Source of the DNA: Actinomycetota bacterium
Lineage (GTDB): Bacteria; Actinomycetota; Acidimicrobiia; Acidimicrobiales; Ilumatobacteraceae
Length of the DNA stretch: 64,000 bases
Reading direction: 5' to 3'
NCBI GenBank assembly: GCA_016870865.1
Contig: VGAC01000004.1
Location: forward strand, 62,001-126,000
The notes below the pieces were generated by a model. The model was not told where the DNA came from and did no database searches. It saw only the letters and a list, made by a program, of their open reading frames with translations. The stretch's first letter is position 1, and every line of letters starts with the position of its first letter. The position numbers and the translations under genes are program-made. Below are positions 1 to 64,000 of this stretch, one piece after another.

Positions 1-1
1 G

Positions 2-529
2 CGATTGATGAAGAACCGTGTCGTCATGCTGGGGACCGACGTGAACGACGACATGGCCAACCAGATCTGCGCTCAGTTGTTGTATCTCGAGGGCGAAGAC
101 CCGAACTCCGACATCTGGCTCTACATCAACAGTCCCGGCGGTTCGATCACGGCGGGCATGGCCATCTACGACACCATGCAGTTCGTTTCTTGCGACGTCG
201 CCACGGTGTGCATGGGCCTCGCCGCATCGATGGGACAGTTCCTCCTCACCGCCGGAACCAAGGGCAAGCGCTACACACTGCCGAATGCGCGCATCATGAT
301 GCACCAGCCCCTGGCCGGTCTCCGTGGTCAGGCCACCGACATCGCGATTCAGGCCGAGCAGTTGGCGCACATCAAGCGCAAGATGGCGGAACTCACGTCG
401 CTGCACTCGGGCAAGCCGATCGAGCAGATTCAGGCCGACAGCGAACGCGACCGCTGGTTCACCGCCGAAGAGGCACAGCAATACGGTCTCGTCGACAAGG
501 TCATTGTGAGGCGGGGGGAAATCCGCTGA
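2..529 (+). CDS. clpP: ATP-dependent Clp protease proteolytic subunit, 5' end missing
   Basis: Serine peptidase ring of the Clp protease, which degrades unfolded or tagged cytosolic proteins together with a Clp ATPase. The reading frame is open to the left edge (CGA-TTG-ATG), so the real start lies outside the window; the family is about 195-210 residues and about 175 are visible. Counting from the TTG codon at position 5, the catalytic triad is Ser75 in GLAASMGQ, His100 in MMHQP and Asp149 in ERDRW. The glycine-rich INSPGGS strand that lines the active site is intact. The 3' end overlaps the convergent lipoprotein gene by 29 bases. No Clp ATPase gene is visible beside it. Identity is certain; only the N terminus is unknown. 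Confidence 0.96.
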
Positions 530-932
530 TATCCAAACCGCAGGTGTCCTTCACCCACTGAAGGGCCCGCGCGGCAGCCTTGTTCGCCTGCAGGGCCTCC
601 TTGGTGAAGGCTTCGACGTCCTGGCTGTTGGCCGTGTTGAGATTCGTCGCATCCTCGAGCATCGAGGTGAGTGTTTCCCAGTCGTCTGCCACGGCCGACG
701 GTGCGACCTCGCCGAGCCGCCGGTAGCGCGATACCAACACGTCGGCATCAGACTGGGTCCCGGGCGTTGCCGTGATGCCCGGCATCTCCTTGGCGAGCTG
801 GCGGCAGAAGTTCGTCGCCGTGCGGTCGGTACCGCCGCAAGCGGCCACAAGTGCGGCGGCGATGCAAATTGCCGAGAGCGAGCCGCGCCGACACACATGT
901 AGGAGAAGTCGCGCGTTGGTCACCGGCTTCAT
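501..932 (-). CDS. small putative lipoprotein of unknown function
   Basis: I do not recognise the family. The protein has 143 residues from the ATG chosen here. An upstream ATG at 983 would add 17 residues, but it would place a non-signal-like stretch before the signal peptide and run into comM. Residues 1-32 look like a lipoprotein signal: basic residues, a hydrophobic stretch (about residues 19-31), then a lipobox VAAC with the modified cysteine at position 32. The mature part is mostly polar and probably helical, with two further cysteines (FCRQ and DTCG) that could form a disulfide. The location is probably the outer face of the membrane. It is divergent from comM, with about 40 bases between the starts, and its 3' end overlaps clpP. 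Confidence 0.6.
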
Positions 933-973
933 CTTTTCACAGTGGGTCGAACCCCGACGGGCAGGAGCAGAAC

Positions 974-2470
974 GTGTTTGCAAGCATCAATTCCTCGACG
1001 TTGTTCGGTATCCAGGGTGCACCCGTGAGCGTCGAGGTGCACATCGGTGCGGGGCTTCCCGGATTCAGCGTCGTCGGACTTCCCGACGAAGCATGTCGTG
1101 AAGCGCGCGATCGCGTCCGGGCCGCGTTGTTGTCGAGCGGATTCGAGTGGCCGAACCGCCGTATCACGGTGAACCTCGCCCCCAGCGACAGACGCAAGGG
1201 CGGTTCGGGCCTGGACCTCGCGCTTGCGATCGGAATGCTCGTCGCACAGGGGAAAATCGATCAGGCAGCCACCGATGGCATAGGTTTCGTTGCCGAGCTC
1301 GGGCTCGACGGTTCGTTGAAACACGTTTCCGGCACCGCCCCGCTCGTCGCCGCGATGCGCGACCTGCACGTCGTGGTTGCATCGGCGGCCGGAGGCGATG
1401 CGCTGGTTGCCGCGCCACGTCGCGTTGCCGTCGCCGACACGTTGGGCGACGTCGTGCTCGGTCTGCAGCGCGCCGTGGAATGGCGCGATGCGGTTCGCGA
1501 CGTTGCCCACGACGAGGTCGCGCCGACGCTCGACATGGGCGATGTGCGGGGCCAACCCGTTGCGCGTCGCGCGGCCGAGGTTTCAGCCGCGGGCGGTCAC
1601 AACCTGTTGCTGGTCGGCGGTCCCGGTGGCGGCAAGACCATGCTCGCCGAACGCATACCGAGCCTGTTGCCGCCCCTCGATGGCCACGATGCACTGACCG
1701 CGACGATGATCCGATCGGCGGCGGGCCAGCGTCTCGGGGGGCTCGTGCGACTTGCGCCGTTTCGGGCCCCGCACCACAGCGCATCGATGGCTGCGATGAT
1801 CGGCGGCGGTTCGGGGGCCGTGCGTCCCGGCGAGGTGTCGCTGGCGCACGGTGGCGTGTTGTTTCTCGACGAAGTCGGGGAGTTCGCGCCGAGCGTTCTC
1901 GACGCGCTCCGCCAACCCTTGGAGAGTGGCGAGATCCGCCTTGCGCGTTCCGGGGCAACGCTCACTTTGCCGGCACGCTTTCTCCTCGTCGGAGCGACGA
2001 ACCCTTGTCCGTGCGGCGGTGGGGCGCCGGGCTCGTGCGTGTGCAACGAGGTTGCCCGCCAGCGATACCTGCGGCGGTTGTCTGGTCCTCTGCTTGATCG
2101 TTTCGACCTGCGGGTGGCCGTCGCGGCGACCTCGCCCGCCGACCTCGTCGACACGGGCCCGGGCGAATCGACTGCCGTGATGCGACTTCGTGTCGACGAA
2201 GCACGATGGATTGCCGATGCGCGACAGGGAAAATCGAATGCCCGACTCTCGCCCAGCGAACTGGACGAACATGCACCATTGTCCGCCGAGGCCCGAGCAC
2301 TGCTGTTGGCCGAACTCGAGGCGGGTCGTTTGAGCGGACGTGGCTATCACCGTGTGCGACGGGTCGCGCGCACGTTGGGTGATCTCGATGGTGGTGGTGC
2401 AGACGTTGTGTGCCTCGACCACGTGCGCGAGGCGATCGCATTGCGCGCCCGCGTCGGAGCCATGCAATGA
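974..2470 (+). CDS. comM: ComM/YifB family Mg-chelatase-like AAA+ ATPase
   Basis: AAA+ ATPase of the YifB/ComM family. In naturally competent bacteria ComM is a hexameric helicase that extends heteroduplex during integration of transformed DNA. The protein has 498 residues from GTG 974, which follows an AGGAG at about 963-967 and gives the expected family N terminus (FASINSSTLFGIQG). Visible parts are an N-terminal Lon-like fold with GAGLPGFSVVGLPD, Walker A GGPGGGKT at about residue 215, Walker B VLFLDEVGEF, and a cysteine-rich NPCPCGGGAPGSCVC stretch typical of the family. The stop overlaps the dprA start as ATGA, so the two are probably translationally coupled. Competence function is inferred from the family. 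Confidence 0.92.
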   Translation: MFASINSSTLFGIQGAPVSVEVHIGAGLPGFSVVGLPDEACREARDRVRAALLSSGFEWPNRRITVNLAPSDRRKGGSGLDLALAIGMLVAQGKIDQAATDGIGFVAELGLDGSLKHVSGTAPLVAAMRDLHVVVASAAGGDALVAAPRRVAVADTLGDVVLGLQRAVEWRDAVRDVAHDEVAPTLDMGDVRGQPVARRAAEVSAAGGHNLLLVGGPGGGKTMLAERIPSLLPPLDGHDALTATMIRSAAGQRLGGLVRLAPFRAPHHSASMAAMIGGGSGAVRPGEVSLAHGGVLFLDEVGEFAPSVLDALRQPLESGEIRLARSGATLTLPARFLLVGATNPCPCGGGAPGSCVCNEVARQRYLRRLSGPLLDRFDLRVAVAATSPADLVDTGPGESTAVMRLRVDEARWIADARQGKSNARLSPSELDEHAPLSAEARALLLAELEAGRLSGRGYHRVRRVARTLGDLDGGGADVVCLDHVREAIALRARVGAMQ

Positions 2471-3579
2471 GCGGACACCCCGATTGGGCCTACGCGGCGG
2501 CACTCACGCAGGTGCCGGGTTGTGGATCCACGACGGCATTTCGATTGTTGGTCCTCCACGAGCCGCGCGAGGCCTACGAGCGTGCGCTTGCCGAGGCGGC
2601 GTCGCATGGTGCGAATGCCCAGGGCGACGCGGTGGGCATGATGCGCGAGCGCTGCGAGGGGTCCGGCGTCGGTGTCGCATGGGTTCGCGGCCCCGGATTT
2701 CCCTTGGTCATCGCTGCAGGTCCCGGGCCCTGTGGTGTGTTCTTCTTCCGCGGTGACGCGGAGCTTTTTGTCGGGCGCCGCGTCGGCATCGTGGGTACGC
2801 GAACCCCGACACCATCGGGTGTCTACACCGCACGCGAAATAGGCGAGGGGCTGTCGCGTGCCGGCGTGCACGTCGTGTCGGGTCTCGCCAAGGGCATCGA
2901 CGGCGCGGCGCATGACGGTGTGCGCGCCGCGGTTGAATCCTCGGCGACGACGGGTCGGGCGATCGCCGTGGTCGGTAGCGGTCTCGACGTCGTGTACCCA
3001 CGAACGAATGCCGCTTTGTGGGAGTGGGTTGCGCACCACGGACTGCTGATCTCCGAACACCCACCCGGTGCCACGGCCGAAGCGCACCACTTTCCGCGCC
3101 GCAACCGGTTGATTGCGGCGCTGTCCGAGGTGGTTGTGGTCGTCGAATCGCGCGAATCGGGCGGGTCGATGTCGACGGTGCGTCACGCGATCGAACGCCA
3201 ACGCGACGTTCTCGCCGTTCCGGGCTCGCCGCGGGTCGTCAGCGCGGCAGGCACGAACCTGCTCATCCAACAGGGCTGCGGCGCGGTGACAAGCGCCGCC
3301 GACATCCTCTCGGTGCTTGCGCTCGACCATCGACACATCGATGTGGTCTCGCGCGACGAGCGAACCCCGCCCGACCCGCGCGATGTCGGGGTGCTCGAAG
3401 CGTGCAGTCACGGCCCCGTCACACTCGACCAACTGATGATCGCAACGGCGTGCACGCTTGCCGACCTTGCCCTCTCACTGGGGCGTCTCGAAGCGACGGG
3501 GTGGGTGGTGGAGGAGGCCGGATGGTGGGAGGCTCTACTCTTGAGGCGTGGGCGGCACAAGGACGAATGCATTTCGTGA
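2467..3579 (+). CDS. dprA: DNA processing protein DprA
   Basis: DprA/Smf binds incoming single-stranded DNA and loads RecA during natural transformation. The protein has 370 residues from ATG 2467, inside the ATGA overlap with comM. The Rossmann-like core shows the family signatures: GIVGTRTPTPSG, VSGLAKGIDGAAH, VVGSGLDVVYP, FPRRNRLIAAL, and GGSMSTVRHAIE followed by VLAVPGS. A C-terminal winged-helix-like segment (about residues 305-370) follows, as in many full-length DprA proteins. The end overlaps the start of the recombinase gene by 32 bases. The pairing comM-dprA-xer is standard in Actinobacteria. Identity is secure. Confidence 0.95.
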   Translation: MSGHPDWAYAAALTQVPGCGSTTAFRLLVLHEPREAYERALAEAASHGANAQGDAVGMMRERCEGSGVGVAWVRGPGFPLVIAAGPGPCGVFFFRGDAELFVGRRVGIVGTRTPTPSGVYTAREIGEGLSRAGVHVVSGLAKGIDGAAHDGVRAAVESSATTGRAIAVVGSGLDVVYPRTNAALWEWVAHHGLLISEHPPGATAEAHHFPRRNRLIAALSEVVVVVESRESGGSMSTVRHAIERQRDVLAVPGSPRVVSAAGTNLLIQQGCGAVTSAADILSVLALDHRHIDVVSRDERTPPDPRDVGVLEACSHGPVTLDQLMIATACTLADLALSLGRLEATGWVVEEAGWWEALLLRRGRHKDECIS

Positions 3580-4462
3580 CTGGCGCCTCGACGATTTCAT
3601 GGGGTCGCTGACGTCGGCCTCCGACAACACCCGACTCGCCTACGAAACCGACGTCACGCAGTTCGCGCAGTGGGTTGCCGACAACGGAACCAAGAAGCCC
3701 GGAGGCGTCACCCGCGCCCAGGTGAAGCAGTATCTCGCGTATCTCACCCGCAACGACCACGCCAAGCGCACGATCGCGCGCAAACTCGCCGCGCTACGCC
3801 GCTACTACGGGTGGTTGGTGCGCGAGTCGGCGGGCAGCCGGCGGCGGGTCGCCAACCCCACGATAGGGGTGCGTTCGCCCCAGGGTGAGGGACGTCTCCC
3901 GCGCATTCTCGGGCCCGACCAACTCGATGCCCTCTTGTCGGGCAACCAACTAGAGCTCGACGACCCCGCATGGCGTTTGGCGCGCGACACGGCGGTGGTC
4001 GAGTTGTTGTACGGCAGCGGACTGCGGGTCAGCGAGTTGTGCTTGCTCACACCGGCGAACATCGACCTGCGCGCCGCCGCGGCAACGGTGTGGGGCAAGG
4101 GTTCAAAGCAGCGTCGTGTTCCGCTCAGTCCGCCGTGCATCGTCGCGCTCGAACGGTGGTCGGCGCTTCGCGGTGAGATTGCGACCGAGACCGGTTTGCG
4201 CGCGCCTTTGTTCGTCAACGGTCGTGGCAACAAACTGACCCCACGCGACGTGCGCCGCATTCTCGACCGCCGGGCCATCGATCCCACGCACCCGCACGCG
4301 CTGCGTCACACGTTCGCCACACACCTCCTCGACAACGGCGCCGATCTTCGTGCGGTGCAGGAACTTCTCGGCCACGCAAGCGTCGCAACGACACAGCGCT
4401 ACACGCACGTCAGTCGCGAGCGTCTGCAGTCGGCCTATCTCGCCTCGCACCCACGGGCTTGA
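3548..4462 (+). CDS. xerC: tyrosine recombinase of the XerC/XerD type
   Basis: Site-specific recombinase that resolves chromosome dimers at dif during cell division. The protein has 304 residues from GTG 3548; a later ATG at 3599 would remove the start of the SAM-like DNA-binding domain, so GTG is preferred. The N-terminal core-binding domain covers about residues 10-95. The catalytic residues are all present: Arg160 in GSGLRVSEL, Lys186 in GKGSKQRR, His250-x-x-Arg253 in HALRH, His276 in LGHAS and the nucleophile Tyr285 in QRYTHV. The position between dprA and whiG is the usual actinobacterial xerC location, which is why I choose C over D; sequence alone does not separate them. Confidence 0.9.
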   Translation: MGGTRTNAFRDWRLDDFMGSLTSASDNTRLAYETDVTQFAQWVADNGTKKPGGVTRAQVKQYLAYLTRNDHAKRTIARKLAALRRYYGWLVRESAGSRRRVANPTIGVRSPQGEGRLPRILGPDQLDALLSGNQLELDDPAWRLARDTAVVELLYGSGLRVSELCLLTPANIDLRAAAATVWGKGSKQRRVPLSPPCIVALERWSALRGEIATETGLRAPLFVNGRGNKLTPRDVRRILDRRAIDPTHPHALRHTFATHLLDNGADLRAVQELLGHASVATTQRYTHVSRERLQSAYLASHPRA

Positions 4463-4474
4463 CTCGGGCCATTC

Positions 4475-5239
4475 ATGTGCGCGCCCCCCGACGACCCGAC
4501 GACGCAGGAACGTCCGCGTCGCTACACGCTGAACTCGGCGTGGTCGCATTGGACGGGTGAGGGCGAGCCGCGTGCGCGCGAGTGGCTCGTCGTCAACTAT
4601 TCGGGTCTCGTGAAGTTCGTTGCCGGCCGTCTCGGTGCGGGTCTGCCCAAGTCGGTCGATACCGGCGACCTGGTGAGCGCCGGAGTGTTCGGGTTGATGG
4701 ACGCGATCGACAAGTTCGACCCCAACCACGGTGTGAAGTTCGAGACCTATGCGGTTCCGCGCATCCGTGGCGCCATCCTCGACAGTCTGCGAGCTCTCGA
4801 CTGGGTGCCTCGGTCGGTTCGTGCGAGGGCGCGTTCGGTGCAGGATGCGATCTCCCACCTGGAGCACACACTGGGCCGTGCACCAACCGAAGACGAAATC
4901 GCGGGCCGGCTCGGCGTGGCCGTCGAGGAACTACACAAATGGCTCTCCGAAATTGCGGCGGGCAACGTCGGCCCCCTCGACCATGTCGTGGCTGACTCGG
5001 CACCACGTACAGATGGTGCAGACTCCGCGCTCGACGAGCGCACCCTGCGCGACCACATGCGGTCCGAGATCAAGAACCTGCCCGAACGCGAACGCACCGT
5101 CCTGGTTCTCTATTACGAGGAAAACCTCACACTCTCCGAGATCGGCGAGGTGCTCGGTGTCAGCGAGAGTCGTGTCTCGCAGATCCACTCGAAGGCGGTT
5201 CTGCAGCTTCGTTCACGCTTGGCGGCCGCCGACTTCTAG
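4475..5239 (+). CDS. whiG: RNA polymerase sigma factor, WhiG/FliA type
   Basis: Sigma-28-class factor of 254 residues. Region 2 is visible at about residues 35-105 (LVVNYSGLVKFVAGR through FETYAVPRIRGAILDSLR), region 3 at about 110-150 with the APTEDEIAGRLG motif, and region 4 at about 195-250 with the helix-turn-helix NLTLSEIGEVLGVSESRVSQIHSKA. In Streptomyces WhiG drives sporulation genes and is held by RsiG bound to cyclic-di-GMP. In motile Actinobacteria the same class often drives flagellar genes. No rsiG-like anti-sigma gene and no flagellar genes are visible here. It starts 12 bases after the recombinase gene and is probably co-transcribed. Confidence 0.92.
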   Translation: MCAPPDDPTTQERPRRYTLNSAWSHWTGEGEPRAREWLVVNYSGLVKFVAGRLGAGLPKSVDTGDLVSAGVFGLMDAIDKFDPNHGVKFETYAVPRIRGAILDSLRALDWVPRSVRARARSVQDAISHLEHTLGRAPTEDEIAGRLGVAVEELHKWLSEIAAGNVGPLDHVVADSAPRTDGADSALDERTLRDHMRSEIKNLPERERTVLVLYYEENLTLSEIGEVLGVSESRVSQIHSKAVLQLRSRLAAADF

Positions 5240-5251
5240 GGGCCGCCGCGT

Positions 5252-5806
5252 ATGATCACGACGCTCGCCGCCGCACTGTGTCTGGCGGCGCCGGCCGTTT
5301 TCCCCGTCGGTGGTCGCGTAACCGACTGGTTCCGGCCGCCTGCCTGCGCGCGATGCGAGGGCAACCGCGGATTGGAGATCGCCACCGCGCGCGGAGCTCA
5401 GGTGGCGGCTCCGGTGGCGGGCACCGTCGAATTCGTCGGACCCGTGGGTGGCCTTTTCTATGTGGTGGTGGCCGCGGCGGCCGAGCCGTCGCTCAAAGCC
5501 GTCGTCGGGGGAGTGGCGGGCGTCAGCGTTTCTCGTGGTGACCATGTCGAGGCGGGTCGCGTGATTGGCGTGGCGATGGATGCGCTGTACGTGGGTTTTC
5601 GCATCGGCCCGCGCCGCGACAATCGCTACCTCGACCCGGCCCCACTGTTCGGCCTGCAGCGAAAACGGGCGCGGTTGGTGGCTCCCGCGCCCACCCCCGT
5701 TAGTCTTGGTCGCCGGTCGGGTCTGTGGACCCGGCTCAACAACCATCCAAGTCATTGCTCGGTTCTCCCACCTGTGGTCGCTTCGGCGCGGGGGCCGGGC
5801 CCCTAA
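5252..5806 (+). CDS. M23-like (LytM) domain protein with zinc ligands lost
   Basis: Secreted LytM-fold protein of 184 residues. A short hydrophobic start ([16 protein letters not shown]) acts as a signal peptide or anchor. The fold runs from about residue 20 to 130: [11 protein letters not shown], then [26 protein letters not shown], then [16 protein letters not shown] and LYVGFRIG. Active M23 peptidases carry His-x-x-x-Asp in the second block and His-x-His in the last. Here these read N-R-G-L-E and L-Y-V-G, so no zinc site is visible and the protein is probably a non-catalytic regulator or binding module. Codons after about residue 150 look unlike the family and overlap a structured rpsB leader. 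The gene follows whiG by 12 bases. Confidence 0.75.
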
Positions 5807-5826
5807 CCACAGGAGAGGAGAACACC
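5718..5826 (+). promoter_or_regulatory. structured leader of rpsB with a three-way junction
   Basis: By-eye folding gives a 6-bp hairpin CGGGTC-TGTG-GACCCG at 5718-5733. After it comes a closed three-way junction: outer stem CCTGTGGT 5771-5778 with ACCACAGG 5806-5813, an inner CGC-TTCG-GCG hairpin at 5779-5788, and an inner GGGG-CCGGG-CCCC hairpin at 5791-5803. The outer stem ends on the first bases of the purine-rich ribosome binding stretch AGGAGAGGAG (5811-5820), six bases before the rpsB ATG. A possible -10 (TAGTCT, 5701-5706) lies just upstream, inside the M23 gene. Ribosomal protein S2 is known to autoregulate rpsB in E. coli through the leader. A similar role here is inference. Confidence 0.5.
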
Positions 5827-6582
5827 ATGGCCGTCGTCACCATGCGACAAATGCTCGAGGCTGGCTGTCATTTCGGACACCAGACCCGCCGTTGGAACCC
5901 CAAGATGCGTCGTTTCATCTTCGGAGAGCGCAACGGCATCTACATCATCGACCTCGAACAGACGATGGACCGCATCGAAAACGCCTACGTGTTCGTGCGC
6001 GACCTCGTCGCCAACGGCGGCTCGGTTCTCTTCGTCGGAACGAAAAAGCAGGCGCAGGACCCGATCCGCGACCACGCCAACCGCTGCGGAATGCCGTACG
6101 TGAACGAGCGTTGGCTGGGCGGCATGCTCACCAACTACGAGACAATCTCCAAGCGCGTCGGCAAAATGCAGGAATACGAACGCATGATTGCATCGGGTGA
6201 GTTCGAGGCGATGCCAAAGAAGGAAGCACTTCTCCTCGGCCGCGAACTCGCCAAGCTGCAGAAGAACCTCTCGGGTATCAGCGCGATGACGCGTCGCCCC
6301 GACGCGGTGTTCGTGCTCGACACGATGAAAGAACACATCGCCGTCACCGAGGCGAACAAACTCGGCATTCCCGTCGTCGCTGTCGTCGACACCAACGTCG
6401 ACCCCGATGTCATCGCGTTCCCGATCCCGGGCAACGATGATGCGATACGTGCCAACGACCTCATGACCCACGTCATTGCCGAGGCCGTTCTCGAAGGCCG
6501 CCTCATGGCGTCGAAAAAGGCCGCCGCCGAGGCACCGAAACCCATCCCCGCACCCCCCACCGCGGCAGCAACAGGAGCCTGA
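5827..6582 (+). CDS. rpsB: 30S ribosomal protein S2
   Basis: Ribosomal protein S2 of 251 residues, bound at the head-body junction of the 30S subunit and needed for S1 binding and initiation. The start ATG 5827 follows AGGAG at 5816-5820 with six bases between; an upstream in-frame ATG at 5725 lacks homology. The family signatures are present: [16 protein letters not shown] near the N terminus, [25 protein letters not shown] and the C-terminal [12 protein letters not shown] with IPGNDDAIR. The last 25 residues are an alanine/proline-rich tail. tsf follows after eight bases, the standard rpsB-tsf pair, so S2 and EF-Ts are probably made from one transcript. Confidence 0.98.
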
Positions 6583-6590
6583 ACCGAAAA

Positions 6591-7379
6591 ATGTCGTTCA
6601 CCGCACAAGACGTCAAGGCCCTGCGCGACTCCACCGGCGCAGGAATGATGGACTGCAAGAAGGCTCTCGAGGCCAACAACGGCAGCATCGAAGATGCCAA
6701 GCAGTGGCTGCGCGAAAAAGGTCTCGCTGCCAGTGCCAAACGTGACGATCGCGAGAACACCCAGGGAGTCGTCGCCCTCGTCGTCAAGGGAAACGTCGGT
6801 GCGATCGCAAAATTGAAATGTGAAACCGACTTCGTCGCCGGGTCCGACGCGTTCAAGGCCGAGGCCGAGACGCTCGCCAACCTCGTCGCCGACAGGGGTG
6901 TCGATGCCGTCGCCGAACGTGCCGCGCAGCTCGACGACTTGAAGATCACCCTGAAGGAGAAGATCGAGCTCGGCGAGGTCGTGCGAATCGAAGCTGCGGC
7001 CGGCAACATCATCGACTCGTACCTGCACGTTCAGGGCGGACGTGGCGTGAACGGCGTGCTGGTCGAAATGTCGGGTGCATCGGTCGAGCTGGCTCACGAT
7101 GTCGCGGTTCACATTGGCTTCGCGCGGCCCCGCTACCTCGCCCGTGAAGACGTCCCGGCCGACGTGCTCGACAAAGAGCGTGCGACGCTGGAAGTCATCA
7201 CACGCAACGAGGGTAAACCCGAGGCGGCGATCCCAAAGATCGTCGAGGGTCGCATCGGGGGCTTCTACAAGGATGTTTGTCTGCTCGAACAGCCCTACGC
7301 GAAGGACGACAAGCAGTCGGTCACCCAGTTCATCGGCCGTGCCAAGATTGCGTCGTACGCGCAAGTGGAGATTGGCTGA
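6591..7379 (+). CDS. tsf: translation elongation factor Ts
   Basis: EF-Ts is the guanine nucleotide exchange factor for EF-Tu. The protein has 262 residues. The N-terminal UBA-like domain reads [22 protein letters not shown], the strongest family signature. The core dimerisation region carries the conserved [13 protein letters not shown] motif, whose TDFV contacts EF-Tu. The length is at the short end of the bacterial range, consistent with actinobacterial forms. It lies eight bases after rpsB, and pyrH starts seven bases after its stop, giving the widespread rpsB-tsf-pyrH-frr order. No separate promoter is evident. Identity is secure. Confidence 0.98.
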
Positions 7380-7386
7380 CCAACGC

Positions 7387-8145
7387 ATGACGAATGATGC
7401 AACCCCGGTGAAGGGCGTACCACGTACGCAGCCCCGCTGGAACCGCGTCGTTCTCAAGTTGTCGGGCGAGGCACTGGCCGAGCCGAATGGTTTCGGACTC
7501 GACTCGAGCGTCTTGCATCAGATTGCGACCGAACTGCACGAGGCCGTCGGCGAGTTCGGCGTCGACATCGCCATCGTCGTGGGTGGTGGCAACTTCTGGC
7601 GAGGTTTGAAGGGTGCCGGTCAGGGCATGGATCAGGCGCAGGCCGATTACATGGGAATGATCGCAACGGTCATGAACGGTCTCGCACTCCAAGATGCACT
7701 CGAGCGCGTCGGTCAACATTCACGGGTGATGACCGCGGTCGAGATGCCCAAGGTCGCCGAGCCGTACATCCGTCGTCGGGCAGAGCGCCATCTTGAAAAG
7801 GGGCGCATCGTCATCCTCGCCGGAGGCACGGGCAACCCGTTCTTCACCACCGACACCGCCGCCGCACTGCGTGCGGCGGAGATCTCCGCACAGGCGATTC
7901 TCAAGGGTACGCACTCGGGTGTCGATGGCGTGTACAGCGCCGATCCGAAGAGAGACCCGACTGCAACCCGGTACGAACGGATCAGCCATCTCGACGTCAT
8001 CACGAAGGGCCTCAAGGTCATGGACTCGACGGCGATCACGTTCTGCATGGACAACAAGTTGCCGATCGTCGTTTTCGAGTTGCTGAAGCGGGGAAACGTG
8101 AAGTCCATCCTCCGGGGTGAGGCAGTCGGTACGCTGGTCGTGTGA
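7387..8145 (+). CDS. pyrH: uridylate kinase (UMP kinase)
   Basis: UMP kinase phosphorylates UMP to UDP with ATP in pyrimidine nucleotide synthesis. The protein has 252 residues from ATG 7387; further upstream in-frame codons belong to the tsf region and are ignored. The amino-acid-kinase fold is clear: [12 protein letters not shown] at about residue 20 (ATP site), [47 protein letters not shown], and [18 protein letters not shown]. The first 18 residues are an unconserved extension before the kinase core. The stop overlaps the frr start by four bases (GTGA), so the two are probably translationally coupled. Confidence 0.97.
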
Positions 8146-8699
8146 CCGAGGAAACCATGCTCGACGCCATCGAGAAGATGGAAAAAGCCGTCGAACACGT
8201 GCAGGGGCAGTTCCTCGGTGTGCGCACGGGTCGTGCGACCCCGGCGATCGTCGAAAAGATCATGGTCGACTACTACGGTTCGTCCGTGCCGCTGCAGCAA
8301 CTCGCCGGTTTCCAGGTTCCCGAGGCCCGCATGCTGGTTGTCAAGCCCCACGACAAAGGGGCGATGGGTGCCATCGAAAAGGCAATACAGGCCTCGGATC
8401 TCGGTCTCAACCCATCGAACGATGGTGTCGTCATTCGACTCGCGTTCCCCGCGCTCACGGAGGAGCGCCGCAAGGAATACGTCAAGGTCGTCAAGGGCAT
8501 GGCCGAAGACGGTCGTATCGTTGTGCGCAACATCCGCCGCGACGCACGCAGGACTCTCGAGACCGCCGAAAAAGACGGTGACATATCGAAAGACGAACTC
8601 GAGCGCGCAGAGAAGGAACTCGAGAAGGTGACCCACGAACACGTGGAAGCGATCGACAAGGCCTTTGCTCGCAAGCAGCAGGAGCTTCTCGAAGTCTGA
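8142..8699 (+). CDS. frr: ribosome recycling factor
   Basis: RRF splits post-termination ribosomes together with EF-G. The protein has 185 residues, the normal family length, from GTG 8142 overlapping the pyrH stop. Typical segments are the N-terminal helix ([30 protein letters not shown]), the domain II beta strands around [32 protein letters not shown], and the C-terminal helices with [21 protein letters not shown]. The next gene is cdsA, 24 bases downstream. In many bacteria uppS sits between frr and cdsA, but there is no room for it here. Confidence 0.97.
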
Positions 8700-8723
8700 C
8701 CAACAACATCGAAAGGTTGGAAC

Positions 8724-10121
8724 ATGAGCGACGACAAACGACGCGATGACACCGGCGGGTACGGCACCGATTTCGGTGACGAGTTCGGCACTGTCGAATT
8801 CGCCGATGACGACAAAGCGCCAACGATCTCGTTTGGCGACGACACGGGCCCGTTGCCGCATTGGACCGAGCCACCAACGGCCGAATTGCCGCGCACGCCC
8901 CAGCCCAGCGATGCCCAGGACGACGTGTGGTCGACGTTCTCGAGGCCCGCGGTCCAGCCCACCGCACCGCCTCCCTCCACCGAAACACGCCTCGGGCTCT
9001 TCGACGAGCCGGCCGACGTCTCTTCAGGCACGTACCGCGATGAGCCCACCCGTGAGGTGCGATACGGCCAAGACGGACCCTCCGCGCCGACTCCGCGCCG
9101 CGAGCCACGCCTCGTCATCGGCAGTGACCCCACCGACGAACGCCTGCGTCGTCCCGAGCCGCGTTCGGCCCAGGGGGGCCAGCCGCGTGCGGGGGCGGTA
9201 ACCGGTCCAACGGGCCGTTCGCCTGTGGCACGCGGTGCGCGTCCGGCGCCGTCGCGTGATCGTCGCGGCCCGAACTACGGTCGCGACCTGCCCCAGGCCG
9301 TGACCGCTGGGCTGATCCTCGCGGCGCTGTTCATCGCGGCACTCATGTGGCGGCCGGCCGCCGTCATGCTGTTTGTTGTCGCAGTGGTGGGTCTCGCGTC
9401 CGTCGAGTTCTTCAACAAGGTGACGGAAAAGGGCTACCGCCCCGCGATGTTCGCCGGCATTGCTGCTTGCATCTCGGGGCCGCTCGCCGCGTACTGGCTC
9501 GGTGACGGTGCGCTGCCGTTGGTGCTCACCTTTGCCTTCGCCGCGGCCGCGATCGGATTCATCGGTGCGCCGAACGTGCAAAGTGGCCCCTTGCCGAACA
9601 TCGCCGTCACGATGCTCGCGTCGGTGTGGATCGGCTTGCTCGGTTCCTACGCGGCGCTCATCGTGCGTTACTCGACCGAGTCGTTCGGTGTGCCCGGTTT
9701 CAACGTCGGCACCGACACTTTGTTCATCGTCGCGGTGGGAGTGGTTGCGAACGACGTGCTCGCACTATTCGTCGGCTCGACGGCGGGCCGTACGCCACTG
9801 CGCGAATGGATCAGCCCGTCGAAGTCGGTCGAAGGTTTGATCGGTGGCACCGTCGGTACGTTCCTTGCGGTTGCGATCATCGGCACACAAAGCGGCACAT
9901 GGGACCGCGTGAGCGAGTGGATTCTCCTCGCGCTCGTCATCTCGGTGCTGGCGCCGGTCGGCGACCTCGTCGAGAGCATGTTCAAGCGAAACCTCGACGT
10001 CAAGGATTTCGGTACGTTCCTCCCCGGTCACGGCGGCGTTCTCGATCGCTTCGACGGATTCCTCTTCGTTCTACCCGGGGCGTACTACCTGATGCTCGTC
10101 ATCCAGCCTTGGGTGCAGTAG
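8724..10121 (+). CDS. cdsA: phosphatidate cytidylyltransferase with long disordered N terminus
   Basis: CDP-diacylglycerol synthase, the membrane enzyme that makes CDP-DAG from phosphatidic acid and CTP for phospholipid synthesis. The protein has 465 residues, against about 270-300 in typical CdsA. Residues 1-190 are an acidic then arginine- and proline-rich low-complexity region with no membrane segment. About eight hydrophobic segments start near residue 191 (AVTAGLILAALFIAALMW). The CTP transferase signature is intact near the C terminus: SMFKRNLDVKDFGTFLPGHGG, followed by VLDRFDG. Start ATG 8724 follows a GAAAGGTTGG stretch. The next gene, dxr, overlaps its end. The N-terminal extension is probably cytoplasmic and could be a protein-binding tail. 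Confidence 0.93.
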   Translation: MSDDKRRDDTGGYGTDFGDEFGTVEFADDDKAPTISFGDDTGPLPHWTEPPTAELPRTPQPSDAQDDVWSTFSRPAVQPTAPPPSTETRLGLFDEPADVSSGTYRDEPTREVRYGQDGPSAPTPRREPRLVIGSDPTDERLRRPEPRSAQGGQPRAGAVTGPTGRSPVARGARPAPSRDRRGPNYGRDLPQAVTAGLILAALFIAALMWRPAAVMLFVVAVVGLASVEFFNKVTEKGYRPAMFAGIAACISGPLAAYWLGDGALPLVLTFAFAAAAIGFIGAPNVQSGPLPNIAVTMLASVWIGLLGSYAALIVRYSTESFGVPGFNVGTDTLFIVAVGVVANDVLALFVGSTAGRTPLREWISPSKSVEGLIGGTVGTFLAVAIIGTQSGTWDRVSEWILLALVISVLAPVGDLVESMFKRNLDVKDFGTFLPGHGGVLDRFDGFLFVLPGAYYLMLVIQPWVQ

Positions 10122-11272
10122 CCCCGACCCGCGTCGCGATCGCCGGCTCGTCCGGCTCCATTGGCACGCAGACACTCGAGGTCGTGCGCGCCGACCCCGG
10201 CGCCTACGAAGTCGTCGCGCTCGCCGTCGGTTCGTCGATCGACACCGTAATTCGTCAAGCCGAGGAATTCCGGCCCTCGGTCGTGGTTGTCGGCCGCGAA
10301 GCCGATCGTGCGCGCGTTCGAGAGGCGCTGCCCTTTGCCGAGGTCTCCTGCAACCTCACCGACGTGGTCGGCCCCGCCGACGTGGTCATGAACGCGGTCG
10401 TCGGCTTCGCGGGGTTGCCCGTCACCCTCGAGACGTTGCGCGCCGGCAAACGTCTCGCGCTCGCCAACAAAGAAAGCCTCATCGCGGCCGCGCCGATCGT
10501 CGCGCCGCTGCGCCGGACTCCCGGAGCGGTCATCGTGCCCGTCGACAGCGAACACTGCGCGATCCATCAGTGTCTGCGTTCGTCGGTCGACGCCGGCGGG
10601 GAGGTGCGGCGCATCGTCCTGACCGCGAGTGGGGGACCGTTTCGCGGTCGCACGCGGGAGGATCTTGTGTCGGTCACCGTGGCTGACGCGCTCGCACACC
10701 CGACGTGGGCGATGGGGCCAAAGATCACCGTCGACTCATCGACGCTCATGAACAAGGGCCTCGAGGTGATCGAGGCGCACGAACTCTTCGGTGTGGCCTA
10801 CGACTCGATCGACGTGGTTGTGCACCCACAGTCGGTCGTGCACTCGATGGTCGAGTACAGCGATGGTTCGACGATCGCACAGCTGTCGATACCCGACATG
10901 CGTCTCCCGATCGGTTACGCGCTCGGCTATCCGTCGCGCGTCGCGACGCCCTTCGGGGCCATCGACTGGGCCACGACGGGTCGCCTCGATTTCATGCCCC
11001 CCGACACCCGCACCTTCCGCTGCCTTGCGCTCGCCTACGCGGCGGGTCGCGCCGGCGGCACCGCGCCCGCCTTCATGTCCGCGTGCAACGAGGTCGTCGT
11101 CGAGGCTTTTCTTGCGGGCGATGTGCCGTGGCTGCAGATTGCTGACACAATCGAGGCAGTCATGGACTCGTATTCGCCGGCAACCCCCCGTGACGTCGAC
11201 GACATTCTCGAAGCCGACCGCCAGGGTCGTGTCACAGCGCGTCGACGCCTTGGGTACCCCGAAGCGGGGTAG
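10109..11272 (+). CDS. dxr: 1-deoxy-D-xylulose 5-phosphate reductoisomerase
   Basis: DXR converts DXP to 2-C-methyl-D-erythritol 4-phosphate with NADPH, the committed step of the MEP isoprenoid pathway. The best start is TTG 10109, overlapping the cdsA end by 13 bases and giving 387 residues, the normal length. No ATG or GTG fits before the conserved NADPH-binding motif AIAGSSGSIGTQTLEVV. Other family motifs are ALANKESLIAA, PVDSEHCAIHQCL (metal and substrate site), LTASGGPFRG, and the HPTWAMGPKITVDSSTLMNK region with EVIEAHELF. It is linked with ispG less than 2 kb downstream, so two MEP-pathway steps share this cluster. Confidence 0.95.
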   Translation: MGAVAPTRVAIAGSSGSIGTQTLEVVRADPGAYEVVALAVGSSIDTVIRQAEEFRPSVVVVGREADRARVREALPFAEVSCNLTDVVGPADVVMNAVVGFAGLPVTLETLRAGKRLALANKESLIAAAPIVAPLRRTPGAVIVPVDSEHCAIHQCLRSSVDAGGEVRRIVLTASGGPFRGRTREDLVSVTVADALAHPTWAMGPKITVDSSTLMNKGLEVIEAHELFGVAYDSIDVVVHPQSVVHSMVEYSDGSTIAQLSIPDMRLPIGYALGYPSRVATPFGAIDWATTGRLDFMPPDTRTFRCLALAYAAGRAGGTAPAFMSACNEVVVEAFLAGDVPWLQIADTIEAVMDSYSPATPRDVDDILEADRQGRVTARRRLGYPEAG

Positions 11273-11276
11273 CACC

Positions 11277-12521
11277 GTGGCCGGCATCTACCAGCGCTTG
11301 CGCCATGAACTCATCGTCGGCGGTGGTGAGCCGTCGGATTCGCCCGATCCGTCGACGAAGTCGACTGCGATCGTCTCCGGCCTCGTGATTCTCGGTCTCT
11401 TGGCGTGGCTCGGGTTCGAAAACACGTGGACGTTGTTCTTCGTCGTCGGACTTCTGGTGTCGGTGTTCCTCCACGAGATCGGCCACTTTGCAACCGCCCG
11501 CTGGACCGGGATGAGGGTCACGCAGTTCTACATGGGCTTTGGTCCACGCCTCTGGAGCCGCACCCGCGGGGAACTCGAATACGGGGTGCGGGCCCTTCCC
11601 CTCGGCGCATTCGTGCGCATCGTCGGCATGAACGTCCTCGACGAAGTCGAACCTGGTGCGGAGGATCAGGCCTACCGCAACAAGAGCTACCCGCGCCAGT
11701 TCCTCGTCATCACCGCCGGGTCGCTGATGCACTTCATTCTCGCACTCGCCATTTTCACGGGCCTCTACTCCACGGCCGGGCGCTATGCCGAGACCGGTCG
11801 GGTGGAGGTTGCATTCGCGTCGGCTCCCGGTTCGCCCGCCGAAACCCTCGGCCTACGCGTCGGCGATTTCGTCACGGCGATCGGCGGTACGGCGGTGTCG
11901 TCGCGCGATCAACTCGTCGAGGCGATCACCGCGCGCGCGCCGGGCGACAGGGTCGACGTCAGTTTCGAACGCGACGGAGTGCCCACGACCCAAAGTGTGA
12001 TTCTCGTGGCGAATCCGCGCGAGCCCGACGTTGCGTATCTGGGCATCGCGTCATGGTCAAAGGACTACGTGCGCGAGTCGCTCGTCTCGTCGCTCGGCTG
12101 GGCGGTGCGCGACTCCGTGTCGAGCATGGGTAACTCGATCAAGGGTGTCGTCACGGCACTCAACCCGATGAACTCGATCCGTGCCTTGCAGAACCCGAAC
12201 GAGAACCTGGAAACACGCCCAACAACGGTGGTGGGGGCGAGCCAGATCGGTGGGCGGTTGGGCGAGAGCGAGGGCCTCAAGGGTGTGCTCTTGCTCTTGG
12301 CGAGTGTGAATGTCTTCGTCGGCGTGTTCAACCTTTTTCCCTTGCTGCCCTTCGACGGTGGGCACGCGGCGATCGCCACCTATGAGCGCCTGCGTTCACG
12401 CAACGGCACGCGCTACCGCGCCGATGTCAACAAGATGATCCCCCTGACAACCGTGGTGCTCGGTCTGCTCGCCTTCCTTCTCTTTTCGGGTCTGTATCTC
12501 GACATCTCCAACCCCCTCTGA
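11277..12521 (+). CDS. rseP: RseP/Rip1-type site-2 protease (M50 intramembrane metalloprotease)
   Basis: Intramembrane zinc protease that cleaves membrane-anchored anti-sigma factors and signal remnants. The protein has 414 residues from GTG 11277, five bases after dxr. The zinc motif HEIGHF lies in the second membrane segment (LLVSVFLHEIGHFATAR). One PDZ domain is visible around residues 185-245 (ETLGLRVGDFVTAIGG). The second zinc-side motif, LLPFDGGH, is in a later membrane segment near the C terminus. The order dxr-rseP-ispG matches the conserved Actinobacteria and Proteobacteria arrangement. The natural substrate cannot be told from sequence; no anti-sigma gene is in this window. Confidence 0.94.
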   Translation: MAGIYQRLRHELIVGGGEPSDSPDPSTKSTAIVSGLVILGLLAWLGFENTWTLFFVVGLLVSVFLHEIGHFATARWTGMRVTQFYMGFGPRLWSRTRGELEYGVRALPLGAFVRIVGMNVLDEVEPGAEDQAYRNKSYPRQFLVITAGSLMHFILALAIFTGLYSTAGRYAETGRVEVAFASAPGSPAETLGLRVGDFVTAIGGTAVSSRDQLVEAITARAPGDRVDVSFERDGVPTTQSVILVANPREPDVAYLGIASWSKDYVRESLVSSLGWAVRDSVSSMGNSIKGVVTALNPMNSIRALQNPNENLETRPTTVVGASQIGGRLGESEGLKGVLLLLASVNVFVGVFNLFPLLPFDGGHAAIATYERLRSRNGTRYRADVNKMIPLTTVVLGLLAFLLFSGLYLDISNPL

Positions 12522-12528
12522 GTCGGGC

Positions 12529-12534
12529 CATACT
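12529..12534 (+). promoter_or_regulatory. possible leaderless -10 element of ispG
   Basis: CATACT, close to the TATACT/TANNNT -10 consensus, ends six bases before the ispG ATG at 12541. That spacing would put the transcription start on or next to the start codon. No Shine-Dalgarno sequence is visible in the gap. No clear -35 is seen. This is inferred from spacing alone. Confidence 0.35.
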
Positions 12535-12540
12535 GAGGCC

Positions 12541-13749
12541 ATGTTCGAACGCCGACGCACGCGTCAGATTCATGTCGGCAAGGTTGCCGTGGGTGGTGAC
12601 GCGCCGGTGTCGGTGCAGTCGATGACGACCACGAAGACCGCCGACGTCGAGGGAACCCTGCAACAGATCTATGCGCTGGCCGCGGCCGGCTGCGACATCG
12701 TGCGTTGCACGTGCAACGAAATCGAGGCAGCCGAGGGTCTCGCCCAGATCGTGCCACGCTCGCCGATTCCGGTCATCGCCGACATTCACCACCAATACAA
12801 AATGGCCCTCGCCGCGCTCGAAGCGGGAGTGCAGGGCCTGCGTCTCAACCCCGGCAACATCCGCAAGCCCGAACACATCAAGGCGGTGGCGGCCGCGGCG
12901 AAAGAGCGCAACGTGCCGATCCGGATCGGTGTCAACGGCGGCTCGCTGGACCCCGCGCTCTACGACAAGCACGGCGGTCTGACCCCAGACGCGATGGTCG
13001 AGTCGGCGTTGCAGGAACTCGCCTACTTCGATGAAGTCGGTTTCGACCTCGTGAAAATCTCCGTCAAGGCGTCGAACGTGGCGATCATGGTCGAGGCGTA
13101 CCGCAAACTGAGTGCGGCAACCGACCATCCATTGCACATCGGTCTCACCGAAGCAGGTCCGTTGCCGGGTGGTCTGCTCAAGGCCACTGCCGGCATTGCG
13201 ACGCTGCTCCTGGAGGGGATCGGCGACACCATCCGCTACAGCCTGACGGCGGATCCGGTGGAGGAGGCCAAGGCCGGCCGCCAACTTCTCGAGTCGTTGG
13301 GCCTGCGTGAGCGCAAGAACGTCGACCTCATCGCTTGCCCCAGTTGCGGCCGTGCGGAGATCGACGTGATCGATGTCGCCAACCGCGCCCAGGACGCATT
13401 CGCCGACAGAGAGATACCGCTGCAGATCGCCGTCATGGGGTGTGTCGTCAACGGCCCGGGCGAAGCGCGCGAGGCCGATCTTGGCATCGCCGCCGGCAAC
13501 AAGCGTGGCCACCTCTTTGTCAAGGGGCGCAACGTCGCCGTGGTGCCCGAGGACCAAATGGTCCCAGCCCTCCTCGAATGGGCCTCCTTCATCAACGAAC
13601 ACGGCACCGAAGCCGCCATCGCGCGGGCCGATACCGCGCGCGCCGAACGCGAGGCCAGCAAGGACCGCATGGCGCTTCTCGAGGAAAAGGGTGCCGACGC
13701 GAACAACTCGACGGAAAGGATCGTCGAGATCCGTCGTGCCGCGGGCTGA
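12541..13749 (+). CDS. ispG: HMB-PP synthase (flavodoxin-dependent)
   Basis: IspG (GcpE) reduces MEcPP to HMB-PP, the penultimate step of the MEP isoprenoid pathway, using a [4Fe-4S] cluster. The protein has 402 residues. The N-terminal TIM barrel begins with QIHVGKVAVGGDAPVSVQSM and contains RCTCNEIEAAEG, IADIHHQYKMAL and RLNPGNIRKPEHIK. The C-terminal cluster domain has the three ligand cysteines in IACPSCGR and GCVVNGPGEA. The last 45 residues are a charged tail. It may be leaderless, because a -10-like element lies six bases upstream. It works in the same pathway as dxr, two genes upstream. Confidence 0.97.
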   Translation: MFERRRTRQIHVGKVAVGGDAPVSVQSMTTTKTADVEGTLQQIYALAAAGCDIVRCTCNEIEAAEGLAQIVPRSPIPVIADIHHQYKMALAALEAGVQGLRLNPGNIRKPEHIKAVAAAAKERNVPIRIGVNGGSLDPALYDKHGGLTPDAMVESALQELAYFDEVGFDLVKISVKASNVAIMVEAYRKLSAATDHPLHIGLTEAGPLPGGLLKATAGIATLLLEGIGDTIRYSLTADPVEEAKAGRQLLESLGLRERKNVDLIACPSCGRAEIDVIDVANRAQDAFADREIPLQIAVMGCVVNGPGEAREADLGIAAGNKRGHLFVKGRNVAVVPEDQMVPALLEWASFINEHGTEAAIARADTARAEREASKDRMALLEEKGADANNSTERIVEIRRAAG

Positions 13750-13754
13750 ATGCC

Positions 13755-14531
13755 GTGGCTGGTACTCCGGTGGAAGCTGCTGGTCATCCTCTTTTCGAGT
13801 TCGATGCGTCGCCGCACGCGGTGATCAACCCGTCGATCCACCGCCCCATCCCCGGGTTCCCCGAGCGTGCCGTGAACACGTGGTTCGGTGATGTCTTTCG
13901 CGCGAAGTTCGCCCGATCCGTGCCGGTGTATTCGATTCCCTTCGAGCACGGGGCACACGACGTGCACGTCGTCGAGCACCGTGGTGTCGGGGTGGCGGTG
14001 TTCAACACCCCTGTCGGCGCACCCGCGGCGGTGGCGATTCTCGAAAGCGTCATTGCTCTGGGCGCGCGTAAGTTCATAGGCTGCGGGGGAGCGGGAATCG
14101 TGCGCGAGGGATTCGACGTGGGTCACGTCATCGTGCCCGACGGGGCGGTACGCGACGAGGGGACCAGCCACCACTACGCACCGGTCGGTCACGAGGTCGT
14201 ACCGCATCCCGATGCACTGGCCGCCATCCATGCCGAACTCACCGACGCGGGCGTGCCCTACGATCGTGGTGTCACCTGGACAACGGACGCGTTTTTCCGC
14301 GAGACACCCGCGAAGGTGGCGCGGCGCCGCGAGCAGGGCTGCATCTGCGTGGAGATGGAGGCCTCGGCGATGTTTGCCGCGGCCGCATTCCGCGGCGTGA
14401 CCTACGGTCAATTGTTGTACGCAGGCGACGACGTGAGCGCCAATGAGTGGGACCACCGCCACTGGGACAGCCAGACGTCGGCGCGTGAACGTCTGCTCGA
14501 CCTTGCGATCAGTGCGGCGTGCAGGCTGTAG
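13755..14531 (+). CDS. nucleoside phosphorylase (PNP/UDP phosphorylase family)
   Basis: Phosphorylase of the PNP/UDP family, which splits nucleosides to a base and (deoxy)ribose 1-phosphate in salvage. The protein has 258 residues from GTG 13755, five bases after ispG. Seen motifs are IGCGGAGIVREGFDVGHVIVPD (phosphate-loop region), EGTSHHYAP, and CVEMEASAMFAAAAF followed by LLYAGDDVS, which corresponds to the ribose-contacting Glu-Met-Glu block with a catalytic Asp. The substrate is more like uridine phosphorylase than hexameric PurD-type enzymes by general pattern, but base specificity cannot be decided. Its 3' end overlaps the convergent manA gene by 23 bases. Confidence 0.8.
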   Translation: MAGTPVEAAGHPLFEFDASPHAVINPSIHRPIPGFPERAVNTWFGDVFRAKFARSVPVYSIPFEHGAHDVHVVEHRGVGVAVFNTPVGAPAAVAILESVIALGARKFIGCGGAGIVREGFDVGHVIVPDGAVRDEGTSHHYAPVGHEVVPHPDALAAIHAELTDAGVPYDRGVTWTTDAFFRETPAKVARRREQGCICVEMEASAMFAAAAFRGVTYGQLLYAGDDVSANEWDHRHWDSQTSARERLLDLAISAACRL

Positions 14532-15486
14532 TGGCGTAACCCGTGCCGCTGGCAATGCTGAGCGATTCGCCCGCTTGCAACACGTGTGACACACCCTTTG
14601 TGGTGACGACGATCGTCGTCCCATCGGCCCGGATCGTTGAGCCTTCGGCATGAGTGACAACGCGGTACGACCCCGTCGACGGATACACGCCCGACTCGGG
14701 TCGCCGAACCGGGTTCGGCGACGCCTCGAATGACGTGATGCGGAGGACCTCCTCGCGGTCGCTGTGCTTGGTCGTGAAGCCGGCGCGCACCACGTTGTTG
14801 CTGCCGTTCATCACCTCGACGGCACACCCCGACAGATAGGTGTGCAAAACGCCGGCCTCCAAGGCGAGGCATTCACCGGGTGCCAATTCGGCCCAGTGCA
14901 TCAACAGTGCGACAAGAACGGCGGGGTCGCCCGGATGTGCCTCCCGCAGTGCCGCGGCCCACGGTGGCAGGTCACGGGGGACTGCGAGCGACGTGCCGAG
15001 CAATGCTTCGCGCACGAAACCCTCGAGGCCGAGTTGTTCGAGCGCATCGCCGAGTGCGGTCCAACCCCGGGCGTGGAACCATCCCGCGGTTGCCGTCGGG
15101 TCGTGGAAGCCACACAGTGCGCTGAAGGGCGTCAGGGCGATCAGCAACTCGGGTTTGTCGGAGTCGTCGGGGTAGTTGCGCCGCGGGTCGTCGATCGACA
15201 AGCCGGCTGTGTTCTCGCGGGCCCAGCCGGCGCGTGCCTGTTCCAACGACGGGTGCACCTGCAGCGACAACGGTTTGGCCGCGGCGATGAACTTCACCAT
15301 GAAGGGAAGTTGTCCCGTGATCGACGACAGCGTCCTGCCGTCGTCGGTGACGGCTTCACCGGAGGGATGCGTGCCGAACCACGCTTCGGCGACGGGCTCT
15401 CCCGTCGGAGTCAGGTCGAGCAGTGCGGGAAGGAAGGCCGTGTCGCCCCAGTCGTAGTTCTTCAACGCGGGGAAAATTCGTGTCAT
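14509..15486 (-). CDS. manA: mannose-6-phosphate isomerase, class I
   Basis: Type I phosphomannose isomerase interconverts mannose 6-phosphate and fructose 6-phosphate, supplying GDP-mannose for glycans. The protein has 325 residues from the ATG at 15486, which overlaps the proS stop as ATGA on the minus strand. The zinc-binding signature LSLQVHPS is present, with NYDWG near the N terminus, [17 protein letters not shown] in the middle, and the C-terminal [15 protein letters not shown] block. At 325 residues it is shorter than the usual 390, mostly in the helical insertion. It is probably co-transcribed after proS. The function is secure at the family level. Confidence 0.93.
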
Positions 15487-17258
15487 CGATTCCTGCCCCG
15501 ACATGCACCGACGATGTGGGCGACTGCCGCATCGGTGGCAACATCGCTGCGTTCCCCCGACCTGCGATCGCGCACCTCGACCTTGCCCTCAGCGAGGCCC
15601 TTGCCGACGATGACGATCGTGGGCATTCCCAGTAGTTCTGCGTCCTTGAACTTCACTCCGGGCGACACCCCGACACGGTCGTCGAGGAGAACCTTGAGAC
15701 CCTCCGCCTCGAGCGCAGCAGCCAACCCATCACTAAAAGTGGTGACGTCGTCGTTGCCCTTGCCCGTCGACACCAGGTGAACGTCGGCCGGCGCGATTTC
15801 GCGCGGCCAACACAAGCCGAGTTCGTCGTGGGAGGCTTCCGCAACGACGGCGACGGCGCGCGACACACCGATGCCGTACGAGCCCATCGTGACGACCTGC
15901 TGTTTGCCGTGCTGGTCGAGCACCCGCAAGTCGAGCGCCTCGGCGTACTTGCGACCGAGTTGGAACACGTGCCCGATTTCGATGCCACGGTCGATGCGCA
16001 AGGCGGCTCCGCACTTGGGGCACGCGTCGCCCGGGCGAACCTCGGCCGCCTCGATCCTGCCGTCGGCGGCGAAGTCGCGACCGCACACGAGGTTGACGAC
16101 ATGTTTGCCCACGGTGTTGGCCCCCGTCACCCAGGCCGATCCTTCGTTCACGCGGGTGTCGAGCAGGTAACGCACGCCCGCCGCCTTGTGGGCACCGAGC
16201 ACGTCGGGGCCGATGTAACCCCTCACCAGTGCGGGGTGTGCGGCGAAATCCGCCTCACCGAAGGGTTCGACTTCGCCCGGGGAGAGTTGCGCCTCGAGAC
16301 GCTTCATGTCGACCTCGCGGTCGCCGGGCACGCCGACGGCGAGTGGCGTGCGCGTCCCGTCGGGGTTCTTCACGATCACTACGACGTTCTTTAGTGTGTC
16401 GGCCCCCGACCATTCACCGCCGTGCGGAGCAGAAACCCCCGACGTCTTGAGGCACTCCACGAGCGCGTCGATGGTCGGCGTGTTCGGTGTGTCAAGGACC
16501 CGTGGCGCGGGAACGTCCAGACGGGGCGACGCGGGAACGCGCACACGCACCGCCTCGGTGTTGGCCGCGTAGTCGCAGCTGGTGCACCGAACAAAAGTGT
16601 CCTCTCCGACCTCACACTCGGCAAGGAATTCCTCCGATATCGAACCGCCCATGGCGCCCGACATCGCCGTCACCACGACGTAGGGGATGCCGAGACGGTC
16701 GAAGATACGGATGTATGCGTCGCGGTGCGCACCGTAACTCGCCGCGAGTCCGGCATCGTCGAGGTCGAAACTGTACGAGTCCTTCATCGTGAACTCACGC
16801 CCACGCAAGAGACCCGCGCGCGGGCGGGCTTCGTCGCGGTACTTCGTCTGGATCTGGTACAGCGAAACCGGCAGATCCTTGTAGCTGCTGTAGAGGTCGC
16901 GAACCAACAGGGTGAACATCTCTTCGTGGGTGGGACCCAGGAGAAAATCGGCTCCGCGACGGTCCTTCAAGCGGAACAACGTGTCCCCGTAGTCGTCCCA
17001 GCGGTTCGTCGCCTCGTAGGGCTCACGGGGGAGAAGGGCGGGAAAGTGAACTTCCTGGGCACCGATCGCGTTCATCTCGTCGCGTACGACACGTTCGATG
17101 TTGCGGTGAACCTCCCACCCGAGGGGGAGCCAGGTGTATCCGCCGGGGGCGGCACGGCGAATGTAGCCCGCTCGGAGGAGCAGTTTGTGGCTCGGAACTT
17201 CTGCGTCGGCGGGGTCGTCGCGGAGGGTGCGCAGGAACAACCGGGACATACGCAACAT
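15483..17258 (-). CDS. proS: prolyl-tRNA synthetase, bacterial type
   Basis: Class II aminoacyl-tRNA synthetase charging tRNA-Pro. The protein has 591 residues from ATG 17258, giving [20 protein letters not shown], which matches the N terminus expected for the family; the ATG at 17249 is an alternative. Motif 1 is around [20 protein letters not shown] and motif 2 is [19 protein letters not shown]. The editing (INS) domain lies roughly between residues 230 and 395, with [10 protein letters not shown] at its end. Motif 3 is [11 protein letters not shown], followed by an anticodon-binding domain. A TATACC -10-like element at 17274-17269 leaves almost no leader. manA follows with a stop-start overlap. 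Confidence 0.97.
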
Positions 17259-17292
17259 ATGTGGCAAGGGTATAGGTCGGGCGCGGAGCGCC

Positions 17293-17323
17293 CCGAGCAA
17301 ACCCGCTCGGAAACGGGTAGACT
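17293..17323 (+). promoter_or_regulatory. candidate promoter and operator of the rimP-nusA-infB leader
   Basis: A 6-bp inverted repeat, CCGAGC (17293-17298) and GCTCGG (17305-17310) with six bases between, lies just upstream of TAGACT (17318-17323), a good -10 match. The repeat sits where a -35 box would be, and it lies between the divergent proS and rimP transcripts. It could be an operator or a hairpin. No consensus -35 is evident. The call rests on base pattern and position only. Confidence 0.4.
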
Positions 17324-17352
17324 AGAGATTCGACCTTTCGATCTCACAGCGA

Positions 17353-17414
17353 GCGGGCCAACGGCCCGGCTGAACGACAAGGCGTGGGCTGAGGCCCACG
17401 CCTTTTTTGTTCAG
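17353..17414 (+). terminator. intrinsic terminator or attenuator in the rimP leader
   Basis: Two adjacent hairpins. The first is CGGGCC-AAC-GGCCCG (17354-17368). The second has an 11-bp perfect stem AAGGCGTGGGC (17379-17389) with GCCCACGCCTT (17394-17404), a four-base loop and a run of six T (17403-17408). An outer pairing CTGAAC (17370-17375) with GTTCAG (17409-17414) encloses the second. This is the only canonical terminator with a T-run that I found in the window. It lies after a rightward -10 element and about 80 bases before the rimP start, so it either ends a short RNA or works as an attenuator. Confidence 0.75.
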
Positions 17415-17496
17415 GCGACTCGTTTCGGGATGGCGGGGTCGAGAATAGAAGACCGAAATGACGATCGAGAGGGCACACGAAAGGCAGGTGGAGAAG

Positions 17497-18105
17497 ATGG
17501 ACACACAACACGACTTCGGCTCCGCCGTTGCGAACAAAGTCGCCGCTCTGCTGACCCCCATAGCCGAGGCCCTCGGTCTGTCCATCTACGACATCGACTA
17601 CAGCGGGGGCACGCTGCGGGTCGTGCTCGACACGCCACCCGGCCAACCGGCGGGTGTCAGCCTCGATGACCTGTCCCTCGTCACGCGCCAACTCGGCCGT
17701 GAACTCGATCATTCCGACCCCGTGCCCGGCCGCTACACCCTCGAGGTCACGAGCCCGGGCCTCGAGCGCACCCTGCGCCGGCCCGAGCACTACGCGCGCG
17801 AGATCGGCAAGACGGTGAACATTCGACTCCATGCGCCCGTCAACGGTTCGCGTCGTCTGCTGGGACAACTCGTCGAGGCGACACCGTCGGTCATCACCGT
17901 GCGCGACGCCGACACCCTCGTCGACACTGAGGTCGCCCTCGTCGACATCGAACGCGCCCGTACAGTTTTTGAATGGGGTGCAGCCGAAAAGCCCGGCAAG
18001 GCACCGAAGAAACCGGCGCCAAAGGGAGCAACCTCGAAGAAGAAGTCCGTAAGCGAGCACCCGGAAACGAACGAAACATCACACACGGAGGCAAGTGCAT
18101 CATGA
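17497..18105 (+). CDS. rimP: ribosome maturation factor RimP
   Basis: RimP assists late maturation of the 30S subunit. The protein has 202 residues from ATG 17497, preceded by AGGTGGAG at 17486-17493. An ATG at 17458 would add 13 residues but lacks a clear ribosome binding site. The N-terminal domain shows LGLSIYDIDYSGGTLRVVLD, and the centre has DDLSLVTRQLGRELD and YTLEVTSPGLERTLRRPEHY, the strongest family motif. A C-terminal SH3-like domain follows. The last 40 residues are a lysine-rich, probably disordered tail. The stop overlaps the nusA start by four bases. It is first in the rimP-nusA-infB operon. Confidence 0.93.
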   Translation: MDTQHDFGSAVANKVAALLTPIAEALGLSIYDIDYSGGTLRVVLDTPPGQPAGVSLDDLSLVTRQLGRELDHSDPVPGRYTLEVTSPGLERTLRRPEHYAREIGKTVNIRLHAPVNGSRRLLGQLVEATPSVITVRDADTLVDTEVALVDIERARTVFEWGAAEKPGKAPKKPAPKGATSKKKSVSEHPETNETSHTEASAS

Positions 18106-19250
18106 GCAACCTCGACATGGCCGAAGCCATTCGCATGCTGGCGAACGAAAAAGGAATCTCCGTTGACACGCTCCTCCAGGTTCTCGTCGAGGCCCTCGCA
18201 ACCGCTTACAAAAAGCGCCCGGGCGCTGCTGACGAGGTGATCGTCGAGATCAATCCCGACAACCTCGACATGCGTTTCACCGCCTACGACCTCGATGACG
18301 ACGGCAACTGGGTCAACGAACGCGATGACACACCAAAGAAAGACGAACTGGGCCGTATCGCCGCCGTCACGTTCCGTCAGGTGATGAGCCAGCGCATCCG
18401 CGAAGCCGAGCGCGACCGCAAGTTCGAGGAATACGCGAACCGCGAGGGAGACATCGTCACCGGCATCATCCAGCAGATCGACAAGCGCTACACGCTGCTC
18501 GACCTCGGCAAGGTCGAGGCTCTGCTGCCCCAGGCCGAGCAGGTTCCCTACGAAAAACCAGAACCGGGCGGTCGCGTGAAGGCCTACATCGTCGAGGTAC
18601 GCAAGACCGCGAAGGGTCCCCAGATCGTGGTCAGCCGCACGCACCCCGGCCTCATCAAGCGCCTGTTCGAACTTGAAGTTCCTGAAATCGCCGACGGTGT
18701 CGTCGAAATCAAGGCCTGCTCGCGCGAGCCCGGCCACCGCACCAAGATCGCCGTCTGGTCGAATGATCACAACGTCGACCCCGTGGGTGCCTGCGTCGGT
18801 GCCCGTGGCGGACGCGTGCGGATGGTCGTCAACGAACTGCGTGGGGAGAAGATCGACATCGTTCCCTACAGCGAGGACCTCGCCGACTTCGTCGCCAAGG
18901 CTCTTTCGCCGGCCAAGGTGACCGAAGTGCGCATCAGCGCCGACGGTACGCAGGCCGACGTCATCGTTCCCGACTTCCAGTTGTCTCTTGCCATCGGCAA
19001 GGAGGGCCAGAACGCCCGCCTCGCCGCGCGTCTGACGGGCCTGCGCATCGACATCAAGAGCGAAACCCAGGCCGCCGCCGAGGCGTCGGGTGAGGTTCCG
19101 GTCTCGGCCGGCGACTCGGGCTACGCCGAGGGTCAGTGGATTGCCAATGATGCCACCGGTGAAATGGAATGGCATGCCGCCGACGGCAGCGTCATCAGCG
19201 AGAAGGAATGGGCTGGTGGTGGCGCAGCGGCACCGGAGGTGGCCGAGTAG
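18102..19250 (+). CDS. nusA: transcription termination/antitermination factor NusA
   Basis: NusA binds RNA polymerase and controls pausing, termination and antitermination. The protein has 382 residues from ATG 18102, inside an ATGA overlap with rimP and preceded by GGAGG. Domains in order are the polymerase-binding N-terminal domain (residues 1-125), an S1 domain with [21 protein letters not shown] (about 130-200), KH1 with [20 protein letters not shown], and KH2 with [18 protein letters not shown] near residue 310. The acidic C-terminal repeats of the proteobacterial protein are absent, as is usual for Actinobacteria. It probably also takes part in control of its own leader, but that is inference. 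Confidence 0.97.
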
Positions 19251-19433
19251 TGGTGGGTTGCGGTCATCTTCGGGCACGCCCGCGCACGGGCCCTCGACGT
19301 TGCTTCGGCGTACGCGGTCATGCTCCGAACTCGCCTGCATCGACGCGGCGGCGCGTGGCAATCCCCGTCGCCGGATGTGCGCACCCGTCCCGTAGCGATC
19401 TCCTCAAACCGGTTTTGAAAGGCTGAAGTCAAG
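19251..19433 (+). other. 183-base gap between nusA and infB, no ylxR visible
   Basis: In many bacteria this place holds ylxR (DUF448). I read all three plus frames and found no C-V-G-C-R or G-R-G-A-Y motif. The longest plus frame is open but unlike any family I know. Near the 3' end GAAAGG (19417-19422) may be the infB ribosome binding site. A decayed ylxR cannot be ruled out. Confidence 0.4.
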
Positions 19434-22352
19434 TTGCCAAAGAACATGCGTGTCCACGAGCTCGCCAAAGAGCTCGGCCTCACCAACAAAGAGGCCGTCG
19501 ACCTCTGCCTCGTCATGGGCATCGACGTGAAGGGCCATTCGTCGTCGATCATCGAGGCGCAGGCCGACCGTGTGCGACGTCGCGCGGAACGCGACGGTCT
19601 TGTCCGCGACGAACAGCCCCAAGAGCCGAAGCCCGAGAAGAAGGCGGCGGCGAAGAAAGCACCCGCCAACAAGACCGCCAAGGAGGCACACGACGCCGAC
19701 AAGCCCGTGAAGAAGGCGGCGGCGAAGAAAGCGCCTGCGAAGAAGACCGCCGCAAAGCCAAAACCGACCGCCACGGCCGCCGGCGTCGCTGAAGTGCCCG
19801 TGGTCAAGGTCGCTCCCGTCGTTGTTCCCGAACCTGGTGTCCAAACCCCCATCGTCGAACCGGCAGTCGCCGCGACCGAGACACCGGCACCCAGTCCGGC
19901 ACCCCCGGAGGCCACGGGCGACCAGGGTCGCAGCGGTTTCATCTCCAGTGGTCGTCCGACTCCCACGCCCCCAGCCCGTCCCGCAGGCATGCCACCCACC
20001 GCCGCGCCGCGTTCGCCGGCTCCTCCGGCGCGTCCGCTCGCACCCGGAGCAACGCCTCCGCCTCGGCCCGCGGGCCCCGTCTCGGCCTCGGGCCGTCCGA
20101 TTCCGCCGCCGCCCTCGGCACGCCCCTTGTCGGCTTCGGGTCGTCCGATTCCCCCGCCCCCCAGTGGCGCGCGTCCCGGCGCCCCCGGCGCACGCACGGG
20201 CGGACCCGGTGCACGTCCCGGGGGTCCGCGCACGGGTGGCCCCGGTCGTCCTGGTGGGCCGGGGGGTCCGCGCACGGGTGGTCCGGGGGGTCCGCGCACG
20301 GGTGGTCCGGGCGGTCCGCGCACGGGTGGTCCGGGCGGTCCGCGCACGGGTGGTCCGGGCGGTCCGCGCACGGGTGGTCCACGTCCGGGTGGTTTCGGTG
20401 GCCCGCGTCCCGGCGCGCCAGGCGGTCCCGGCGCGGGCGGTCCTGGTGGCAACCGACCCAGCGGCCAGCGTCGCGCGCCGCGCAAGAAGTCGCGTGCACG
20501 TCGTCGTCGCGACATGGAAGAGCTGCAACCACAGTTGATGACCTCCTACACCGCGAGCGACGCTGCGGTACCCGAGGGCACCGTCATCATCGAACGCGGT
20601 GTGTCGGCCCAGGAGTTTGCTCCGAAGTTGAACCGCACCGCGGCCGACGTGGTGCGTTTCCTCCTCCAGCAGGGCGAAATGGTGACCGCCACGATGACCC
20701 TCACCGACGACCAAATGGAGGTCTTCGCGCTCGAAGTCGGCGCCGAGGTTCTTCTCGTCGACCCTGGCCAGCAGCAGGAGATGGAACTGCAGGCACTCTT
20801 CGACGACTCCGACGACGACGACCCGGATGCACAAGAAGTGCGCCCACCCGTCATCACCGTCATGGGCCACGTCGACCACGGCAAGACGACGCTGCTCGAC
20901 AAAATTCGCTCGGCAAACGTCGTTGCCGGTGAAGCGGGTGGCATTACTCAACACATCGGTGCGTACCAGGTCACCAAGGACAACAAGAAGATCACCTTCA
21001 TCGACACCCCTGGTCACGCCGCATTCACCAAGATGCGTGCACGCGGTGCCCAGGTCACCGACGTTGTGGTTCTCGTGGTCGCGGCCGACGACGGCGTCAT
21101 GCCCCAGACGATCGAAGCAATCAACCATGCCCGCGCGGCCGACGTTCCGATCGTCGTTGCGGTCAACAAGATCGACAAGGAAAATGCCGACCCGCAGCGC
21201 GTGCTCACACAGCTCGCCGAGTACGAACTCGTACCCGAAGCGTGGGGTGGTGACACCATCGTCGTGGAGATGTCGGCACAGCAGAACCTCGGCGTCGACG
21301 ACCTCCTCGAACAGGTGAACGTGGTCGCAGAACTCGAAGACCTCACGGCCAATCCCCAGGGACGCGCCAAAGGCGTCGTGCTCGAGGCCAATCTCGATGT
21401 TGGCCGGGGCCCCGTTGCCACGGTGCTCGTCGACAAAGGCACCCTCAAGGTCGGCGACCCGATCGTTGCCGGTGCGGCGTGGGGTCGCGTCCGCGCACTC
21501 ATCAACGATCGCGGTGAACAGGTCAGGGAAGCCGAACCTTCCACGCCGGTGCAGGTGCTGGGTCTGTCCAGCGTGCCTGCGGCGGGTGACGAATTCCGCG
21601 GTGCGCCCGATGAAAAGACCGCACGCACGGTTGGAGAGGCCCGTGAGCAGCGTTACCGCGTGCTCAACCAGCGTGGTGACGCGCGCGTTCAGCGCGGTGT
21701 TCGCCTCGAAGACATCTTCAGCCAAATTCAGGCCGGTGAACTCGCGACGCTCAACCTCATCATCAAGGCCGACGTGCACGGCTCGCTCGAAGCGGTCACC
21801 GAGAGTCTGCGCAAGCTCGAGCGGCCCGAGGTGAAGCCTGCGTTCGTGCACCGTGGGGTCGGTGCGATCACCGAAAACGACATCACGCTGGCCGCTGCAA
21901 CCAATGCAACACTCATCGGCTTCAACGTGCGTCCCGATCGCAAGGCCCGGGATGTCGCCGAGGCCGAAAAGGTCGAGATCCGCACTTACGAAATCATCTA
22001 CAAGCTGCTGGAAGACATCGAGCACGCGATGGTCGGCATGCTCGCCCCCGAGTTCGAGGAAGTGGTCACCGGCGAAGCCGAGGTCCGCGAGATCTTCCGT
22101 GTGCCCAAGGTCGGCGCCATCGCGGGTTGCTACGTGCGCAGCGGCGTCGTCACCCGCGGCACCAAGGTGCGCTTCTTGCGCGACGGTGTCGTCATCTGGA
22201 AGGGTTCGATCAGTTCACTGCGTCGGTTCAAGGACGATGCTCGCGAAGTCCGTGAGGGTTTCGAGTGCGGTATAGGTCTCTCCGACTTCCAAGATCTCAA
22301 GTCCGGTGACCTGATCGAAACATTCGAGGAAAAGGAAGTAGCACGTGGCTGA
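19434..22352 (+). CDS. infB: translation initiation factor IF-2
   Basis: IF-2 brings initiator fMet-tRNA to the ribosome and promotes subunit joining with GTP. The protein has 972 residues from TTG 19434, which gives the usual N terminus ([20 protein letters not shown]); ATG 19446 is the alternative. Residues 60-110 hold lysine/alanine repeats, and residues 150-350 a proline-, glycine- and arginine-rich linker with an eight-residue tandem repeat. The G domain starts near residue 480: [20 protein letters not shown], then IDTPGHAAF and VAVNKIDKE. Domains II to IV follow, ending with the C2 fMet-tRNA-binding region. The 3' end overlaps the next gene by eight bases. Confidence 0.97.
20265..20384 (+). 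repeat. five tandem 24-bp repeats inside infB
   Basis: Copies of a 24-base unit beginning GGTCCGCGCACGGGTGGTCC start at 20265, 20289, 20313, 20337 and 20361. The first four are nearly identical and the last is diverged at its end. Each encodes eight residues, GPRTGGPG, in the disordered linker of IF-2. The near-identity suggests recent slippage-type expansion, so copy number may vary between strains. Confidence 0.92.
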
Positions 22353-22983
22353 TCTCGAGTTCTTCTTCGACCCGGTGTGCCCCTGGGCGTGGATCACATC
22401 GCGCTGGGTGGACGAGGTCAGCGAACAGCGCAACTACGACGTCACCTGGCGTTTCATTTCACTGCGGATGATCAACGAGGAGATCGGCTACGGTCCCAAC
22501 AGCGAACCCTGGCGCGAGGCACATGCGGCCGGGAGTCGTGTCCTGCGTGCGGCGGCCTATGCGCGCGAGAAGGTGGGCAACGAGGCCGTCGCCGGTCTCT
22601 ACACCGCCGTGGGAACCGCTCTCCACAAGAATGGTCAACGGGAGGGGTTCGTGGAGAACACGACGTACTTCCTCGTCGACGTGCTGTCCCGTGCGGGCCT
22701 CGACCCCGATTGGGCGAACGGCGCCGACAACGAAGATTTCGATGCGATCCTGCGCGAGGAAACGGACCTCGCCTTCTCGCGCACGGGCAAGGGCGTCGGC
22801 ACGCCGATTCTCACTTTCAAGCCCGGCCAGTCCAACGAGGGCAGTTTCTTCGGCCCCGTCATCTCGCGGGCACCGCGCGGTGCCGAGGCCCTGCGGTTGT
22901 GGGACGCGGTGGAGACACTGGCCACCACGTCGGGCCTGGCCGAGGTGAAGCGCTCGTTGCGCTCTGCACCGAATTTCGACTGA
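22345..22983 (+). CDS. DsbA-family thioredoxin-fold protein (Rv2466c-like)
   Basis: A thioredoxin-fold protein of 212 residues related to the mycothiol-dependent reductases of Actinobacteria (Rv2466c type), which use a Cys-Pro-x-Cys active site. Here the site reads FDPVCPWAW (Cys at about residue 12), so the resolving cysteine is replaced by alanine; a monothiol mechanism with mycothiol is possible. A helical insertion (residues 60-150) and the C-terminal thioredoxin part with GVGTPILTF (the cis-proline region) are visible. The GTG start overlaps the infB stop by eight bases, so translation is probably coupled. The place is often taken by rbfA, which is absent. Activity is inferred from the family. 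Confidence 0.8.
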   Translation: MADLEFFFDPVCPWAWITSRWVDEVSEQRNYDVTWRFISLRMINEEIGYGPNSEPWREAHAAGSRVLRAAAYAREKVGNEAVAGLYTAVGTALHKNGQREGFVENTTYFLVDVLSRAGLDPDWANGADNEDFDAILREETDLAFSRTGKGVGTPILTFKPGQSNEGSFFGPVISRAPRGAEALRLWDAVETLATTSGLAEVKRSLRSAPNFD

Positions 22984-23027
22984 GCCGCAGCCTCGCCCGA
23001 CGGGCGTAGTGTCGTGGCGAGGGGGCC

Positions 23028-24488
23028 ATGGCAGCCAGAGTCGACAACGAGTTCACCAGCCTTCTTCCCGAGGGCGACGTTCATCCCTATCGCACGGGTG
23101 CCTGGCGTCCCCAGACCAAGGAATGGACGGCAACGGCAATGGCCGTCGAAGGCAGGATCCCCGACGACTTCGCCGGCACGTATCTGCGCAACACCGAGAA
23201 TCCGCTCGTGCCCGGTGTGGGGCGGTACCACCCCTTCGATGGCGACGGAATGATCCACTCGATCACTTTCGGCAACGGCGAGGCGACCTATCGCAACCGG
23301 TTCGTACGCACGAAAGGTCTTGCTGCCGAGTTGGCAAACGGAGGCCCCCTGTGGGCGGGTCTTGCCGAATCCCCGAAGAAGGCGGTGCGTGGTGACGGTT
23401 GGGGGGCGCGCACGCGGATGAAGGATGCATCGTCGACCGATGTCGTGGTGCACCGCGGAATCGCGCTGTCGAGCTTCTACCAGTGCGGCGACTTGTACAG
23501 GCTCGACCCGCGCACTCTCGACGACATGGGAACCGAATCCTGGAGAGGTGCCTTTCCCGCCGAGGGTGTGTCGGCGCACACCAAAGTGGACGAAGCAACG
23601 GGTGAATTGTTGTTCTTCAATTACTCGACGGCCGCGCCCTACATGCACTTCGGAGTGGTGTCGGGGCAGGGTGAGCTCGTTCACTACGTCGACGTTCCGT
23701 TGCCGGGCCCGCGCCTCCCACACGACATGTGCTTCACCGAGAACTTTGCGATCCTGAACGACTGCCCACTCTTTTGGGACGAAGACCTGTTGAAAAAGGA
23801 CGTGTACGCGAACCGCTTCCACCGCGACATGCCGATGCGCCTCGGGGTGATTCCGCGCAGGGGTTCGTCATCCGACATCAAGTGGTTCGACTGTGACGCA
23901 ACGTACGTGCTGCATTGGATCAACGCCTACGAAGACGGTGACGAGGTGGTGGTCGACGGTTACTTCCAGTACGACCCCTCGCCGACGTTGCCGCCCGAGG
24001 CGACAATCGACGAGCGACTCTTCCGCTACCTCGATCTCTATGCGATGCAGTCCCGGCCGTATCGCTGGAGGCTGAACATGCGCACCGGCACGGTGAAGGA
24101 GGGCCCGCTCAGCGACACCATCACCGAGTTCGGTGTCATCAACGGTGCCGTGAGTGGCCGTCGCCACGAGACCACCTATTGCATCATCCCGACGGAGGGG
24201 TGGTTCATGTTCGAGGGCCTGATCCGCCACGACATTTCAACCGGCCACGAAACCCGGTTCCATCTTCCCGAAGGCGAATACTGCAGCGAGGCGGTCTTTG
24301 CCCCGCGCATCGGCGCAACCGCCGAGGACGACGGCTACGTGATCACATTCACCATCGACGTCCAAAACGACCGCAGTGACTGCGCGATTTTCGATGCACG
24401 CGACATCGCTGCCGGCCCGCTGGCGCGGGTACGCCTGCCGGAACGCATTTGCAGCGGGACGCACGCCTGTTGGACGAACCTCGTCTGA
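23028..24488 (+). CDS. carotenoid oxygenase family protein
   Basis: Non-haem iron dioxygenase of the carotenoid cleavage/lignostilbene dioxygenase family, which splits a double bond in a carotenoid or stilbene. The protein has 486 residues. Four histidines expected to hold iron are visible in order: GVSAHTKVD, LPHDMCFTENF, VLHWINAYE and GTHACWTNLV. Other family motifs are GTYLRNTENP and HPFDGDGMIHSI near the N terminus. The start ATG follows a GAGGGGG stretch, with a possible -10 TAGTGT at 23008-23013. It has no carotenoid synthesis genes nearby. It converges on the LLM oxidoreductase with one base between stops. The substrate (apocarotenoid, stilbene) cannot be told. Confidence 0.9.
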   Translation: MAARVDNEFTSLLPEGDVHPYRTGAWRPQTKEWTATAMAVEGRIPDDFAGTYLRNTENPLVPGVGRYHPFDGDGMIHSITFGNGEATYRNRFVRTKGLAAELANGGPLWAGLAESPKKAVRGDGWGARTRMKDASSTDVVVHRGIALSSFYQCGDLYRLDPRTLDDMGTESWRGAFPAEGVSAHTKVDEATGELLFFNYSTAAPYMHFGVVSGQGELVHYVDVPLPGPRLPHDMCFTENFAILNDCPLFWDEDLLKKDVYANRFHRDMPMRLGVIPRRGSSSDIKWFDCDATYVLHWINAYEDGDEVVVDGYFQYDPSPTLPPEATIDERLFRYLDLYAMQSRPYRWRLNMRTGTVKEGPLSDTITEFGVINGAVSGRRHETTYCIIPTEGWFMFEGLIRHDISTGHETRFHLPEGEYCSEAVFAPRIGATAEDDGYVITFTIDVQNDRSDCAIFDARDIAAGPLARVRLPERICSGTHACWTNLV

Positions 24489-24489
24489 A

Positions 24490-25506
24490 CTAGTTCTGCA
24501 GTTCGGAAATCATGCGGCGCCAGCGCTCGGGGTCGCTCTTGTACGGCGCGTAGAAGCTGATCCGCTGAACAACGTCGTCATAGCGACGCTTGAGTTCCGG
24601 CGCGACCTGTTCGGGGGAGCCCACGACGGCGAACGTGTTGAGGATTTCGTCGTTGATGAGGTTGCCCATCTCGACCCACTGGCCCTGCTTGGAGAGCGAG
24701 TTGAGTTCTTCCTGTAGGCCGCCCCAGCCGTGGATGTCGAGCACACCCTTGTACGCAGGGGTCGAGCCGTAGAAGGCGATCTGTTGGCGCGTGCCCGCCG
24801 CGGCCTGGGTCATTTCGGCTTCGTTGTTTCCGGTCACGACGAACGAAGGCCCGACGATTTCGAATCCCTCCATTGTCTTGCCGGCCTTTGCGCGGCCGCG
24901 CGCGAGCGCGGGGAGAGTGACCTCGCGCAGGTACTTCTCGGTGGTGAACCCGTGGCAGAGAAACCCGTCGCACACTTCGCCCGCGACTTCGGTCATCAAT
25001 TCACCGACGCCCGCGAGGAAGATCTTCGGCGTGCCGAAACCGGCGAGGTCGGCGCGGTCGGGTGTGAAGAACGGCGTCATCAGCGTGTGGGTGTAGAAGT
25101 CGCCGCGGAAGTTCAGCGGTGTGCCGTTCTCCCAGGTGTCCCAGATCGCGCGGATGGCCATGATCATCTCGCGCATGCGAGCGGCGGGGTGGCTCCACTC
25201 CATGCTGAAGCGCTTGGTGATGTGGGGCTTGATCTGGCTGCCGAGGCCGAGAATGAAGCGACCCTTCGAATACGCCTGGAGGTCCCATCCGATGTTGGCG
25301 AGCGTCATCGGGTTGCGTGCGAACGCAACGGCGATCGAGGTGCCGAGCTCCATGCGCCGGGTGTGCTCGGCGGCCAGCAGCAGTGGGAAGAACGGATCGT
25401 GGTTCGTCTCCGCCGTCCATGCGCCGCTGTAGCCCGCGGCCTCGGCTTCCTTGGCCGACTCCGCCGACTTCGCCAGATCGAGTGCTACGCCACCGTCAAC
25501 CTTCAT
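24490..25506 (-). CDS. LLM-class F420-dependent oxidoreductase
   Basis: Luciferase-like monooxygenase fold, 338 residues. Most actinobacterial members of this subgroup use coenzyme F420. Visible are the N-terminal beta-barrel start (GGVALDLAKSAESAKEAEAAGYSGAWTAETNHDPF), the conserved TSIAVAFARNPMTLANIGWDLQAYS with GRFILGLGSQ, and IFLAGVGELMTEVAGEVCDGFL. It resembles the large group annotated as TIGR03617-type, with no known substrate. The start has AAGGA seven bases upstream. It is last in a minus-strand run after the SDR, PAC2 and phosphotransferase genes. Use of F420 rather than FMN is inference. Confidence 0.88.
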   Translation of the reverse strand: MKVDGGVALDLAKSAESAKEAEAAGYSGAWTAETNHDPFFPLLLAAEHTRRMELGTSIAVAFARNPMTLANIGWDLQAYSKGRFILGLGSQIKPHITKRFSMEWSHPAARMREMIMAIRAIWDTWENGTPLNFRGDFYTHTLMTPFFTPDRADLAGFGTPKIFLAGVGELMTEVAGEVCDGFLCHGFTTEKYLREVTLPALARGRAKAGKTMEGFEIVGPSFVVTGNNEAEMTQAAAGTRQQIAFYGSTPAYKGVLDIHGWGGLQEELNSLSKQGQWVEMGNLINDEILNTFAVVGSPEQVAPELKRRYDDVVQRISFYAPYKSDPERWRRMISELQN

Positions 25507-25566
25507 GACCCATCCTTGTTGTGCAGAAATTCGTTACGACTCGCCAGATGTTAGAGCGACTTCGTT

Positions 25567-26373
25567 CTAGATCAGCAACCAGCCTCCATCGACGGGCAGG
25601 GTCACGCCCGTGACGTACGACGAGGCTTCGCTGGCGAGGAAAAGTACGGCGTTGCCGATGTCGTTGGGTGTCCCGCGCCGACCGAGTGGAATGTTCGAGG
25701 AACGGATCTTGGTGATGGGGTTCATGAGGCCCGTGGGCTCGGTTTCAGAGGGCCACAGGGGCGGCAGTTCACCGGCCTGCATCTTGCGCAGTGTTTCCAC
25801 CATGACGGCGCCCGGCGCGATGTTGTTCACGCGGATGTGGTGTGGCGCCAGGTCGACGGCGAGTGAACGCGTGAACGCGATGACGGCGGCCTTTGCCGTG
25901 TCGTATCCGGTACCCATGCAGGGGAGCAGTCCGTCGACCGACGAGATGTTGATGATCGCCCCACCCCGCCCCGCATCCACCATGCGCCGCGCCGCGGCGC
26001 GGCTGGCGTTGTAACAAGTGGTGATGTTGTTGTCCATCGCCCGCCGCCAACCCGCAGGTGACTGCTTGAGGATCGGCCCGACGTCGAAGTAGCTGCCGGC
26101 GTTGTTCACGAGAACGTCGACGGCGGGGCCGGCGGAGATGAGCGCGTTGGTCTGCGATTCATCGGTGAGGTCGGCAACCACCGCTGTTCCACCGATTCCC
26201 CTGGCGATGTCGGTGAGGCCGTTGTCGCGGATGTCAGACACGACGACGGTGGCGCCCGCCGCGGCGAGCGTGCGCGCGATGCCCTCACCGATGCTCCCCG
26301 TGCTCACACCCGTTACCACGGCATGCCTGCCGTCGAGGCTCCAGAGTTTTTCGATATCTGCGCGGTTCGGCAC
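25567..26373 (-). CDS. short-chain dehydrogenase/reductase
   Basis: NAD(P)-dependent oxidoreductase of the SDR family, 268 residues from GTG 26373, which has GAGGGG a few bases upstream. Motifs are VVTGVSTGSIGEGIARTL (modified TGxxxGxG cofactor loop), ADLTDE, VLVNNAGSYFDV (NNAG) and ISSVDG with the catalytic serine. Then comes GTGYDTAKAAVIAFTRSLAVDL (Tyr-x-x-x-Lys), followed by INVNN-like VNNIAPG and GVTLPVDGGW. The cofactor loop reads GVSTGSIG, one residue longer than the usual TGxxxGIG, which may alter cofactor choice. It lies between PAC2 and the LLM gene and is probably co-transcribed with them. The substrate is unknown. Confidence 0.9.
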   Translation of the reverse strand: MPNRADIEKLWSLDGRHAVVTGVSTGSIGEGIARTLAAAGATVVVSDIRDNGLTDIARGIGGTAVVADLTDESQTNALISAGPAVDVLVNNAGSYFDVGPILKQSPAGWRRAMDNNITTCYNASRAAARRMVDAGRGGAIINISSVDGLLPCMGTGYDTAKAAVIAFTRSLAVDLAPHHIRVNNIAPGAVMVETLRKMQAGELPPLWPSETEPTGLMNPITKIRSSNIPLGRRGTPNDIGNAVLFLASEASSYVTGVTLPVDGGWLLI

Positions 26374-26398
26374 GTCTACCCCTCGTTCTGAACACAAA

Positions 26399-27286
26399 TT
26401 ACTTGTTGTCGCGACCCATCTCTTCGCGCAGGAACCGCTCGATCTCGGCTGCGATTGCATCGCCGCTCGCGGGTGTCTGGCCGCGTGGATCGACTTGTCC
26501 CGACTTCACCGCCTCATCGAACATGCGCTCGAGTTGGAGCACCATCTCGAGGTGTTCGGGGTTCGCCGACACCAACTGGTCGATGCGTTCGCGTTGCTGC
26601 TGTGCGTCGGCGACGAGTTCGCTGACGTCGACGACGAGGCCTGCCACCATCTGCACCGCCGACACGAGGGCCGCTGCGGCCGCGGGGTAGGAGAGCGCCG
26701 CGACGTAATGCGGGACCTGGGCCCAGAGGCTCAGCGCCGCGATGCCGTGTTCGGTGAGGCCGTGTTCCAACACCGCCGACATCCCCGCGGGAACGTCGAC
26801 TGAATTCTTGAGAAAGGGAACTTCGGCCAGCACGTGGGGCGAGGGTGAATGGCACGACAACTGTGGTGGCCGGGTGTGGGGAGTGGCGAACGGGTAGGCG
26901 CCGATGGCGAAGGCGCGCTCGACGCCATGGTCCGTGCAGTAGTTGCAGACCGTTTCGACGAACAGTTCCCAGGCGGTGTCGGGCTCGGGGCCGCAGAGAA
27001 TGAGGATGTCGCGGCCGTTTGTGTCGGCACCGTGGTGGATTTCAGGTACCGACCAGCGCAGACGGGTGTTGAGTCCTTCGCGCAGTTCCATGATCGGCCG
27101 CCGTGCGCGGTAGTCGATGAAGGTGTCGGTATCGAACGTCGCTACGAGTTGGGCGTTCGACGCCTCCTTGAGCGTCTCGATCGCAGCGTTGGCCGCCCCC
27201 GATGCGTCGATCCATCCTGACAACATCGTGATGAGTATCGGCTTGTCGAGCAGCGGGCGCTCGCCGACGTCGTGGAGGGCCGGCAT
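26399..27286 (-). CDS. PAC2 family protein
   Basis: Protein of 295 residues in the PAC2 (proteasome assembly chaperone 2-like) family, common in Actinobacteria and not well understood. The N-terminal block PILITMLSGWIDASGAANAAIETL is the family signature, followed by DTDTFIDYRARRP and IHHGADTNGRDILILCGPEPDTAW, then GAYPFATPHTRP. The C-terminal 80 residues are helical and charged. Actinobacteria with a proteasome often carry these proteins near it, but no proteasome genes are in this window. Its ATG overlaps the stop of the upstream phosphotransferase gene by one base (TGATG), so the two are probably translationally coupled. Confidence 0.88.
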   Translation of the reverse strand: MPALHDVGERPLLDKPILITMLSGWIDASGAANAAIETLKEASNAQLVATFDTDTFIDYRARRPIMELREGLNTRLRWSVPEIHHGADTNGRDILILCGPEPDTAWELFVETVCNYCTDHGVERAFAIGAYPFATPHTRPPQLSCHSPSPHVLAEVPFLKNSVDVPAGMSAVLEHGLTEHGIAALSLWAQVPHYVAALSYPAAAAALVSAVQMVAGLVVDVSELVADAQQQRERIDQLVSANPEHLEMVLQLERMFDEAVKSGQVDPRGQTPASGDAIAAEIERFLREEMGRDNK

Positions 27287-28323
27287 CAGGCGAGTCTTTC
27301 GAGTGTTGCCTCGGCCTTTGCCGCCGCGGCAACGACCTGCTGGTCGAATGGTGCGAGTTCCTCTGCGCTGCGCTCGCCGAGTGCGCCACCGAGATAGCGG
27401 GCATACACGCCCTCGAGAATGCAGGCGAGTTTCCAGAAGGCGAACGCAATGTAGAAGTCGATGTTCGAGATGTCGCGTCCCGATACCTGCGCGTAACGCG
27501 TTGCGAGGTCACCACGGTCGCAGAAGCCCTCGAGTGTGGTCTGGGCCCCGGCCCAGGCGCTTTCCTCGTCGCCCGGACCCGTCCAATACACCATCAACAG
27601 GCCGAGGTCGGCGAGGGGATCGCCGAGTGTGCAGATCTCCCAGTCGAGAACGGCAACCACACTGCCCGTGTCGTCGACCATGCAGTTGTCGAGTCGGTAG
27701 TCACCGTGAACGATCGTTGCCGGGCCCTGAACGGGAATGCGTTTCATCAGTTCGTCGTGAACACGATCGACGCGGGGTAGTTCACGGGTCTTTTGCGCAT
27801 TCCACTGTCCGTACCAACGCTTCAGCTGACGGGCGATGTAACCCTCGTGTTTGCCGAGCGTGTCGAGACCGACCGCGGCAAGGTCGACGGAATGGATGGC
27901 CGCCATCGTGTCGACGATCGATTCGCTCGCCCGTCGCCGTGCCGGAACGCCAAGGATGCGCAGCGCGGTCTCCGTGTCGCGGATCACGTGGCCGTCGACG
28001 AATGCCATCACATAGAAAGGTGAGTCGTTCACCGTTGGGTCGTCGCAGAAACCGAGGGCCGGGGCCACCGGCACCTTCGACTTGCTGAGCGCCGAGATGA
28101 TGCGATGTTCGCGGCCCATGTCGTGTGCGCTGGCGAGAACATGGCCCAGCGGAGGGCGACGCAAGACGTATTTGCAGCCGTTGGCGTCGACGACGGCGTA
28201 GGTGAGATTCGAGTGTCCTCCGGCGATGACGCTAAAGGAGAACGGTGCCTTTGCCCCGGCGATGTTCTCCTCGAGCCAGGCCGGCACTACGCGGGAGAGT
28301 CCGGTGAGGGGTTCGTGGGACAT
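27286..28323 (-). CDS. phosphotransferase family protein (APH/ACAD10-like kinase fold)
   Basis: Protein of 345 residues with an aminoglycoside phosphotransferase kinase fold. The set resembling the kinase domain of ACAD10/11 acts on 4-hydroxyacyl-CoAs or related acyl compounds in beta-oxidation of hydroxy fatty acids. Seen motifs are SFSVIAGGHSNLTYAVVDANG (nucleotide loop), YVLRRPP, and the catalytic IVHGDYRLDNCMVDD (HxDxxxxN) with VLDWEICTLGDPLADLG (the metal-binding Asp). Start and downstream overlap suggest an operon with PAC2, the SDR and the LLM gene. It is divergent from the thioredoxin gene. Real antibiotic resistance is unlikely given the family context. Confidence 0.85.
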   Translation of the reverse strand: MSHEPLTGLSRVVPAWLEENIAGAKAPFSFSVIAGGHSNLTYAVVDANGCKYVLRRPPLGHVLASAHDMGREHRIISALSKSKVPVAPALGFCDDPTVNDSPFYVMAFVDGHVIRDTETALRILGVPARRRASESIVDTMAAIHSVDLAAVGLDTLGKHEGYIARQLKRWYGQWNAQKTRELPRVDRVHDELMKRIPVQGPATIVHGDYRLDNCMVDDTGSVVAVLDWEICTLGDPLADLGLLMVYWTGPGDEESAWAGAQTTLEGFCDRGDLATRYAQVSGRDISNIDFYIAFAFWKLACILEGVYARYLGGALGERSAEELAPFDQQVVAAAAKAEATLERLA

Positions 28324-28356
28324 GCGAGAAGAAAACTAGCCACGTTTCCCTCCCGA

Positions 28357-28362
28357 TAGCGT
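28357..28362 (+). promoter_or_regulatory. possible leaderless -10 of the thioredoxin gene
   Basis: TAGCGT fits the TANNNT -10 pattern and ends seven bases before ATG 28370, so transcription would begin at or next to the start codon. No Shine-Dalgarno is visible. It lies in the 46-base gap shared with the divergent phosphotransferase gene. Confidence 0.4.
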
Positions 28363-28369
28363 CTCGGAC

Positions 28370-29074
28370 ATGTTCATCGACGTCACCGACGCCACTTTCC
28401 AGGCCGAGGTCATCGAGCGGTCCCGCACCACCCCGGTCATTGTCGACTTGTGGGCCGAGTGGTGTGGCCCGTGCAAAACCCTCGGTCCGATCCTCGAAAA
28501 GGTCGTCGACGCCACGCGTGGCCAGGTCGTGTTGGCAAAGCTCGACGTGGATGCAAATCCGCAGGTGGCCGCCGCGTTCCGGGTGCAGTCGATTCCCGCC
28601 GTGTACGCGATTGTCAACGGCCAGATGGTCGATGCGTTCATGGGTGCCCAGCCCGAACAAGTCGTCGCCGAGTTCGTGGCCCGCCTGCTGCCGTCGGAGG
28701 AGAGTCAAACGGTGCGCAAGCTGATCGAGGCCGGCGATGAGGAAAGCCTGCGGGTTGCCTTGTCGATGGAACCCGGCAACCATGACGCCGTCGTTGCGAT
28801 GGCGCAGCTTTTGGTGAAAACCGATCGTGCGCCAGAGGCGCTGGGGTTGCTCGCGCGCATTCCCGAAACCGACGACGTGCGTCGTGTCGCTGCCGCGGCC
28901 CGCCTGGCCGCCGACCCCGTGGACGACTTCGACGCGCAACTCACCGAACTCCTCGAGAGCGTGAAGGCAGACGAGGCGGCCCGCCAGAAGTTCCTCGACA
29001 TCCTCGCCACAATGGGCCCCGACGACCCGCGCACGCCGAAATACCGCAAGCAACTCACGGCACGCCTCTTTTAG
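28370..29074 (+). CDS. thioredoxin-domain protein with TPR-like C terminus (YbbN/CnoX-like)
   Basis: Protein of 234 residues. Residues 1-105 form a thioredoxin domain with an intact active site, LWAEWCGPCKTLGPIL, and the cis-proline loop SIPAVYAI. Residues 110-234 are helical, with TPR-like repeats (for example LRVALSMEPGNHDAVVAMAQLL), as in YbbN/CnoX. CnoX-type proteins act as holdases and protect substrates from over-oxidation; some keep a CxxC and others lose it. This one keeps it, so reductase activity is also possible. It is divergent from the phosphotransferase gene with a probable leaderless start, and comEA follows 40 bases downstream. Confidence 0.87.
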   Translation: MFIDVTDATFQAEVIERSRTTPVIVDLWAEWCGPCKTLGPILEKVVDATRGQVVLAKLDVDANPQVAAAFRVQSIPAVYAIVNGQMVDAFMGAQPEQVVAEFVARLLPSEESQTVRKLIEAGDEESLRVALSMEPGNHDAVVAMAQLLVKTDRAPEALGLLARIPETDDVRRVAAAARLAADPVDDFDAQLTELLESVKADEAARQKFLDILATMGPDDPRTPKYRKQLTARLF

Positions 29075-29114
29075 ATCTTGCCGTGACGCGCGGGGTGGCG
29101 CACACACGGAGGGC

Positions 29115-29879
29115 ATGAGCCCGCAACCTCTCCTCGAACGCCTCCGCCAGCGTGCGTCAGCCGCCCTGGCTTGGCACGGCCCCGCACGGGCACTCGCCAC
29201 GGCCGGATCGGTGGTCGTCGTGTGCATCGGCGCATGGTGGCTGTTGCGAGCCCCGTCGCCACCCATCGAGGCATCGTTACCGTTCGCCGGTCAATCCGAT
29301 TCCCCATCCACGTTGCAGACCGAGATTGCCGCCGCAACGCTCCCGCCCCCGGAGATTTCGTCGCATGCCCCCGACATCACGGTGCACGTCATCGGCGCAG
29401 TGGTCGCGCCGGGGGTCTACGAACTAGCGGCCCCGAGCCGTGTGGTGGATGCCGTGACCGCGGCCGGCGGCCCGACGCCGCAGGCCGATCTCTCCTCGCT
29501 CAACATGGCCTTGCCTCTCAGCGACGCGGATCAGGTGTACGTGCCACCGCGTTCCGTGGTGGGGTCACCCAAGCGCTCGCCAACGACTCGGGCGAGTCGT
29601 ACGAACCCGACCGTGGCCACGGTGCCGCAGCAAATTGCCGCAGCAACCAGCCTGCCTCAGCCGACGGCTGCGGCCCCGGCTACGGGCGTGGTCAACATCA
29701 ACACGGCAGATGCAACCTTGCTCGAGTCGCTGCCGGGGGTCGGTCCGTCGACGGCGAAGGCGATCATCGCCCACCGTCAGGTCAACGGTCCTTTCGCAAA
29801 GCCCGAGGCCCTCCTTGACGTGAAGGGAATAGGCAAGGGCAAGTGGGCCGCGATGAAACAGTTCGTCACGGTGTCGTGA
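29115..29879 (+). CDS. comEA: ComEA-like DNA-binding competence protein
   Basis: Membrane-anchored DNA receptor of 254 residues. A membrane segment lies at about residues 30-52 (ATAGSVVVVCIGAWWLL), then a linker, then a SLBB domain at about residues 92-145 (VHVIGAVVAPGVYELAAPSRVVDAV). A proline-rich linker follows, and a helix-hairpin-helix domain ends the protein (residues 190-254): VVNINTADATLLESLPGVGPSTAKAIIAHRQ. This SLBB plus HhH layout is that of Gram-positive ComEA. It binds double-stranded DNA outside the membrane and passes one strand to ComEC. comEC follows about 470 bases downstream, with a minus-strand gene between them. Confidence 0.9.
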   Translation: MSPQPLLERLRQRASAALAWHGPARALATAGSVVVVCIGAWWLLRAPSPPIEASLPFAGQSDSPSTLQTEIAAATLPPPEISSHAPDITVHVIGAVVAPGVYELAAPSRVVDAVTAAGGPTPQADLSSLNMALPLSDADQVYVPPRSVVGSPKRSPTTRASRTNPTVATVPQQIAAATSLPQPTAAAPATGVVNINTADATLLESLPGVGPSTAKAIIAHRQVNGPFAKPEALLDVKGIGKGKWAAMKQFVTVS

Positions 29880-29901
29880 CCCGACGGTGTGTGCGGGTCG
29901 A

Positions 29902-30348
29902 TCAGATAGCGCCGAGCGAGCGCGCAGCGAACACGAGGCCGAGCACGACACCGATCCACACACCGCCGGCGTACACGGCGAACTCGCCTGCCCACTCGCG
30001 CCAGCCGGCAATCACGCGCCTGCGCACGCGGGCCGCCGCCAACTGGCCGATCGTCCACCACAGTGCGGCCGAGCCGATGATCGCCAGGCTCCAACGCGCG
30101 GCTCCCGTCACTGCGGGAACGCCGACCAGAGCGAGCAGGGGAACACCGAACGAGACCAAGACGTAGCCGGTCGCCCCGAGAAAGGCGCCGTCGGTGGCAA
30201 AGAGCACGAGAGCACCGAAAGTGGCGAATCCTGCGCCGATTCCCACACCTGCGATTCCGCCTTGTTTGGCGAGGCGGCGCTTCAAGTCGACGATCCCACC
30301 CGGCACGATGCGTCGACGACGCGGCCGGGTATCGGGTGTCGTTGACAT
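29902..30348 (-). CDS. predicted four-helix membrane protein, unknown function
   Basis: I do not recognise a named family. Using the ATG at 30348 the protein has 148 residues. The first 30 are arginine-rich and cytoplasmic (TTPDTRPRRRRIVPGG). Hydrophobic segments follow at about residues 42-62 (GVGIGAGFATFGALVLF), 68-88 (GYVLVSFGVPLLALVG), 94-112 (WSLAIIGSAALWWTI) and 128-147 (YAGGVWIGVVLGLVFA). It lies between comEA and comEC on the opposite strand, and its ATG shares two bases with the comEC ATG (CATG at 30346-30349). Insertion of this gene between comEA and comEC may be lineage-specific. Confidence 0.6.
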   Translation of the reverse strand: MSTTPDTRPRRRRIVPGGIVDLKRRLAKQGGIAGVGIGAGFATFGALVLFATDGAFLGATGYVLVSFGVPLLALVGVPAVTGAARWSLAIIGSAALWWTIGQLAAARVRRRVIAGWREWAGEFAVYAGGVWIGVVLGLVFAARSLGAI

Positions 30349-31537
30349 GGCCCGATCGTACGTCACGCCGTTTGTCGGCGCGTGTGTTGCATTGTTCCTT
30401 TGCGTCTTTGCCTTTCGGGCGCACGGTGAATGGAACCGCATCGAGAACGTTCCCGTCGGCGCGTACAGCGGTCTGGCAACGGTGGTCGGTGATCCCGAAC
30501 CGCGCGGCGTTGGGGTCTCCGTCGTGCTCCGGGTGGAGGGTTGGCGCTACGAGGCAATCCTCCACGGGGCCGACGCGTGGCGTGTGCGTAACCGGATGCA
30601 GGGCGAGTCGGTGTTGATGTCGGCCACACGCCAGCGGTGGGGGGAGGGCCTGCCGCGTTACAAACTCGTGCGCCACGTCGCGGGCCGGCTCGTCGACGTC
30701 AACCTCGGCGGCGACTGGACGCAGGGGTCCGCTTTGACGCGCGCGACCAACAGACTGCGCCGCCTCATTGCACACGGCGCGTCGGCGCTACCGCGCGCGG
30801 AGGGGTCGCTGCTGGTGGGTCTCGTGATCGGCGACGATCGTGCTCAACCTCGCGGGATGCGCACATCGTTTCGTGACGCCGGTTTGTCGCATCTCACGGC
30901 GGTGTCGGGTCAGAACATCGTGTTCGTACTCGCCGTCTTTTCGCCCGCGATCACTCGCATGAAGCCCCGTGCACGTCTCGTAGCGACGCTGGGCGTGCTT
31001 GCTGCCTTCACGTTGATGACGCGAGCCGAACCGTCCGTTTTGCGTGCGGGGGGAATGGCCGGTCTCTCGGCGGTCGTCTTTGCGGCGGGCGGCAAGATTG
31101 CCGCAGGCAGGGCGTTGCTCGCATCGTCGGCTGTGTTGGTGATCGCCGACCCGTTTCTTGCGTGGTCGGTGGGCTATTGGTTGTCGTTTGCGGCGACGGC
31201 CGGTCTCGTTGTCGTCGGCCCGCAATGTGAATCGTTGCTGCGCCAGCGGCTGCGGTGCCCGGGATTCATCGCAGCGCCGCTCGCGGCTTCGTTCGCCGCG
31301 CAGTTGGCGACGTTGCCGATTCTCGTCGTCGTTTTCGGCAGGGTGGCGCCGTGGGGTCTCGTTGCGAACCTGTTCGCCGTGCCCGTGGCGGGGGCGGTGA
31401 TGTTGGCCGGCCTGCCGTTGTGTCTCGTCGCCGGTCTTGTCGGCCAACCAGTGGCGAGTCTGCTCACCGCCCCTTTGCTGCTCGGCGTGCGTTGGGTGTG
31501 GTGGGTGGCCGAGATCGTTGCGCGACTTCCGGCCTAG
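30347..31537 (+). CDS. comEC: ComEC-type DNA uptake channel, short form without MBL domain
   Basis: Inner-membrane channel protein of the ComEC/Rec2 competence family, which brings single-stranded DNA into the cell. The protein has 396 residues, against about 700-800 in full-length ComEC. Residues 1-140 hold a membrane segment and the OB-like DUF4131-type region (WRYEAILHGADAWRVRNRM). Residues 150-396 are the competence domain with GLVIGDDRAQPRGMRTSFRDAGLSHLTAVSGQNI, its most conserved block, and about eight membrane helices. The C-terminal metallo-beta-lactamase domain is absent: the stop follows the last helix and holA follows at once. The missing nuclease could be encoded elsewhere. Its ATG overlaps the divergent upstream gene. 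Confidence 0.85.
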   Translation: MARSYVTPFVGACVALFLCVFAFRAHGEWNRIENVPVGAYSGLATVVGDPEPRGVGVSVVLRVEGWRYEAILHGADAWRVRNRMQGESVLMSATRQRWGEGLPRYKLVRHVAGRLVDVNLGGDWTQGSALTRATNRLRRLIAHGASALPRAEGSLLVGLVIGDDRAQPRGMRTSFRDAGLSHLTAVSGQNIVFVLAVFSPAITRMKPRARLVATLGVLAAFTLMTRAEPSVLRAGGMAGLSAVVFAAGGKIAAGRALLASSAVLVIADPFLAWSVGYWLSFAATAGLVVVGPQCESLLRQRLRCPGFIAAPLAASFAAQLATLPILVVVFGRVAPWGLVANLFAVPVAGAVMLAGLPLCLVAGLVGQPVASLLTAPLLLGVRWVWWVAEIVARLPA

Positions 31538-31563
31538 ACGACACCCGTGTGCGACACTGGTGC

Positions 31564-32565
31564 GTGTCGGTCATGCTCCTCACCGGCGACGACGAGTCGC
31601 TCCTTGTCGAGGAACTCGGCACGCGTATCCACGAGGCGCTCGGCGGTGCGGATCGCTCGCTGGCCCTCGACGATTTCGATGCCGACAGGCCGACCGTCGG
31701 CGAACGGGATTCAGCCATACGCTCGGCCGTGGATGCGGCTGCGACACGGTCGTTGTTCTCCGATTTCCGAGTCGTGGTTCTTCGCCGTATCGATGCGGCG
31801 GTCGTCGATTCGCTCGAGCCACTCGTCGACTACCTCGCCAACCCCCTCGACTCCACGCGACTGATCCTCACCTCGAAGGGCAAGCCGCCAAAGAGCATCA
31901 ACGATGCCATCAAGCGGGCGGGTGGCACGTCGATGTCGACGGCGATCGGCAACTCAGCCGAGCGCGAAGTCTGGTACCGAGCACAGATCCAAGCCGCGGG
32001 CCTGCATCTCGACCCGGCCGCGATCTCCGCCCTCACCGAGCGACTCGGTGAGGACGTGGGTCGTTTCCCCGGCATTCTCGACACGCTGATCTCCGCCTAC
32101 GGCACGTCGAAGAAATTGACCCGCGACGAGGTGTTGCCGTTCGTGGGGGAGGCGGGGGCGGTTCCCCTCTACGAACTCGCAAATGCAATCGACGCCGGTG
32201 ACGCTTCGGGGGCGCTGGCGGTTCTCCACCGCATGTTGGGTGCGGGCGAGATGCATCCCCTGCAGGTCGTCAAACTGCTGCACAACCATTTCGCACGCCT
32301 CCTTGGCCTGGAAGGTGCCGATGTATCGACCCCGCGTGAGGCACTCGATTTGTTGGGCATGAAGCCGAAGAGCGATTTCCCCGGCAGGAAAATGCTGCAA
32401 CAAATTGCCCGCCTCGGCCCCGAGGGTGTGCACCGCGCGATCCAATTGGTGGCCGATGCCGACCTGCAACTGCGCGGCACGCGCGACTGGCCCGAGGGCC
32501 TGGTGGTCGAGGTGCTCGTTGCGCGACTCGCACGACTCTCGGCGCGACGCCCGGTGCGTCGCTGA
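31564..32565 (+). CDS. holA: DNA polymerase III subunit delta
   Basis: Delta subunit of the clamp loader, which opens the beta sliding clamp. The protein has 333 residues from GTG 31564 (or 330 from ATG 31573); GTG gives MSVMLLTGDDESLLVEEL, the normal family start. The N-terminal AAA-like domain has FSDFRVVVLRRIDAA and YLANPLDSTRLILTSKG, the centre has AITERLGEDVGRFP-like AISALTERLGEDV and GEAGAVPLYELANAIDAGDASGALAVL, and the C-terminal helical collar ends the protein. The order comEA-comEC-holA-rpsT-lepA is widely conserved; here rpsT lies on the minus strand. Confidence 0.9.
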   Translation: MSVMLLTGDDESLLVEELGTRIHEALGGADRSLALDDFDADRPTVGERDSAIRSAVDAAATRSLFSDFRVVVLRRIDAAVVDSLEPLVDYLANPLDSTRLILTSKGKPPKSINDAIKRAGGTSMSTAIGNSAEREVWYRAQIQAAGLHLDPAAISALTERLGEDVGRFPGILDTLISAYGTSKKLTRDEVLPFVGEAGAVPLYELANAIDAGDASGALAVLHRMLGAGEMHPLQVVKLLHNHFARLLGLEGADVSTPREALDLLGMKPKSDFPGRKMLQQIARLGPEGVHRAIQLVADADLQLRGTRDWPEGLVVEVLVARLARLSARRPVRR

Positions 32566-32600
32566 CTCTCACGCCACTCGGGCGATGACTGTGCCGAAGA

Positions 32601-32858
32601 TCACGCCTTGGCGGCGTTGATCTTCTTCATCAGGCGACTCTTGCGGCGCGCGGCCTGATTCGGGTGGATGATGCCCTTCGTGGCCGCCTTGTCGAGGCGC
32701 TTCATCGCCAGACGCACGTCGTCTTCGTTGGTATCGGTGCCGATGCTGGCCGTCGCGCTCTTCACGCGGGTGCGCAGTTCACTCTTGACGGCTTTGTTGC
32801 GCTCTTGGCGTTTGGCGTTGGTGAGGATGCGCTTCTTTTGGCTTTTGATGTTTGCCAC
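32601..32858 (-). CDS. rpsT: 30S ribosomal protein S20
   Basis: Primary 16S rRNA-binding protein S20, 85 residues, from GTG 32858 (VANIKSQKKRI). Longer in-frame readings reach into the lepA region and have no support. The protein is rich in lysine and arginine and almost all helical: KRILTNAKRQERNKAVKSEL, then MKRLDKAATKGIIHPNQAARRKSRLMKKI. Length and motifs are those of the family. It is convergent with holA (35-base gap) and divergent from lepA (69-base gap). Confidence 0.96.
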   Translation of the reverse strand: MANIKSQKKRILTNAKRQERNKAVKSELRTRVKSATASIGTDTNEDDVRLAMKRLDKAATKGIIHPNQAARRKSRLMKKINAAKA

Positions 32859-32909
32859 GGCGCCCGAGGCTAACAGCCGCTCCCCACGACCCCAACCCCG
32901 TCGCGCCTC

Positions 32910-32915
32910 TAGAAT
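32910..32915 (+). promoter_or_regulatory. -10 element of lepA
   Basis: TAGAAT, a close match to TATAAT, ends 12 bases before ATG 32928. The start of transcription would fall about 6-8 bases upstream of the ATG, giving a very short leader. No Shine-Dalgarno is visible. A -35 cannot be placed with confidence. Confidence 0.45.
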
Positions 32916-32927
32916 TCGACCACCCCC

Positions 32928-34712
32928 ATGGACCTTTCCCGCATCAGAAATTTTTCGATCATCGCCCATATCGACCATGGGAAGTCGACGTTGTCCGACC
33001 GCATTCTGGAACTGACCAAGGCGGTCGATGCCCGCGAGATGCGGGCTCAATACCTCGACTCGATGGACCTCGAACGTGAGCGCGGGATCACCATCAAGGC
33101 CCAGAACGTGCGCGTCGACTGGAAGGGTTCGGTGTTGCACCTCATCGACACCCCGGGCCATGTCGACTTCGGTTACGAGGTCAGCCGTTCGCTCGCCGCC
33201 TGCGAGGGAGTCGTGCTCGTCGTCGACGCAGCGCAGGGCATCGAGGCACAGACGCTGGCGAACTGCTACCTCGCACTCGAGAACGACCTCGAGATCGTTG
33301 CGGCACTCAACAAAATCGACCTGCCAGCCGCGAACCCCGACTACTACGCCGATGAAATCGAGCGTGTTCTGGGAATCCCCGCGGACCAGATCCTGCGCAT
33401 ATCGGCCAAGACCGGCGAGGGTGTGCCCGACCTGCTCGATGCGATCATCGAGCGAATCCCTGCACCGAAGGGTGACGCCGGCCAGCCACTACAGGCACTC
33501 ATCTTCGACAGCCAGTTCGACCAGTACCGCGGCGTCGTCAGTTCGGTGCGCGTCATGAACGGTGTGCTCGACTCGCGCAGCAAGTTGTTCCTCATGCAGG
33601 CCGGCGCCACGCACGAGGCAATCGAAATTGGTGTGCGACGACCCGTCAACACCCCGGTCGATTCACTCGGGCCGGGCGAGGTGGGTTACCTCATCGCGGG
33701 AATCAAGGATGTCTCCGAAGCACGCAGCGGTGAAACCGTGACGAAGGCCAACCGCCAGGCAGCCGAGCCACTGCCCGGCTATCGCGACCCGAAGCCGATG
33801 GTGTTCTGCGGCTTGTATCCGATCGACGGTGACGACTTCGAGAACCTGCGCGACAGTCTCCAGAAGCTGAAGCTGAACGACGCCTCCATCACATACGAGC
33901 CCGAGAGTTCGGGTGCGCTGGGGTTCGGTTTCCGCTGCGGCTTCCTTGGTCTCTTGCACATGGAGATCGTCAAGGAGCGTCTCGAGCGCGAATTCAACCT
34001 TGCGCTCATCGCCACGGCCCCATCGGTCGAGTACCGCGTGCACAAGACCAACGGTGAGGTGCAGTTCGTCGACACGCCGATGTCGCTGCCCTCCGCGCAG
34101 CAGATCGACTTCATCGAAGAACCGTATTTCAAGGTCGGCATCGTCACACCCAAGGACTACACCGGCACGCTCATGGAACTTTGCCAGTCACGTCGTGGCG
34201 AGCTGCAGAAGATCGAGTACCTGTCACCCGAACGGGTCGAACTGATCTACTCGATCCCGCTCGCCGAGGTCGTCGTCGACTTCTTCGACCAGATGAAGAG
34301 CCGTTCACAGGGGTATGCCAGCCTCGACTACGAGCTCGAGGGCTACCGCGAGTCGAACCTCGTGCGCGTCGACCTGCTGCTCAACGGCCAGGCCGCCGAC
34401 GCATTCAGCACCATCGTCCACCGTGATCGTGCCTTCGATTACGGCCGCAGGATGTGCGAGAAGTTGAAGGAATTGATTCCGCGCCAGATGTTCGACATCC
34501 CGATCCAGGCGGCGATAGGCGGCAAGGTGTTGGCCCGCGAAACCGTCAAGGCGAAGCGCAAGGACGTCCTCGCCAAGTGCTACGGCGGCGACATCACGCG
34601 CAAGCGCAAACTCCTCGAGAAGCAAAAAGAGGGCAAGAAGAAGATGAAGTCGATCGGCCGCGTCGAGGTCCCGGGAGACGTCTTCATTTCGGCCCTCAAA
34701 CTCGACGACTGA
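32928..34712 (+). CDS. lepA: elongation factor 4 (LepA)
   Basis: LepA is a ribosome-bound GTPase that acts in initiation and back-translocation. The protein has 594 residues, the family length. The G domain shows [19 protein letters not shown] at about residue 12, [30 protein letters not shown] and [12 protein letters not shown]. Domains II and III follow, then the EF-G-like domain V ([39 protein letters not shown]). The LepA-specific C-terminal domain carries [26 protein letters not shown]. It is preceded by a strong -10 element and followed by an MFS gene after six bases. Confidence 0.98.
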
Positions 34713-34718
34713 CCAGCG

Positions 34719-35921
34719 ATGCCCGCCACTTTCCGGTCGCTGCGGAACCGCAACGCCAAGTACTTCTTTGCGGGTGTGCTCGTCAGCAACATCGGCACCT
34801 GGATGCAGTTCACGGCATCCGCGTTCCTGCTGTACCGACTCACGGGCAGGGCCACCGACCTTGGTCTCAACGTCATGTTCCAGTTCCTGCCGATGCTGCT
34901 GCTCGGTGCATGGGCCGGCACCATCGCCGATCGCCACAACAGGCGCCGGATGACGCTGATCACACAGTCGGGCCTGGCCATCCAGTCGATCGTCCTGGGA
35001 GTGCTCGACCTCACGGGCAACATCAACATAGGTGTCGTCTACGTGCTCAGCCTCGCACTCGGTGTGATCAATGCCTTCGACAATCCGGCTCGGCGCGGCC
35101 TTGTCACGGAACTGGTCGACGTCGATGACATCGGCAACGCGGTGTCGCTGAACACCGCGGCGATGACCGGCTCGCGCATCCTGGGGCCGGCGCTTGCCGC
35201 CACACTCGTGGGCCCACTGGGAACGGGGTGGTTGTTCGTCATCAATGGCCTGTCGTTCGCGGCGATTCTCCTCGGCATCGTTGCCATGGATGTGTCACTC
35301 CTGCGTGTCGCACCGCCCGCTCCGCGCGGTGGCAGGCCCGTGCGCGAAGCGATTGGGTTCATCCGAAACGACCACGTGCTCCGACCTCTCTTCATCGTGC
35401 TGGTGATTGTCAGCACGTTCGCGTTCAACTACAGCGTCGTGCTACCCAAGCTGGCCGACGCGCGGTGGGGCAGCGAGAATTCGTTCGGCTGGTTGCTTGC
35501 CGTCGTCAGTGTTGGCAGCCTGATCGGAAGCCTGATGACCGCCGGCCGTGAAACCGTTTCGCTGCGCTGGTTCAACTGGACCGTCTTCGTTCTTGCGGTC
35601 AGCAACATCGCCCTCGCATGGGCTCCGAACCTCGCGCTGGCATTCGTTTTTGCCGTGCCCCTGGGAATCGGCGGTGCCGGCTTCATAGCGAGTGTGAACG
35701 CCATCTCTCAGGTGATGTCGCCACCGAACATGCGGGGGCGCCTGCTCGCCCTGGGTGCGGTCGCATTCCTTGGTTCGACACCCATCGGTGGTCCGGTGAC
35801 GGGTTGGATCGCCGACCACGTCAGTCCCGAATGGTCACTCGGGTACGGAGGGGTCATCGCACTGCTTTGTTGGGCTTGGATGGCGACGGTGATGAAACGT
35901 GGGCCACAATCGGTGGCATGA
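34719..35921 (+). CDS. MFS transporter of the MFS_3/EntS-like group
   Basis: Major facilitator of 400 residues with 10-12 hydrophobic segments, resembling the enterobactin-exporter-like group that pushes siderophores or drugs out. Motif A appears between helices 2 and 3: GTIADRHNRRRMTLI. The N-terminal start FRSLRNRNAKYFFAGVLVSNIGTWMQF is typical of this group. The second half has a weaker motif-A equivalent and PPNMRGRLLALGAVAFLGSTPIGGPVTGWIAD. It begins six bases after lepA and its stop overlaps the photolyase start (ATGA), so it sits in an operon with both. The substrate is unknown. Confidence 0.88.
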   Translation: MPATFRSLRNRNAKYFFAGVLVSNIGTWMQFTASAFLLYRLTGRATDLGLNVMFQFLPMLLLGAWAGTIADRHNRRRMTLITQSGLAIQSIVLGVLDLTGNINIGVVYVLSLALGVINAFDNPARRGLVTELVDVDDIGNAVSLNTAAMTGSRILGPALAATLVGPLGTGWLFVINGLSFAAILLGIVAMDVSLLRVAPPAPRGGRPVREAIGFIRNDHVLRPLFIVLVIVSTFAFNYSVVLPKLADARWGSENSFGWLLAVVSVGSLIGSLMTAGRETVSLRWFNWTVFVLAVSNIALAWAPNLALAFVFAVPLGIGGAGFIASVNAISQVMSPPNMRGRLLALGAVAFLGSTPIGGPVTGWIADHVSPEWSLGYGGVIALLCWAWMATVMKRGPQSVA

Positions 35922-37276
35922 CGAGCGTCATGTGGTTTCGCCGCGACCTTCGCGGCCATGACAACGAGGCGCTCGCGGCCGCCTGTGCCGACGGACCATG
36001 TGTGCCGCTGTTCGTGCTCGACCCTGTGTTCCTCGAACGAGCAGGCCCAGCACGGCTCTGGTTCTTGTTCGGTGCCCTGGAGTCGTTGAACGACACCCTC
36101 GGGGGAACGCTCGTCGTGCGTGCGGGCGACCCGGTCGAGGTTGTGCCCGCCGTGGCGCACGAGGCGGCGGCCGAGGCTGTGTACGTCGCCAAGGACTTCG
36201 CCCCGTACGGTCGGCGTCGCGACATGGCCGTCGCCGCGGTGCTGAAAAAGTCGGGCGTACGTCTGGGCGGTGTCGGCAGTCCGTATGCCGTCGAGCCGGG
36301 CTCGGTGACCAAGGACGACGGTTCGCCCTACGCGGTCTTCACGCCCTTCTACAAGCGGTGGTCACCCCTTCTCACGCCTCTCGGCGAAAGCGACCCGCTA
36401 CACAGCCTGCTCGTGGCTCCCGGAGCGGTTCGGACCCAACCGCTACCGCCACGACCGAAACTCGACGTCGAATTGCCCACGCCCACCGAAACCGCGGCAC
36501 ACGAGCGCTGGGAATGGTTCGCCGACAATGCACTGAGCGGTTACTACGAAAAGCGCAACACGCCTGGTATCGACGGCACGTCGAAGCTGTCGATGTACCT
36601 GCGCTTCGGTTTGTTGCATCCCAAGCAGTTGATCGCCGATCTCGTCATCGACGGCACGAAAGCCACGAAAGACCACGAACACTTCCGTTCGGAACTGTGT
36701 TGGCGCGAGTTCTATGCAGACGTCTTGTTCCACCAGCCGAACACGGCCTGGGAGAACCTGCAGTCGAAGATGGTGGCGATGCGCGTCGACACCGACGGGC
36801 GGGCAAAGGCCCGCTTCGAGAAGTGGTGCCGGGGAGAAACCGGCTATCCGATCGTGGATGCGGGAATGCGTCAGTTGCTGCGCACGGGGTGGATGCACAA
36901 TCGCATGCGCATGATCACCGCAAGTTTTCTCGTGAAGGACCTGCACCTGCCGTGGCAGTGGGGTGCACGCCACTTCATGCGGCACCTTGTCGACGGCGAC
37001 ATCGCCTCGAACAACCATGGATGGCAGTGGACCGCGGGCACGGGTACCGACGCCGCACCATATTTCCGAATTTTCAACCCGCAGAGTCAGTCCGAGAAGT
37101 TCGACCCGAACGGCACCTACATCCGAGAGTTCGTGCCCGAACTGGCCGACTGTCCAACCAGACAGATCCACTTTCCCGGTGCGGGTGGTTTCGCGGGTTA
37201 CGCGACGCCGATGGTCGATCATTCCGTCGAGCGCGAAGAGAGCCTCGCCCGCTACAAGGCGGTGTCCGGCAAGTAG
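35918..37276 (+). CDS. phr: deoxyribodipyrimidine photolyase, class I
   Basis: Light-driven repair enzyme for cyclobutane pyrimidine dimers, 452 residues, from ATG 35918 overlapping the MFS stop. The N-terminal antenna domain begins MTSVMWFRRDLRGHDN. The C-terminal FAD domain (from about residue 190) has SKLSMYLRFGLLHPKQ, ELCWREFYADVLFHQP, TGYPIVDAGMRQLLRTGWMHNRMRMITASFL and NHGWQWTAGTGTDAAPYFRIFNPQSQSEKFDP, which includes the conserved Trp and Asn residues around the flavin. The antenna cofactor cannot be told. A cryptochrome role is less likely because the CPD photolyase residues are intact. Confidence 0.95.
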   Translation: MTSVMWFRRDLRGHDNEALAAACADGPCVPLFVLDPVFLERAGPARLWFLFGALESLNDTLGGTLVVRAGDPVEVVPAVAHEAAAEAVYVAKDFAPYGRRRDMAVAAVLKKSGVRLGGVGSPYAVEPGSVTKDDGSPYAVFTPFYKRWSPLLTPLGESDPLHSLLVAPGAVRTQPLPPRPKLDVELPTPTETAAHERWEWFADNALSGYYEKRNTPGIDGTSKLSMYLRFGLLHPKQLIADLVIDGTKATKDHEHFRSELCWREFYADVLFHQPNTAWENLQSKMVAMRVDTDGRAKARFEKWCRGETGYPIVDAGMRQLLRTGWMHNRMRMITASFLVKDLHLPWQWGARHFMRHLVDGDIASNNHGWQWTAGTGTDAAPYFRIFNPQSQSEKFDPNGTYIREFVPELADCPTRQIHFPGAGGFAGYATPMVDHSVEREESLARYKAVSGK

Positions 37277-37289
37277 CCTGACATTCGGC

Positions 37290-38291
37290 ATGTTGGACGA
37301 GCGCAAGACCGCAATTCTCCGCGCAGTCGTGCAGGAGTACATCGCCACGGGCCAGCCCGTGGGCTCCGCCCACGTAGCGGCCGTCGCGGGCGTCAAGATG
37401 TCGCCCGCGACCGTGCGCAACGACATGGTGATCCTCGAACAAGACGGTTACCTCGCACAACCGCACACATCCGCGGGTCGAATCCCGACCGACAAGGGCT
37501 ACCGCTTTTTCGTCGATGCCCTGGAACTCTCCGGCAGGCCGAACAAGGTCACCGCCGAGCGCGTCGGCTCGTTCTTCACCCACGCGACGGGTCGTCTCGA
37601 AGAGTTGTTGCAGCGAACCTCGGGTCTCCTCACCGACATGACCAAGTACGCAGCCCTCGTCGTTGGTTCGAGTGGTCAAGCCGCGACTGTGCGCAGCGTG
37701 CAGGTGGTTCGCCTGTCGCCGCGGATGGCGACCGTCGTTGCGGTGCTGTCCAACGGTGTGGTGCAAAGCGAGTCGTTCGACATAAACGAAACGGTCTCCG
37801 ACGTCCAGGTGTCAGCCGCGAGTGCACACCTCAACGCCGCGGCATTCGGACACACCTTCGGGCAGGTGCATCTCGCACCGACCGGTGACGGGGGAGTCGA
37901 CAAAGTGTGTACCGAAGCACTCGGTCTCCTGGAACCGCATCAAAGCGATGCGAGTGTGATCGTCGGTGGTGCGGCTGCCATGGCGCAGGCATTCGACGCG
38001 GTCGACGTCGTGCGTTCGGTGCTCACGGCCCTCGAACAGCAGTACGTCGTGGTCTCGTTGATAAAAGACGTGGTTGACCGCGGTCTTACGGTTGCGATCG
38101 GCAGTGAGCACGGCGTCGAACCGCTGTCGGCGTGTTCTGTTGTCCTGGCACCCGTCATCGCCGACGGTGAGAAGTTGGGCACGGTGGGCGTGCTCGGTCC
38201 GACCCGCATGAACTATCCCCAGGCGCTTGCCACCGTCGAGGCGGTCAGCACTCAACTCGGTCGCCGCCTCAGCGAAGCCGGCCAGGTCTGA
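37290..38291 (+). CDS. hrcA: heat-inducible transcription repressor HrcA
   Basis: HrcA represses class I heat-shock genes by binding CIRCE elements and is kept active by GroEL. The protein has 333 residues from ATG 37290. The winged helix at residues 1-75 begins MLDERKTAILRAVVQEYIATGQPVGS and contains SPATVRNDMVILEQDGYLAQPHTSAGRIPTDKGYR. The GAF-like and dimerisation parts follow. I did not see a CIRCE repeat (TTAGCACTC-N9-GAGTGCTAA) in the flanking sequence, so its targets lie elsewhere. dnaJ starts 17 bases downstream. A TAGCCT sequence nine bases before the ATG could be a -10. Confidence 0.95.
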   Translation: MLDERKTAILRAVVQEYIATGQPVGSAHVAAVAGVKMSPATVRNDMVILEQDGYLAQPHTSAGRIPTDKGYRFFVDALELSGRPNKVTAERVGSFFTHATGRLEELLQRTSGLLTDMTKYAALVVGSSGQAATVRSVQVVRLSPRMATVVAVLSNGVVQSESFDINETVSDVQVSAASAHLNAAAFGHTFGQVHLAPTGDGGVDKVCTEALGLLEPHQSDASVIVGGAAAMAQAFDAVDVVRSVLTALEQQYVVVSLIKDVVDRGLTVAIGSEHGVEPLSACSVVLAPVIADGEKLGTVGVLGPTRMNYPQALATVEAVSTQLGRRLSEAGQV

Positions 38292-38308
38292 CCGCCGGAG
38301 CCCTGACC

Positions 38309-39436
38309 ATGGCCGACTTCTACGAGATCCTTGGTGTGGGGCGTGACGCGTCGGCCGACGAGGTCAAGCGCGCGTACCGTAAACGGGCCCGTGAACTGCA
38401 TCCCGACACCAAACCCGACGACCCGGGTGCCGAGGAGAAATTCAAGGAACTCAGCCGCGCCTACGAAGTGCTGTCCGACCCGCAGCAGCGTGCGAACTAC
38501 GACCGCTTCGGCGAAGCAGGCGTCGGCGCCGCCGGTGCCGGGGACCCCTTCGGTGGCGGGGGACTAGGCGACATATTCGACGCCTTCTTCGGTGGCAACT
38601 CGCCGTTCGGTGGTGGCTTCGGTGGGCGCGGGCCGGCGGGACCGCCACGCGGCCAGGACATCGAAACGATTGCCGACATCACCTTCGAGAACGCGGTGTT
38701 CGGCGGCACGGTTCCCGTCACGTTGAAGACCGCGCTCAAGTGTGAGGACTGCGGTGGAACGGGTGCCGCTTCGGGCACCAAGCCCGTTAGCTGTGTGGAC
38801 TGTCAAGGAACGGGACAGGTTCGTCGGGTGCGTCAGAGTCTGCTCGGCCAGATGGTGACGGCAAGCCCTTGTCAGCGTTGCGGCGGCCTCGGCCAGGTCA
38901 TTGCCACGCCATGCGCGACGTGTCGCGGTGACGGACGCGTTGTCGACACTGCGACGTACCAGATCGACGTTCCCGCCGGCATCGACACCGGCGCAACACT
39001 GCGCCTCACCGGCCGCGGTGCGGTCGGTCCGCGCGGCGGCGGCGCGGGAGACCTCTATGTGCACGTGCGTGTGGCACCGCACCCGACGCTGCAACGCGAC
39101 GACTACGACCTCATCCATGTTCTGCGGCTCGGCATCGCCCAGGCAGCCCTTGGAACCACGGCAGCCATCGACACGCTCGAAGGCAGCGAAGAACTCAGCG
39201 TTCCCGCCGGAACCCAGCACGGCCAGGAGTTCACCCTGCGGGGCAGGGGCGTGCCGCATCTCAATGCTGGCGGGCGTCGGCGCGGCGACCTGCGCGTCGT
39301 CGCGCAGATCGACATCCCGACAAAGCTCACCGAGGACGAAGCGAAGTTGTTGCGCCAGTTCGCCGAACTACGCGGTGACGCGGTGTCGGGCCCCGACAAG
39401 GGACTGAAGTCGCGCATCAAGTCGGCGTTTTCGTGA
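38309..39436 (+). CDS. dnaJ: chaperone DnaJ
   Basis: Hsp40 co-chaperone of DnaK, 375 residues. The J domain (residues 1-70) has the catalytic HPD in ARELHPDTKPDD. A glycine/phenylalanine-rich stretch runs from about 75 to 115. The zinc domain has four repeats: CEDCGGTG, CVDCQGTG, CQRCGGLG and CATCRGDG. The substrate-binding C-terminal domains follow, with GRGAVGPRGGGAGDLYVHVRV. Actinobacteria often carry two DnaJ proteins; this one is next to hrcA and not to dnaK-grpE. Its stop overlaps the rsmE GTG start. Confidence 0.96.
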   Translation: MADFYEILGVGRDASADEVKRAYRKRARELHPDTKPDDPGAEEKFKELSRAYEVLSDPQQRANYDRFGEAGVGAAGAGDPFGGGGLGDIFDAFFGGNSPFGGGFGGRGPAGPPRGQDIETIADITFENAVFGGTVPVTLKTALKCEDCGGTGAASGTKPVSCVDCQGTGQVRRVRQSLLGQMVTASPCQRCGGLGQVIATPCATCRGDGRVVDTATYQIDVPAGIDTGATLRLTGRGAVGPRGGGAGDLYVHVRVAPHPTLQRDDYDLIHVLRLGIAQAALGTTAAIDTLEGSEELSVPAGTQHGQEFTLRGRGVPHLNAGGRRRGDLRVVAQIDIPTKLTEDEAKLLRQFAELRGDAVSGPDKGLKSRIKSAFS

Positions 39437-40101
39437 ATCCGGTTCTGCGCGGTTCGGCGGCACACGTCATCGTCGAGGATCTCGACTTGCCCCGCCTCGA
39501 GGCACCCGATGCACACCATCTCTTCCGCGTGTTGCGCCTGCATGACGGCGCAGTCGTCACCGCCACGAACGGCCGTGGATCGTGGCGCGAATGCCGGGCG
39601 CGCGGGCGCGAGGAGATCGAACCCGCGGGCGACATCAGGCACGAATCCGCCCCACCGCTTCCCCTCGGTGTGGCATTCGTTCCGGTGAAGGCAGAGAAGC
39701 CCGAAAACACCATTCGCCAATTGGTCGAGGTTGGAGTCGACGAAATCTTCGTCGTCGCACCGACCAAGCGCGCCGTTGCCGGTGCACGCGACCGTCTCAA
39801 CGACCGCGCGGGCCGCATCGTCCGCGAGGCCTGCATGCAGAGTCGACGCGTTTTCCTGCCCGCCGTACATCTGGGGATTCCGCTCGTCGACGTCGTCGCT
39901 TTGTCGGGCGCCGCGGTCGCCGACCCCGATGGCATCCCGCCGTCCGCAGCGAACCGGCTGGTGATCGTGGGTCCCGAGGGTGGTTTCGACGACGGTGAAA
40001 TCCCGACGTCGGTCGCCCGCGTCAACATCGGCCCCGCAATTCTGCGTGCCCAAACTGCGGCGTTGGTAGCGGGCGCACGCCTCGTTGGTCTCCACAAATG
40101 A
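39433..40101 (+). CDS. rsmE: 16S rRNA m3U1498 methyltransferase
   Basis: SPOUT-fold methyltransferase that methylates U1498 of 16S rRNA, 222 residues, from GTG 39433 overlapping the dnaJ stop (GTGA). The N-terminal PUA-like domain reads HVIVEDLDLPRLEAPDAHHLFRVLRLHDGAVVTATNG. The SPOUT domain shows PLPLGVAFVPVKAEKPENTIRQLVEVGVDEI, IVREACMQSRRVFLPAV, and the cofactor-knot motif VIVGPEGGFDDGEI with IGPAILRAQTAALVAG. The family is about 240 residues, so this is slightly short. Coupling to dnaJ is common in bacteria. Confidence 0.93.
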   Translation: MNPVLRGSAAHVIVEDLDLPRLEAPDAHHLFRVLRLHDGAVVTATNGRGSWRECRARGREEIEPAGDIRHESAPPLPLGVAFVPVKAEKPENTIRQLVEVGVDEIFVVAPTKRAVAGARDRLNDRAGRIVREACMQSRRVFLPAVHLGIPLVDVVALSGAAVADPDGIPPSAANRLVIVGPEGGFDDGEIPTSVARVNIGPAILRAQTAALVAGARLVGLHK

Positions 40102-40113
40102 CGGTGGGTTCTC

Positions 40114-40626
40114 ATGGCTGAGGGTGACTTCGACGAATCCCCGTACTCGCGTCTCGTGGGTGAGCGGCTGCGCGCGATCCGGCGCCAGAAGAAGCTGTCG
40201 CTCAACGAAGTCGAAGCGCGGACCAACGACGAATTCCGCGCGTCGGTGCTCGGTGCGTACGAACGTGGCGAACGAGTCATCTCCGTGCCACGCCTCGAGC
40301 GCCTGGCGCGCTTCTACGGGGTCTCCGTGGACCAGTTGCTGCCACGCGATCCGCTCGCGGTCGAAGGCAACCAGCCCGGTGCCACGGGTCCGACGAAGAT
40401 CCGCATCGACGTGGCGAAACTTGCGGCGCACCCCGAGGAAAAGTTCCGCATGCTCGAGCGTTTCCTGCGGATGATCCAGGTGCAACGCCAGGACTTCAAC
40501 GGCAAGGTCATCACCGTGCGGGCCCACGACACGAGGGCAATTGCCGTCATGCTCGACGTCCCCGTCGACGAAGTCGCCGCCGAGCTTGCAGGGCTCGGTC
40601 TCATCTTCGTGCCCCCCACAGCATGA
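40114..40626 (+). CDS. BldD-like XRE regulator with cyclic-di-GMP signature
   Basis: Protein of 170 residues resembling Streptomyces BldD. The N-terminal HTH (residues 10-70) reads SRLVGERLRAIRRQKKLSLNEVEARTN and SVLGAYERGERVISVPRLERLARFYGVSVDQLLP. The C-terminal domain (about 100-170) has QRQDFNGKVITVRAHDTRAI. BldD binds cyclic-di-GMP through RGD-x8-RQDD; here the equivalent is RQD-x8-RAHD, so both Arg-x-Asp and Arg-x-x-Asp pairs and the spacing are kept, while Gly is replaced by Gln. Binding is therefore likely but not certain. It follows rsmE by 12 bases and overlaps hemW. In Streptomyces BldD represses developmental genes, including whiG. Confidence 0.82.
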   Translation: MAEGDFDESPYSRLVGERLRAIRRQKKLSLNEVEARTNDEFRASVLGAYERGERVISVPRLERLARFYGVSVDQLLPRDPLAVEGNQPGATGPTKIRIDVAKLAAHPEEKFRMLERFLRMIQVQRQDFNGKVITVRAHDTRAIAVMLDVPVDEVAAELAGLGLIFVPPTA

Positions 40627-41720
40627 AGACACCACCACCCGCCGGATTCGGTGTCTACATCCACGTGCCGTTCTGCGCGCGCAAGTGTGACTATTGCGCC
40701 TTTGCGACCTGGGACGACAAGGCGGGCCAGATCGACGCCTACATGACGGCACTGGTCGCCGAGGTGCGGCGTGCAACCGACGCGGGGATGCCGCTCGCCG
40801 AGACCGTTTTCGTCGGCGGGGGAACGCCGTCGCTCGTTCCGGGTGACGCTCTCGCCCGGGTCATCACAGCCGTACGGAGATCGCCCGACGCAGAGGTGAC
40901 GGTCGAGTGCAACCCCGACAACGTCACCGAATCGTTGCTGCGCACTTACCGCGACGCCGGCGTGAACCGCATCAGTCTCGGTGTCCAGTCGATGGTTCCC
41001 CGCGTGCTCGCCGCGCTCGGTCGCCAACACAACCCCGACAACGTCGTGGCCGCGGTCGATGCGATTCGCGGCGTGGGAATCCCCACGTTCAATCTCGATC
41101 TCATCTACGGCGCTCACGGCGAAACACCCCACGATTGGCAGACGACCCTGCACCGTGCACTTGCATTGTCACCACCACACGTGTCTGCATACGCGCTCAC
41201 CGTCGAAGCGGGAACACCCCTCGCCGCCGACGACGCGCGCCACCCCGACGACGACGACCAGGCCGACAAGTACCCGATGGCCGACGCGGCCTTCGAAGAC
41301 GCGGGTCTTGCCAACTACGAGATCTCGAACTGGGCCGTGCCCGGTCACGAGAGCCGGCACAACAGGCTGTACTGGACACAGGCCGACTACCGCGGCTTCG
41401 GGTGTGCCGCACATTCGCACGCTGCGGGTCGTCGTTGGTGGAACGTTCGTACACCCGAGCGCTACGTCGACCTCGTCAACACCGGCCGGTCGACGCAGGC
41501 CGCGTTCGAAGAACTCACGACCCAGCAGATTGCCGCCGAGCGCCTGCAATTGACGATCCGCTGCCGCCAAGGCGCTGCGCTGGCAGACATCGCGCCCGAC
41601 AAACACAATGAGATCGACGAAATGGCCGCCGGTGGACTCTTGGCGGTCGTCGACGACCGGGTCGTGCTGACGCCGCGGGGGAGACTGCTCGCCAATGCGG
41701 TTACTCTTCGCCTGACATGA
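40623..41720 (+). CDS. hemW: HemW-like radical SAM haem chaperone
   Basis: Radical SAM protein of 365 residues (formerly annotated as oxygen-independent coproporphyrinogen oxidase-like). The [4Fe-4S] motif CARKCDYCAFATW is at about residue 18, with the HemW-type IHVPFC lead. Other parts are TVFVGGGTPSLVP, VTVECNPDNV, RISLGVQSM, and FNLDLIYGAHGETPHDWQTTL. The C-terminal HemN_C-like region ends LFRLT-like AVTLRLT. HemW passes haem to proteins such as respiratory enzymes, and is not HemN. The start overlaps the BldD-like gene stop by four bases, and the stop overlaps the next start, so three genes are coupled. Confidence 0.92.
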   Translation: MKTPPPAGFGVYIHVPFCARKCDYCAFATWDDKAGQIDAYMTALVAEVRRATDAGMPLAETVFVGGGTPSLVPGDALARVITAVRRSPDAEVTVECNPDNVTESLLRTYRDAGVNRISLGVQSMVPRVLAALGRQHNPDNVVAAVDAIRGVGIPTFNLDLIYGAHGETPHDWQTTLHRALALSPPHVSAYALTVEAGTPLAADDARHPDDDDQADKYPMADAAFEDAGLANYEISNWAVPGHESRHNRLYWTQADYRGFGCAAHSHAAGRRWWNVRTPERYVDLVNTGRSTQAAFEELTTQQIAAERLQLTIRCRQGAALADIAPDKHNEIDEMAAGGLLAVVDDRVVLTPRGRLLANAVTLRLT

Positions 41721-42181
41721 CGAACGCGATCTATCTCGTGCGCCACGCCAAGGCCGGCAGTCGCGCGGCGTGGGGAGAGGATGACGCGCTGCGACCCCTC
41801 GTCGACGAGGGCAGGCAACAGGCTTGTCTCGTCGCGGCGCGTCTCGCGCCGTTGCATCCACCGCGTCTGGTGTCGAGTCCGTTTCTACGCTGCCGCCAAA
41901 CGCTCGAACCACTCGCGGAGATGACATCCCTCGCGGTCGAGAGCGTCGATGCCCTGCGCGAGGGGGTCGACACCGACACCGCCCTCACGTTTCTCGAGGC
42001 TCTGGCGGACGGCGCGGTGGCATGCAGCCACGGCGACGTCATCCCCGCGGTCTTGAAGCGCCTCGAATGGTACGGCCTCGACATCGTCGACTGGCCCGAC
42101 ACACGCAAGGGCTCGGTCTGTCGTCTCGAGCGACTCGAAGGCCGCTTCGTGCGCGCCCATTTCTCCGCGCCGCCCCGCTGA
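41717..42181 (+). CDS. SixA-like histidine phosphatase
   Basis: Small histidine phosphatase of 154 residues, related to SixA (phosphohistidine phosphatase of histidine kinases) and to the C-terminal domain of the MutT1 proteins of mycobacteria. The catalytic histidine is in AIYLVRHAKAG near residue 10, the arginine in SSPFLRCRQTL and the second histidine in ACSHGDVIPAVL. Two features, the short length and DDALRPLVDEGRQQA, fit SixA-like proteins. Its start overlaps the hemW stop (ATGA). The substrate could be a phosphoprotein or a nucleotide; sequence alone does not tell. Confidence 0.82.
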   Translation: MTNAIYLVRHAKAGSRAAWGEDDALRPLVDEGRQQACLVAARLAPLHPPRLVSSPFLRCRQTLEPLAEMTSLAVESVDALREGVDTDTALTFLEALADGAVACSHGDVIPAVLKRLEWYGLDIVDWPDTRKGSVCRLERLEGRFVRAHFSAPPR

Positions 42182-42198
42182 ACTTTCTCGACCTCCGC

Positions 42199-42204
42199 TA
42201 TGCT
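42199..42204 (+). promoter_or_regulatory. possible -10 of the tRNA-Val gene
   Basis: TATGCT, a near match to TATAAT, ends 16 bases before the mature tRNA 5' end. The start site would fall near 42211. A -35 is not convincing. It lies in the gap after the SixA-like gene. Confidence 0.4.
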
Positions 42205-42220
42205 CCGCATTGCCTTTTCA

Positions 42221-42294
42221 GGGCGCGTAGCTCAGTTGGTTAGAGCGCTACCATGACACGGTAGAGGTCCCGGGTTCGAGTCCCGTCGTGCCCA
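42221..42294 (+). tRNA. tRNA-Val, anticodon GAC
   Basis: A 74-base cloverleaf. Acceptor stem GGGCGCG (42221-42227) pairs with CGTGCCC (42287-42293), with one G-U pair, and discriminator A at 42294. The D arm is GCTC-AGTTGGTTA-GAGC. The anticodon stem is CTACC and GGTAG around the loop ATGACAC, placing U33 before GAC, which reads GUC/GUU valine codons. The T loop is TTCGAGT with stem CCGGG and CCCGT, which leaves one C-T mismatch at the base of the stem. No CCA is encoded. It is the only tRNA gene found. Confidence 0.93.
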
Positions 42295-42336
42295 CAAAAC
42301 GCGGTTGGGGAATCGCGTATGACTGGGGGAAACACC

Positions 42337-43206
42337 ATGGCTACCGTTCCGGTTTCTTTGTCGAAAGAGCGTCTCGGCCTCGACCTGCGCATGTATGACG
42401 GCCCCGGGCCCGTCACCAGCGACACATGGTCCTTCGGCGGGTGGAGGCTGTACTTCGTTCGTCTCGACGGTGGCCAGAAGATCGATCTCGGCCAGGAGGG
42501 TACGACTTACATCAAGGTCGTCACCGGCGCACTTGCATCACCTGCACGCATTCCCTACATCGAGGCCCGTTCACTCGCCGACACGCGCGTGACGGAGAGC
42601 GAACTCGTTGCCGGTGCCGACGGCGCGCTCGTCACGGTTCTCGTGAAAACTCCGGCCGCGCCGAACCATGTCAGATCGATGAACGACATCGCCCTCGTCG
42701 GCCCGCACGCCGACCACCTCGGATGGACGTCGTTCGGCGAACGCTTCGCCGCCTATACCGACTACTTCAACGGCCTCGATGCGGGTCTCACGCCGGGCTT
42801 CCATTTGCTTGATGCCAACGGTGACGAGATCTGTTACCTCTACCTGTGGACCGCGGGCAAGGGGGTCGACCTGTCGACGCACAACCACGGCCGTCCGCCC
42901 GGCCCCACCAGTCCGGCCTTCGCCGAGGTGCACTGGGTCGTGTCGAACGGGACCGGCACGGGCGGCATGTACGAAACCGCCGAACCCGGCGCCGCGCACC
43001 GCGACCGCCTGCCCGTGCCCGAGGGTTTCGAACACGGTCCCTTCTTCGAGTTCGACGCCAGCGGTGCACCGGTCCTGCGTGAGAACGGGGCGGTCATGTA
43101 TCCCTGGCACGGATGGCAGGGCGGCGACGACGGCCAGCCCGGCCAGGCCTACGACGTGGTGATTCCCTTCGAGATCACCGTGCCCTACGCCCGCGTCACT
43201 GCCTGA
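42337..43206 (+). CDS. unrecognised protein, probably cupin-like beta-barrel
   Basis: I do not recognise the family. From ATG 42337 (preceded by GGGGGA) the protein has 289 residues; ATG 42319 would add six. It is rich in glycine, aromatic residues and beta-type sequence, with no signal peptide or membrane segment. Two stretches look like a metal site: LSTHNHGRPP (residues about 187-196) followed by EVHWVVSNGTGTGGM, and YPWHGWQ near residue 258. The spacing of His-x-His, Glu and a later His is reminiscent of a cupin, which would make it a small metalloenzyme or sugar-binding protein. It sits alone, after the tRNA gene and convergent with an aldo/keto reductase. Confidence 0.6.
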   Translation: MATVPVSLSKERLGLDLRMYDGPGPVTSDTWSFGGWRLYFVRLDGGQKIDLGQEGTTYIKVVTGALASPARIPYIEARSLADTRVTESELVAGADGALVTVLVKTPAAPNHVRSMNDIALVGPHADHLGWTSFGERFAAYTDYFNGLDAGLTPGFHLLDANGDEICYLYLWTAGKGVDLSTHNHGRPPGPTSPAFAEVHWVVSNGTGTGGMYETAEPGAAHRDRLPVPEGFEHGPFFEFDASGAPVLRENGAVMYPWHGWQGGDDGQPGQAYDVVIPFEITVPYARVTA

Positions 43207-43208
43207 GT

Positions 43209-43264
43209 CCTGCCGGCCGGGGGCGGGCAGGGTTCGAGTCCGCTGTTGTCGAACCGAACGGTTC
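43209..43264. repeat. two hairpins in the gap between convergent genes
   Basis: CCTGCC (43209-43214) pairs with GGCAGG (43226-43231), and GAACC-GAAC-GGTTC forms a 5-bp hairpin at 43251-43264. No T-run follows either, so they are not canonical terminators, but they lie exactly where the two convergent transcripts would end. The rest of the 115-base gap shows nothing recognisable. Confidence 0.35.
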
Positions 43265-43321
43265 AGATCCCCTGCGTGCTGGGGGTGTTGGTGGCGGGGT
43301 GAATGACGGAAACTTAGATCT

Positions 43322-44317
43322 TCACCGTGCCGAGTCTCCGAAGCGGTATTCGCGGGTGAGGGCGTCGAGACGCTTGGTGAGTTCCGCGTCGAGGGGGGTC
43401 GACAGCGCGGCGACGGCATCGGCGAGTTGCTCGGGCCTGCTTGCACCGATGATCGGTGACGTGATGGCGGGTCGGGTGAACTGCCAGGCGACGGCGAGTT
43501 GTGCCATCGTCATGTTCGCTTCCGTCGCGGTGGTGCGCAGCACCTCGATCGTTTCGAACATGCGGTCGTGCCAGTAGCGCTCTTGGTAGCGGCCGGCCGT
43601 GCCGTCGCCCTGGATCGAGAAGCGGGTGCCCTCGGCGGGTGTGCCGGGGCTGTGCTTGCCCGTGAGGAAGCCGCCCGCGAGCGGGTTGTAGGGAATGATC
43701 GCGATGTTCTCCTGCTCGCAGAGGGGAAGAAGCTCGCGTTCGTTCTCGCGGAACAGCATGTTGTAACGGGGTTGGATGCTGGCGAATCGAGCCCAACCGT
43801 TCGCGTCGCTGCGGCCGAGGGCCGTGGCGAGTTGGTAGGCGAGGTAATTCGAGCAGCCGATGTAGCGGACCTTGCCCTGCTTGACGAGGTCATCGAGGGC
43901 CGCGAGTGACTCCTCGTGCGGGACCTTCGCATCGTAGAAGTGCAATTGATAGAGGTCGATGTGGTCGGTCTGCAGCCGGCGCAGCGAGGCTTCGACGGCG
44001 CGAAAGATGTTCTTGCGGCTGTTGCCCTGGTCCCACGGGTTCGGCCCTGTCGGCGCGTAGCACTTGGTCGCAAGGATGAAGTTGTCGCGTTGGCCTCTCA
44101 TCCAGCGGCCGATGATGCTCTCGGTTTCGCCGTAAGCCCCCGACATGTTGCCGATGGGGTACACGTCGGCGGTGTCGATGAACGTGAAGCCGTGTTCCTT
44201 CGCCCGGTTGAGGATTGCAACCGACAGCTCCTCGCTGCACTGGTGTCCGAAGGTCATGGTGCCGAGGCACAGCCTCGAGACCATCATTCCGGTGCGACCG
44301 AATCTCACGTGCTCCAC
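43322..44317 (-). CDS. aldo/keto reductase
   Basis: NADPH-dependent oxidoreductase with a TIM barrel, 331 residues. The catalytic tetrad is visible: Asp in FIDTADVYPIG, Tyr in the same loop, Lys in ILATKCYAPTG and His in DLYQLHFYDAKVPHEESL. Substrate and cofactor strands include GCSNYLAYQLATAL and YNPLAGGFLTGKHSPG. The C terminus has ITSPIIGASRPEQL, the NADPH-binding loop. It resembles the YajO/YhdN-type group. It is convergent with the unknown gene and divergent from the EamA transporter, 25 bases apart. The substrate is unknown. Confidence 0.9.
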   Translation of the reverse strand: MEHVRFGRTGMMVSRLCLGTMTFGHQCSEELSVAILNRAKEHGFTFIDTADVYPIGNMSGAYGETESIIGRWMRGQRDNFILATKCYAPTGPNPWDQGNSRKNIFRAVEASLRRLQTDHIDLYQLHFYDAKVPHEESLAALDDLVKQGKVRYIGCSNYLAYQLATALGRSDANGWARFASIQPRYNMLFRENERELLPLCEQENIAIIPYNPLAGGFLTGKHSPGTPAEGTRFSIQGDGTAGRYQERYWHDRMFETIEVLRTTATEANMTMAQLAVAWQFTRPAITSPIIGASRPEQLADAVAALSTPLDAELTKRLDALTREYRFGDSAR

Positions 44318-44328
44318 GGCGCTGACCG

Positions 44329-44334
44329 TAGTCT
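44329..44334 (+). promoter_or_regulatory. possible leaderless -10 of the EamA gene
   Basis: TAGTCT fits TANNNT and ends eight bases before GTG 44343, in the gap shared with the divergent aldo/keto reductase. Transcription would start at or beside the start codon. No Shine-Dalgarno is seen. Confidence 0.4.
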
Positions 44335-44342
44335 TTGGGCCC

Positions 44343-45179
44343 GTGGCCGTTGTATTCGCTCTGCTGACGGCCGTCGTCTACGGCATCGCCGATTATTCGG
44401 GAGGCCGCGGTAGTCGGCTCGCCTCGTCGTTCACGGTGACATTCGTCGGTCAGTGCGCGGGGTTCGTCGCGGCGTTGATGTTGGCGGTGTTCATCGGCGA
44501 TGCGGTGCCGTCCGGCCGCGATCTCCTCATCAGCGGGGCGGCCGGTGTCGCCGGTTCGCTCGGGCTGTTGGGGTTCTACCGCGCGATGGCTTCGGGGTCG
44601 ATGACGATCGTCGCCCCGATCACGGCGTTGGTGGGTACGACGATTCCGGTGGTGTGGGGTCTCGTCGCAGGGGAGCGGCCGGGCTTCTTGTCGTACGTCG
44701 GAATGGTCGTTGCGCTGCTCGCCGTGGTGTTGGTGACCGACGCGCTGGGTGTGCAGGACAAGCGGACCCCGGCCGACATCGTCGTGCTGGCCGCCCTCGC
44801 CGGTACCTGCTTTGCGACCATCTTCATCACGTTCGACTACGTCTCACCGGATGCGGGGTTGTGGCCATTGGTGGCGTTGAGGTCGGTGAGTCTTCCGCTC
44901 GTCTTCCTGGTCGTCGTTTCGACGCGGCATCCGCTGCGCACGAGGGGCGAGGCCACGCGTTGGGCGTTGACCAGCGGCATTCTTGATTCGGCCGCGAACG
45001 GTTTCTATTTGATTGCGGCACGACACGGGCTGTTGTCGGTGGTCGCCGTGATCGCCTCGTTGTATCCCGTCAGCACGTTGGCGTTGGCTACGTCGCTGGA
45101 CAAGGAGAAACTGCACTCCGCCCAATGGGTGGGAGTTGGTTTGGCGCTGGTTGCACTAGTGCTCGTCAGCGCCGGTTGA
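44343..45179 (+). CDS. EamA/DMT-family transporter
   Basis: Drug/metabolite transporter superfamily protein of 278 residues from GTG 44343. About ten membrane helices fall into two EamA repeats: the first covers residues 1-135 (for example SGAAGVAGSLGLLGFYRAMASGSMTIVAPI) and the second covers 145-278, ending ALVALVLVSAG. Members export metabolites such as amino acids or carry sugars. Glycine- and alanine-rich helices and the STLALATSLDKEKLHSAQWVGVGL block are typical of the second repeat. Its 3' end overlaps the convergent sulfatase-like gene by 14 bases. Confidence 0.85.
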   Translation: MAVVFALLTAVVYGIADYSGGRGSRLASSFTVTFVGQCAGFVAALMLAVFIGDAVPSGRDLLISGAAGVAGSLGLLGFYRAMASGSMTIVAPITALVGTTIPVVWGLVAGERPGFLSYVGMVVALLAVVLVTDALGVQDKRTPADIVVLAALAGTCFATIFITFDYVSPDAGLWPLVALRSVSLPLVFLVVVSTRHPLRTRGEATRWALTSGILDSAANGFYLIAARHGLLSVVAVIASLYPVSTLALATSLDKEKLHSAQWVGVGLALVALVLVSAG

Positions 45180-46473
45180 TGCGCTTCGACTCTTTCGAGG
45201 CCGCGGCGAAGATGCCCTTGGCCATCAACGACAGTTCGGCCTTCCGGCGACGTTCGTAGACCTCGGCACGAATGCCGTGCACTTCAGGGTCGTCGGGTGC
45301 GGCCCAACCCGCAAAGTCGGCAAGGTGACAGGCAAGGCGCAGATCGCCCTCTTCGGCGAGTTTCTGTGCGCGGCGCACAAGAACGTCGGCGCCACCGGCA
45401 AGCGCGGCGACCTCCGCGCCGACTGCGGCGTCGGGTGCGGGCTTGAGGCGCGATGCCGCCCCGTCCCACCATCCGCCGAACTGACGCCACACGTTGTGCA
45501 CGATGAACTCGGGTTCGTCGTACATCGGGCGCAGGTAGGGCCGACCGAGCGTTGCGTCGGGGACCTTGACCGCGTGGATGATGGTGTCGAGTGTTTCGCC
45601 CGCGTTCATCATCTGGAGCACCTCGCGCACGAGGTTCTCGAGGGCGGCTGCGATTTCGTCGAGAACGCGAGCGATGCGGTTCTTTCCCTCGATGGGCAGT
45701 CCGTGCGCGGGCAGGAGCAGTTCCGGCTCCTGGGTGATCATGCGCCGCAGTGCCGACGCCCACTCGAGCGGCCAACGTTGCACCTTTTGAGGATTGCCGG
45801 CATTGGGAAAGTTCCAGATGATGAAATCACCCGTCACGATCCATTTGCGGTCGGGGAAGAAGGCCCACAAATGGTCGTCGGTCTCGCCGCGGGCGTGGTG
45901 GAACTCGACGGTGTCGTCGCCGATCTTCATCGACGTGAAGTCGCCGAGGCTTTCGTTGACCTCGAGAACGCTGTCGTGCAGGAACGTCGGGTGCCTCGCT
46001 CCGACCTGCGAGGAGTCCGAGACGAGGCCGTAGCCGTGCTCCTCGCGCACGCCACCGAATTGGCGGGCGTTGATGATGCGGTTCCAGTCGCTGGTGTCGC
46101 GGTAGCGGGTGAAGCGGCGCTCGACGTTTTCGTGGCCGATCACGCGAAGTTTTCTGCCCGCCGTACCGAGCGTCGCCGCGATTGGGCCGCTGCCCCCGAC
46201 GTGGTCGACGTGGCCGTGGGTGTAGACGATGGCGTGCAGCGGGGCCTTGGTCCAGGTGCGTATTTGGTCGGCAACATGCGCTCCGTTGTCGTAGGTGCCG
46301 GTATCGAAGATGACGAGGCCCTCGGGGCTGCTCCAGGTGACGGCGTGGCTGAACGATTCGACGACGGCAAGATCGGGTGCGAGTTCGGAGATCTCGTTGA
46401 TGATGCGGTTCGCCGGTTGATCAAGGACTCCCGAGTCGATGATCTTCGTCGAAAGCGCAAGCAGGTCGGCCAT
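45166..46473 (-). CDS. alkyl-sulfatase-like metallo-beta-lactamase hydrolase
   Basis: Protein of 435 residues with an MBL fold followed by the dimerisation region seen in type III alkyl sulfatases such as SdsA1. The zinc motif VYTHGHVDHVGG (HxHxDH) is at about residue 88, and EFHHARGETDDHLW holds the second-site histidine and aspartate. LLLPAHGLPI supplies a further histidine. The dimerisation and C-terminal parts run from about residue 240, including EVLQMMNAGETL. Substrates of the family are long-chain alkyl sulfates; others act on acyl or ester bonds. The acyl-CoA dehydrogenase gene 17 bases upstream supports a role in alkyl chain breakdown. Confidence 0.82.
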   Translation of the reverse strand: MADLLALSTKIIDSGVLDQPANRIINEISELAPDLAVVESFSHAVTWSSPEGLVIFDTGTYDNGAHVADQIRTWTKAPLHAIVYTHGHVDHVGGSGPIAATLGTAGRKLRVIGHENVERRFTRYRDTSDWNRIINARQFGGVREEHGYGLVSDSSQVGARHPTFLHDSVLEVNESLGDFTSMKIGDDTVEFHHARGETDDHLWAFFPDRKWIVTGDFIIWNFPNAGNPQKVQRWPLEWASALRRMITQEPELLLPAHGLPIEGKNRIARVLDEIAAALENLVREVLQMMNAGETLDTIIHAVKVPDATLGRPYLRPMYDEPEFIVHNVWRQFGGWWDGAASRLKPAPDAAVGAEVAALAGGADVLVRRAQKLAEEGDLRLACHLADFAGWAAPDDPEVHGIRAEVYERRRKAELSLMAKGIFAAASKESKRINRR

Positions 46474-46490
46474 GGACCGACCCTAGTCGC

Positions 46491-47600
46491 CTACTTCCCG
46501 GGCTCTTTTGGAAGGCCGAGGACGCGTTCGCCGAGGATGTTGCGCATCACGTTGGAAGTTCCGCCCATGATCGTGTAGCCGGGGCCGTACATCAGGCCGG
46601 CGGTGACGTCGTCCCACAGCGTGGCTTGGAGGCCGAAGGTGCGGGCGACGAAGTTGGCGACACGCTGTTCGTGTTCGGTGCAGAAGCACTTGGTCGCAGC
46701 CGAGAATCCGGCGGGTGCCTGACGAAGGACTTCACGAACGACGAGGATGCGCCCGATGCGGTAGCCGGTCTCGAGACGGGCAACCTCCTGACGCACGCGA
46801 GGGTCGCTCATGTCGGCACGAGCAAGTGCCATCGCGTACAGCGCGTAGTTCGACACCAAGCGGTCGATTCCACCACGTTCGTGTTCGAGTTGGCGCATCG
46901 TTTGTTTGAACGCACCGCCCTGCGTGCCGACGAGGTTTTCCTTGGGTATGCGCACGTCGGTGAAGAACACCTCACAGAAGTGACGGTTGGTCGTCATGTC
47001 CTGTATTTCACGGGCCTCAATGCCCGGGGTTTTCATCGGCACGACGATTTCGCTGATGCCGGCATGCGCAGGGCCGTCACTCGACGTCCGGCAGATGAGA
47101 TAGCAGTAGTCGGCAACCGCACCGAACGACGTCCAGATCTTCTGGCCGTTGATGACCCACTCGTCGCCATCGAGGACGGCGCTCGTCTTCAACGACGCAA
47201 GGTCGCTGCCGGCATTCGGTTCCGACATTCCGATGCACCAGGTGTCGGCGCCCGAGAGAATTCCGGGCAGAAACTTGGCCTGCTGTTCGGGTGTCCCGTA
47301 GGTCATGAGGGTCGGCCCCATTTGGCGGTCGCCGAACCACGATGCGGCAATCGGTGCCCCGGCCTTGATCATTTCCTCGCCCACGATCAGGCGATCGATT
47401 GCCGGACGCCCACCGCCTCCGAATTCCTTCGGCCATGTCATGCCGATGAAACCGTGTTCACCGAGTTCCTTGGAGAACCCCTTGGAATACCCGTTCATCC
47501 ACGTGTCGTTGTGGCGGCCGTAGCGCACGACGGCGTCTTCGGCGATTTTGCGGGCGTGCTCGCGAAGGTCGAGCTGCTCGGGCGTCCAGGCGAAATCCAT
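46491..47600 (-). CDS. acyl-CoA dehydrogenase family protein
   Basis: FAD-dependent acyl-CoA dehydrogenase of 369 residues from ATG 47600 (MDFAWTPEQLDLREHARKI). The FAD-binding middle domain is clear: WCIGMSEPNAGSDLASLKTSAVLDGDEWVINGQKIWTSF. The C-terminal helical domain has ERGGIDRLVSNYALY and MYGPGYTIMGGTSNVMRNILGERVLGLP. A catalytic glutamate is not obvious at the usual place in the helix, so I leave the mechanism open. Members act on fatty acyl-CoA or steroid side chains. The next gene, on the same strand, is the alkyl-sulfatase-like hydrolase. Confidence 0.9.
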   Translation of the reverse strand: MDFAWTPEQLDLREHARKIAEDAVVRYGRHNDTWMNGYSKGFSKELGEHGFIGMTWPKEFGGGGRPAIDRLIVGEEMIKAGAPIAASWFGDRQMGPTLMTYGTPEQQAKFLPGILSGADTWCIGMSEPNAGSDLASLKTSAVLDGDEWVINGQKIWTSFGAVADYCYLICRTSSDGPAHAGISEIVVPMKTPGIEAREIQDMTTNRHFCEVFFTDVRIPKENLVGTQGGAFKQTMRQLEHERGGIDRLVSNYALYAMALARADMSDPRVRQEVARLETGYRIGRILVVREVLRQAPAGFSAATKCFCTEHEQRVANFVARTFGLQATLWDDVTAGLMYGPGYTIMGGTSNVMRNILGERVLGLPKEPGK

Positions 47601-47685
47601 GGCGCAAAGCGTAGGTTCGCGGGGCCCCGGGAGGGGACACCAGCGACCGATTCCTGCCGCACCCACGAGGGGTTCGCCGAGTGTC

Positions 47686-47714
47686 ACGTTTACAAGTAAC
47701 GTACAAGTTCGAAC
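47686..47714. promoter_or_regulatory. candidate operator upstream of icd
   Basis: A perfect inverted repeat ACGTT (47686-47690) and AACGT (47698-47702) with seven bases between, followed by the palindrome GTTCGAAC (47707-47714). Both lie 20-50 bases before the icd ATG. The centre TACAAGT is repeated once more in part (ACAAGT at 47703-47708). No database match is claimed; a TCA-cycle repressor is a reasonable guess. Confidence 0.4.
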
Positions 47715-47734
47715 CGAACCGAAAGGGCCGCAAC

Positions 47735-48952
47735 ATGGCAAAGATCAAGGTCGACAACCCGGTCGTCGAACTCGACGGCGACGAGATGACTCGCATCATC
47801 TGGCAGTTCATCAAAGACCGCCTCATCCTTCCGTACCTCGACATCGAACTCGACTACTACGACCTCGGCATCGAGTACCGCGACAAGACCGACGACCAGG
47901 TCACAATCGACTCGGCGCACGCGATCCTCAGGCACGGTGTCGGCGTCAAGTGCGCAACCATCACCCCCGACGAGGCCCGCGTCGAGGAATTCAAGTTGAA
48001 GAAGATGTGGAAGTCGCCGAACGGCACGATCCGTAACATTCTCGGTGGCGTGGTGTTTCGCGAGCCGATCATCTGCAACAACATCCCGCGTCTCGTTCCT
48101 GGTTGGACCAAGCCCATCGTCATCGGCCGCCATGCCCACGGCGACCAGTACAAGGCGAGCGACTTCAAGGTTCCCGGTGCCGGCACCGTCACCATCACCT
48201 ATACCCCGGCCGACGGCAATGCGCCCGTCGAGATGGAAATCGCCAAATTCGGCAAGGACGGCGGCGTCACCATGGGCATGTACAACTTCAACGATTCGAT
48301 CCGCGACTTCGCGCGTGCGTCGATGCGCTACGGCCTGCAGCGCAACTATCCCGTCTACATGTCGACAAAGAACACGATCCTCAAGGCCTATGACGGTTCG
48401 TTCAAGGACATCTTCGAAGAGGTGTACGAGAACGAATTCAAAGCCGAGTTCGAGAAGGCAGGTCTGACCTACGAGCACCGGCTCATCGATGACATGGTTG
48501 CCTGCGTCATGAAGTGGGAGGGTGGCTACGTGTGGGCCTGCAAGAACTACGACGGTGACGTCCAGTCCGACACCGTGGCCCAGGGCTTTGGTTCGCTCGG
48601 TCTCATGACGTCGGTACTCATGAGCCCCGACGGCCGTACCGTCGAGGCCGAGGCCGCACACGGCACCGTCACACGCCATTACCGCGAACACCAAAAGGGC
48701 AACAAGACCTCGACCAACCCGGTTGCGTCGATCTTCGCCTGGACGCGTGGTCTCGAGCACCGCGGCAAGCTCGACAACAACCCGAAACTCATCGAGTTCG
48801 CAACGACGCTGGAAAAGGTGTGCGTCGAGGCAATCGAAGCCGGCGAGATGACCAAGGACCTGTCGATCCTCATCTCGAAGGATCAGCCGTGGCTCACGAC
48901 CGAGGGCTTCCTTGAAGCACTCGATGTCCGCCTGCAAGAGAAGATGGGCTGA
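47735..48952 (+). CDS. icd: NADP-dependent isocitrate dehydrogenase, eukaryotic-like type
   Basis: Homodimeric NADP-isocitrate dehydrogenase of 405 residues from ATG 47735, preceded by a GAAAGGG stretch. It converts isocitrate to 2-oxoglutarate. The sequence is of the eukaryotic-like class II type, seen in [17 protein letters not shown] at the N terminus and [22 protein letters not shown] in the middle. Metal and substrate residues sit in [19 protein letters not shown], and NADP specificity lies in the [17 protein letters not shown] stretch with [13 protein letters not shown]. Citrate synthase and aconitase genes lie within 10 kb. Inverted repeats precede it. Confidence 0.95.
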
Positions 48953-48957
48953 ACCCC

Positions 48958-49938
48958 GTGCGCGCCGTCGTGCTCACCGAGTTCGGGGGGCCCGAGGTGC
49001 TGCGCATCGCCGAAGTCCCCGCGCCGGCGCCCGGACCCGAAGAGGTCTTGGTCTCGGTGCGGGCGACCGCACTCAACCGCGCCGACCTCCTCGAGCGCAT
49101 GGGGATGTACCCCAACCCGTTTCCCTCCGGCCACCAGATTCCGGGACTCGAATTCTCGGGCGTTGTCGAGTCGCTGGGTGAGCGGGTGCGCGACTGGAAG
49201 CCCGGCGACGCCGTGATGGGCATCGTCAGCGGTGGTGGATACGCCGAAAAGCTGGTGATCCACGAACGCCAAGCCATCCGCGTGCCCCATGGCATGAAGG
49301 TGAACGATGCGGCGGCAATTCCCGAGGTGTTCATCACCGCATGGGATGCGTTGGTGGCACAGGGTGGCCTCACCAGCGGACGCACGGCTTTGGTGCACGC
49401 CGGTGCGTCGGGTGTCGGTACGGCCGCGATTCAAATTTGTCGTGCAATCGGCTCGCGGGTCATCGTCACGTGTTCCACCCCGAAGATGGCCGCGTGCCGC
49501 CACCTCGGAGCCGATCTCATCATCGACTACACCCAGACGGACTTCGTCGACGCGGTGCGGACCTTCACCAAAAACAGGGGAGTCGACGTGGTTCTCGACG
49601 TTGTCGGCGGCGACTACGTGGATCGCAACATCAACTGTCTCGCAACCAAGGGCTCGATCATCCAGGTCGGCACGATGGCCGGTTCGCCACAGGCGGTCAA
49701 CGTCGGTGGGTTGATGTTCAGGCGCGCCCGCATCATCGGCACGGTGCTTCGTGCGCGGCCGATCGAGGAAAAGATCGCCATCAGCCGCCGCTTCGCCGAT
49801 GAGGTGCTTCCATTGTTCGACTCCGGCGCGTTGAAACCCGTCATCGACTCGCGCTACGCCCTCGCCGACATCGCCAGGGCCCACGCACACATGGCCGCCA
49901 ACGCGAACACGGGCAAGATTCTCGTCGAGGTCAGTTGA
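48958..49938 (+). CDS. NAD(P)H:quinone oxidoreductase (zeta-crystallin type)
   Basis: MDR-family reductase without catalytic zinc, 326 residues from GTG 48958. The N-terminal catalytic domain reads MRAVVLTEFGGPEVLRIAEV, NRADLLERMG and IPGLEFSGVVESLG. The Rossmann domain has ALVHAGASGVGTAAIQICRAIGSRVIVTCST (the AxGxxGxG cofactor loop) and DVVLDVVGGDYV. No zinc-ligand cysteine or histidine pattern is visible, as expected for quinone oxidoreductases. It starts five bases after icd and is probably co-transcribed with it. The substrate may be a quinone or an enal. Confidence 0.9.
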   Translation: MRAVVLTEFGGPEVLRIAEVPAPAPGPEEVLVSVRATALNRADLLERMGMYPNPFPSGHQIPGLEFSGVVESLGERVRDWKPGDAVMGIVSGGGYAEKLVIHERQAIRVPHGMKVNDAAAIPEVFITAWDALVAQGGLTSGRTALVHAGASGVGTAAIQICRAIGSRVIVTCSTPKMAACRHLGADLIIDYTQTDFVDAVRTFTKNRGVDVVLDVVGGDYVDRNINCLATKGSIIQVGTMAGSPQAVNVGGLMFRRARIIGTVLRARPIEEKIAISRRFADEVLPLFDSGALKPVIDSRYALADIARAHAHMAANANTGKILVEVS

Positions 49939-50008
49939 CGGGTGCGATGAGTGAATCGTTGGCGGTGAGCGCGCAAAGCCCGATGGCGGCCACCTCGTGT
50001 CCCGTCGG

Positions 50009-51280
50009 TCAGCGAGCCGCGATCGGCACGTAGTCGCGCGAGTCCTGGCCCTTGTACCACTGGCGGGGGCGACTGATCTTCTGCTCCTTGTCACCGAGAA
50101 GTTCGGCAAAGTGGGCGAGCCAGCCCGCCGTGCGCGGAATCGCGAAGAGCACCGTGAACATGTCGACAGGGAAGCCGAGTGCCTGGTAGATGAGACCCGA
50201 GTAGAAGTCGACGTTCGGGTACAGCTTGCGCTGCACGAAGTAATCGTCCCTCAACGCCGTCTCTTCCAGCTTGAGCGCGATGTCGAGCAGCGGATTCTTG
50301 CCCGTCACCGCGAACACGTCGTAGGCGGTTTTCTTGACGATCGTCGCGCGCGGGTCGTAGTTCTTGTAGACGCGGTGGCCGAAGCCCATGAGGCGACCCT
50401 TGCCCTCCTTCACTGACTGGATGAAGGCGGGGACGTTGTCGAGCGTGCCGATTTCCTCGAGCATGTGCACGACTGCCTCGTTGGCGCCGCCGTGCAACGG
50501 ACCGTAGAGGGCCGCCGAGGCGCCGGCCGCGGCCGAGTACGGGTCGGCGTTCGACGAGGCGATGACGCGCATCGCGGTGGTACCACAGTTCTGTTCGTGG
50601 TCGGCATGGAGGATGAACAAGATGTCCATCGCGCGGGCGAGCACCGGGTCGATGGTGTCGTCGTTGCCGATCTTGAACATCATGTTGAGGAAATTGGCCG
50701 AGTACAACAGCGAGTTTTCGGGCTGTACGAAGGGCAGGCCCCTGCTGAAGCGGTAGGCCATCGCCGCTAGGGTCGGCACCTTGGCGATGAGGCGCAGGGT
50801 CTGGCGGTCGAGTGCCTGCTTGTTGAAGATGTCCTTGGCATCGTCGTAGAAGGTCCCGAGAGCGGCGATCGACGAGATGAACATGCCCATCGGATGGGCG
50901 TCGTAGTGGAAACCGTCGACAAACCGCTTGCGCATGTTCTCGTGGATCATCGTGTGGTGCGTGACGTCGTAGGTCCACTTCGACAGTTGTTCGGCGGTCG
51001 GCAAGTCGCCGTTCAAGAGGAGATAGGCGACTTCGAGGAACGTGCTTTTCTCGGCGAGCTGCTCTATCGGGTAGCCGCGGTAGCGCAGGATGCCGGCATC
51101 ACCATCCAGGTAGGTGATGGCAGACGCGCAAGCCGCCGTGCTGAGGTACGCCGGGTCGTACATACGCAGGTCGGGGTCGAGTTCACGGAGCGCGGATGAG
51201 GGAAACACCCCGCCCGTGATCGGAACGGTGACCTTCTTGCCGGTGCGGTCGTCAATGATCGTGATGGTGTTGTCGGCCAT
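50009..51280 (-). CDS. gltA: citrate synthase
   Basis: Citrate synthase condenses acetyl-CoA and oxaloacetate. The protein has 423 residues from ATG 51280, preceded by AAAGGGG. It is the larger Gram-negative/actinobacterial type I form. The N-terminal beta domain (TITIIDDRTGKKVTVPI) is present, with YRGYPIEQLAEKSTFLEVAYLL, and active-site histidines in LHADHEQNCGTTAMR and PLHGGANEAVVHM. GFGHRVYKNYDPRA contains the third, and the catalytic aspartate lies in YPNVDFYSG. It ends the minus-strand run lysR-carboxyltransferase-gltA, and a -10-like TATCCT (51334-51329) gives it its own possible promoter. Confidence 0.96.
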   Translation of the reverse strand: MADNTITIIDDRTGKKVTVPITGGVFPSSALRELDPDLRMYDPAYLSTAACASAITYLDGDAGILRYRGYPIEQLAEKSTFLEVAYLLLNGDLPTAEQLSKWTYDVTHHTMIHENMRKRFVDGFHYDAHPMGMFISSIAALGTFYDDAKDIFNKQALDRQTLRLIAKVPTLAAMAYRFSRGLPFVQPENSLLYSANFLNMMFKIGNDDTIDPVLARAMDILFILHADHEQNCGTTAMRVIASSNADPYSAAAGASAALYGPLHGGANEAVVHMLEEIGTLDNVPAFIQSVKEGKGRLMGFGHRVYKNYDPRATIVKKTAYDVFAVTGKNPLLDIALKLEETALRDDYFVQRKLYPNVDFYSGLIYQALGFPVDMFTVLFAIPRTAGWLAHFAELLGDKEQKISRPRQWYKGQDSRDYVPIAAR

Positions 51281-51353
51281 CGTGTACCCCTTTGAACTTT
51301 GCAATCGGGGGCTTCCTCCCCGTGGGCAAGGATAGGCGAGAGGGTCCCGCTGC

Positions 51354-52736
51354 CTACAATGGACCGTTGTCGTGCTTGCGGGCCTGCAGGCGCTCGCACT
51401 TGTGCGCGAGGGCGCGAAGTGCCAGGGCAATCTCGCGGCGCGTGTCGGCGGGCTCGACGACGCCGTCCACCAGTCCCCGTTCGGCGGCGATGTAGGGGTT
51501 CAACAGACGCTCCGTGTAGTCGGCTTCGAACGCCACGCGCTCTTCGGGGCTGGCTCGGCGCTGGAGAATCGCGGCGGCCTGACCGGCTCCCATCACGGCG
51601 AGTTCCGACCACGGCCAGGCGAGGCAGAGGTCGTTGCCCATCGTCTTTGAGTCCATCACGATGTAGGCACCGCCGTAGGATTTCCGCAGGATGATGCAGA
51701 TTCGCGGTACCGACGCCCGCGCGTAGGCGAAAACCAACTGCGCTCCGTGGCGAATCATGCCGCGCCACTCGAGGTCCTTGCCGGGGTAGAAGCCCGGCGT
51801 GTCGACAAGGGTGAGAAGCGGGATGTTGAACGCATCACAGAAGGCGACGAATCGAGCGGCTTTTTGCGACGCGGGAATGTCGAGGGTGCCAGCCAGGACA
51901 GCCGGCTGGTTGGCGACGATGCCAAGAGGGTGACCGTCGATGCGCGCGAATGCGGTGACGGCGTTGGCCGCCCAGCGTGGGCGCAATTCGAGGTACTCGC
52001 CGTCGTCGACCAGGGCCGAGATGACCTCGCGAACATCGTACGAACCCGTCGACGAGGCGGGGATGCACTCTCCGGCCTCCGGTGTGGGGCGATCCCACGG
52101 GTCGGCGGATTCCACGACCTCGGGCAAGTCATCGACGCTGTCGGGTAGGTACTGCAGCAGTTGTTCGGTGGCGGCGATGGCGGCATCGAGGTTGGGAACG
52201 ATGATCGATGCCACACCGCTCTTGCGGTCGTGCGTGGTGGCGCCACCGAGTTCGTCGGTGTTGACAACCTCGCCGGTGAACTCGGCGACCATTGTCGGCC
52301 CCGAAACGAACGCATACGCCTCGTCGGTGAAGATCACAAAGTCAGCGAGGCCGATGAGAAGGGCGGGTCCCGAGACCGCCGGTCCATTGACGATGTGAAT
52401 CATCGGCACGACACCCGAGCATGCGGCGAGTGCCCGTGCGGCCGATCCCCACCCGTGAAGGGCGGCGATACCCTCGACAATGTCGGCACCCGACGAGCCC
52501 ACCACCATCACGAGCGGCATTTTTCCTTCACGAGCGGCGCGCGCACCGGTTTCGATGACGAGTGATGCATCGGCCGACAGCGTGCCGCGTCGGACGGTTT
52601 CCTCGATTTCGATCCACACCACTCGTCGTTGGGCCGCGGGGTCGAGCGCGTCGAACGAGCGAACCTCGCAACTGGCCGCACCCTTGATCGCCTTGACCAA
52701 TTGAACGGTGGAGTTCGGTGCGGCGATCGACATCAA
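51354..52736 (-). CDS. acyl-CoA carboxyltransferase (AccD/PccB-like), shortened N half
   Basis: Carboxyltransferase subunit of a biotin-dependent acyl-CoA carboxylase, 460 residues against 510-540 normally. The C-terminal half is typical: TGSYDVREVISALVDDGEYLELRPRWA, then GIVANQPAVLAGTLDIPASQKAARF. Then come PLLTLVDTPGFYPGKDLEWRGMIRHGAQLVFAYA and KSYGGAYIVMDSKTMGNDLCLAWPWSELAVMG. The N-terminal half is shorter and unlike standard PccB, though VVGSSGADIVEGIAALHG corresponds to the oxyanion region. The biotin carboxylase partner is not in the window. It sits nine bases after lysR and before gltA, so it may be controlled with them. Confidence 0.88.
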   Translation of the reverse strand: MMSIAAPNSTVQLVKAIKGAASCEVRSFDALDPAAQRRVVWIEIEETVRRGTLSADASLVIETGARAAREGKMPLVMVVGSSGADIVEGIAALHGWGSAARALAACSGVVPMIHIVNGPAVSGPALLIGLADFVIFTDEAYAFVSGPTMVAEFTGEVVNTDELGGATTHDRKSGVASIIVPNLDAAIAATEQLLQYLPDSVDDLPEVVESADPWDRPTPEAGECIPASSTGSYDVREVISALVDDGEYLELRPRWAANAVTAFARIDGHPLGIVANQPAVLAGTLDIPASQKAARFVAFCDAFNIPLLTLVDTPGFYPGKDLEWRGMIRHGAQLVFAYARASVPRICIILRKSYGGAYIVMDSKTMGNDLCLAWPWSELAVMGAGQAAAILQRRASPEERVAFEADYTERLLNPYIAAERGLVDGVVEPADTRREIALALRALAHKCERLQARKHDNGPL

Positions 52737-52745
52737 TCCCCGAGA

Positions 52746-53681
52746 TTAGGCGCGGGCGAAGGGGAAGGCCCCCTTGCCGACGTGCACGCCCGGTTGGCGT
52801 GGCCCGCTGCGGGCCACCACCTCGTGGGCGATTTCCAGCGCTGCTTGCGTCGCGCGGTTCGGTTGCGGGCGATAGCGCTGCGCCCAGCCGACCACCCGAC
52901 GCGGCAACTCGGGGACCTGTACGCGCATGAAGTCCCCCTTCAGCCAGCCGGGTATCGCGCTCGCGGGTGCGATGGCTGCACCGAAGCCCTCGAATGCCAT
53001 CGATGCGAGGAGCCGAACACCATCGATTTCGGCTTGCGATTGCAGTACGACACCACGGCTGGCGGCGGCGCGGTCGACGATGCGACGAAACGCCGTGCTG
53101 CGTGGTGGCAAGAGCAGGGGGAAGCGAGCCAGTTCCTTGAGCGTGATCGACTCGTAGGCGGAGAGTTCGTGTTTGTTCGGAACGATCAGCAACATGTCCT
53201 CGGCAAAGAGCGCTTCCACACGGAACTCGTTGTCCTCGACGGGCAGGTGAACAATCGCGGCATCGATTCCGCCGTTGTGTAGTCGGGGAGTCAGCGACGA
53301 TGTGCTGCCCTCGTGGACGACCGTGCGCACATCGGGGTGGGCCTTGGCGAGGGCGACGAGCATGCGTGGCATCAGCCAGCGGGCGGTGGTGCCCAGTACG
53401 CCGATACGCGTGTCACCCGTGACGTGGTCGTCGCGCGACTTGATGTCGGTTTCGATGTCGTCGAGCTCGTGGAGGATTCGCCGGGCCCGCTCCGCCACGA
53501 TTTCGCCGTCGTCTGTCAGTTTTCCCGACAAGCGGTCCACCAGGGTGACCCCGAGGTCCTTCTCCAGACGGGCGATGTGGGCCGAGACGTTCGACTGCAC
53601 GGTGCCAAGCGTCCGGGCAGCCCCGGAGAACGACCCTTGCTCGGCGATGGCCACGAGGCTGGAGAGTTGGCGCAACTCCAT
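52746..53681 (-). CDS. LysR-family transcriptional regulator
   Basis: LysR-type regulator of 311 residues. The N-terminal winged HTH begins MELRQLSSLVAIAEQGSFSGAARTLGTVQSNVSAHIARLEKDLG. The periplasmic-binding-like effector domain follows from about residue 90, with IGVLGTTARWLMPRML, LHNGGIDAAIVHLP and GFGAAIAPASAIPGWL. Family members often control the adjacent operon. Here the next genes on the same strand are the carboxyltransferase and citrate synthase, separated by nine bases. The 233-base gap upstream holds a TGAT-N7-ATCA repeat that could be its own operator. Confidence 0.9.
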   Translation of the reverse strand: MELRQLSSLVAIAEQGSFSGAARTLGTVQSNVSAHIARLEKDLGVTLVDRLSGKLTDDGEIVAERARRILHELDDIETDIKSRDDHVTGDTRIGVLGTTARWLMPRMLVALAKAHPDVRTVVHEGSTSSLTPRLHNGGIDAAIVHLPVEDNEFRVEALFAEDMLLIVPNKHELSAYESITLKELARFPLLLPPRSTAFRRIVDRAAASRGVVLQSQAEIDGVRLLASMAFEGFGAAIAPASAIPGWLKGDFMRVQVPELPRRVVGWAQRYRPQPNRATQAALEIAHEVVARSGPRQPGVHVGKGAFPFARA

Positions 53682-53703
53682 CTCTGATGCCTATCACAAA
53701 AAA

Positions 53704-53718
53704 TGATGACAAGTATCA
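53704..53718. promoter_or_regulatory. LysR-type inverted repeat TGAT-N7-ATCA
   Basis: TGAT (53704-53707) and ATCA (53715-53718) are complementary arms seven bases apart, 23-37 bases upstream of the lysR start. LysR-family regulators commonly bind dyads with a T-N11-A core near their own start. This is inferred from pattern and place only. Confidence 0.4.
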
Positions 53719-53840
53719 CTCTGTTCGCCTTGAGTGTTCACACAAGCACGCGGCACACTTATGTGCATAGAGCAAGGCCCTTCCCCCGGGGCATTGCGAG
53801 AACCGTTTCGGTCCCCCCCGAAGGTTCGACAGGTTGAGAG

Positions 53841-53862
53841 GCCCCGCGTCCCCCCGCGGGGC
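53841..53862 (+). repeat. 8-bp perfect hairpin upstream of the HAD-PlsC gene
   Basis: GCCCCGCG (53841-53848) pairs with CGCGGGGC (53855-53862) across a six-base loop. It ends 52 bases before the HAD-PlsC ATG. A weak T-rich stretch follows (TTCTCCCGTTTT), so it may be a poor terminator or a leader hairpin. The rest of the 233-base gap has no gene. Confidence 0.4.
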
Positions 53863-53914
53863 TTCTCCCGTTTTCGGGGCTGGTCCCGTGGCCGGCTGGT
53901 CGTATCGTGCCGCC

Positions 53915-55327
53915 ATGGCCGATGCCGCCTTTTTCGATTTGGATCGCACCCTGTTGGGTGAGGCGTCGGGCCCGGTGTTGTCGCGGGCGCTGCGTGGAGC
54001 AGGAATCGGTGGCGCCGAGTTTCCGCTCGAGCCGCTTCTCTTCAAGATCTTCAACACGGTCGGCGAAACGTTGCCGAGCATGGTGCTCGCGCGACAAGGC
54101 GCAAGCATTCTCGTGGGCACACGGCAGGCCGACGTGCGCGATGCCGTGGCCGGTGCGGTGCATGGCCTGCGTTCGTTGCTGCAGCCCTATGCCGAACAGG
54201 TCATCGAGTCTCATCGTGCGGCGGGTGACCGCATTGTCATGGCGACGACAACGCCCTACGACTTCATCCTTCCCTTCGCCGAGGAACTTGGCTTCGACGA
54301 TGTCATCGCGACGAAGTTCGCCGTCGATGATGATGGTCGGTACACGGGTGAACTCGACGGCCCGTTCGTGTGGTCGCAGGGGAAATTGAATGCCGTCAAA
54401 TCGTGGGCTGCAGCGAACGGTGTGTCGCTCGCCAACAGCACCGCGTATTCCGACAGCTTCTACGACGCACCCTTGTTGTCGGCGGTCGGGAAGCCCTTTG
54501 CGGTGAATCCCGACGCGCGCTTGTCCCTGCTGGCGGCCGCACGACGCTGGCGTGTGAAGAACTTCGACGTCGCGGATGGAATATCGAAGATTCCGGTGGT
54601 CGGTCTCGAGGTACAGAAACTGGCCTTGGCGCTCACGCGACCGACCACGTTTCCGTTCGCAAGGTTCAAGTTGTCGGGAATCGAGAACATTCCGCGTACC
54701 GGGCCCGCAATACTCGTGGGCAACCACCGCAGCTATTTCGACGTTGCCGCGGTCGCGATGGCCGTGGCGCGGTCGGGCCGAACGGTGCGATTTCTCGGCA
54801 AGAAAGAAGTGTTCGACGCCCCGATCATCGGTCAGATCGCGACGGCGATGGGCGGGATCCGCGTCGAGCGCGGAACCGGAAGCGACGAACCTTTGCTCGC
54901 AGCCGCAGATGCTTTGGCCGTGGGAGAGATGGTGGCGATCATGCCGCAGGGCACGATTCCCCGCGGGCGCGCATTCTTCGACCCCGTGTTGAAGGGCAAG
55001 TGGGGTGCGGCGCGTCTCGCTGCGCAAGCGCGCGTCCCCGTCGTTCCGATCGGCCTGTGGGGCACCGAAAATGTGTGGCCCCGCAACTCACGTTTGCCGA
55101 ACGTCTTGAACATCACCAGACCGCCGCTCGTGGAAGTGACGGTCGGGTCACCGGTTGCCTTGGCTTACGACGATGTCGATGCCGACACGACGCGCATCAT
55201 GAGTGCGATCATGAACTTGTTGCCCGAAGAATCCCGTGTGCCCATCGAGCCGACGGATGAACAAATCCGTCAGGCCTCGCCGCCCGTCTCGTCGAAGAAA
55301 AAGCCCGTCTCGCCGACGAAAAAGTAG
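53915..55327 (+). CDS. HAD phosphatase and 1-acylglycerol-3-phosphate acyltransferase fusion
   Basis: Two-domain protein of 470 residues from ATG 53915. Residues 1-220 form a HAD-IB phosphatase: FFDLDRTLL at the N terminus (nucleophile Asp) and SFYDAPLL with TAYSDS at the end of the Mg site. Residues 250-440 form a PlsC-type acyltransferase: GNHRSYFDVAA (HxxxxD), FLGKKEVFDAP, and MPQGTIPRGRAF. The C-terminal 30 residues are lysine-rich and disordered. The two reactions suggest coupled formation and dephosphorylation of phosphatidic acid or a related lipid. It converges on acn with one base between stops. The fusion occurs in Actinobacteria; the exact substrate is unknown. Confidence 0.85.
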   Translation: MADAAFFDLDRTLLGEASGPVLSRALRGAGIGGAEFPLEPLLFKIFNTVGETLPSMVLARQGASILVGTRQADVRDAVAGAVHGLRSLLQPYAEQVIESHRAAGDRIVMATTTPYDFILPFAEELGFDDVIATKFAVDDDGRYTGELDGPFVWSQGKLNAVKSWAAANGVSLANSTAYSDSFYDAPLLSAVGKPFAVNPDARLSLLAAARRWRVKNFDVADGISKIPVVGLEVQKLALALTRPTTFPFARFKLSGIENIPRTGPAILVGNHRSYFDVAAVAMAVARSGRTVRFLGKKEVFDAPIIGQIATAMGGIRVERGTGSDEPLLAAADALAVGEMVAIMPQGTIPRGRAFFDPVLKGKWGAARLAAQARVPVVPIGLWGTENVWPRNSRLPNVLNITRPPLVEVTVGSPVALAYDDVDADTTRIMSAIMNLLPEESRVPIEPTDEQIRQASPPVSSKKKPVSPTKK

Positions 55328-55328
55328 G

Positions 55329-57593
55329 TCACTTCCTCGCAATTTTTCGGCGCACGATGTTGAGCGCGGACCCTGCTTTGAACCACTCGACCTGCTCGGG
55401 GCTGAACGTGTGCTTGGCCTCGAATTCGATCTTCGTGCCGTCGGGCTTGGTGATCTGGCACTTGACGTTCTTGTCGGGAACGGGCGGAAGGTCGAGCACG
55501 CTGATGCGGTCGTCCTCGCCGATTTTGTCGTACGTGTCGGGGTCGGCGAACGTCAACGGGACGAGTCCTTGCTTCTTCAGGTTGGTTTCGTGGATGCGGG
55601 CGAACGACCGGGCAAAAATGACCACTCCACCGCGGAATCGCGGTTCCATCGCCGCGTGTTCACGCGACGAACCCTCGCCGTAGTTGTGGTCACCGACGGC
55701 GCACCACTTGATGCCGGCCTGCGAGTAGCGCTTGGCGATGTCGGGGTACGAGCGGGTGCCACCGTCGGTCGCATCCTTGCCCTCGCCGACGGCGTCTCTG
55801 TGGGCATTGACCGCGCCGAGGAAAAGGTTTCCCGAGATGTTCTCGAGGTGACCGCGGTACGCGAGCCACCTGCCTGCCGCCGAGATGTGGTCGGTGGTGC
55901 ACTTGCCCTTGGCTTTCATCAGCACGGGCAGCTCCACATAGTCCTTGCCGTCCCAGGCGGCGAATGGTTCGAGCAATTGCAGGCGCTCGGACGTCGGCGA
56001 CACCTGAACCTCGATGTCGCTTCGGTCGGCCGGTGGGGCAGTGAAGGTGTTGCTGCCCGGGTCGTAGCCCTTTGACGGGAGCACCTCACCGACCGGTGGA
56101 TCCAGTTTCACTTCGGCGCCGTCTGGTGTGGTGATGGTGTCGAGCGTCGGATCGAAGTCGAGGCGGCCCGACAGTGCGATTGCGATGACGGTGTCGGGGC
56201 TGGTGACGAACGACAGCGTGTTGACCGAGCCGTCGGCGCGCTTCGGAAAGTTTCGGTTGAACGAGTTGACGATGCTGTTCGGCTTGGCCGTCTTGTCGGC
56301 GGCGCGTTCCCACTGGCCGATGCACGGGCCGCATGCGTTGGCGAGGACCGTCGCGCCGATGGCTTCAAGGTCGGCCATCAGACCGTCGCGCTCGATGGTC
56401 GCACGGATCTGTTCGGACCCCGGCGAGATGAGCAACTCGACCTTTGCCCGCAATCCCCTCGCTGCGGCCTGACGGGCGACCGATGCGGCCCGGGTGATGT
56501 CTTCGTATGACGAGTTGGTGCAACTGCCGATGAGGGCGGCCGAGATGTCGAGCGGCCAGTTATTTTCGCGCGCGGCCTTGCCGACACCGTCCCTGCCGAC
56601 TTGGTGCGCGCGATCGGGGGAGTGCGGGCCGTTGATGAGCGGCTTCAACGCGGACAGGTCGATGGTGATCGTCTGGTCGTACTGCGCACCGTCATCCGGA
56701 CGCAGGTCAGCGGCAACCTTGTCGGCCGCATCGGCGATGGCTTCGCGGCCCGTCGACTTCAGATACATCGCCATGTTGTGGTCGTAACCAAACACCGAAC
56801 AAGTTGCGCCGATTTCCGCGCCCATGTTGCAGATGGTTGCCTTTCCTGTGGCCGAGATGGTGTCGGCCCCGGGGCCGAAGTATTCGACGATCGCGCCGGT
56901 ACCGCCTTCGACGGTGAGTCGGCGTGCGACTTCGAGGATGACGTCTTTCGGACTCGACCAGCCGGAGAGTTGGCCCGTCAGTTTCACGCCGATGATCTTG
57001 GGCCATCGCACGTTGAATGGAAAGCCCGTCATCACGTCGACCGCGTCGGCACCACCGACACCGATGGCCACCATGCCGAGGCCACCCGCGTTTGGGGTGT
57101 GGCTGTCGGTGCCGATCATCATGCCGCCGGGGAACGCATAGTTCTCGAGCACGACCTGGTGGATGATGCCGCTACCGGGGCCCCAAAAGCCGATGCCGAA
57201 TTTCGCCGAGACCGAACACAGGAAGTCGTAGACCTCTTTGTTCGTGTCGATGGCGACACCCATGTCGATCTTTGCTCCCACCTTGGCGGTGATGAGGTGG
57301 TCGCAGTGAACGGTCGTTGGGACCGCCGTGTCGGGCAGGCCCGCGGTCATGAATTGCAACAGAGCCATCTGTGCGGTGGCGTCCTGCATCGCAACGCGGT
57401 CGGGATGAAAGTCGGCATAACTGCGGCCGCGTTCCATTTCTTGGTTCGCGGGGTCGGTGAGGTGGTTGATGAGAATCTTCTCGGCCAGCGACAAAGGGCG
57501 TCCGAGGCGCTTGCGTCCGAGCACCACGCGCTCGCCGAGGGTGCCATAGACCTTGTTCACGAGCTCCATCGGGGTACCAGCAAAAACGGCCAA
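55329..57593 (-). CDS. acn: aconitate hydratase, mitochondrial-type
   Basis: Aconitase isomerises citrate to isocitrate with a [4Fe-4S] cluster. The protein has 754 residues, best read from TTG 57593 preceded by GAAGGAG at a good distance; the ATG at 57569 is an alternative. Cluster ligands are the Cys in GSCTNSSYED and the pair in ANACGPCIGQW. Other conserved segments are TVHCDHL, GVGFWGPGSGIIHQ-like GIGFWGPGSGIIHQVVLENYAF and ENYGEGSSREHAA-like HNYGEGSSREHAAMEPR. It reads closest to the mitochondrial (ACO2) class rather than the bacterial AcnA/AcnB classes, judged by recall. It is divergent from a GntR regulator. Confidence 0.93.
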   Translation of the reverse strand: MAVFAGTPMELVNKVYGTLGERVVLGRKRLGRPLSLAEKILINHLTDPANQEMERGRSYADFHPDRVAMQDATAQMALLQFMTAGLPDTAVPTTVHCDHLITAKVGAKIDMGVAIDTNKEVYDFLCSVSAKFGIGFWGPGSGIIHQVVLENYAFPGGMMIGTDSHTPNAGGLGMVAIGVGGADAVDVMTGFPFNVRWPKIIGVKLTGQLSGWSSPKDVILEVARRLTVEGGTGAIVEYFGPGADTISATGKATICNMGAEIGATCSVFGYDHNMAMYLKSTGREAIADAADKVAADLRPDDGAQYDQTITIDLSALKPLINGPHSPDRAHQVGRDGVGKAARENNWPLDISAALIGSCTNSSYEDITRAASVARQAAARGLRAKVELLISPGSEQIRATIERDGLMADLEAIGATVLANACGPCIGQWERAADKTAKPNSIVNSFNRNFPKRADGSVNTLSFVTSPDTVIAIALSGRLDFDPTLDTITTPDGAEVKLDPPVGEVLPSKGYDPGSNTFTAPPADRSDIEVQVSPTSERLQLLEPFAAWDGKDYVELPVLMKAKGKCTTDHISAAGRWLAYRGHLENISGNLFLGAVNAHRDAVGEGKDATDGGTRSYPDIAKRYSQAGIKWCAVGDHNYGEGSSREHAAMEPRFRGGVVIFARSFARIHETNLKKQGLVPLTFADPDTYDKIGEDDRISVLDLPPVPDKNVKCQITKPDGTKIEFEAKHTFSPEQVEWFKAGSALNIVRRKIARK

Positions 57594-57624
57594 GGCGACT
57601 CCTTCACTTTCTGGGGGTTGCAAT

Positions 57625-57651
57625 TTGTCGACTCGTAGACAACTCTAATAC
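57625..57651. promoter_or_regulatory. candidate GntR operator and -10 between acn and gntR
   Basis: TTGTC (57625-57629) and GACAA (57638-57642) form a perfect 5-bp inverted repeat eight bases apart, of the GT-Nx-AC class used by GntR/HutC proteins. TAATAC (57646-57651) fits a -10 and ends two bases before the gntR GTG. The repeat is also 32 bases upstream of the acn start. A GntR that senses a TCA metabolite and controls acn is a plausible reading. Confidence 0.5.
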
Positions 57652-57653
57652 AA

Positions 57654-58385
57654 GTGCGCTTGATTCGGTACCAGCAAATCGCAGAGAAACTTCGCGGCCG
57701 GGTGCTTGCCGGCGAGTTCGCCGCGGGGCGGATGCTGCCGAGCGAGTCGGAACTGTCGGCGGAATTCGCCGCCAGTCGGGTGACCGTGCGCCGAGCACTT
57801 GAGGTGCTGCGCGACGAGGGCTTGGTCGACGCACGACAGGGTTTTGGGTGGTTCGTTGCCGGGGATCCGTTGCGTCAGCCGCTCGGACGGCTCGCCACGA
57901 TCGAAGAGCAGATGGCCGAAAGCGGTGTTGTCTCTGAAAGGCGCATCCTTGAATTCGCCTTCGAGCGAGCACCGAAGTTCGTGTCGCAGGTGTTGAGCAC
58001 GACGCAGGTCCTGCGGGTCAAGCGTCTGAACATGGCCGATGGTGAACCCTTTGCGATCGTCACCGTGTGGTGCCCGGCTGACCTCGGGCAGAACCTGTCA
58101 CGTCGTGATGTCGAGAAGTCGCCGTTCTATGAACTACTCGATGTTCCACTGCAGGGCGCGTCACAAACGATCGGTGCGGACGCAGCCAACGAAGATGACG
58201 CGAAGTTGTTGCACGTTCCCGTCGGGTCGCCCGTCCTGCGGTGCCAGCGCACGACCTCTGACGCCTCAGGCCGCGCGGTGCTCTTGTCACGCCATGTGTT
58301 TCCCGGCCATCGCACCGAGTTCGTCGTCGACCTCCCACAGTCGGCCCCCTCGATCGCGCCGACGGGCCTCCGCCTCATCGACTGA
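57654..58385 (+). CDS. GntR-family regulator with UTRA domain (HutC subfamily)
   Basis: Regulator of 243 residues. The N-terminal winged HTH reads RYQQIAEKLRGRVLAGEFAAGRMLPSESELSAEFAASRVTVRRALEVLRDEGLVDARQGFGWFV. From about residue 85 to the end lies the UTRA effector domain (RVKRLNMADGEPFAIVTVWCPADLGQ and VPVGSPVLRCQRTTSD). HutC-type members sense small molecules such as urocanate, sugars or amino acids. It is divergent from aconitase, which makes acn a probable target. GTG 57654 lies close to a -10-like TAATAC; the TTG at 57660 is an alternative start. The effector is unknown. Confidence 0.9.
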   Translation: MRLIRYQQIAEKLRGRVLAGEFAAGRMLPSESELSAEFAASRVTVRRALEVLRDEGLVDARQGFGWFVAGDPLRQPLGRLATIEEQMAESGVVSERRILEFAFERAPKFVSQVLSTTQVLRVKRLNMADGEPFAIVTVWCPADLGQNLSRRDVEKSPFYELLDVPLQGASQTIGADAANEDDAKLLHVPVGSPVLRCQRTTSDASGRAVLLSRHVFPGHRTEFVVDLPQSAPSIAPTGLRLID

Positions 58386-58388
58386 CCC

Positions 58389-58449
58389 CGAGGGTTTTCG
58401 GTGCGCCCGGGTGCAACTTTTGTCGGGATTTGCGCCGAGAATCCCCTCG
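58389..58449. terminator. nested hairpin filling the gap between convergent genes
   Basis: Between the gntR and nitroreductase stops, CGAGGG (58389-58394) pairs with CCCTCG (58444-58449), and inside it TCGG-GCGC (with one bulge) pairs with GCGC-CGA, then CCCG with CGGG. A run TTTT sits on the rising arm only. It may end both transcripts. It is not a canonical T-tailed terminator on either strand. Confidence 0.4.
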
Positions 58450-59109
58450 CTAGCGCGAACCCCAGGTGTCCCAGTGCATCACGGTGTTGAGGGGCAGGCG
58501 CTTGGCGACCTTGAAGTCGGTTCCCACGGTGTAGGCGATGGGGAAGAGACCCGCCTGCGACACGGTGTCGTAGGGAATGCCAAGAAGCTCGGCGGCCTGC
58601 TTTTCGCCATCGCCGATGAGGTGGATCGTCGTCCATGCCGAACCCATGCCGCGCTCGCGCAAGGCCATCATGAACGACCACACGGCCGGAAGCAGTGAAC
58701 CCCACGCCGATGCACCCTGAAAGACCGACGCATTGTCGAGGCGGCCAGTGATGCACGGAACCAACATCAAAGGCACGCGATGGAAGTTCTCGGTGAGGAA
58801 CGTCGCCGACTCGGTGATCTTGTCGCGCTGCTCGGCGCGCAGGTCGCCTTCCTCGTATTGGGCGCTGCGCGGGTTCTTGGCATAGATCGAGAAGTTCGAC
58901 TTGTAGATGTCGGCGAGGGCCTTTTTCTTCGCGGCGTCTTCGACGATGACGAATTGCCAACCCTGGCTGTTCGAGCCCGTGGGGGCCTGAAGGGCGATAT
59001 GCAAACATTCCTCGACGACCGAACGCTCGACCGGCTTGTCGAAGTCGAGGCGCTTGCGCACGCTACGAGTGGTGGTGAGGACTTCATCTGCTCCAAGGTT
59101 TAGTTTCAT
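58450..59109 (-). CDS. nitroreductase family protein
   Basis: FMN-dependent nitroreductase-fold protein of 219 residues, which usually works as a dimer. The N terminus has TTRSVRKRLDFDKPVERSVVEECLHIALQAPTGSNSQGWQFVIVED (the FMN-contacting Arg-x-x-Arg and the asparagine). The C-terminal part has GSAWTTIHLIGDGEKQAAELLGIP and LFPIAYTVGTDF. Members reduce nitro compounds, quinones or flavins; iodotyrosine deiodinase-like and BluB proteins share the fold. It converges on the GntR gene and is divergent from the crotonase gene, 45 bases apart. Confidence 0.87.
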   Translation of the reverse strand: MKLNLGADEVLTTTRSVRKRLDFDKPVERSVVEECLHIALQAPTGSNSQGWQFVIVEDAAKKKALADIYKSNFSIYAKNPRSAQYEEGDLRAEQRDKITESATFLTENFHRVPLMLVPCITGRLDNASVFQGASAWGSLLPAVWSFMMALRERGMGSAWTTIHLIGDGEKQAAELLGIPYDTVSQAGLFPIAYTVGTDFKVAKRLPLNTVMHWDTWGSR

Positions 59110-59154
59110 AACCGCAGTGTGTCACGATTCGTCGGTACGTGGCACACTGGTGTG

Positions 59155-59976
59155 ATGACCTTTGAAAAGCGAGTGACCGTGAGCGTCAGCGGGGGAATCG
59201 CCGACGTCCGATTGAACCGACCCGACAAGCGCAACGCTCTCGATGGACCCATGTTCGCCGCCTTGGTCGAGGCGGGCGAGGAACTCAAGTCGCGCCGCGA
59301 CGTGCGTTGCGTGGTGCTGTCGGGGGAGGGGTCGTCTTTCTGTGCCGGCCTTGACTTCGGGTCGTTCCAGGCGATGGCCGGCGGAGCACAAGGCGAGGGT
59401 GATCGTCAGCCCGCGGCATCCGACATGGCGCCGGGTCGGATAACACACCTTGGCCAACAGTCGGCATGGGTGTGGCAGGAGATTCCCGTTCCCGTCATCG
59501 CGGCGGTGCATGGTCACGCCCTCGGTGGCGGTATTCAACTGGCACTGGGAGCCGACATTCGTGTCGTGCACCCCGACACGCAGATGTCGGTGCGTGAGGT
59601 GCACTGGGGCCTCGTCCCCGACATGACCGGGACGCTCGTCCTCTCGCGTCTCGCGCGCCCCGACCTTGCGAAAGAAATCGTCTTCACAGCGCGAGTGTTC
59701 AGCGGTCTCGAGGCGTATGAAATCGGTCTCGCCACGCGCATCTCCGAAAAGCCCCTCGATGACGCGCTCACGATGGCGGCCGAGATCGCCGACCGCAGTC
59801 CGGATGCCATCCGCGGGGCCAAGGCCCTGATCAACCGACTGTTCACGCAGCAGGCAGCCGAGCAGTTCGCCGAGGAACGGCGCATCATCGGTGGCCTGAT
59901 CGGCAAGCCGAACCAGGTCGAGGCCGTCGTGGCCAACTTCGAAAAGCGCAAAACGGCTTTCGCCGACCCCGCCTGA
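59155..59976 (+). CDS. enoyl-CoA hydratase/isomerase family protein
   Basis: Crotonase-fold protein of 273 residues from ATG 59155; an ATG at 59119 would add 12 residues but no homology. Seen blocks are IADVRLNRPDKRNALDGPMFAAL, CVVLSGEGSSFCAGLDFGSFQ (first oxyanion hole), and IAAVHGHALGGGIQLALGADIRVVHPD with VREVHWGLVPDMTGTLVLSRL. The usual hydratase glutamates are at VREVHWGLVPD (Glu) but the second is replaced by Asp. It may be a hydratase or an isomerase of beta-oxidation, or one of the methylglutaconyl types. gltB follows after 148 bases of leader. Confidence 0.87.
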   Translation: MTFEKRVTVSVSGGIADVRLNRPDKRNALDGPMFAALVEAGEELKSRRDVRCVVLSGEGSSFCAGLDFGSFQAMAGGAQGEGDRQPAASDMAPGRITHLGQQSAWVWQEIPVPVIAAVHGHALGGGIQLALGADIRVVHPDTQMSVREVHWGLVPDMTGTLVLSRLARPDLAKEIVFTARVFSGLEAYEIGLATRISEKPLDDALTMAAEIADRSPDAIRGAKALINRLFTQQAAEQFAEERRIIGGLIGKPNQVEAVVANFEKRKTAFADPA

Positions 59977-59981
59977 GGCGG

Positions 59982-60124
59982 TAGTATGAAAGGGTCACCC
60001 GGGCCAGCGTCGTCCCCCGTGGCCACATAGTCCGGACCTGTCCGGGCACCAGCCGAGTTCTCGGGGCGAAAACGTGCAAGGCCTGCACCTTCGCGCGCCG
60101 AGAACCCTCTTGTAGAGGTGTGAT
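59982..60124 (+). promoter_or_regulatory. multi-hairpin leader upstream of gltB
   Basis: A possible -10 (TAGTAT, 59982-59987) is followed by four hairpins by eye: GGCCA (60002-60006) with TGGCC (60020-60024); CCGGAC with GTCCGG (60032-60045); a long arm of GTTCTCGG (60057-60064), GCGAA and GTGCA pairing with TGCAC, TTCGC and CCGAGAAC (60098-60105); and CCTCT-TGT-AGAGG (60106-60118). The last hairpin contains AGAGG, the ribosome binding site six bases before the gltB GTG (60125). Folding would block initiation. It matches no riboswitch class I know, although no search was run. Confidence 0.55.
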
Positions 60125-63100
60125 GTGACGACGCAAATCGAATCTCCTTTTTACCGTCCCGCGACGGGTCTCTACGACCCGCGGTTCGAGCACGACGCGT
60201 GTGGTGTGTCGTTCGTGGCAAACATGAAAGGTGTGGCGAGCCACGACATCGTCGCGCGCGGTGTCGGTGCGCTGTGCAACATGGAGCATCGCGGTGCAAC
60301 CGGTGCCGAGTCCGACACGGGCGACGGCGCGGGCGTGCTGATCCAGATTCCCGACAGGTTCCTGCGCGCGGTTGCCGGATTCGAACTGCCCGCTGCGGGT
60401 ACCTACGCCTGCGGCATGGCGTTTCTTCCCACCGACGCGCACGATGCCGAAAAGGCAATCGTGGCCATCGAGCGCATTTTGACCCAGGAGGGTCTGCGTC
60501 CTCTCGGTTGGCGCAAAATCCCGGTGAACCCCGACTGCCTGGGCAAGACATCGCGCGAAGTGATGCCGTCATTCCGGCACCTGTTCGTTGCCGACGCCGC
60601 CGGCTCAGCCGTCGGCATCGACCTGGACCGCAAGTTGTTCGTCGCGCGCAAGCGCATCGAACACGAACTGCCCACCGAAGAACGCACGTACTTCCCGTCC
60701 CTGTCGTCGCGCACACTCGTCTACAAGGGCATGTTCACCACGCCGCAGCTCGCTGCGTTCTACCCCGACCTTTCCGATGAGCGCGTCGAGTCGGCGCTCG
60801 CCCTCGTGCACAGCCGCTTTAGCACCAACACCTTCCCGTCGTGGCCGCTCGCACACCCCTACCGCTTCATCGCCCACAACGGTGAGATCAACACCGTGCA
60901 GGGCAATCGCAACTGGATGCGCACGCGTGAATCCCTGATGCAGAGCAACCATCTGCCCGGCCTCGAGCGCGCGTTCCCCATCTGCACGGCCGGTGGATCG
61001 GATTCGATGTCGTTCGACGAAGTGCTCGAGGTCGTCCACCTCGGCGGCCGGTCGCTGCCGCATGCGGTGTTGATGATGATTCCCGAAGCCTGGGAGAACA
61101 ACGATCGCATGGATCCGAAGAAGCGGGCCTTCTACGCCTACCACAGCACCTTGATAGAGCCATGGGACGGTCCCGCAAGCGTGGCGTTCACCGATGGCAC
61201 CGTCATCGGAGCGGTGCTTGACCGCAACGGTTTGCGGCCCAGCCGTTTCTGGGTCACCGATGACGACCTCGTCGTGATGGCGAGCGAGGTCGGCGTTCTC
61301 GACATCGACCCGGCGAAGATAGTGAAGAAGGGCCGCCTGCAACCCGGCCGCATGTTTCTCATCGACACCGCGCAGGGACGCATCATCGACGACGACGAAG
61401 TCAAGGCGGAGCTTGCCGCGGCCGCACCCTACGACGAGTGGCTTGCCGAGGGCATGGTGGCCCTCGACGACCTTCCCGAGCGCGAGCACGTGGTGTACAG
61501 CCATGACAGCGTGTTGCGTCGCCAACAGGTGTTCGGCTACACCCATGAGGAACTGAAGATCATCGTTGCGCCGATGGCCAAGGCGGGTGCCGAGCCCATC
61601 GGTTCGATGGGAACCGACACGCCGATCGCCGTGTTGTCGAAGCGTCCACGATTGTTGTTCGACTATTTCCAGCAGTTGTTCGCCCAGGTCACGAACCCGC
61701 CGCTGGACGCGATCCGCGAGGAGGTCGTCACCGCGGTCAGCCGTACGGTTGGACCCGAGGCGAACCTGTTGGCCGAGGGACCCGCTGCATGCCGCCAGCT
61801 CGAGTTGCCGTTCCCGGTCATCGACAACGACGACCTCGCCAAGATCATTCACATCAATGACGACGGCAACCTTCCGCATCTTGAATCTGCGGTCATCGGT
61901 GGTCTCTACCGCGTGGCGGGTGGCGGAGCGGGGATGCGCGAAGCTCTCGACCGCGTTCGCGCGGAAACCGTCGCGGCAATCGATGCCGGTGCGCGCATCA
62001 TCATCCTCTCCGACCGCAACAGCGACGCGGCCAACGCCCCTATTCCCTCGCTGCTGCTCACGAGTGCCGTGCACCACCACCTCATCCGCGAGAAGAAGCG
62101 CACACTCGTCGGCCTGATCGCCGAGTGTGGTGACGCCCGCGAGGTGCACCACATGGCCCTGCTCATCGGCTTTGGGGCCGCCGCGATCAACCCGTACCTC
62201 GCCTTTGAGTCGATCGACGACATGATCCTCAACGAGGGTGGCCTCGGCCTCCACGGCCTGGGCGGGGTCGACCCCGCCAAGGCCCGCAAGAACTACATCA
62301 AGGCCGCCGGCAAGGGCGTGCTGAAGGTGATGTCGAAGATGGGGGTGTCGACGGTCGCGTCGTACACCGGCGCGCAGATTTTCGAAGCCATCGGTTTGTC
62401 GAACGACCTCGTCGACGAGTTCTTCGCGGGAACCGTCTCGCGTCTCGGCGGTATCGGCCTCGACGAGGTGGCAGCCGAGGTCGCTGCCCGTCACGCCACC
62501 GCCCACCCCAGCCGCCCCGAAGAACGGGCGCACCGCAAGCTCGAGTTGGGAGGCGAATACCAGTGGCGCCGCGAAGGTGAGTTCCACCTCTTCAACCCGG
62601 AGACCGTCTACCGCCTCCAGCACGCCACCCGCAGTGGTCGCTACGACATCTTCAAGCAGTACACCGCCGCGGTCGACGACCAGTCGCGCGAACTCGCGAC
62701 GCTTCGTGGACTCTTCAAGTTGAAGACCGGCATGCGTCCCGCGCTGTCGATCGACGAGGTCGAACCGGTGAGCGAGATCGTCAAGCGTTTCTCGACCGGC
62801 GCGATGAGCTACGGCTCGATATCGGCCGAGGCGCACGAAACCCTCGCAGTCGCGATGAACCGTCTCGGCGGCAAGAGCAACACGGGTGAAGGTGGCGAGG
62901 ATGCAGAGCGGTTCACGCCGCTGCCGAACGGTGATTCGAAGCGCTCGGCCATCAAGCAGGTGGCCTCGGGTCGGTTCGGTGTGACGAGCGAATATCTCGT
63001 GAATGCCGACGACCTGCAGATCAAAATGGCCCAGGGTGCCAAGCCCGGCGAGGGTGGCCAGTTGCCCGGACACAAGGTGTATCCGTGGATTGCGAAAACG

Positions 63101-64000
63101 CGTTACAGCACGCCGGGTGTCGGCCTCATCTCGCCGCCGCCGCACCACGACATCTACTCGATCGAGGATCTCAAGCAACTGATCCACGACTTGAAGAACT
63201 CGAACCCCGCCGCACGCGTGCACGTCAAGCTCGTCGCCGAAGTCGGCGTCGGCACCGTCGCTGCCGGCGTCAGCAAGGCGAAGGCCGACGTGGTTCTCAT
63301 CTCGGGCCACGACGGTGGAACCGGCGCTTCACCACTCACTTCGCTCAAGCATGCGGGCGCCCCATGGGAGCTCGGACTCGCCGAGGCGCAGCAGACGTTG
63401 ATGTTGAACGGATTGCGCGACCGCATCGTGGTGCAGGCCGATGGTCAGATGAAGACGGGTCGTGACGTCGTGGTTGCGGCACTGCTCGGCGCCGAGGAGT
63501 ACGGCTTTGCGACCGCACCGCTGGTGGTGAGCGGCTGCATCATGATGCGCGTGTGTCACCTCGACACCTGTCCCGTCGGCGTCGCAACGCAGAACCCGGA
63601 ATTGCGCAAGCGTTTCGACGGCAAGCCCGAGTTCGTCGTCAACTTCTTCGAGTACGTCGCAGAGGAAGTGCGCGAATATCTCGCCGCCCTCGGATTCCGC
63701 TCGATCACGGAAGCCGTCGGCCACGTCGAAATGATCGATGCCGTCGCGGCGATCGACCACTGGAAGGCGAGTGGCCTCGACATCTCGCCGTTGCTCGCCG
63801 TTCCGCAGAACCCCTACGGCCAGACCCTGCACCACAGTGTCGGCCAGAACCACGAACTCGGCGAGGCGCTCGACAATCAGCTCATCGCCGAATGCCAGCC
63901 CGCGATCATGGATGGCAAGTCGGTCGAGATGAAGGTGCGCATCAACAACGTCAACCGCACGGTCGGCACGATGCTCGGCAGCGAAGTCACCAAGAAGTGG
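60125..64000 (+). CDS. gltB: glutamate synthase large subunit, 3' end outside the window
   Basis: Ferredoxin/NADPH-type GOGAT large subunit converts glutamine and 2-oxoglutarate to two glutamates. The frame from GTG 60125 stays open to the right edge with 1292 codons of an expected 1500. The propeptide ends before Cys26 in HDACGVSF, the N-terminal glutaminase nucleophile. [19 protein letters not shown] and the [13 protein letters not shown] region complete the amidotransferase. The central and FMN domains follow ([44 protein letters not shown]). The [3Fe-4S] cysteines are Cys1138, Cys1144 and Cys1149 in [16 protein letters not shown]. gltD should lie just beyond. AGAGG at 60114-60118 is its binding site. 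Confidence 0.97.

Follow-up and report, generated by a model that had tools for sequence, protein, structure and literature searches.

A compact pseudoknotted leader before rpsB in Acidimicrobiales, a diverged variant of the rpsB motif and a probable site of uS2 autoregulation

The rpsB gene of this acidimicrobial lineage is preceded by a short RNA element with two crossing helices, which we read, at a rough probability of 0.8, as a uS2 (rpsB) autoregulatory leader and as a diverged, compact version of the rpsB motif known from the literature. The window, i.e. the whole stretch of 64,000 nucleotides that was analysed, carries in succession a sigma factor gene, an M23 gene, rpsB and tsf; all coordinates given below for genes and leader features are on the + strand. 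rpsB (5827-6582; Pfam PF00318, 4.1e-97) encodes ribosomal protein uS2 of 251 amino acids and is followed as next gene by tsf, for elongation factor Ts (6591-7379; PF00889, 3.3e-43), while the frame of the upstream M23-family protein (5252-5806; PF01551, 6.1e-9 over residues 38-108) enters the leader. The element would represent a widespread regulatory RNA, with no Rfam match in the order-level loci tried, that precedes an essential ribosomal operon in bacteria for which metagenomes are the main source of knowledge.

Read from its 5' side, the structured part of the leader consists of arm a (5757-5767), the 5' strand of helix P_a and the equivalent of P1 in the published motif; arm b (CCUGUGGU, 5771-5778); the small hairpin P3 (CGC-UUCG-GCG, 5779-5788); arm a' (GGGGGCCGGGC, 5790-5800), which completes P_a; and arm b' (ACCACAGG, 5806-5813), which completes the pseudoknot helix. 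The Shine-Dalgarno region (GGAGAGGAG, 5812-5820) has its first two bases inside b', and 13 nt separate the end of b' from the rpsB start codon in the window. As P_a and b/b' cross, the fold is an H-type pseudoknot with an inserted hairpin. A sequence-only reading of the same DNA had instead proposed a three-way junction, packed into 43 bases, of an 8-bp closing stem (5771-5778/5806-5813), a CGC-TTCG-GCG hairpin (5779-5788) and a GGGG-CCGGG-CCCC hairpin (5790-5804), ending on the rpsB ribosome-binding site. The three elements do occupy those 43 bases, the closing stem and the first hairpin are conserved and covary in relatives, and the structure does end on the ribosome-binding site, with b' abutting the Shine-Dalgarno region. 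The third hairpin, though present in the sequence, is not conserved: its 5' arm, which is included in a', pairs instead with 5757-5767, upstream of the 43-base core, and covariation favours the pseudoknot over the junction.

The nested local fold of the window (-24.9 kcal/mol, z -1.9, 9 of 200 shuffles as good) is only mildly above chance and that of a 123-nt stretch gave z -1.3 (24 of 200 shuffles); a single fold being so mildly unusual, the question had to be decided by comparison with relatives. A sequence-blind pseudoknot finder returned a, b, P3, a' and b' at exactly the positions given above with a score of 55, a value reached by one of 2000 dinucleotide shuffles. In the window P_a comprises 11 pairs, 4 of them G-U, and its duplex energy is -18.7 against -10.3 for the local GGGG..CCCC hairpin; this long-range pairing persists in the congeners L004 (-18.3), L005 (-19.7), L007 (-12.6) and L006 (-18.7). 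Further upstream, a 5' hairpin (CGGGUC-UGUG-GACCCG, 5718-5733) may form near the presumed 5' end of the transcript, and hairpins of this zone in relatives show a small excess over shuffled sequence (16.5 vs 14.6, with 43 of 63 exceeding their own shuffled mean).

The comparison drew on 100 related genomes from the window's own genus, family and order; rpsB was found in 98 of them, and 90 loci were analysed. A framework GGTC[GA]..AACC enclosing the P3 hairpin, most commonly CGC-loop-GCG, stands before rpsB in 86 of the 90; the pattern fails in L069, L076, L089 and L092, of which L076 carries the motif in variant form and the other three were not recovered by the blind finder. Since the GGU of arm b belongs to this search pattern, its invariance is a selection effect. 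Between P3 and AACC, the bases are complementary in most relatives to a segment that precedes the closing stem, for instance CACGTTCCC with GGGAACGTG in L023 and CACGATTCG with CGAATCGTG in L083. The 86 loci with the motif were reduced to 84 with enough upstream sequence, to 63 by removal of near-duplicates, to 60 by dropping three mis-anchored rows and to 58 by dropping two more. A covariance analysis of rpsB upstream regions, the check that the sequence-only reading had named, found that both crossing helices covary across the 60 non-redundant leaders: in permutation tests P_a scored 22.4 against 15.1 (sd 0.41, highest 16.9, z 18, 0 of 20,000 permutations as good), and the outer pairs of b/b' 11.2 against 8.15 (z 11, 0 of 20,000). 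Single leaders can be weak, with an a/a' score below 16 in 6 of 63.

Alignments give the same picture. Alignment A1, made with MAFFT from 44 of the 63 leaders (those with a short P3 only) and not structure-fitted, shows covariation of 0.268 against 0.139 when shuffled, with all five measures at 0 of 500 and a value above all six slides, its register having been picked on the same alignment. A model-aligned set of 74 distinct sequences gives 0.393 against 0.147 (four measures at 0 of 500, one at 11 of 500), and its higher score is what model fitting would lead one to expect. P3 consists of standard pairs in 99.2% of cells in A1 and in 100% in the model-aligned set, and two of its three pairs undergo two-sided changes, in one sequence each and in three each, respectively. 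A point against the helix P_a is that, in fixed register, just 59% of its cells in A1 and 73% in the model-aligned set are standard pairs. A wider alignment of 16 Actinobacteriota leaders was too gappy and was left out of the evidence. Of 15 order-level loci first tried with the blind finder, L060 (5 of 20 shuffles), L092, L069 and L089 were not clearly above shuffles, and there was no clear win over 20 shuffles for many loci outside the order. At the level of sequence comparison, the pairing of both helices is established by covariation.

The two helices presumably form at once in the same molecule. By a crude rule, the linker is long enough for full P_a together with full b/b' in 45 of 58 non-redundant leaders and too short in 13, so that these would either have frayed outer pairs in P_a or alternate between the two helices; the correlation with linker length is partly built in, as a longer helix consumes linker. 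It is a tentative and rather unlikely thought that the uS2 leader has been rebuilt in this class, with a pseudoknot strand that borders the Shine-Dalgarno region, and that the operator known from E. coli has thereby become a direct switch with P_a and b/b' as its two states. A bistable switch as a general account, in which P_a and b/b' are mutually exclusive, P3 is common to both states and uS2 or another ligand chooses between an open Shine-Dalgarno region (P_a formed) and a crowded one (b/b' formed), seems unlikely. Such a switch would agree with the covariation of both helices, with nested folding, which predicts now b/b' and now P_a depending on the species, and with the 13 leaders whose linker is too short for b' once P_a is full; the 45 leaders with a sufficient linker speak against it, fraying of outer P_a pairs would probably rescue the rest, and the published motif is described as a pseudoknot in the rpsB section of PMC2704228.

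Under the preferred reading of a pseudoknotted uS2 leader, transcription would begin just downstream of the -10 element at 5701-5706, and the RNA would fold into P_a (5757-5767/5790-5800), P3 and the b/b' helix (5771-5778/5806-5813) that crosses P_a. uS2 in excess of free 30S subunits would then bind and stabilise the knot and, because b' ends at the Shine-Dalgarno region so close to the AUG, the stabilised knot would bar the 30S subunit from rpsB by a steric or competitive block; with coupling lost, tsf expression would be lowered too. Without uS2, the ribosome would compete with b' and translation would follow. The likely role of uS2 as ligand and repressor is drawn from its E. coli counterpart, whose leader is stated to respond to uS2 in vivo in the relevant passages of PMC10931766 and PMC2704228, and from the conserved place of the element before rpsB. 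The earlier suggestion of a structured, probably autoregulatory rpsB leader can be upheld. The repression step itself cannot be copied from E. coli, where the ribosome-binding site lies outside the operator and the mechanism is called unclear in the pertinent part of a 2024 review (PMC10931766): operator and ribosome site are apart there and touch here. As the compact form sets the pseudoknot against the ribosome site, self-blocking of translation by uS2 would be testable in a 70-nt RNA. A ligand other than uS2, be it EF-Ts, the 30S subunit, a small molecule or temperature, is improbable; tsf is indeed the next gene, but in E. coli it is uS2 to which a leader with this topology responds in vivo, and the element here lies directly before rpsB. 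Transcription attenuation was considered and rejected, as a scan of 5500-5900 found no terminator-like site on the + strand and one on the - strand. There is very little to be said for a three-way junction acting on the ribosome-binding site, perhaps with an anti-Shine-Dalgarno helix (5762-5768/5817-5823), which is the nested minimum-energy fold of the window and whose local hairpin is as strong in L006 (-10.3), but which the permutation tests largely refute; the hairpin is weaker in the congeners L004 (-4.0), L005 (-5.5) and L007 (-2.8), local hairpins between P3 and AACC in relatives are not stronger than shuffled ones (8.6 vs 9.4), and the anti-Shine-Dalgarno helix, rejected as a candidate, shows no covariation (12.65 vs 12.76, z -0.4, 13,190 of 20,000 permutations as good).

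The published rpsB motif, as set out in the rpsB section of PMC2704228 (Meyer et al. 2009), comprises a helix P1, a P2 that is optional, a hairpin P3 and a pseudoknot in which the strand preceding P3 pairs with the 3' extension. Its range is given as Alphaproteobacteria, Gammaproteobacteria, Cyanobacteria and some Firmicutes, and that section makes no mention of Actinobacteria. The element described here likewise lies directly upstream of rpsB and, by covariation, has a P1 capped by P3 and the same pairing of the pre-P3 strand with the 3' extension, and P2 may be missing from the published motif too. In E. coli the parts follow, by our own assignment, as CACGUAUC..GAUACGUG for P1, GGGGU, GCCC-UUUG-GGGU and, after P1, ACCCC; judged from the order and pairing of these parts, the topology is that of the rpsB motif and of the E. 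coli leader (t44). The differences from the motif as that section describes it lie in the dimensions and in the sequence. P1 is here one compact helix with a median of 10 pairs, and contiguous pairs in the pseudoknot number 7 at the median, against 3-5 in the rpsB motif. The GGAGG-type element that follows P1 of the rpsB motif is lost in the window. Further, b' abuts the Shine-Dalgarno region, with a median of 15 nt to the start codon (range 10-21 in 58 non-redundant leaders, approximate because the rpsB start was taken from protein alignment) against 24 nt, by counting, in E. coli.

Two sequence signatures, CACxCG on the 5' side of P1 and GYGGAGG before AACC, are absent from the window; both are our own patterns, as they occur in E. 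coli and many Actinobacteriota outside the order, and not the consensus of the paper. CACxCG occurs in 18 of 90 order-level loci, 0 of 12 further ones and 30 of 48 loci outside the order, and GYGGAGG in 8 of 90 (the near-identical congeners L007-L014), 0 of 12 and 21 of 48, respectively. The Rfam model RF00127 (t44), searched at E up to 1, matched neither the window nor the nine order-level loci tried nor the window's own genome, so that its gathering cut-off of 44 bits is not reached. At a low threshold, Rfam was run on these nine loci and on 20 of the 48 outside the order; among the 20, t44 matched rpsB upstream regions of other-class Actinobacteriota below the gathering score, at best in L187 (37.1 bits, E 3.5e-5), then in L205 (E 0.019) and weakly in L202 (0.34) and L186 (1.8). 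Conversely, our own model of the element, R1, did not match the leader of E. coli (E up to 1). The link to the published motif therefore rests on topology and on intermediates, and because the two signatures are missing and the RF00127 cut-off is failed, the element is called a diverged, compact variant of the rpsB motif and not a member of RF00127. Such bridging forms across Actinobacteriota show how the fold of a ribosomal leader can be preserved as the sequence drifts past the reach of the Rfam model. Among the papers listed, titles and the opening lines of abstracts revealed no earlier report of an S2 leader in Actinobacteria, though one may exist, and an S2 leader is missing from Table 1 (section 5) of PMC7247131. 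The rpsO leader of mycobacteria, according to the relevant part of PMC8470358, carries a pseudoknot needed for autogenous control by uS15; it resembles the present element in that an actinobacterial mRNA for a ribosomal protein has a pseudoknot immediately before its ribosome site, and differs in gene and protein, and no homology is claimed.

A held-out covariance model, derived from 41 relatives with both the window's genus and the genus closest to it left out, scores 41.8 bits at 5746-5815, the next match in the window being at 15.6, and the window's own genome contains one match, at rpsB. Model search on 81 of the 90 loci matched 75, the exceptions being L026, L063, L069, L076, L089 and L092. 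Under strict filters, by which weak matches are lost, a single match at E 0.001 or better was obtained in each of 71 genomes out of 148 from the order, and wherever the place of rpsB is known among these (26 genomes) the match lies directly before it. A search of 396 genomes of the phylum yielded 20 matches, 18 of them in the order and all 18 directly before rpsB; the matches in G105 and G180 were rejected as leaders, being on contigs other than that of rpsB. A second batch of 60 loci comprised 25 from other orders of the class, 23 from other classes and 12 from the same order. Model R1 matches 11 of the 12 further order-level upstream regions at E 0.0031 or better and, in other orders of the class, L153, L151 and L149 at E 4e-5 to 3e-4; noise sets in at E 0.05, the value of a wrong-strand match in L188. 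Furthermore, a scan of 84,980 species genomes with an exact pattern found 35 places, of which 32 end 13-19 nt before rpsB, two are at the end of the stored DNA and in one (L137) the stored DNA includes no rpsB. The taxa named for these records include Acidimicrobiaceae, Ilumatobacteraceae, Acidimicrobiales, Acidimicrobiia and others. One of the 35-place scan's exact leaders, in a contig labelled Acidobacteria (L125:7123-7164, JAGWXX010000012.1), lies 13 nt before an rpsB with 81% identity to that of the window; this genome is probably a mislabelled member of Acidimicrobiia. An order-level genome (G369) has two rpsB-like genes, of which the C3 copy (L190) has a leader match and the C5 copy (L191) has none. 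L018 (1403-1450) has a second, partial copy of CCTGCGGTCG, some 40 nt upstream of the one that belongs to the leader.

Of 87 order-level loci, 82 carry the loose pattern TA[A/C/G]NNT between -165 and -95 relative to rpsB. Two stretches lying further upstream yielded it in 8 of 85 and 5 of 85, and letter-shuffled copies of the zone itself in 25%; in the window it corresponds to TAGTCT (5701-5706), the -10-like hexamer of the putative rpsB promoter. A sigma-70 consensus scan found no promoter here. The conserved -10-like element suggests that rpsB probably has its own transcript, which would start at about 5712-5714 and carry a leader of about 113-115 nt. Read-through transcripts, for their part, would bring ribosomes across the leader. 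The M23 stop codon (TAA, 5804-5806) lies inside the structure, as the sequence-only reading had noted, and its last base is the first A of b' (5806). In all 9 genus members compared, including the window, the M23 frame enters the leader and ends at the leader's UAA. Outside the genus, in L016, L020, L021 and L023, it ends 112-180 nt before rpsB and the leader is kept, off-frame; L028 has no M23 match. Given these four relatives without overlap, the M23 overlap looks incidental, a genus-level accident, and protein-level constraint behind the conserved M23 tail was rejected. The RNA-level constraint that had been proposed in its place is supported, the leader being kept where the M23 frame stops earlier. 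Residues 150-184 of the M23 protein had been taken as arbitrary, and this is true of 150-167, which vary; the likeness of residues 168-184 within the genus comes from their being translated leader, so that the last M23 residues in this genus would be the translation of a regulatory RNA.
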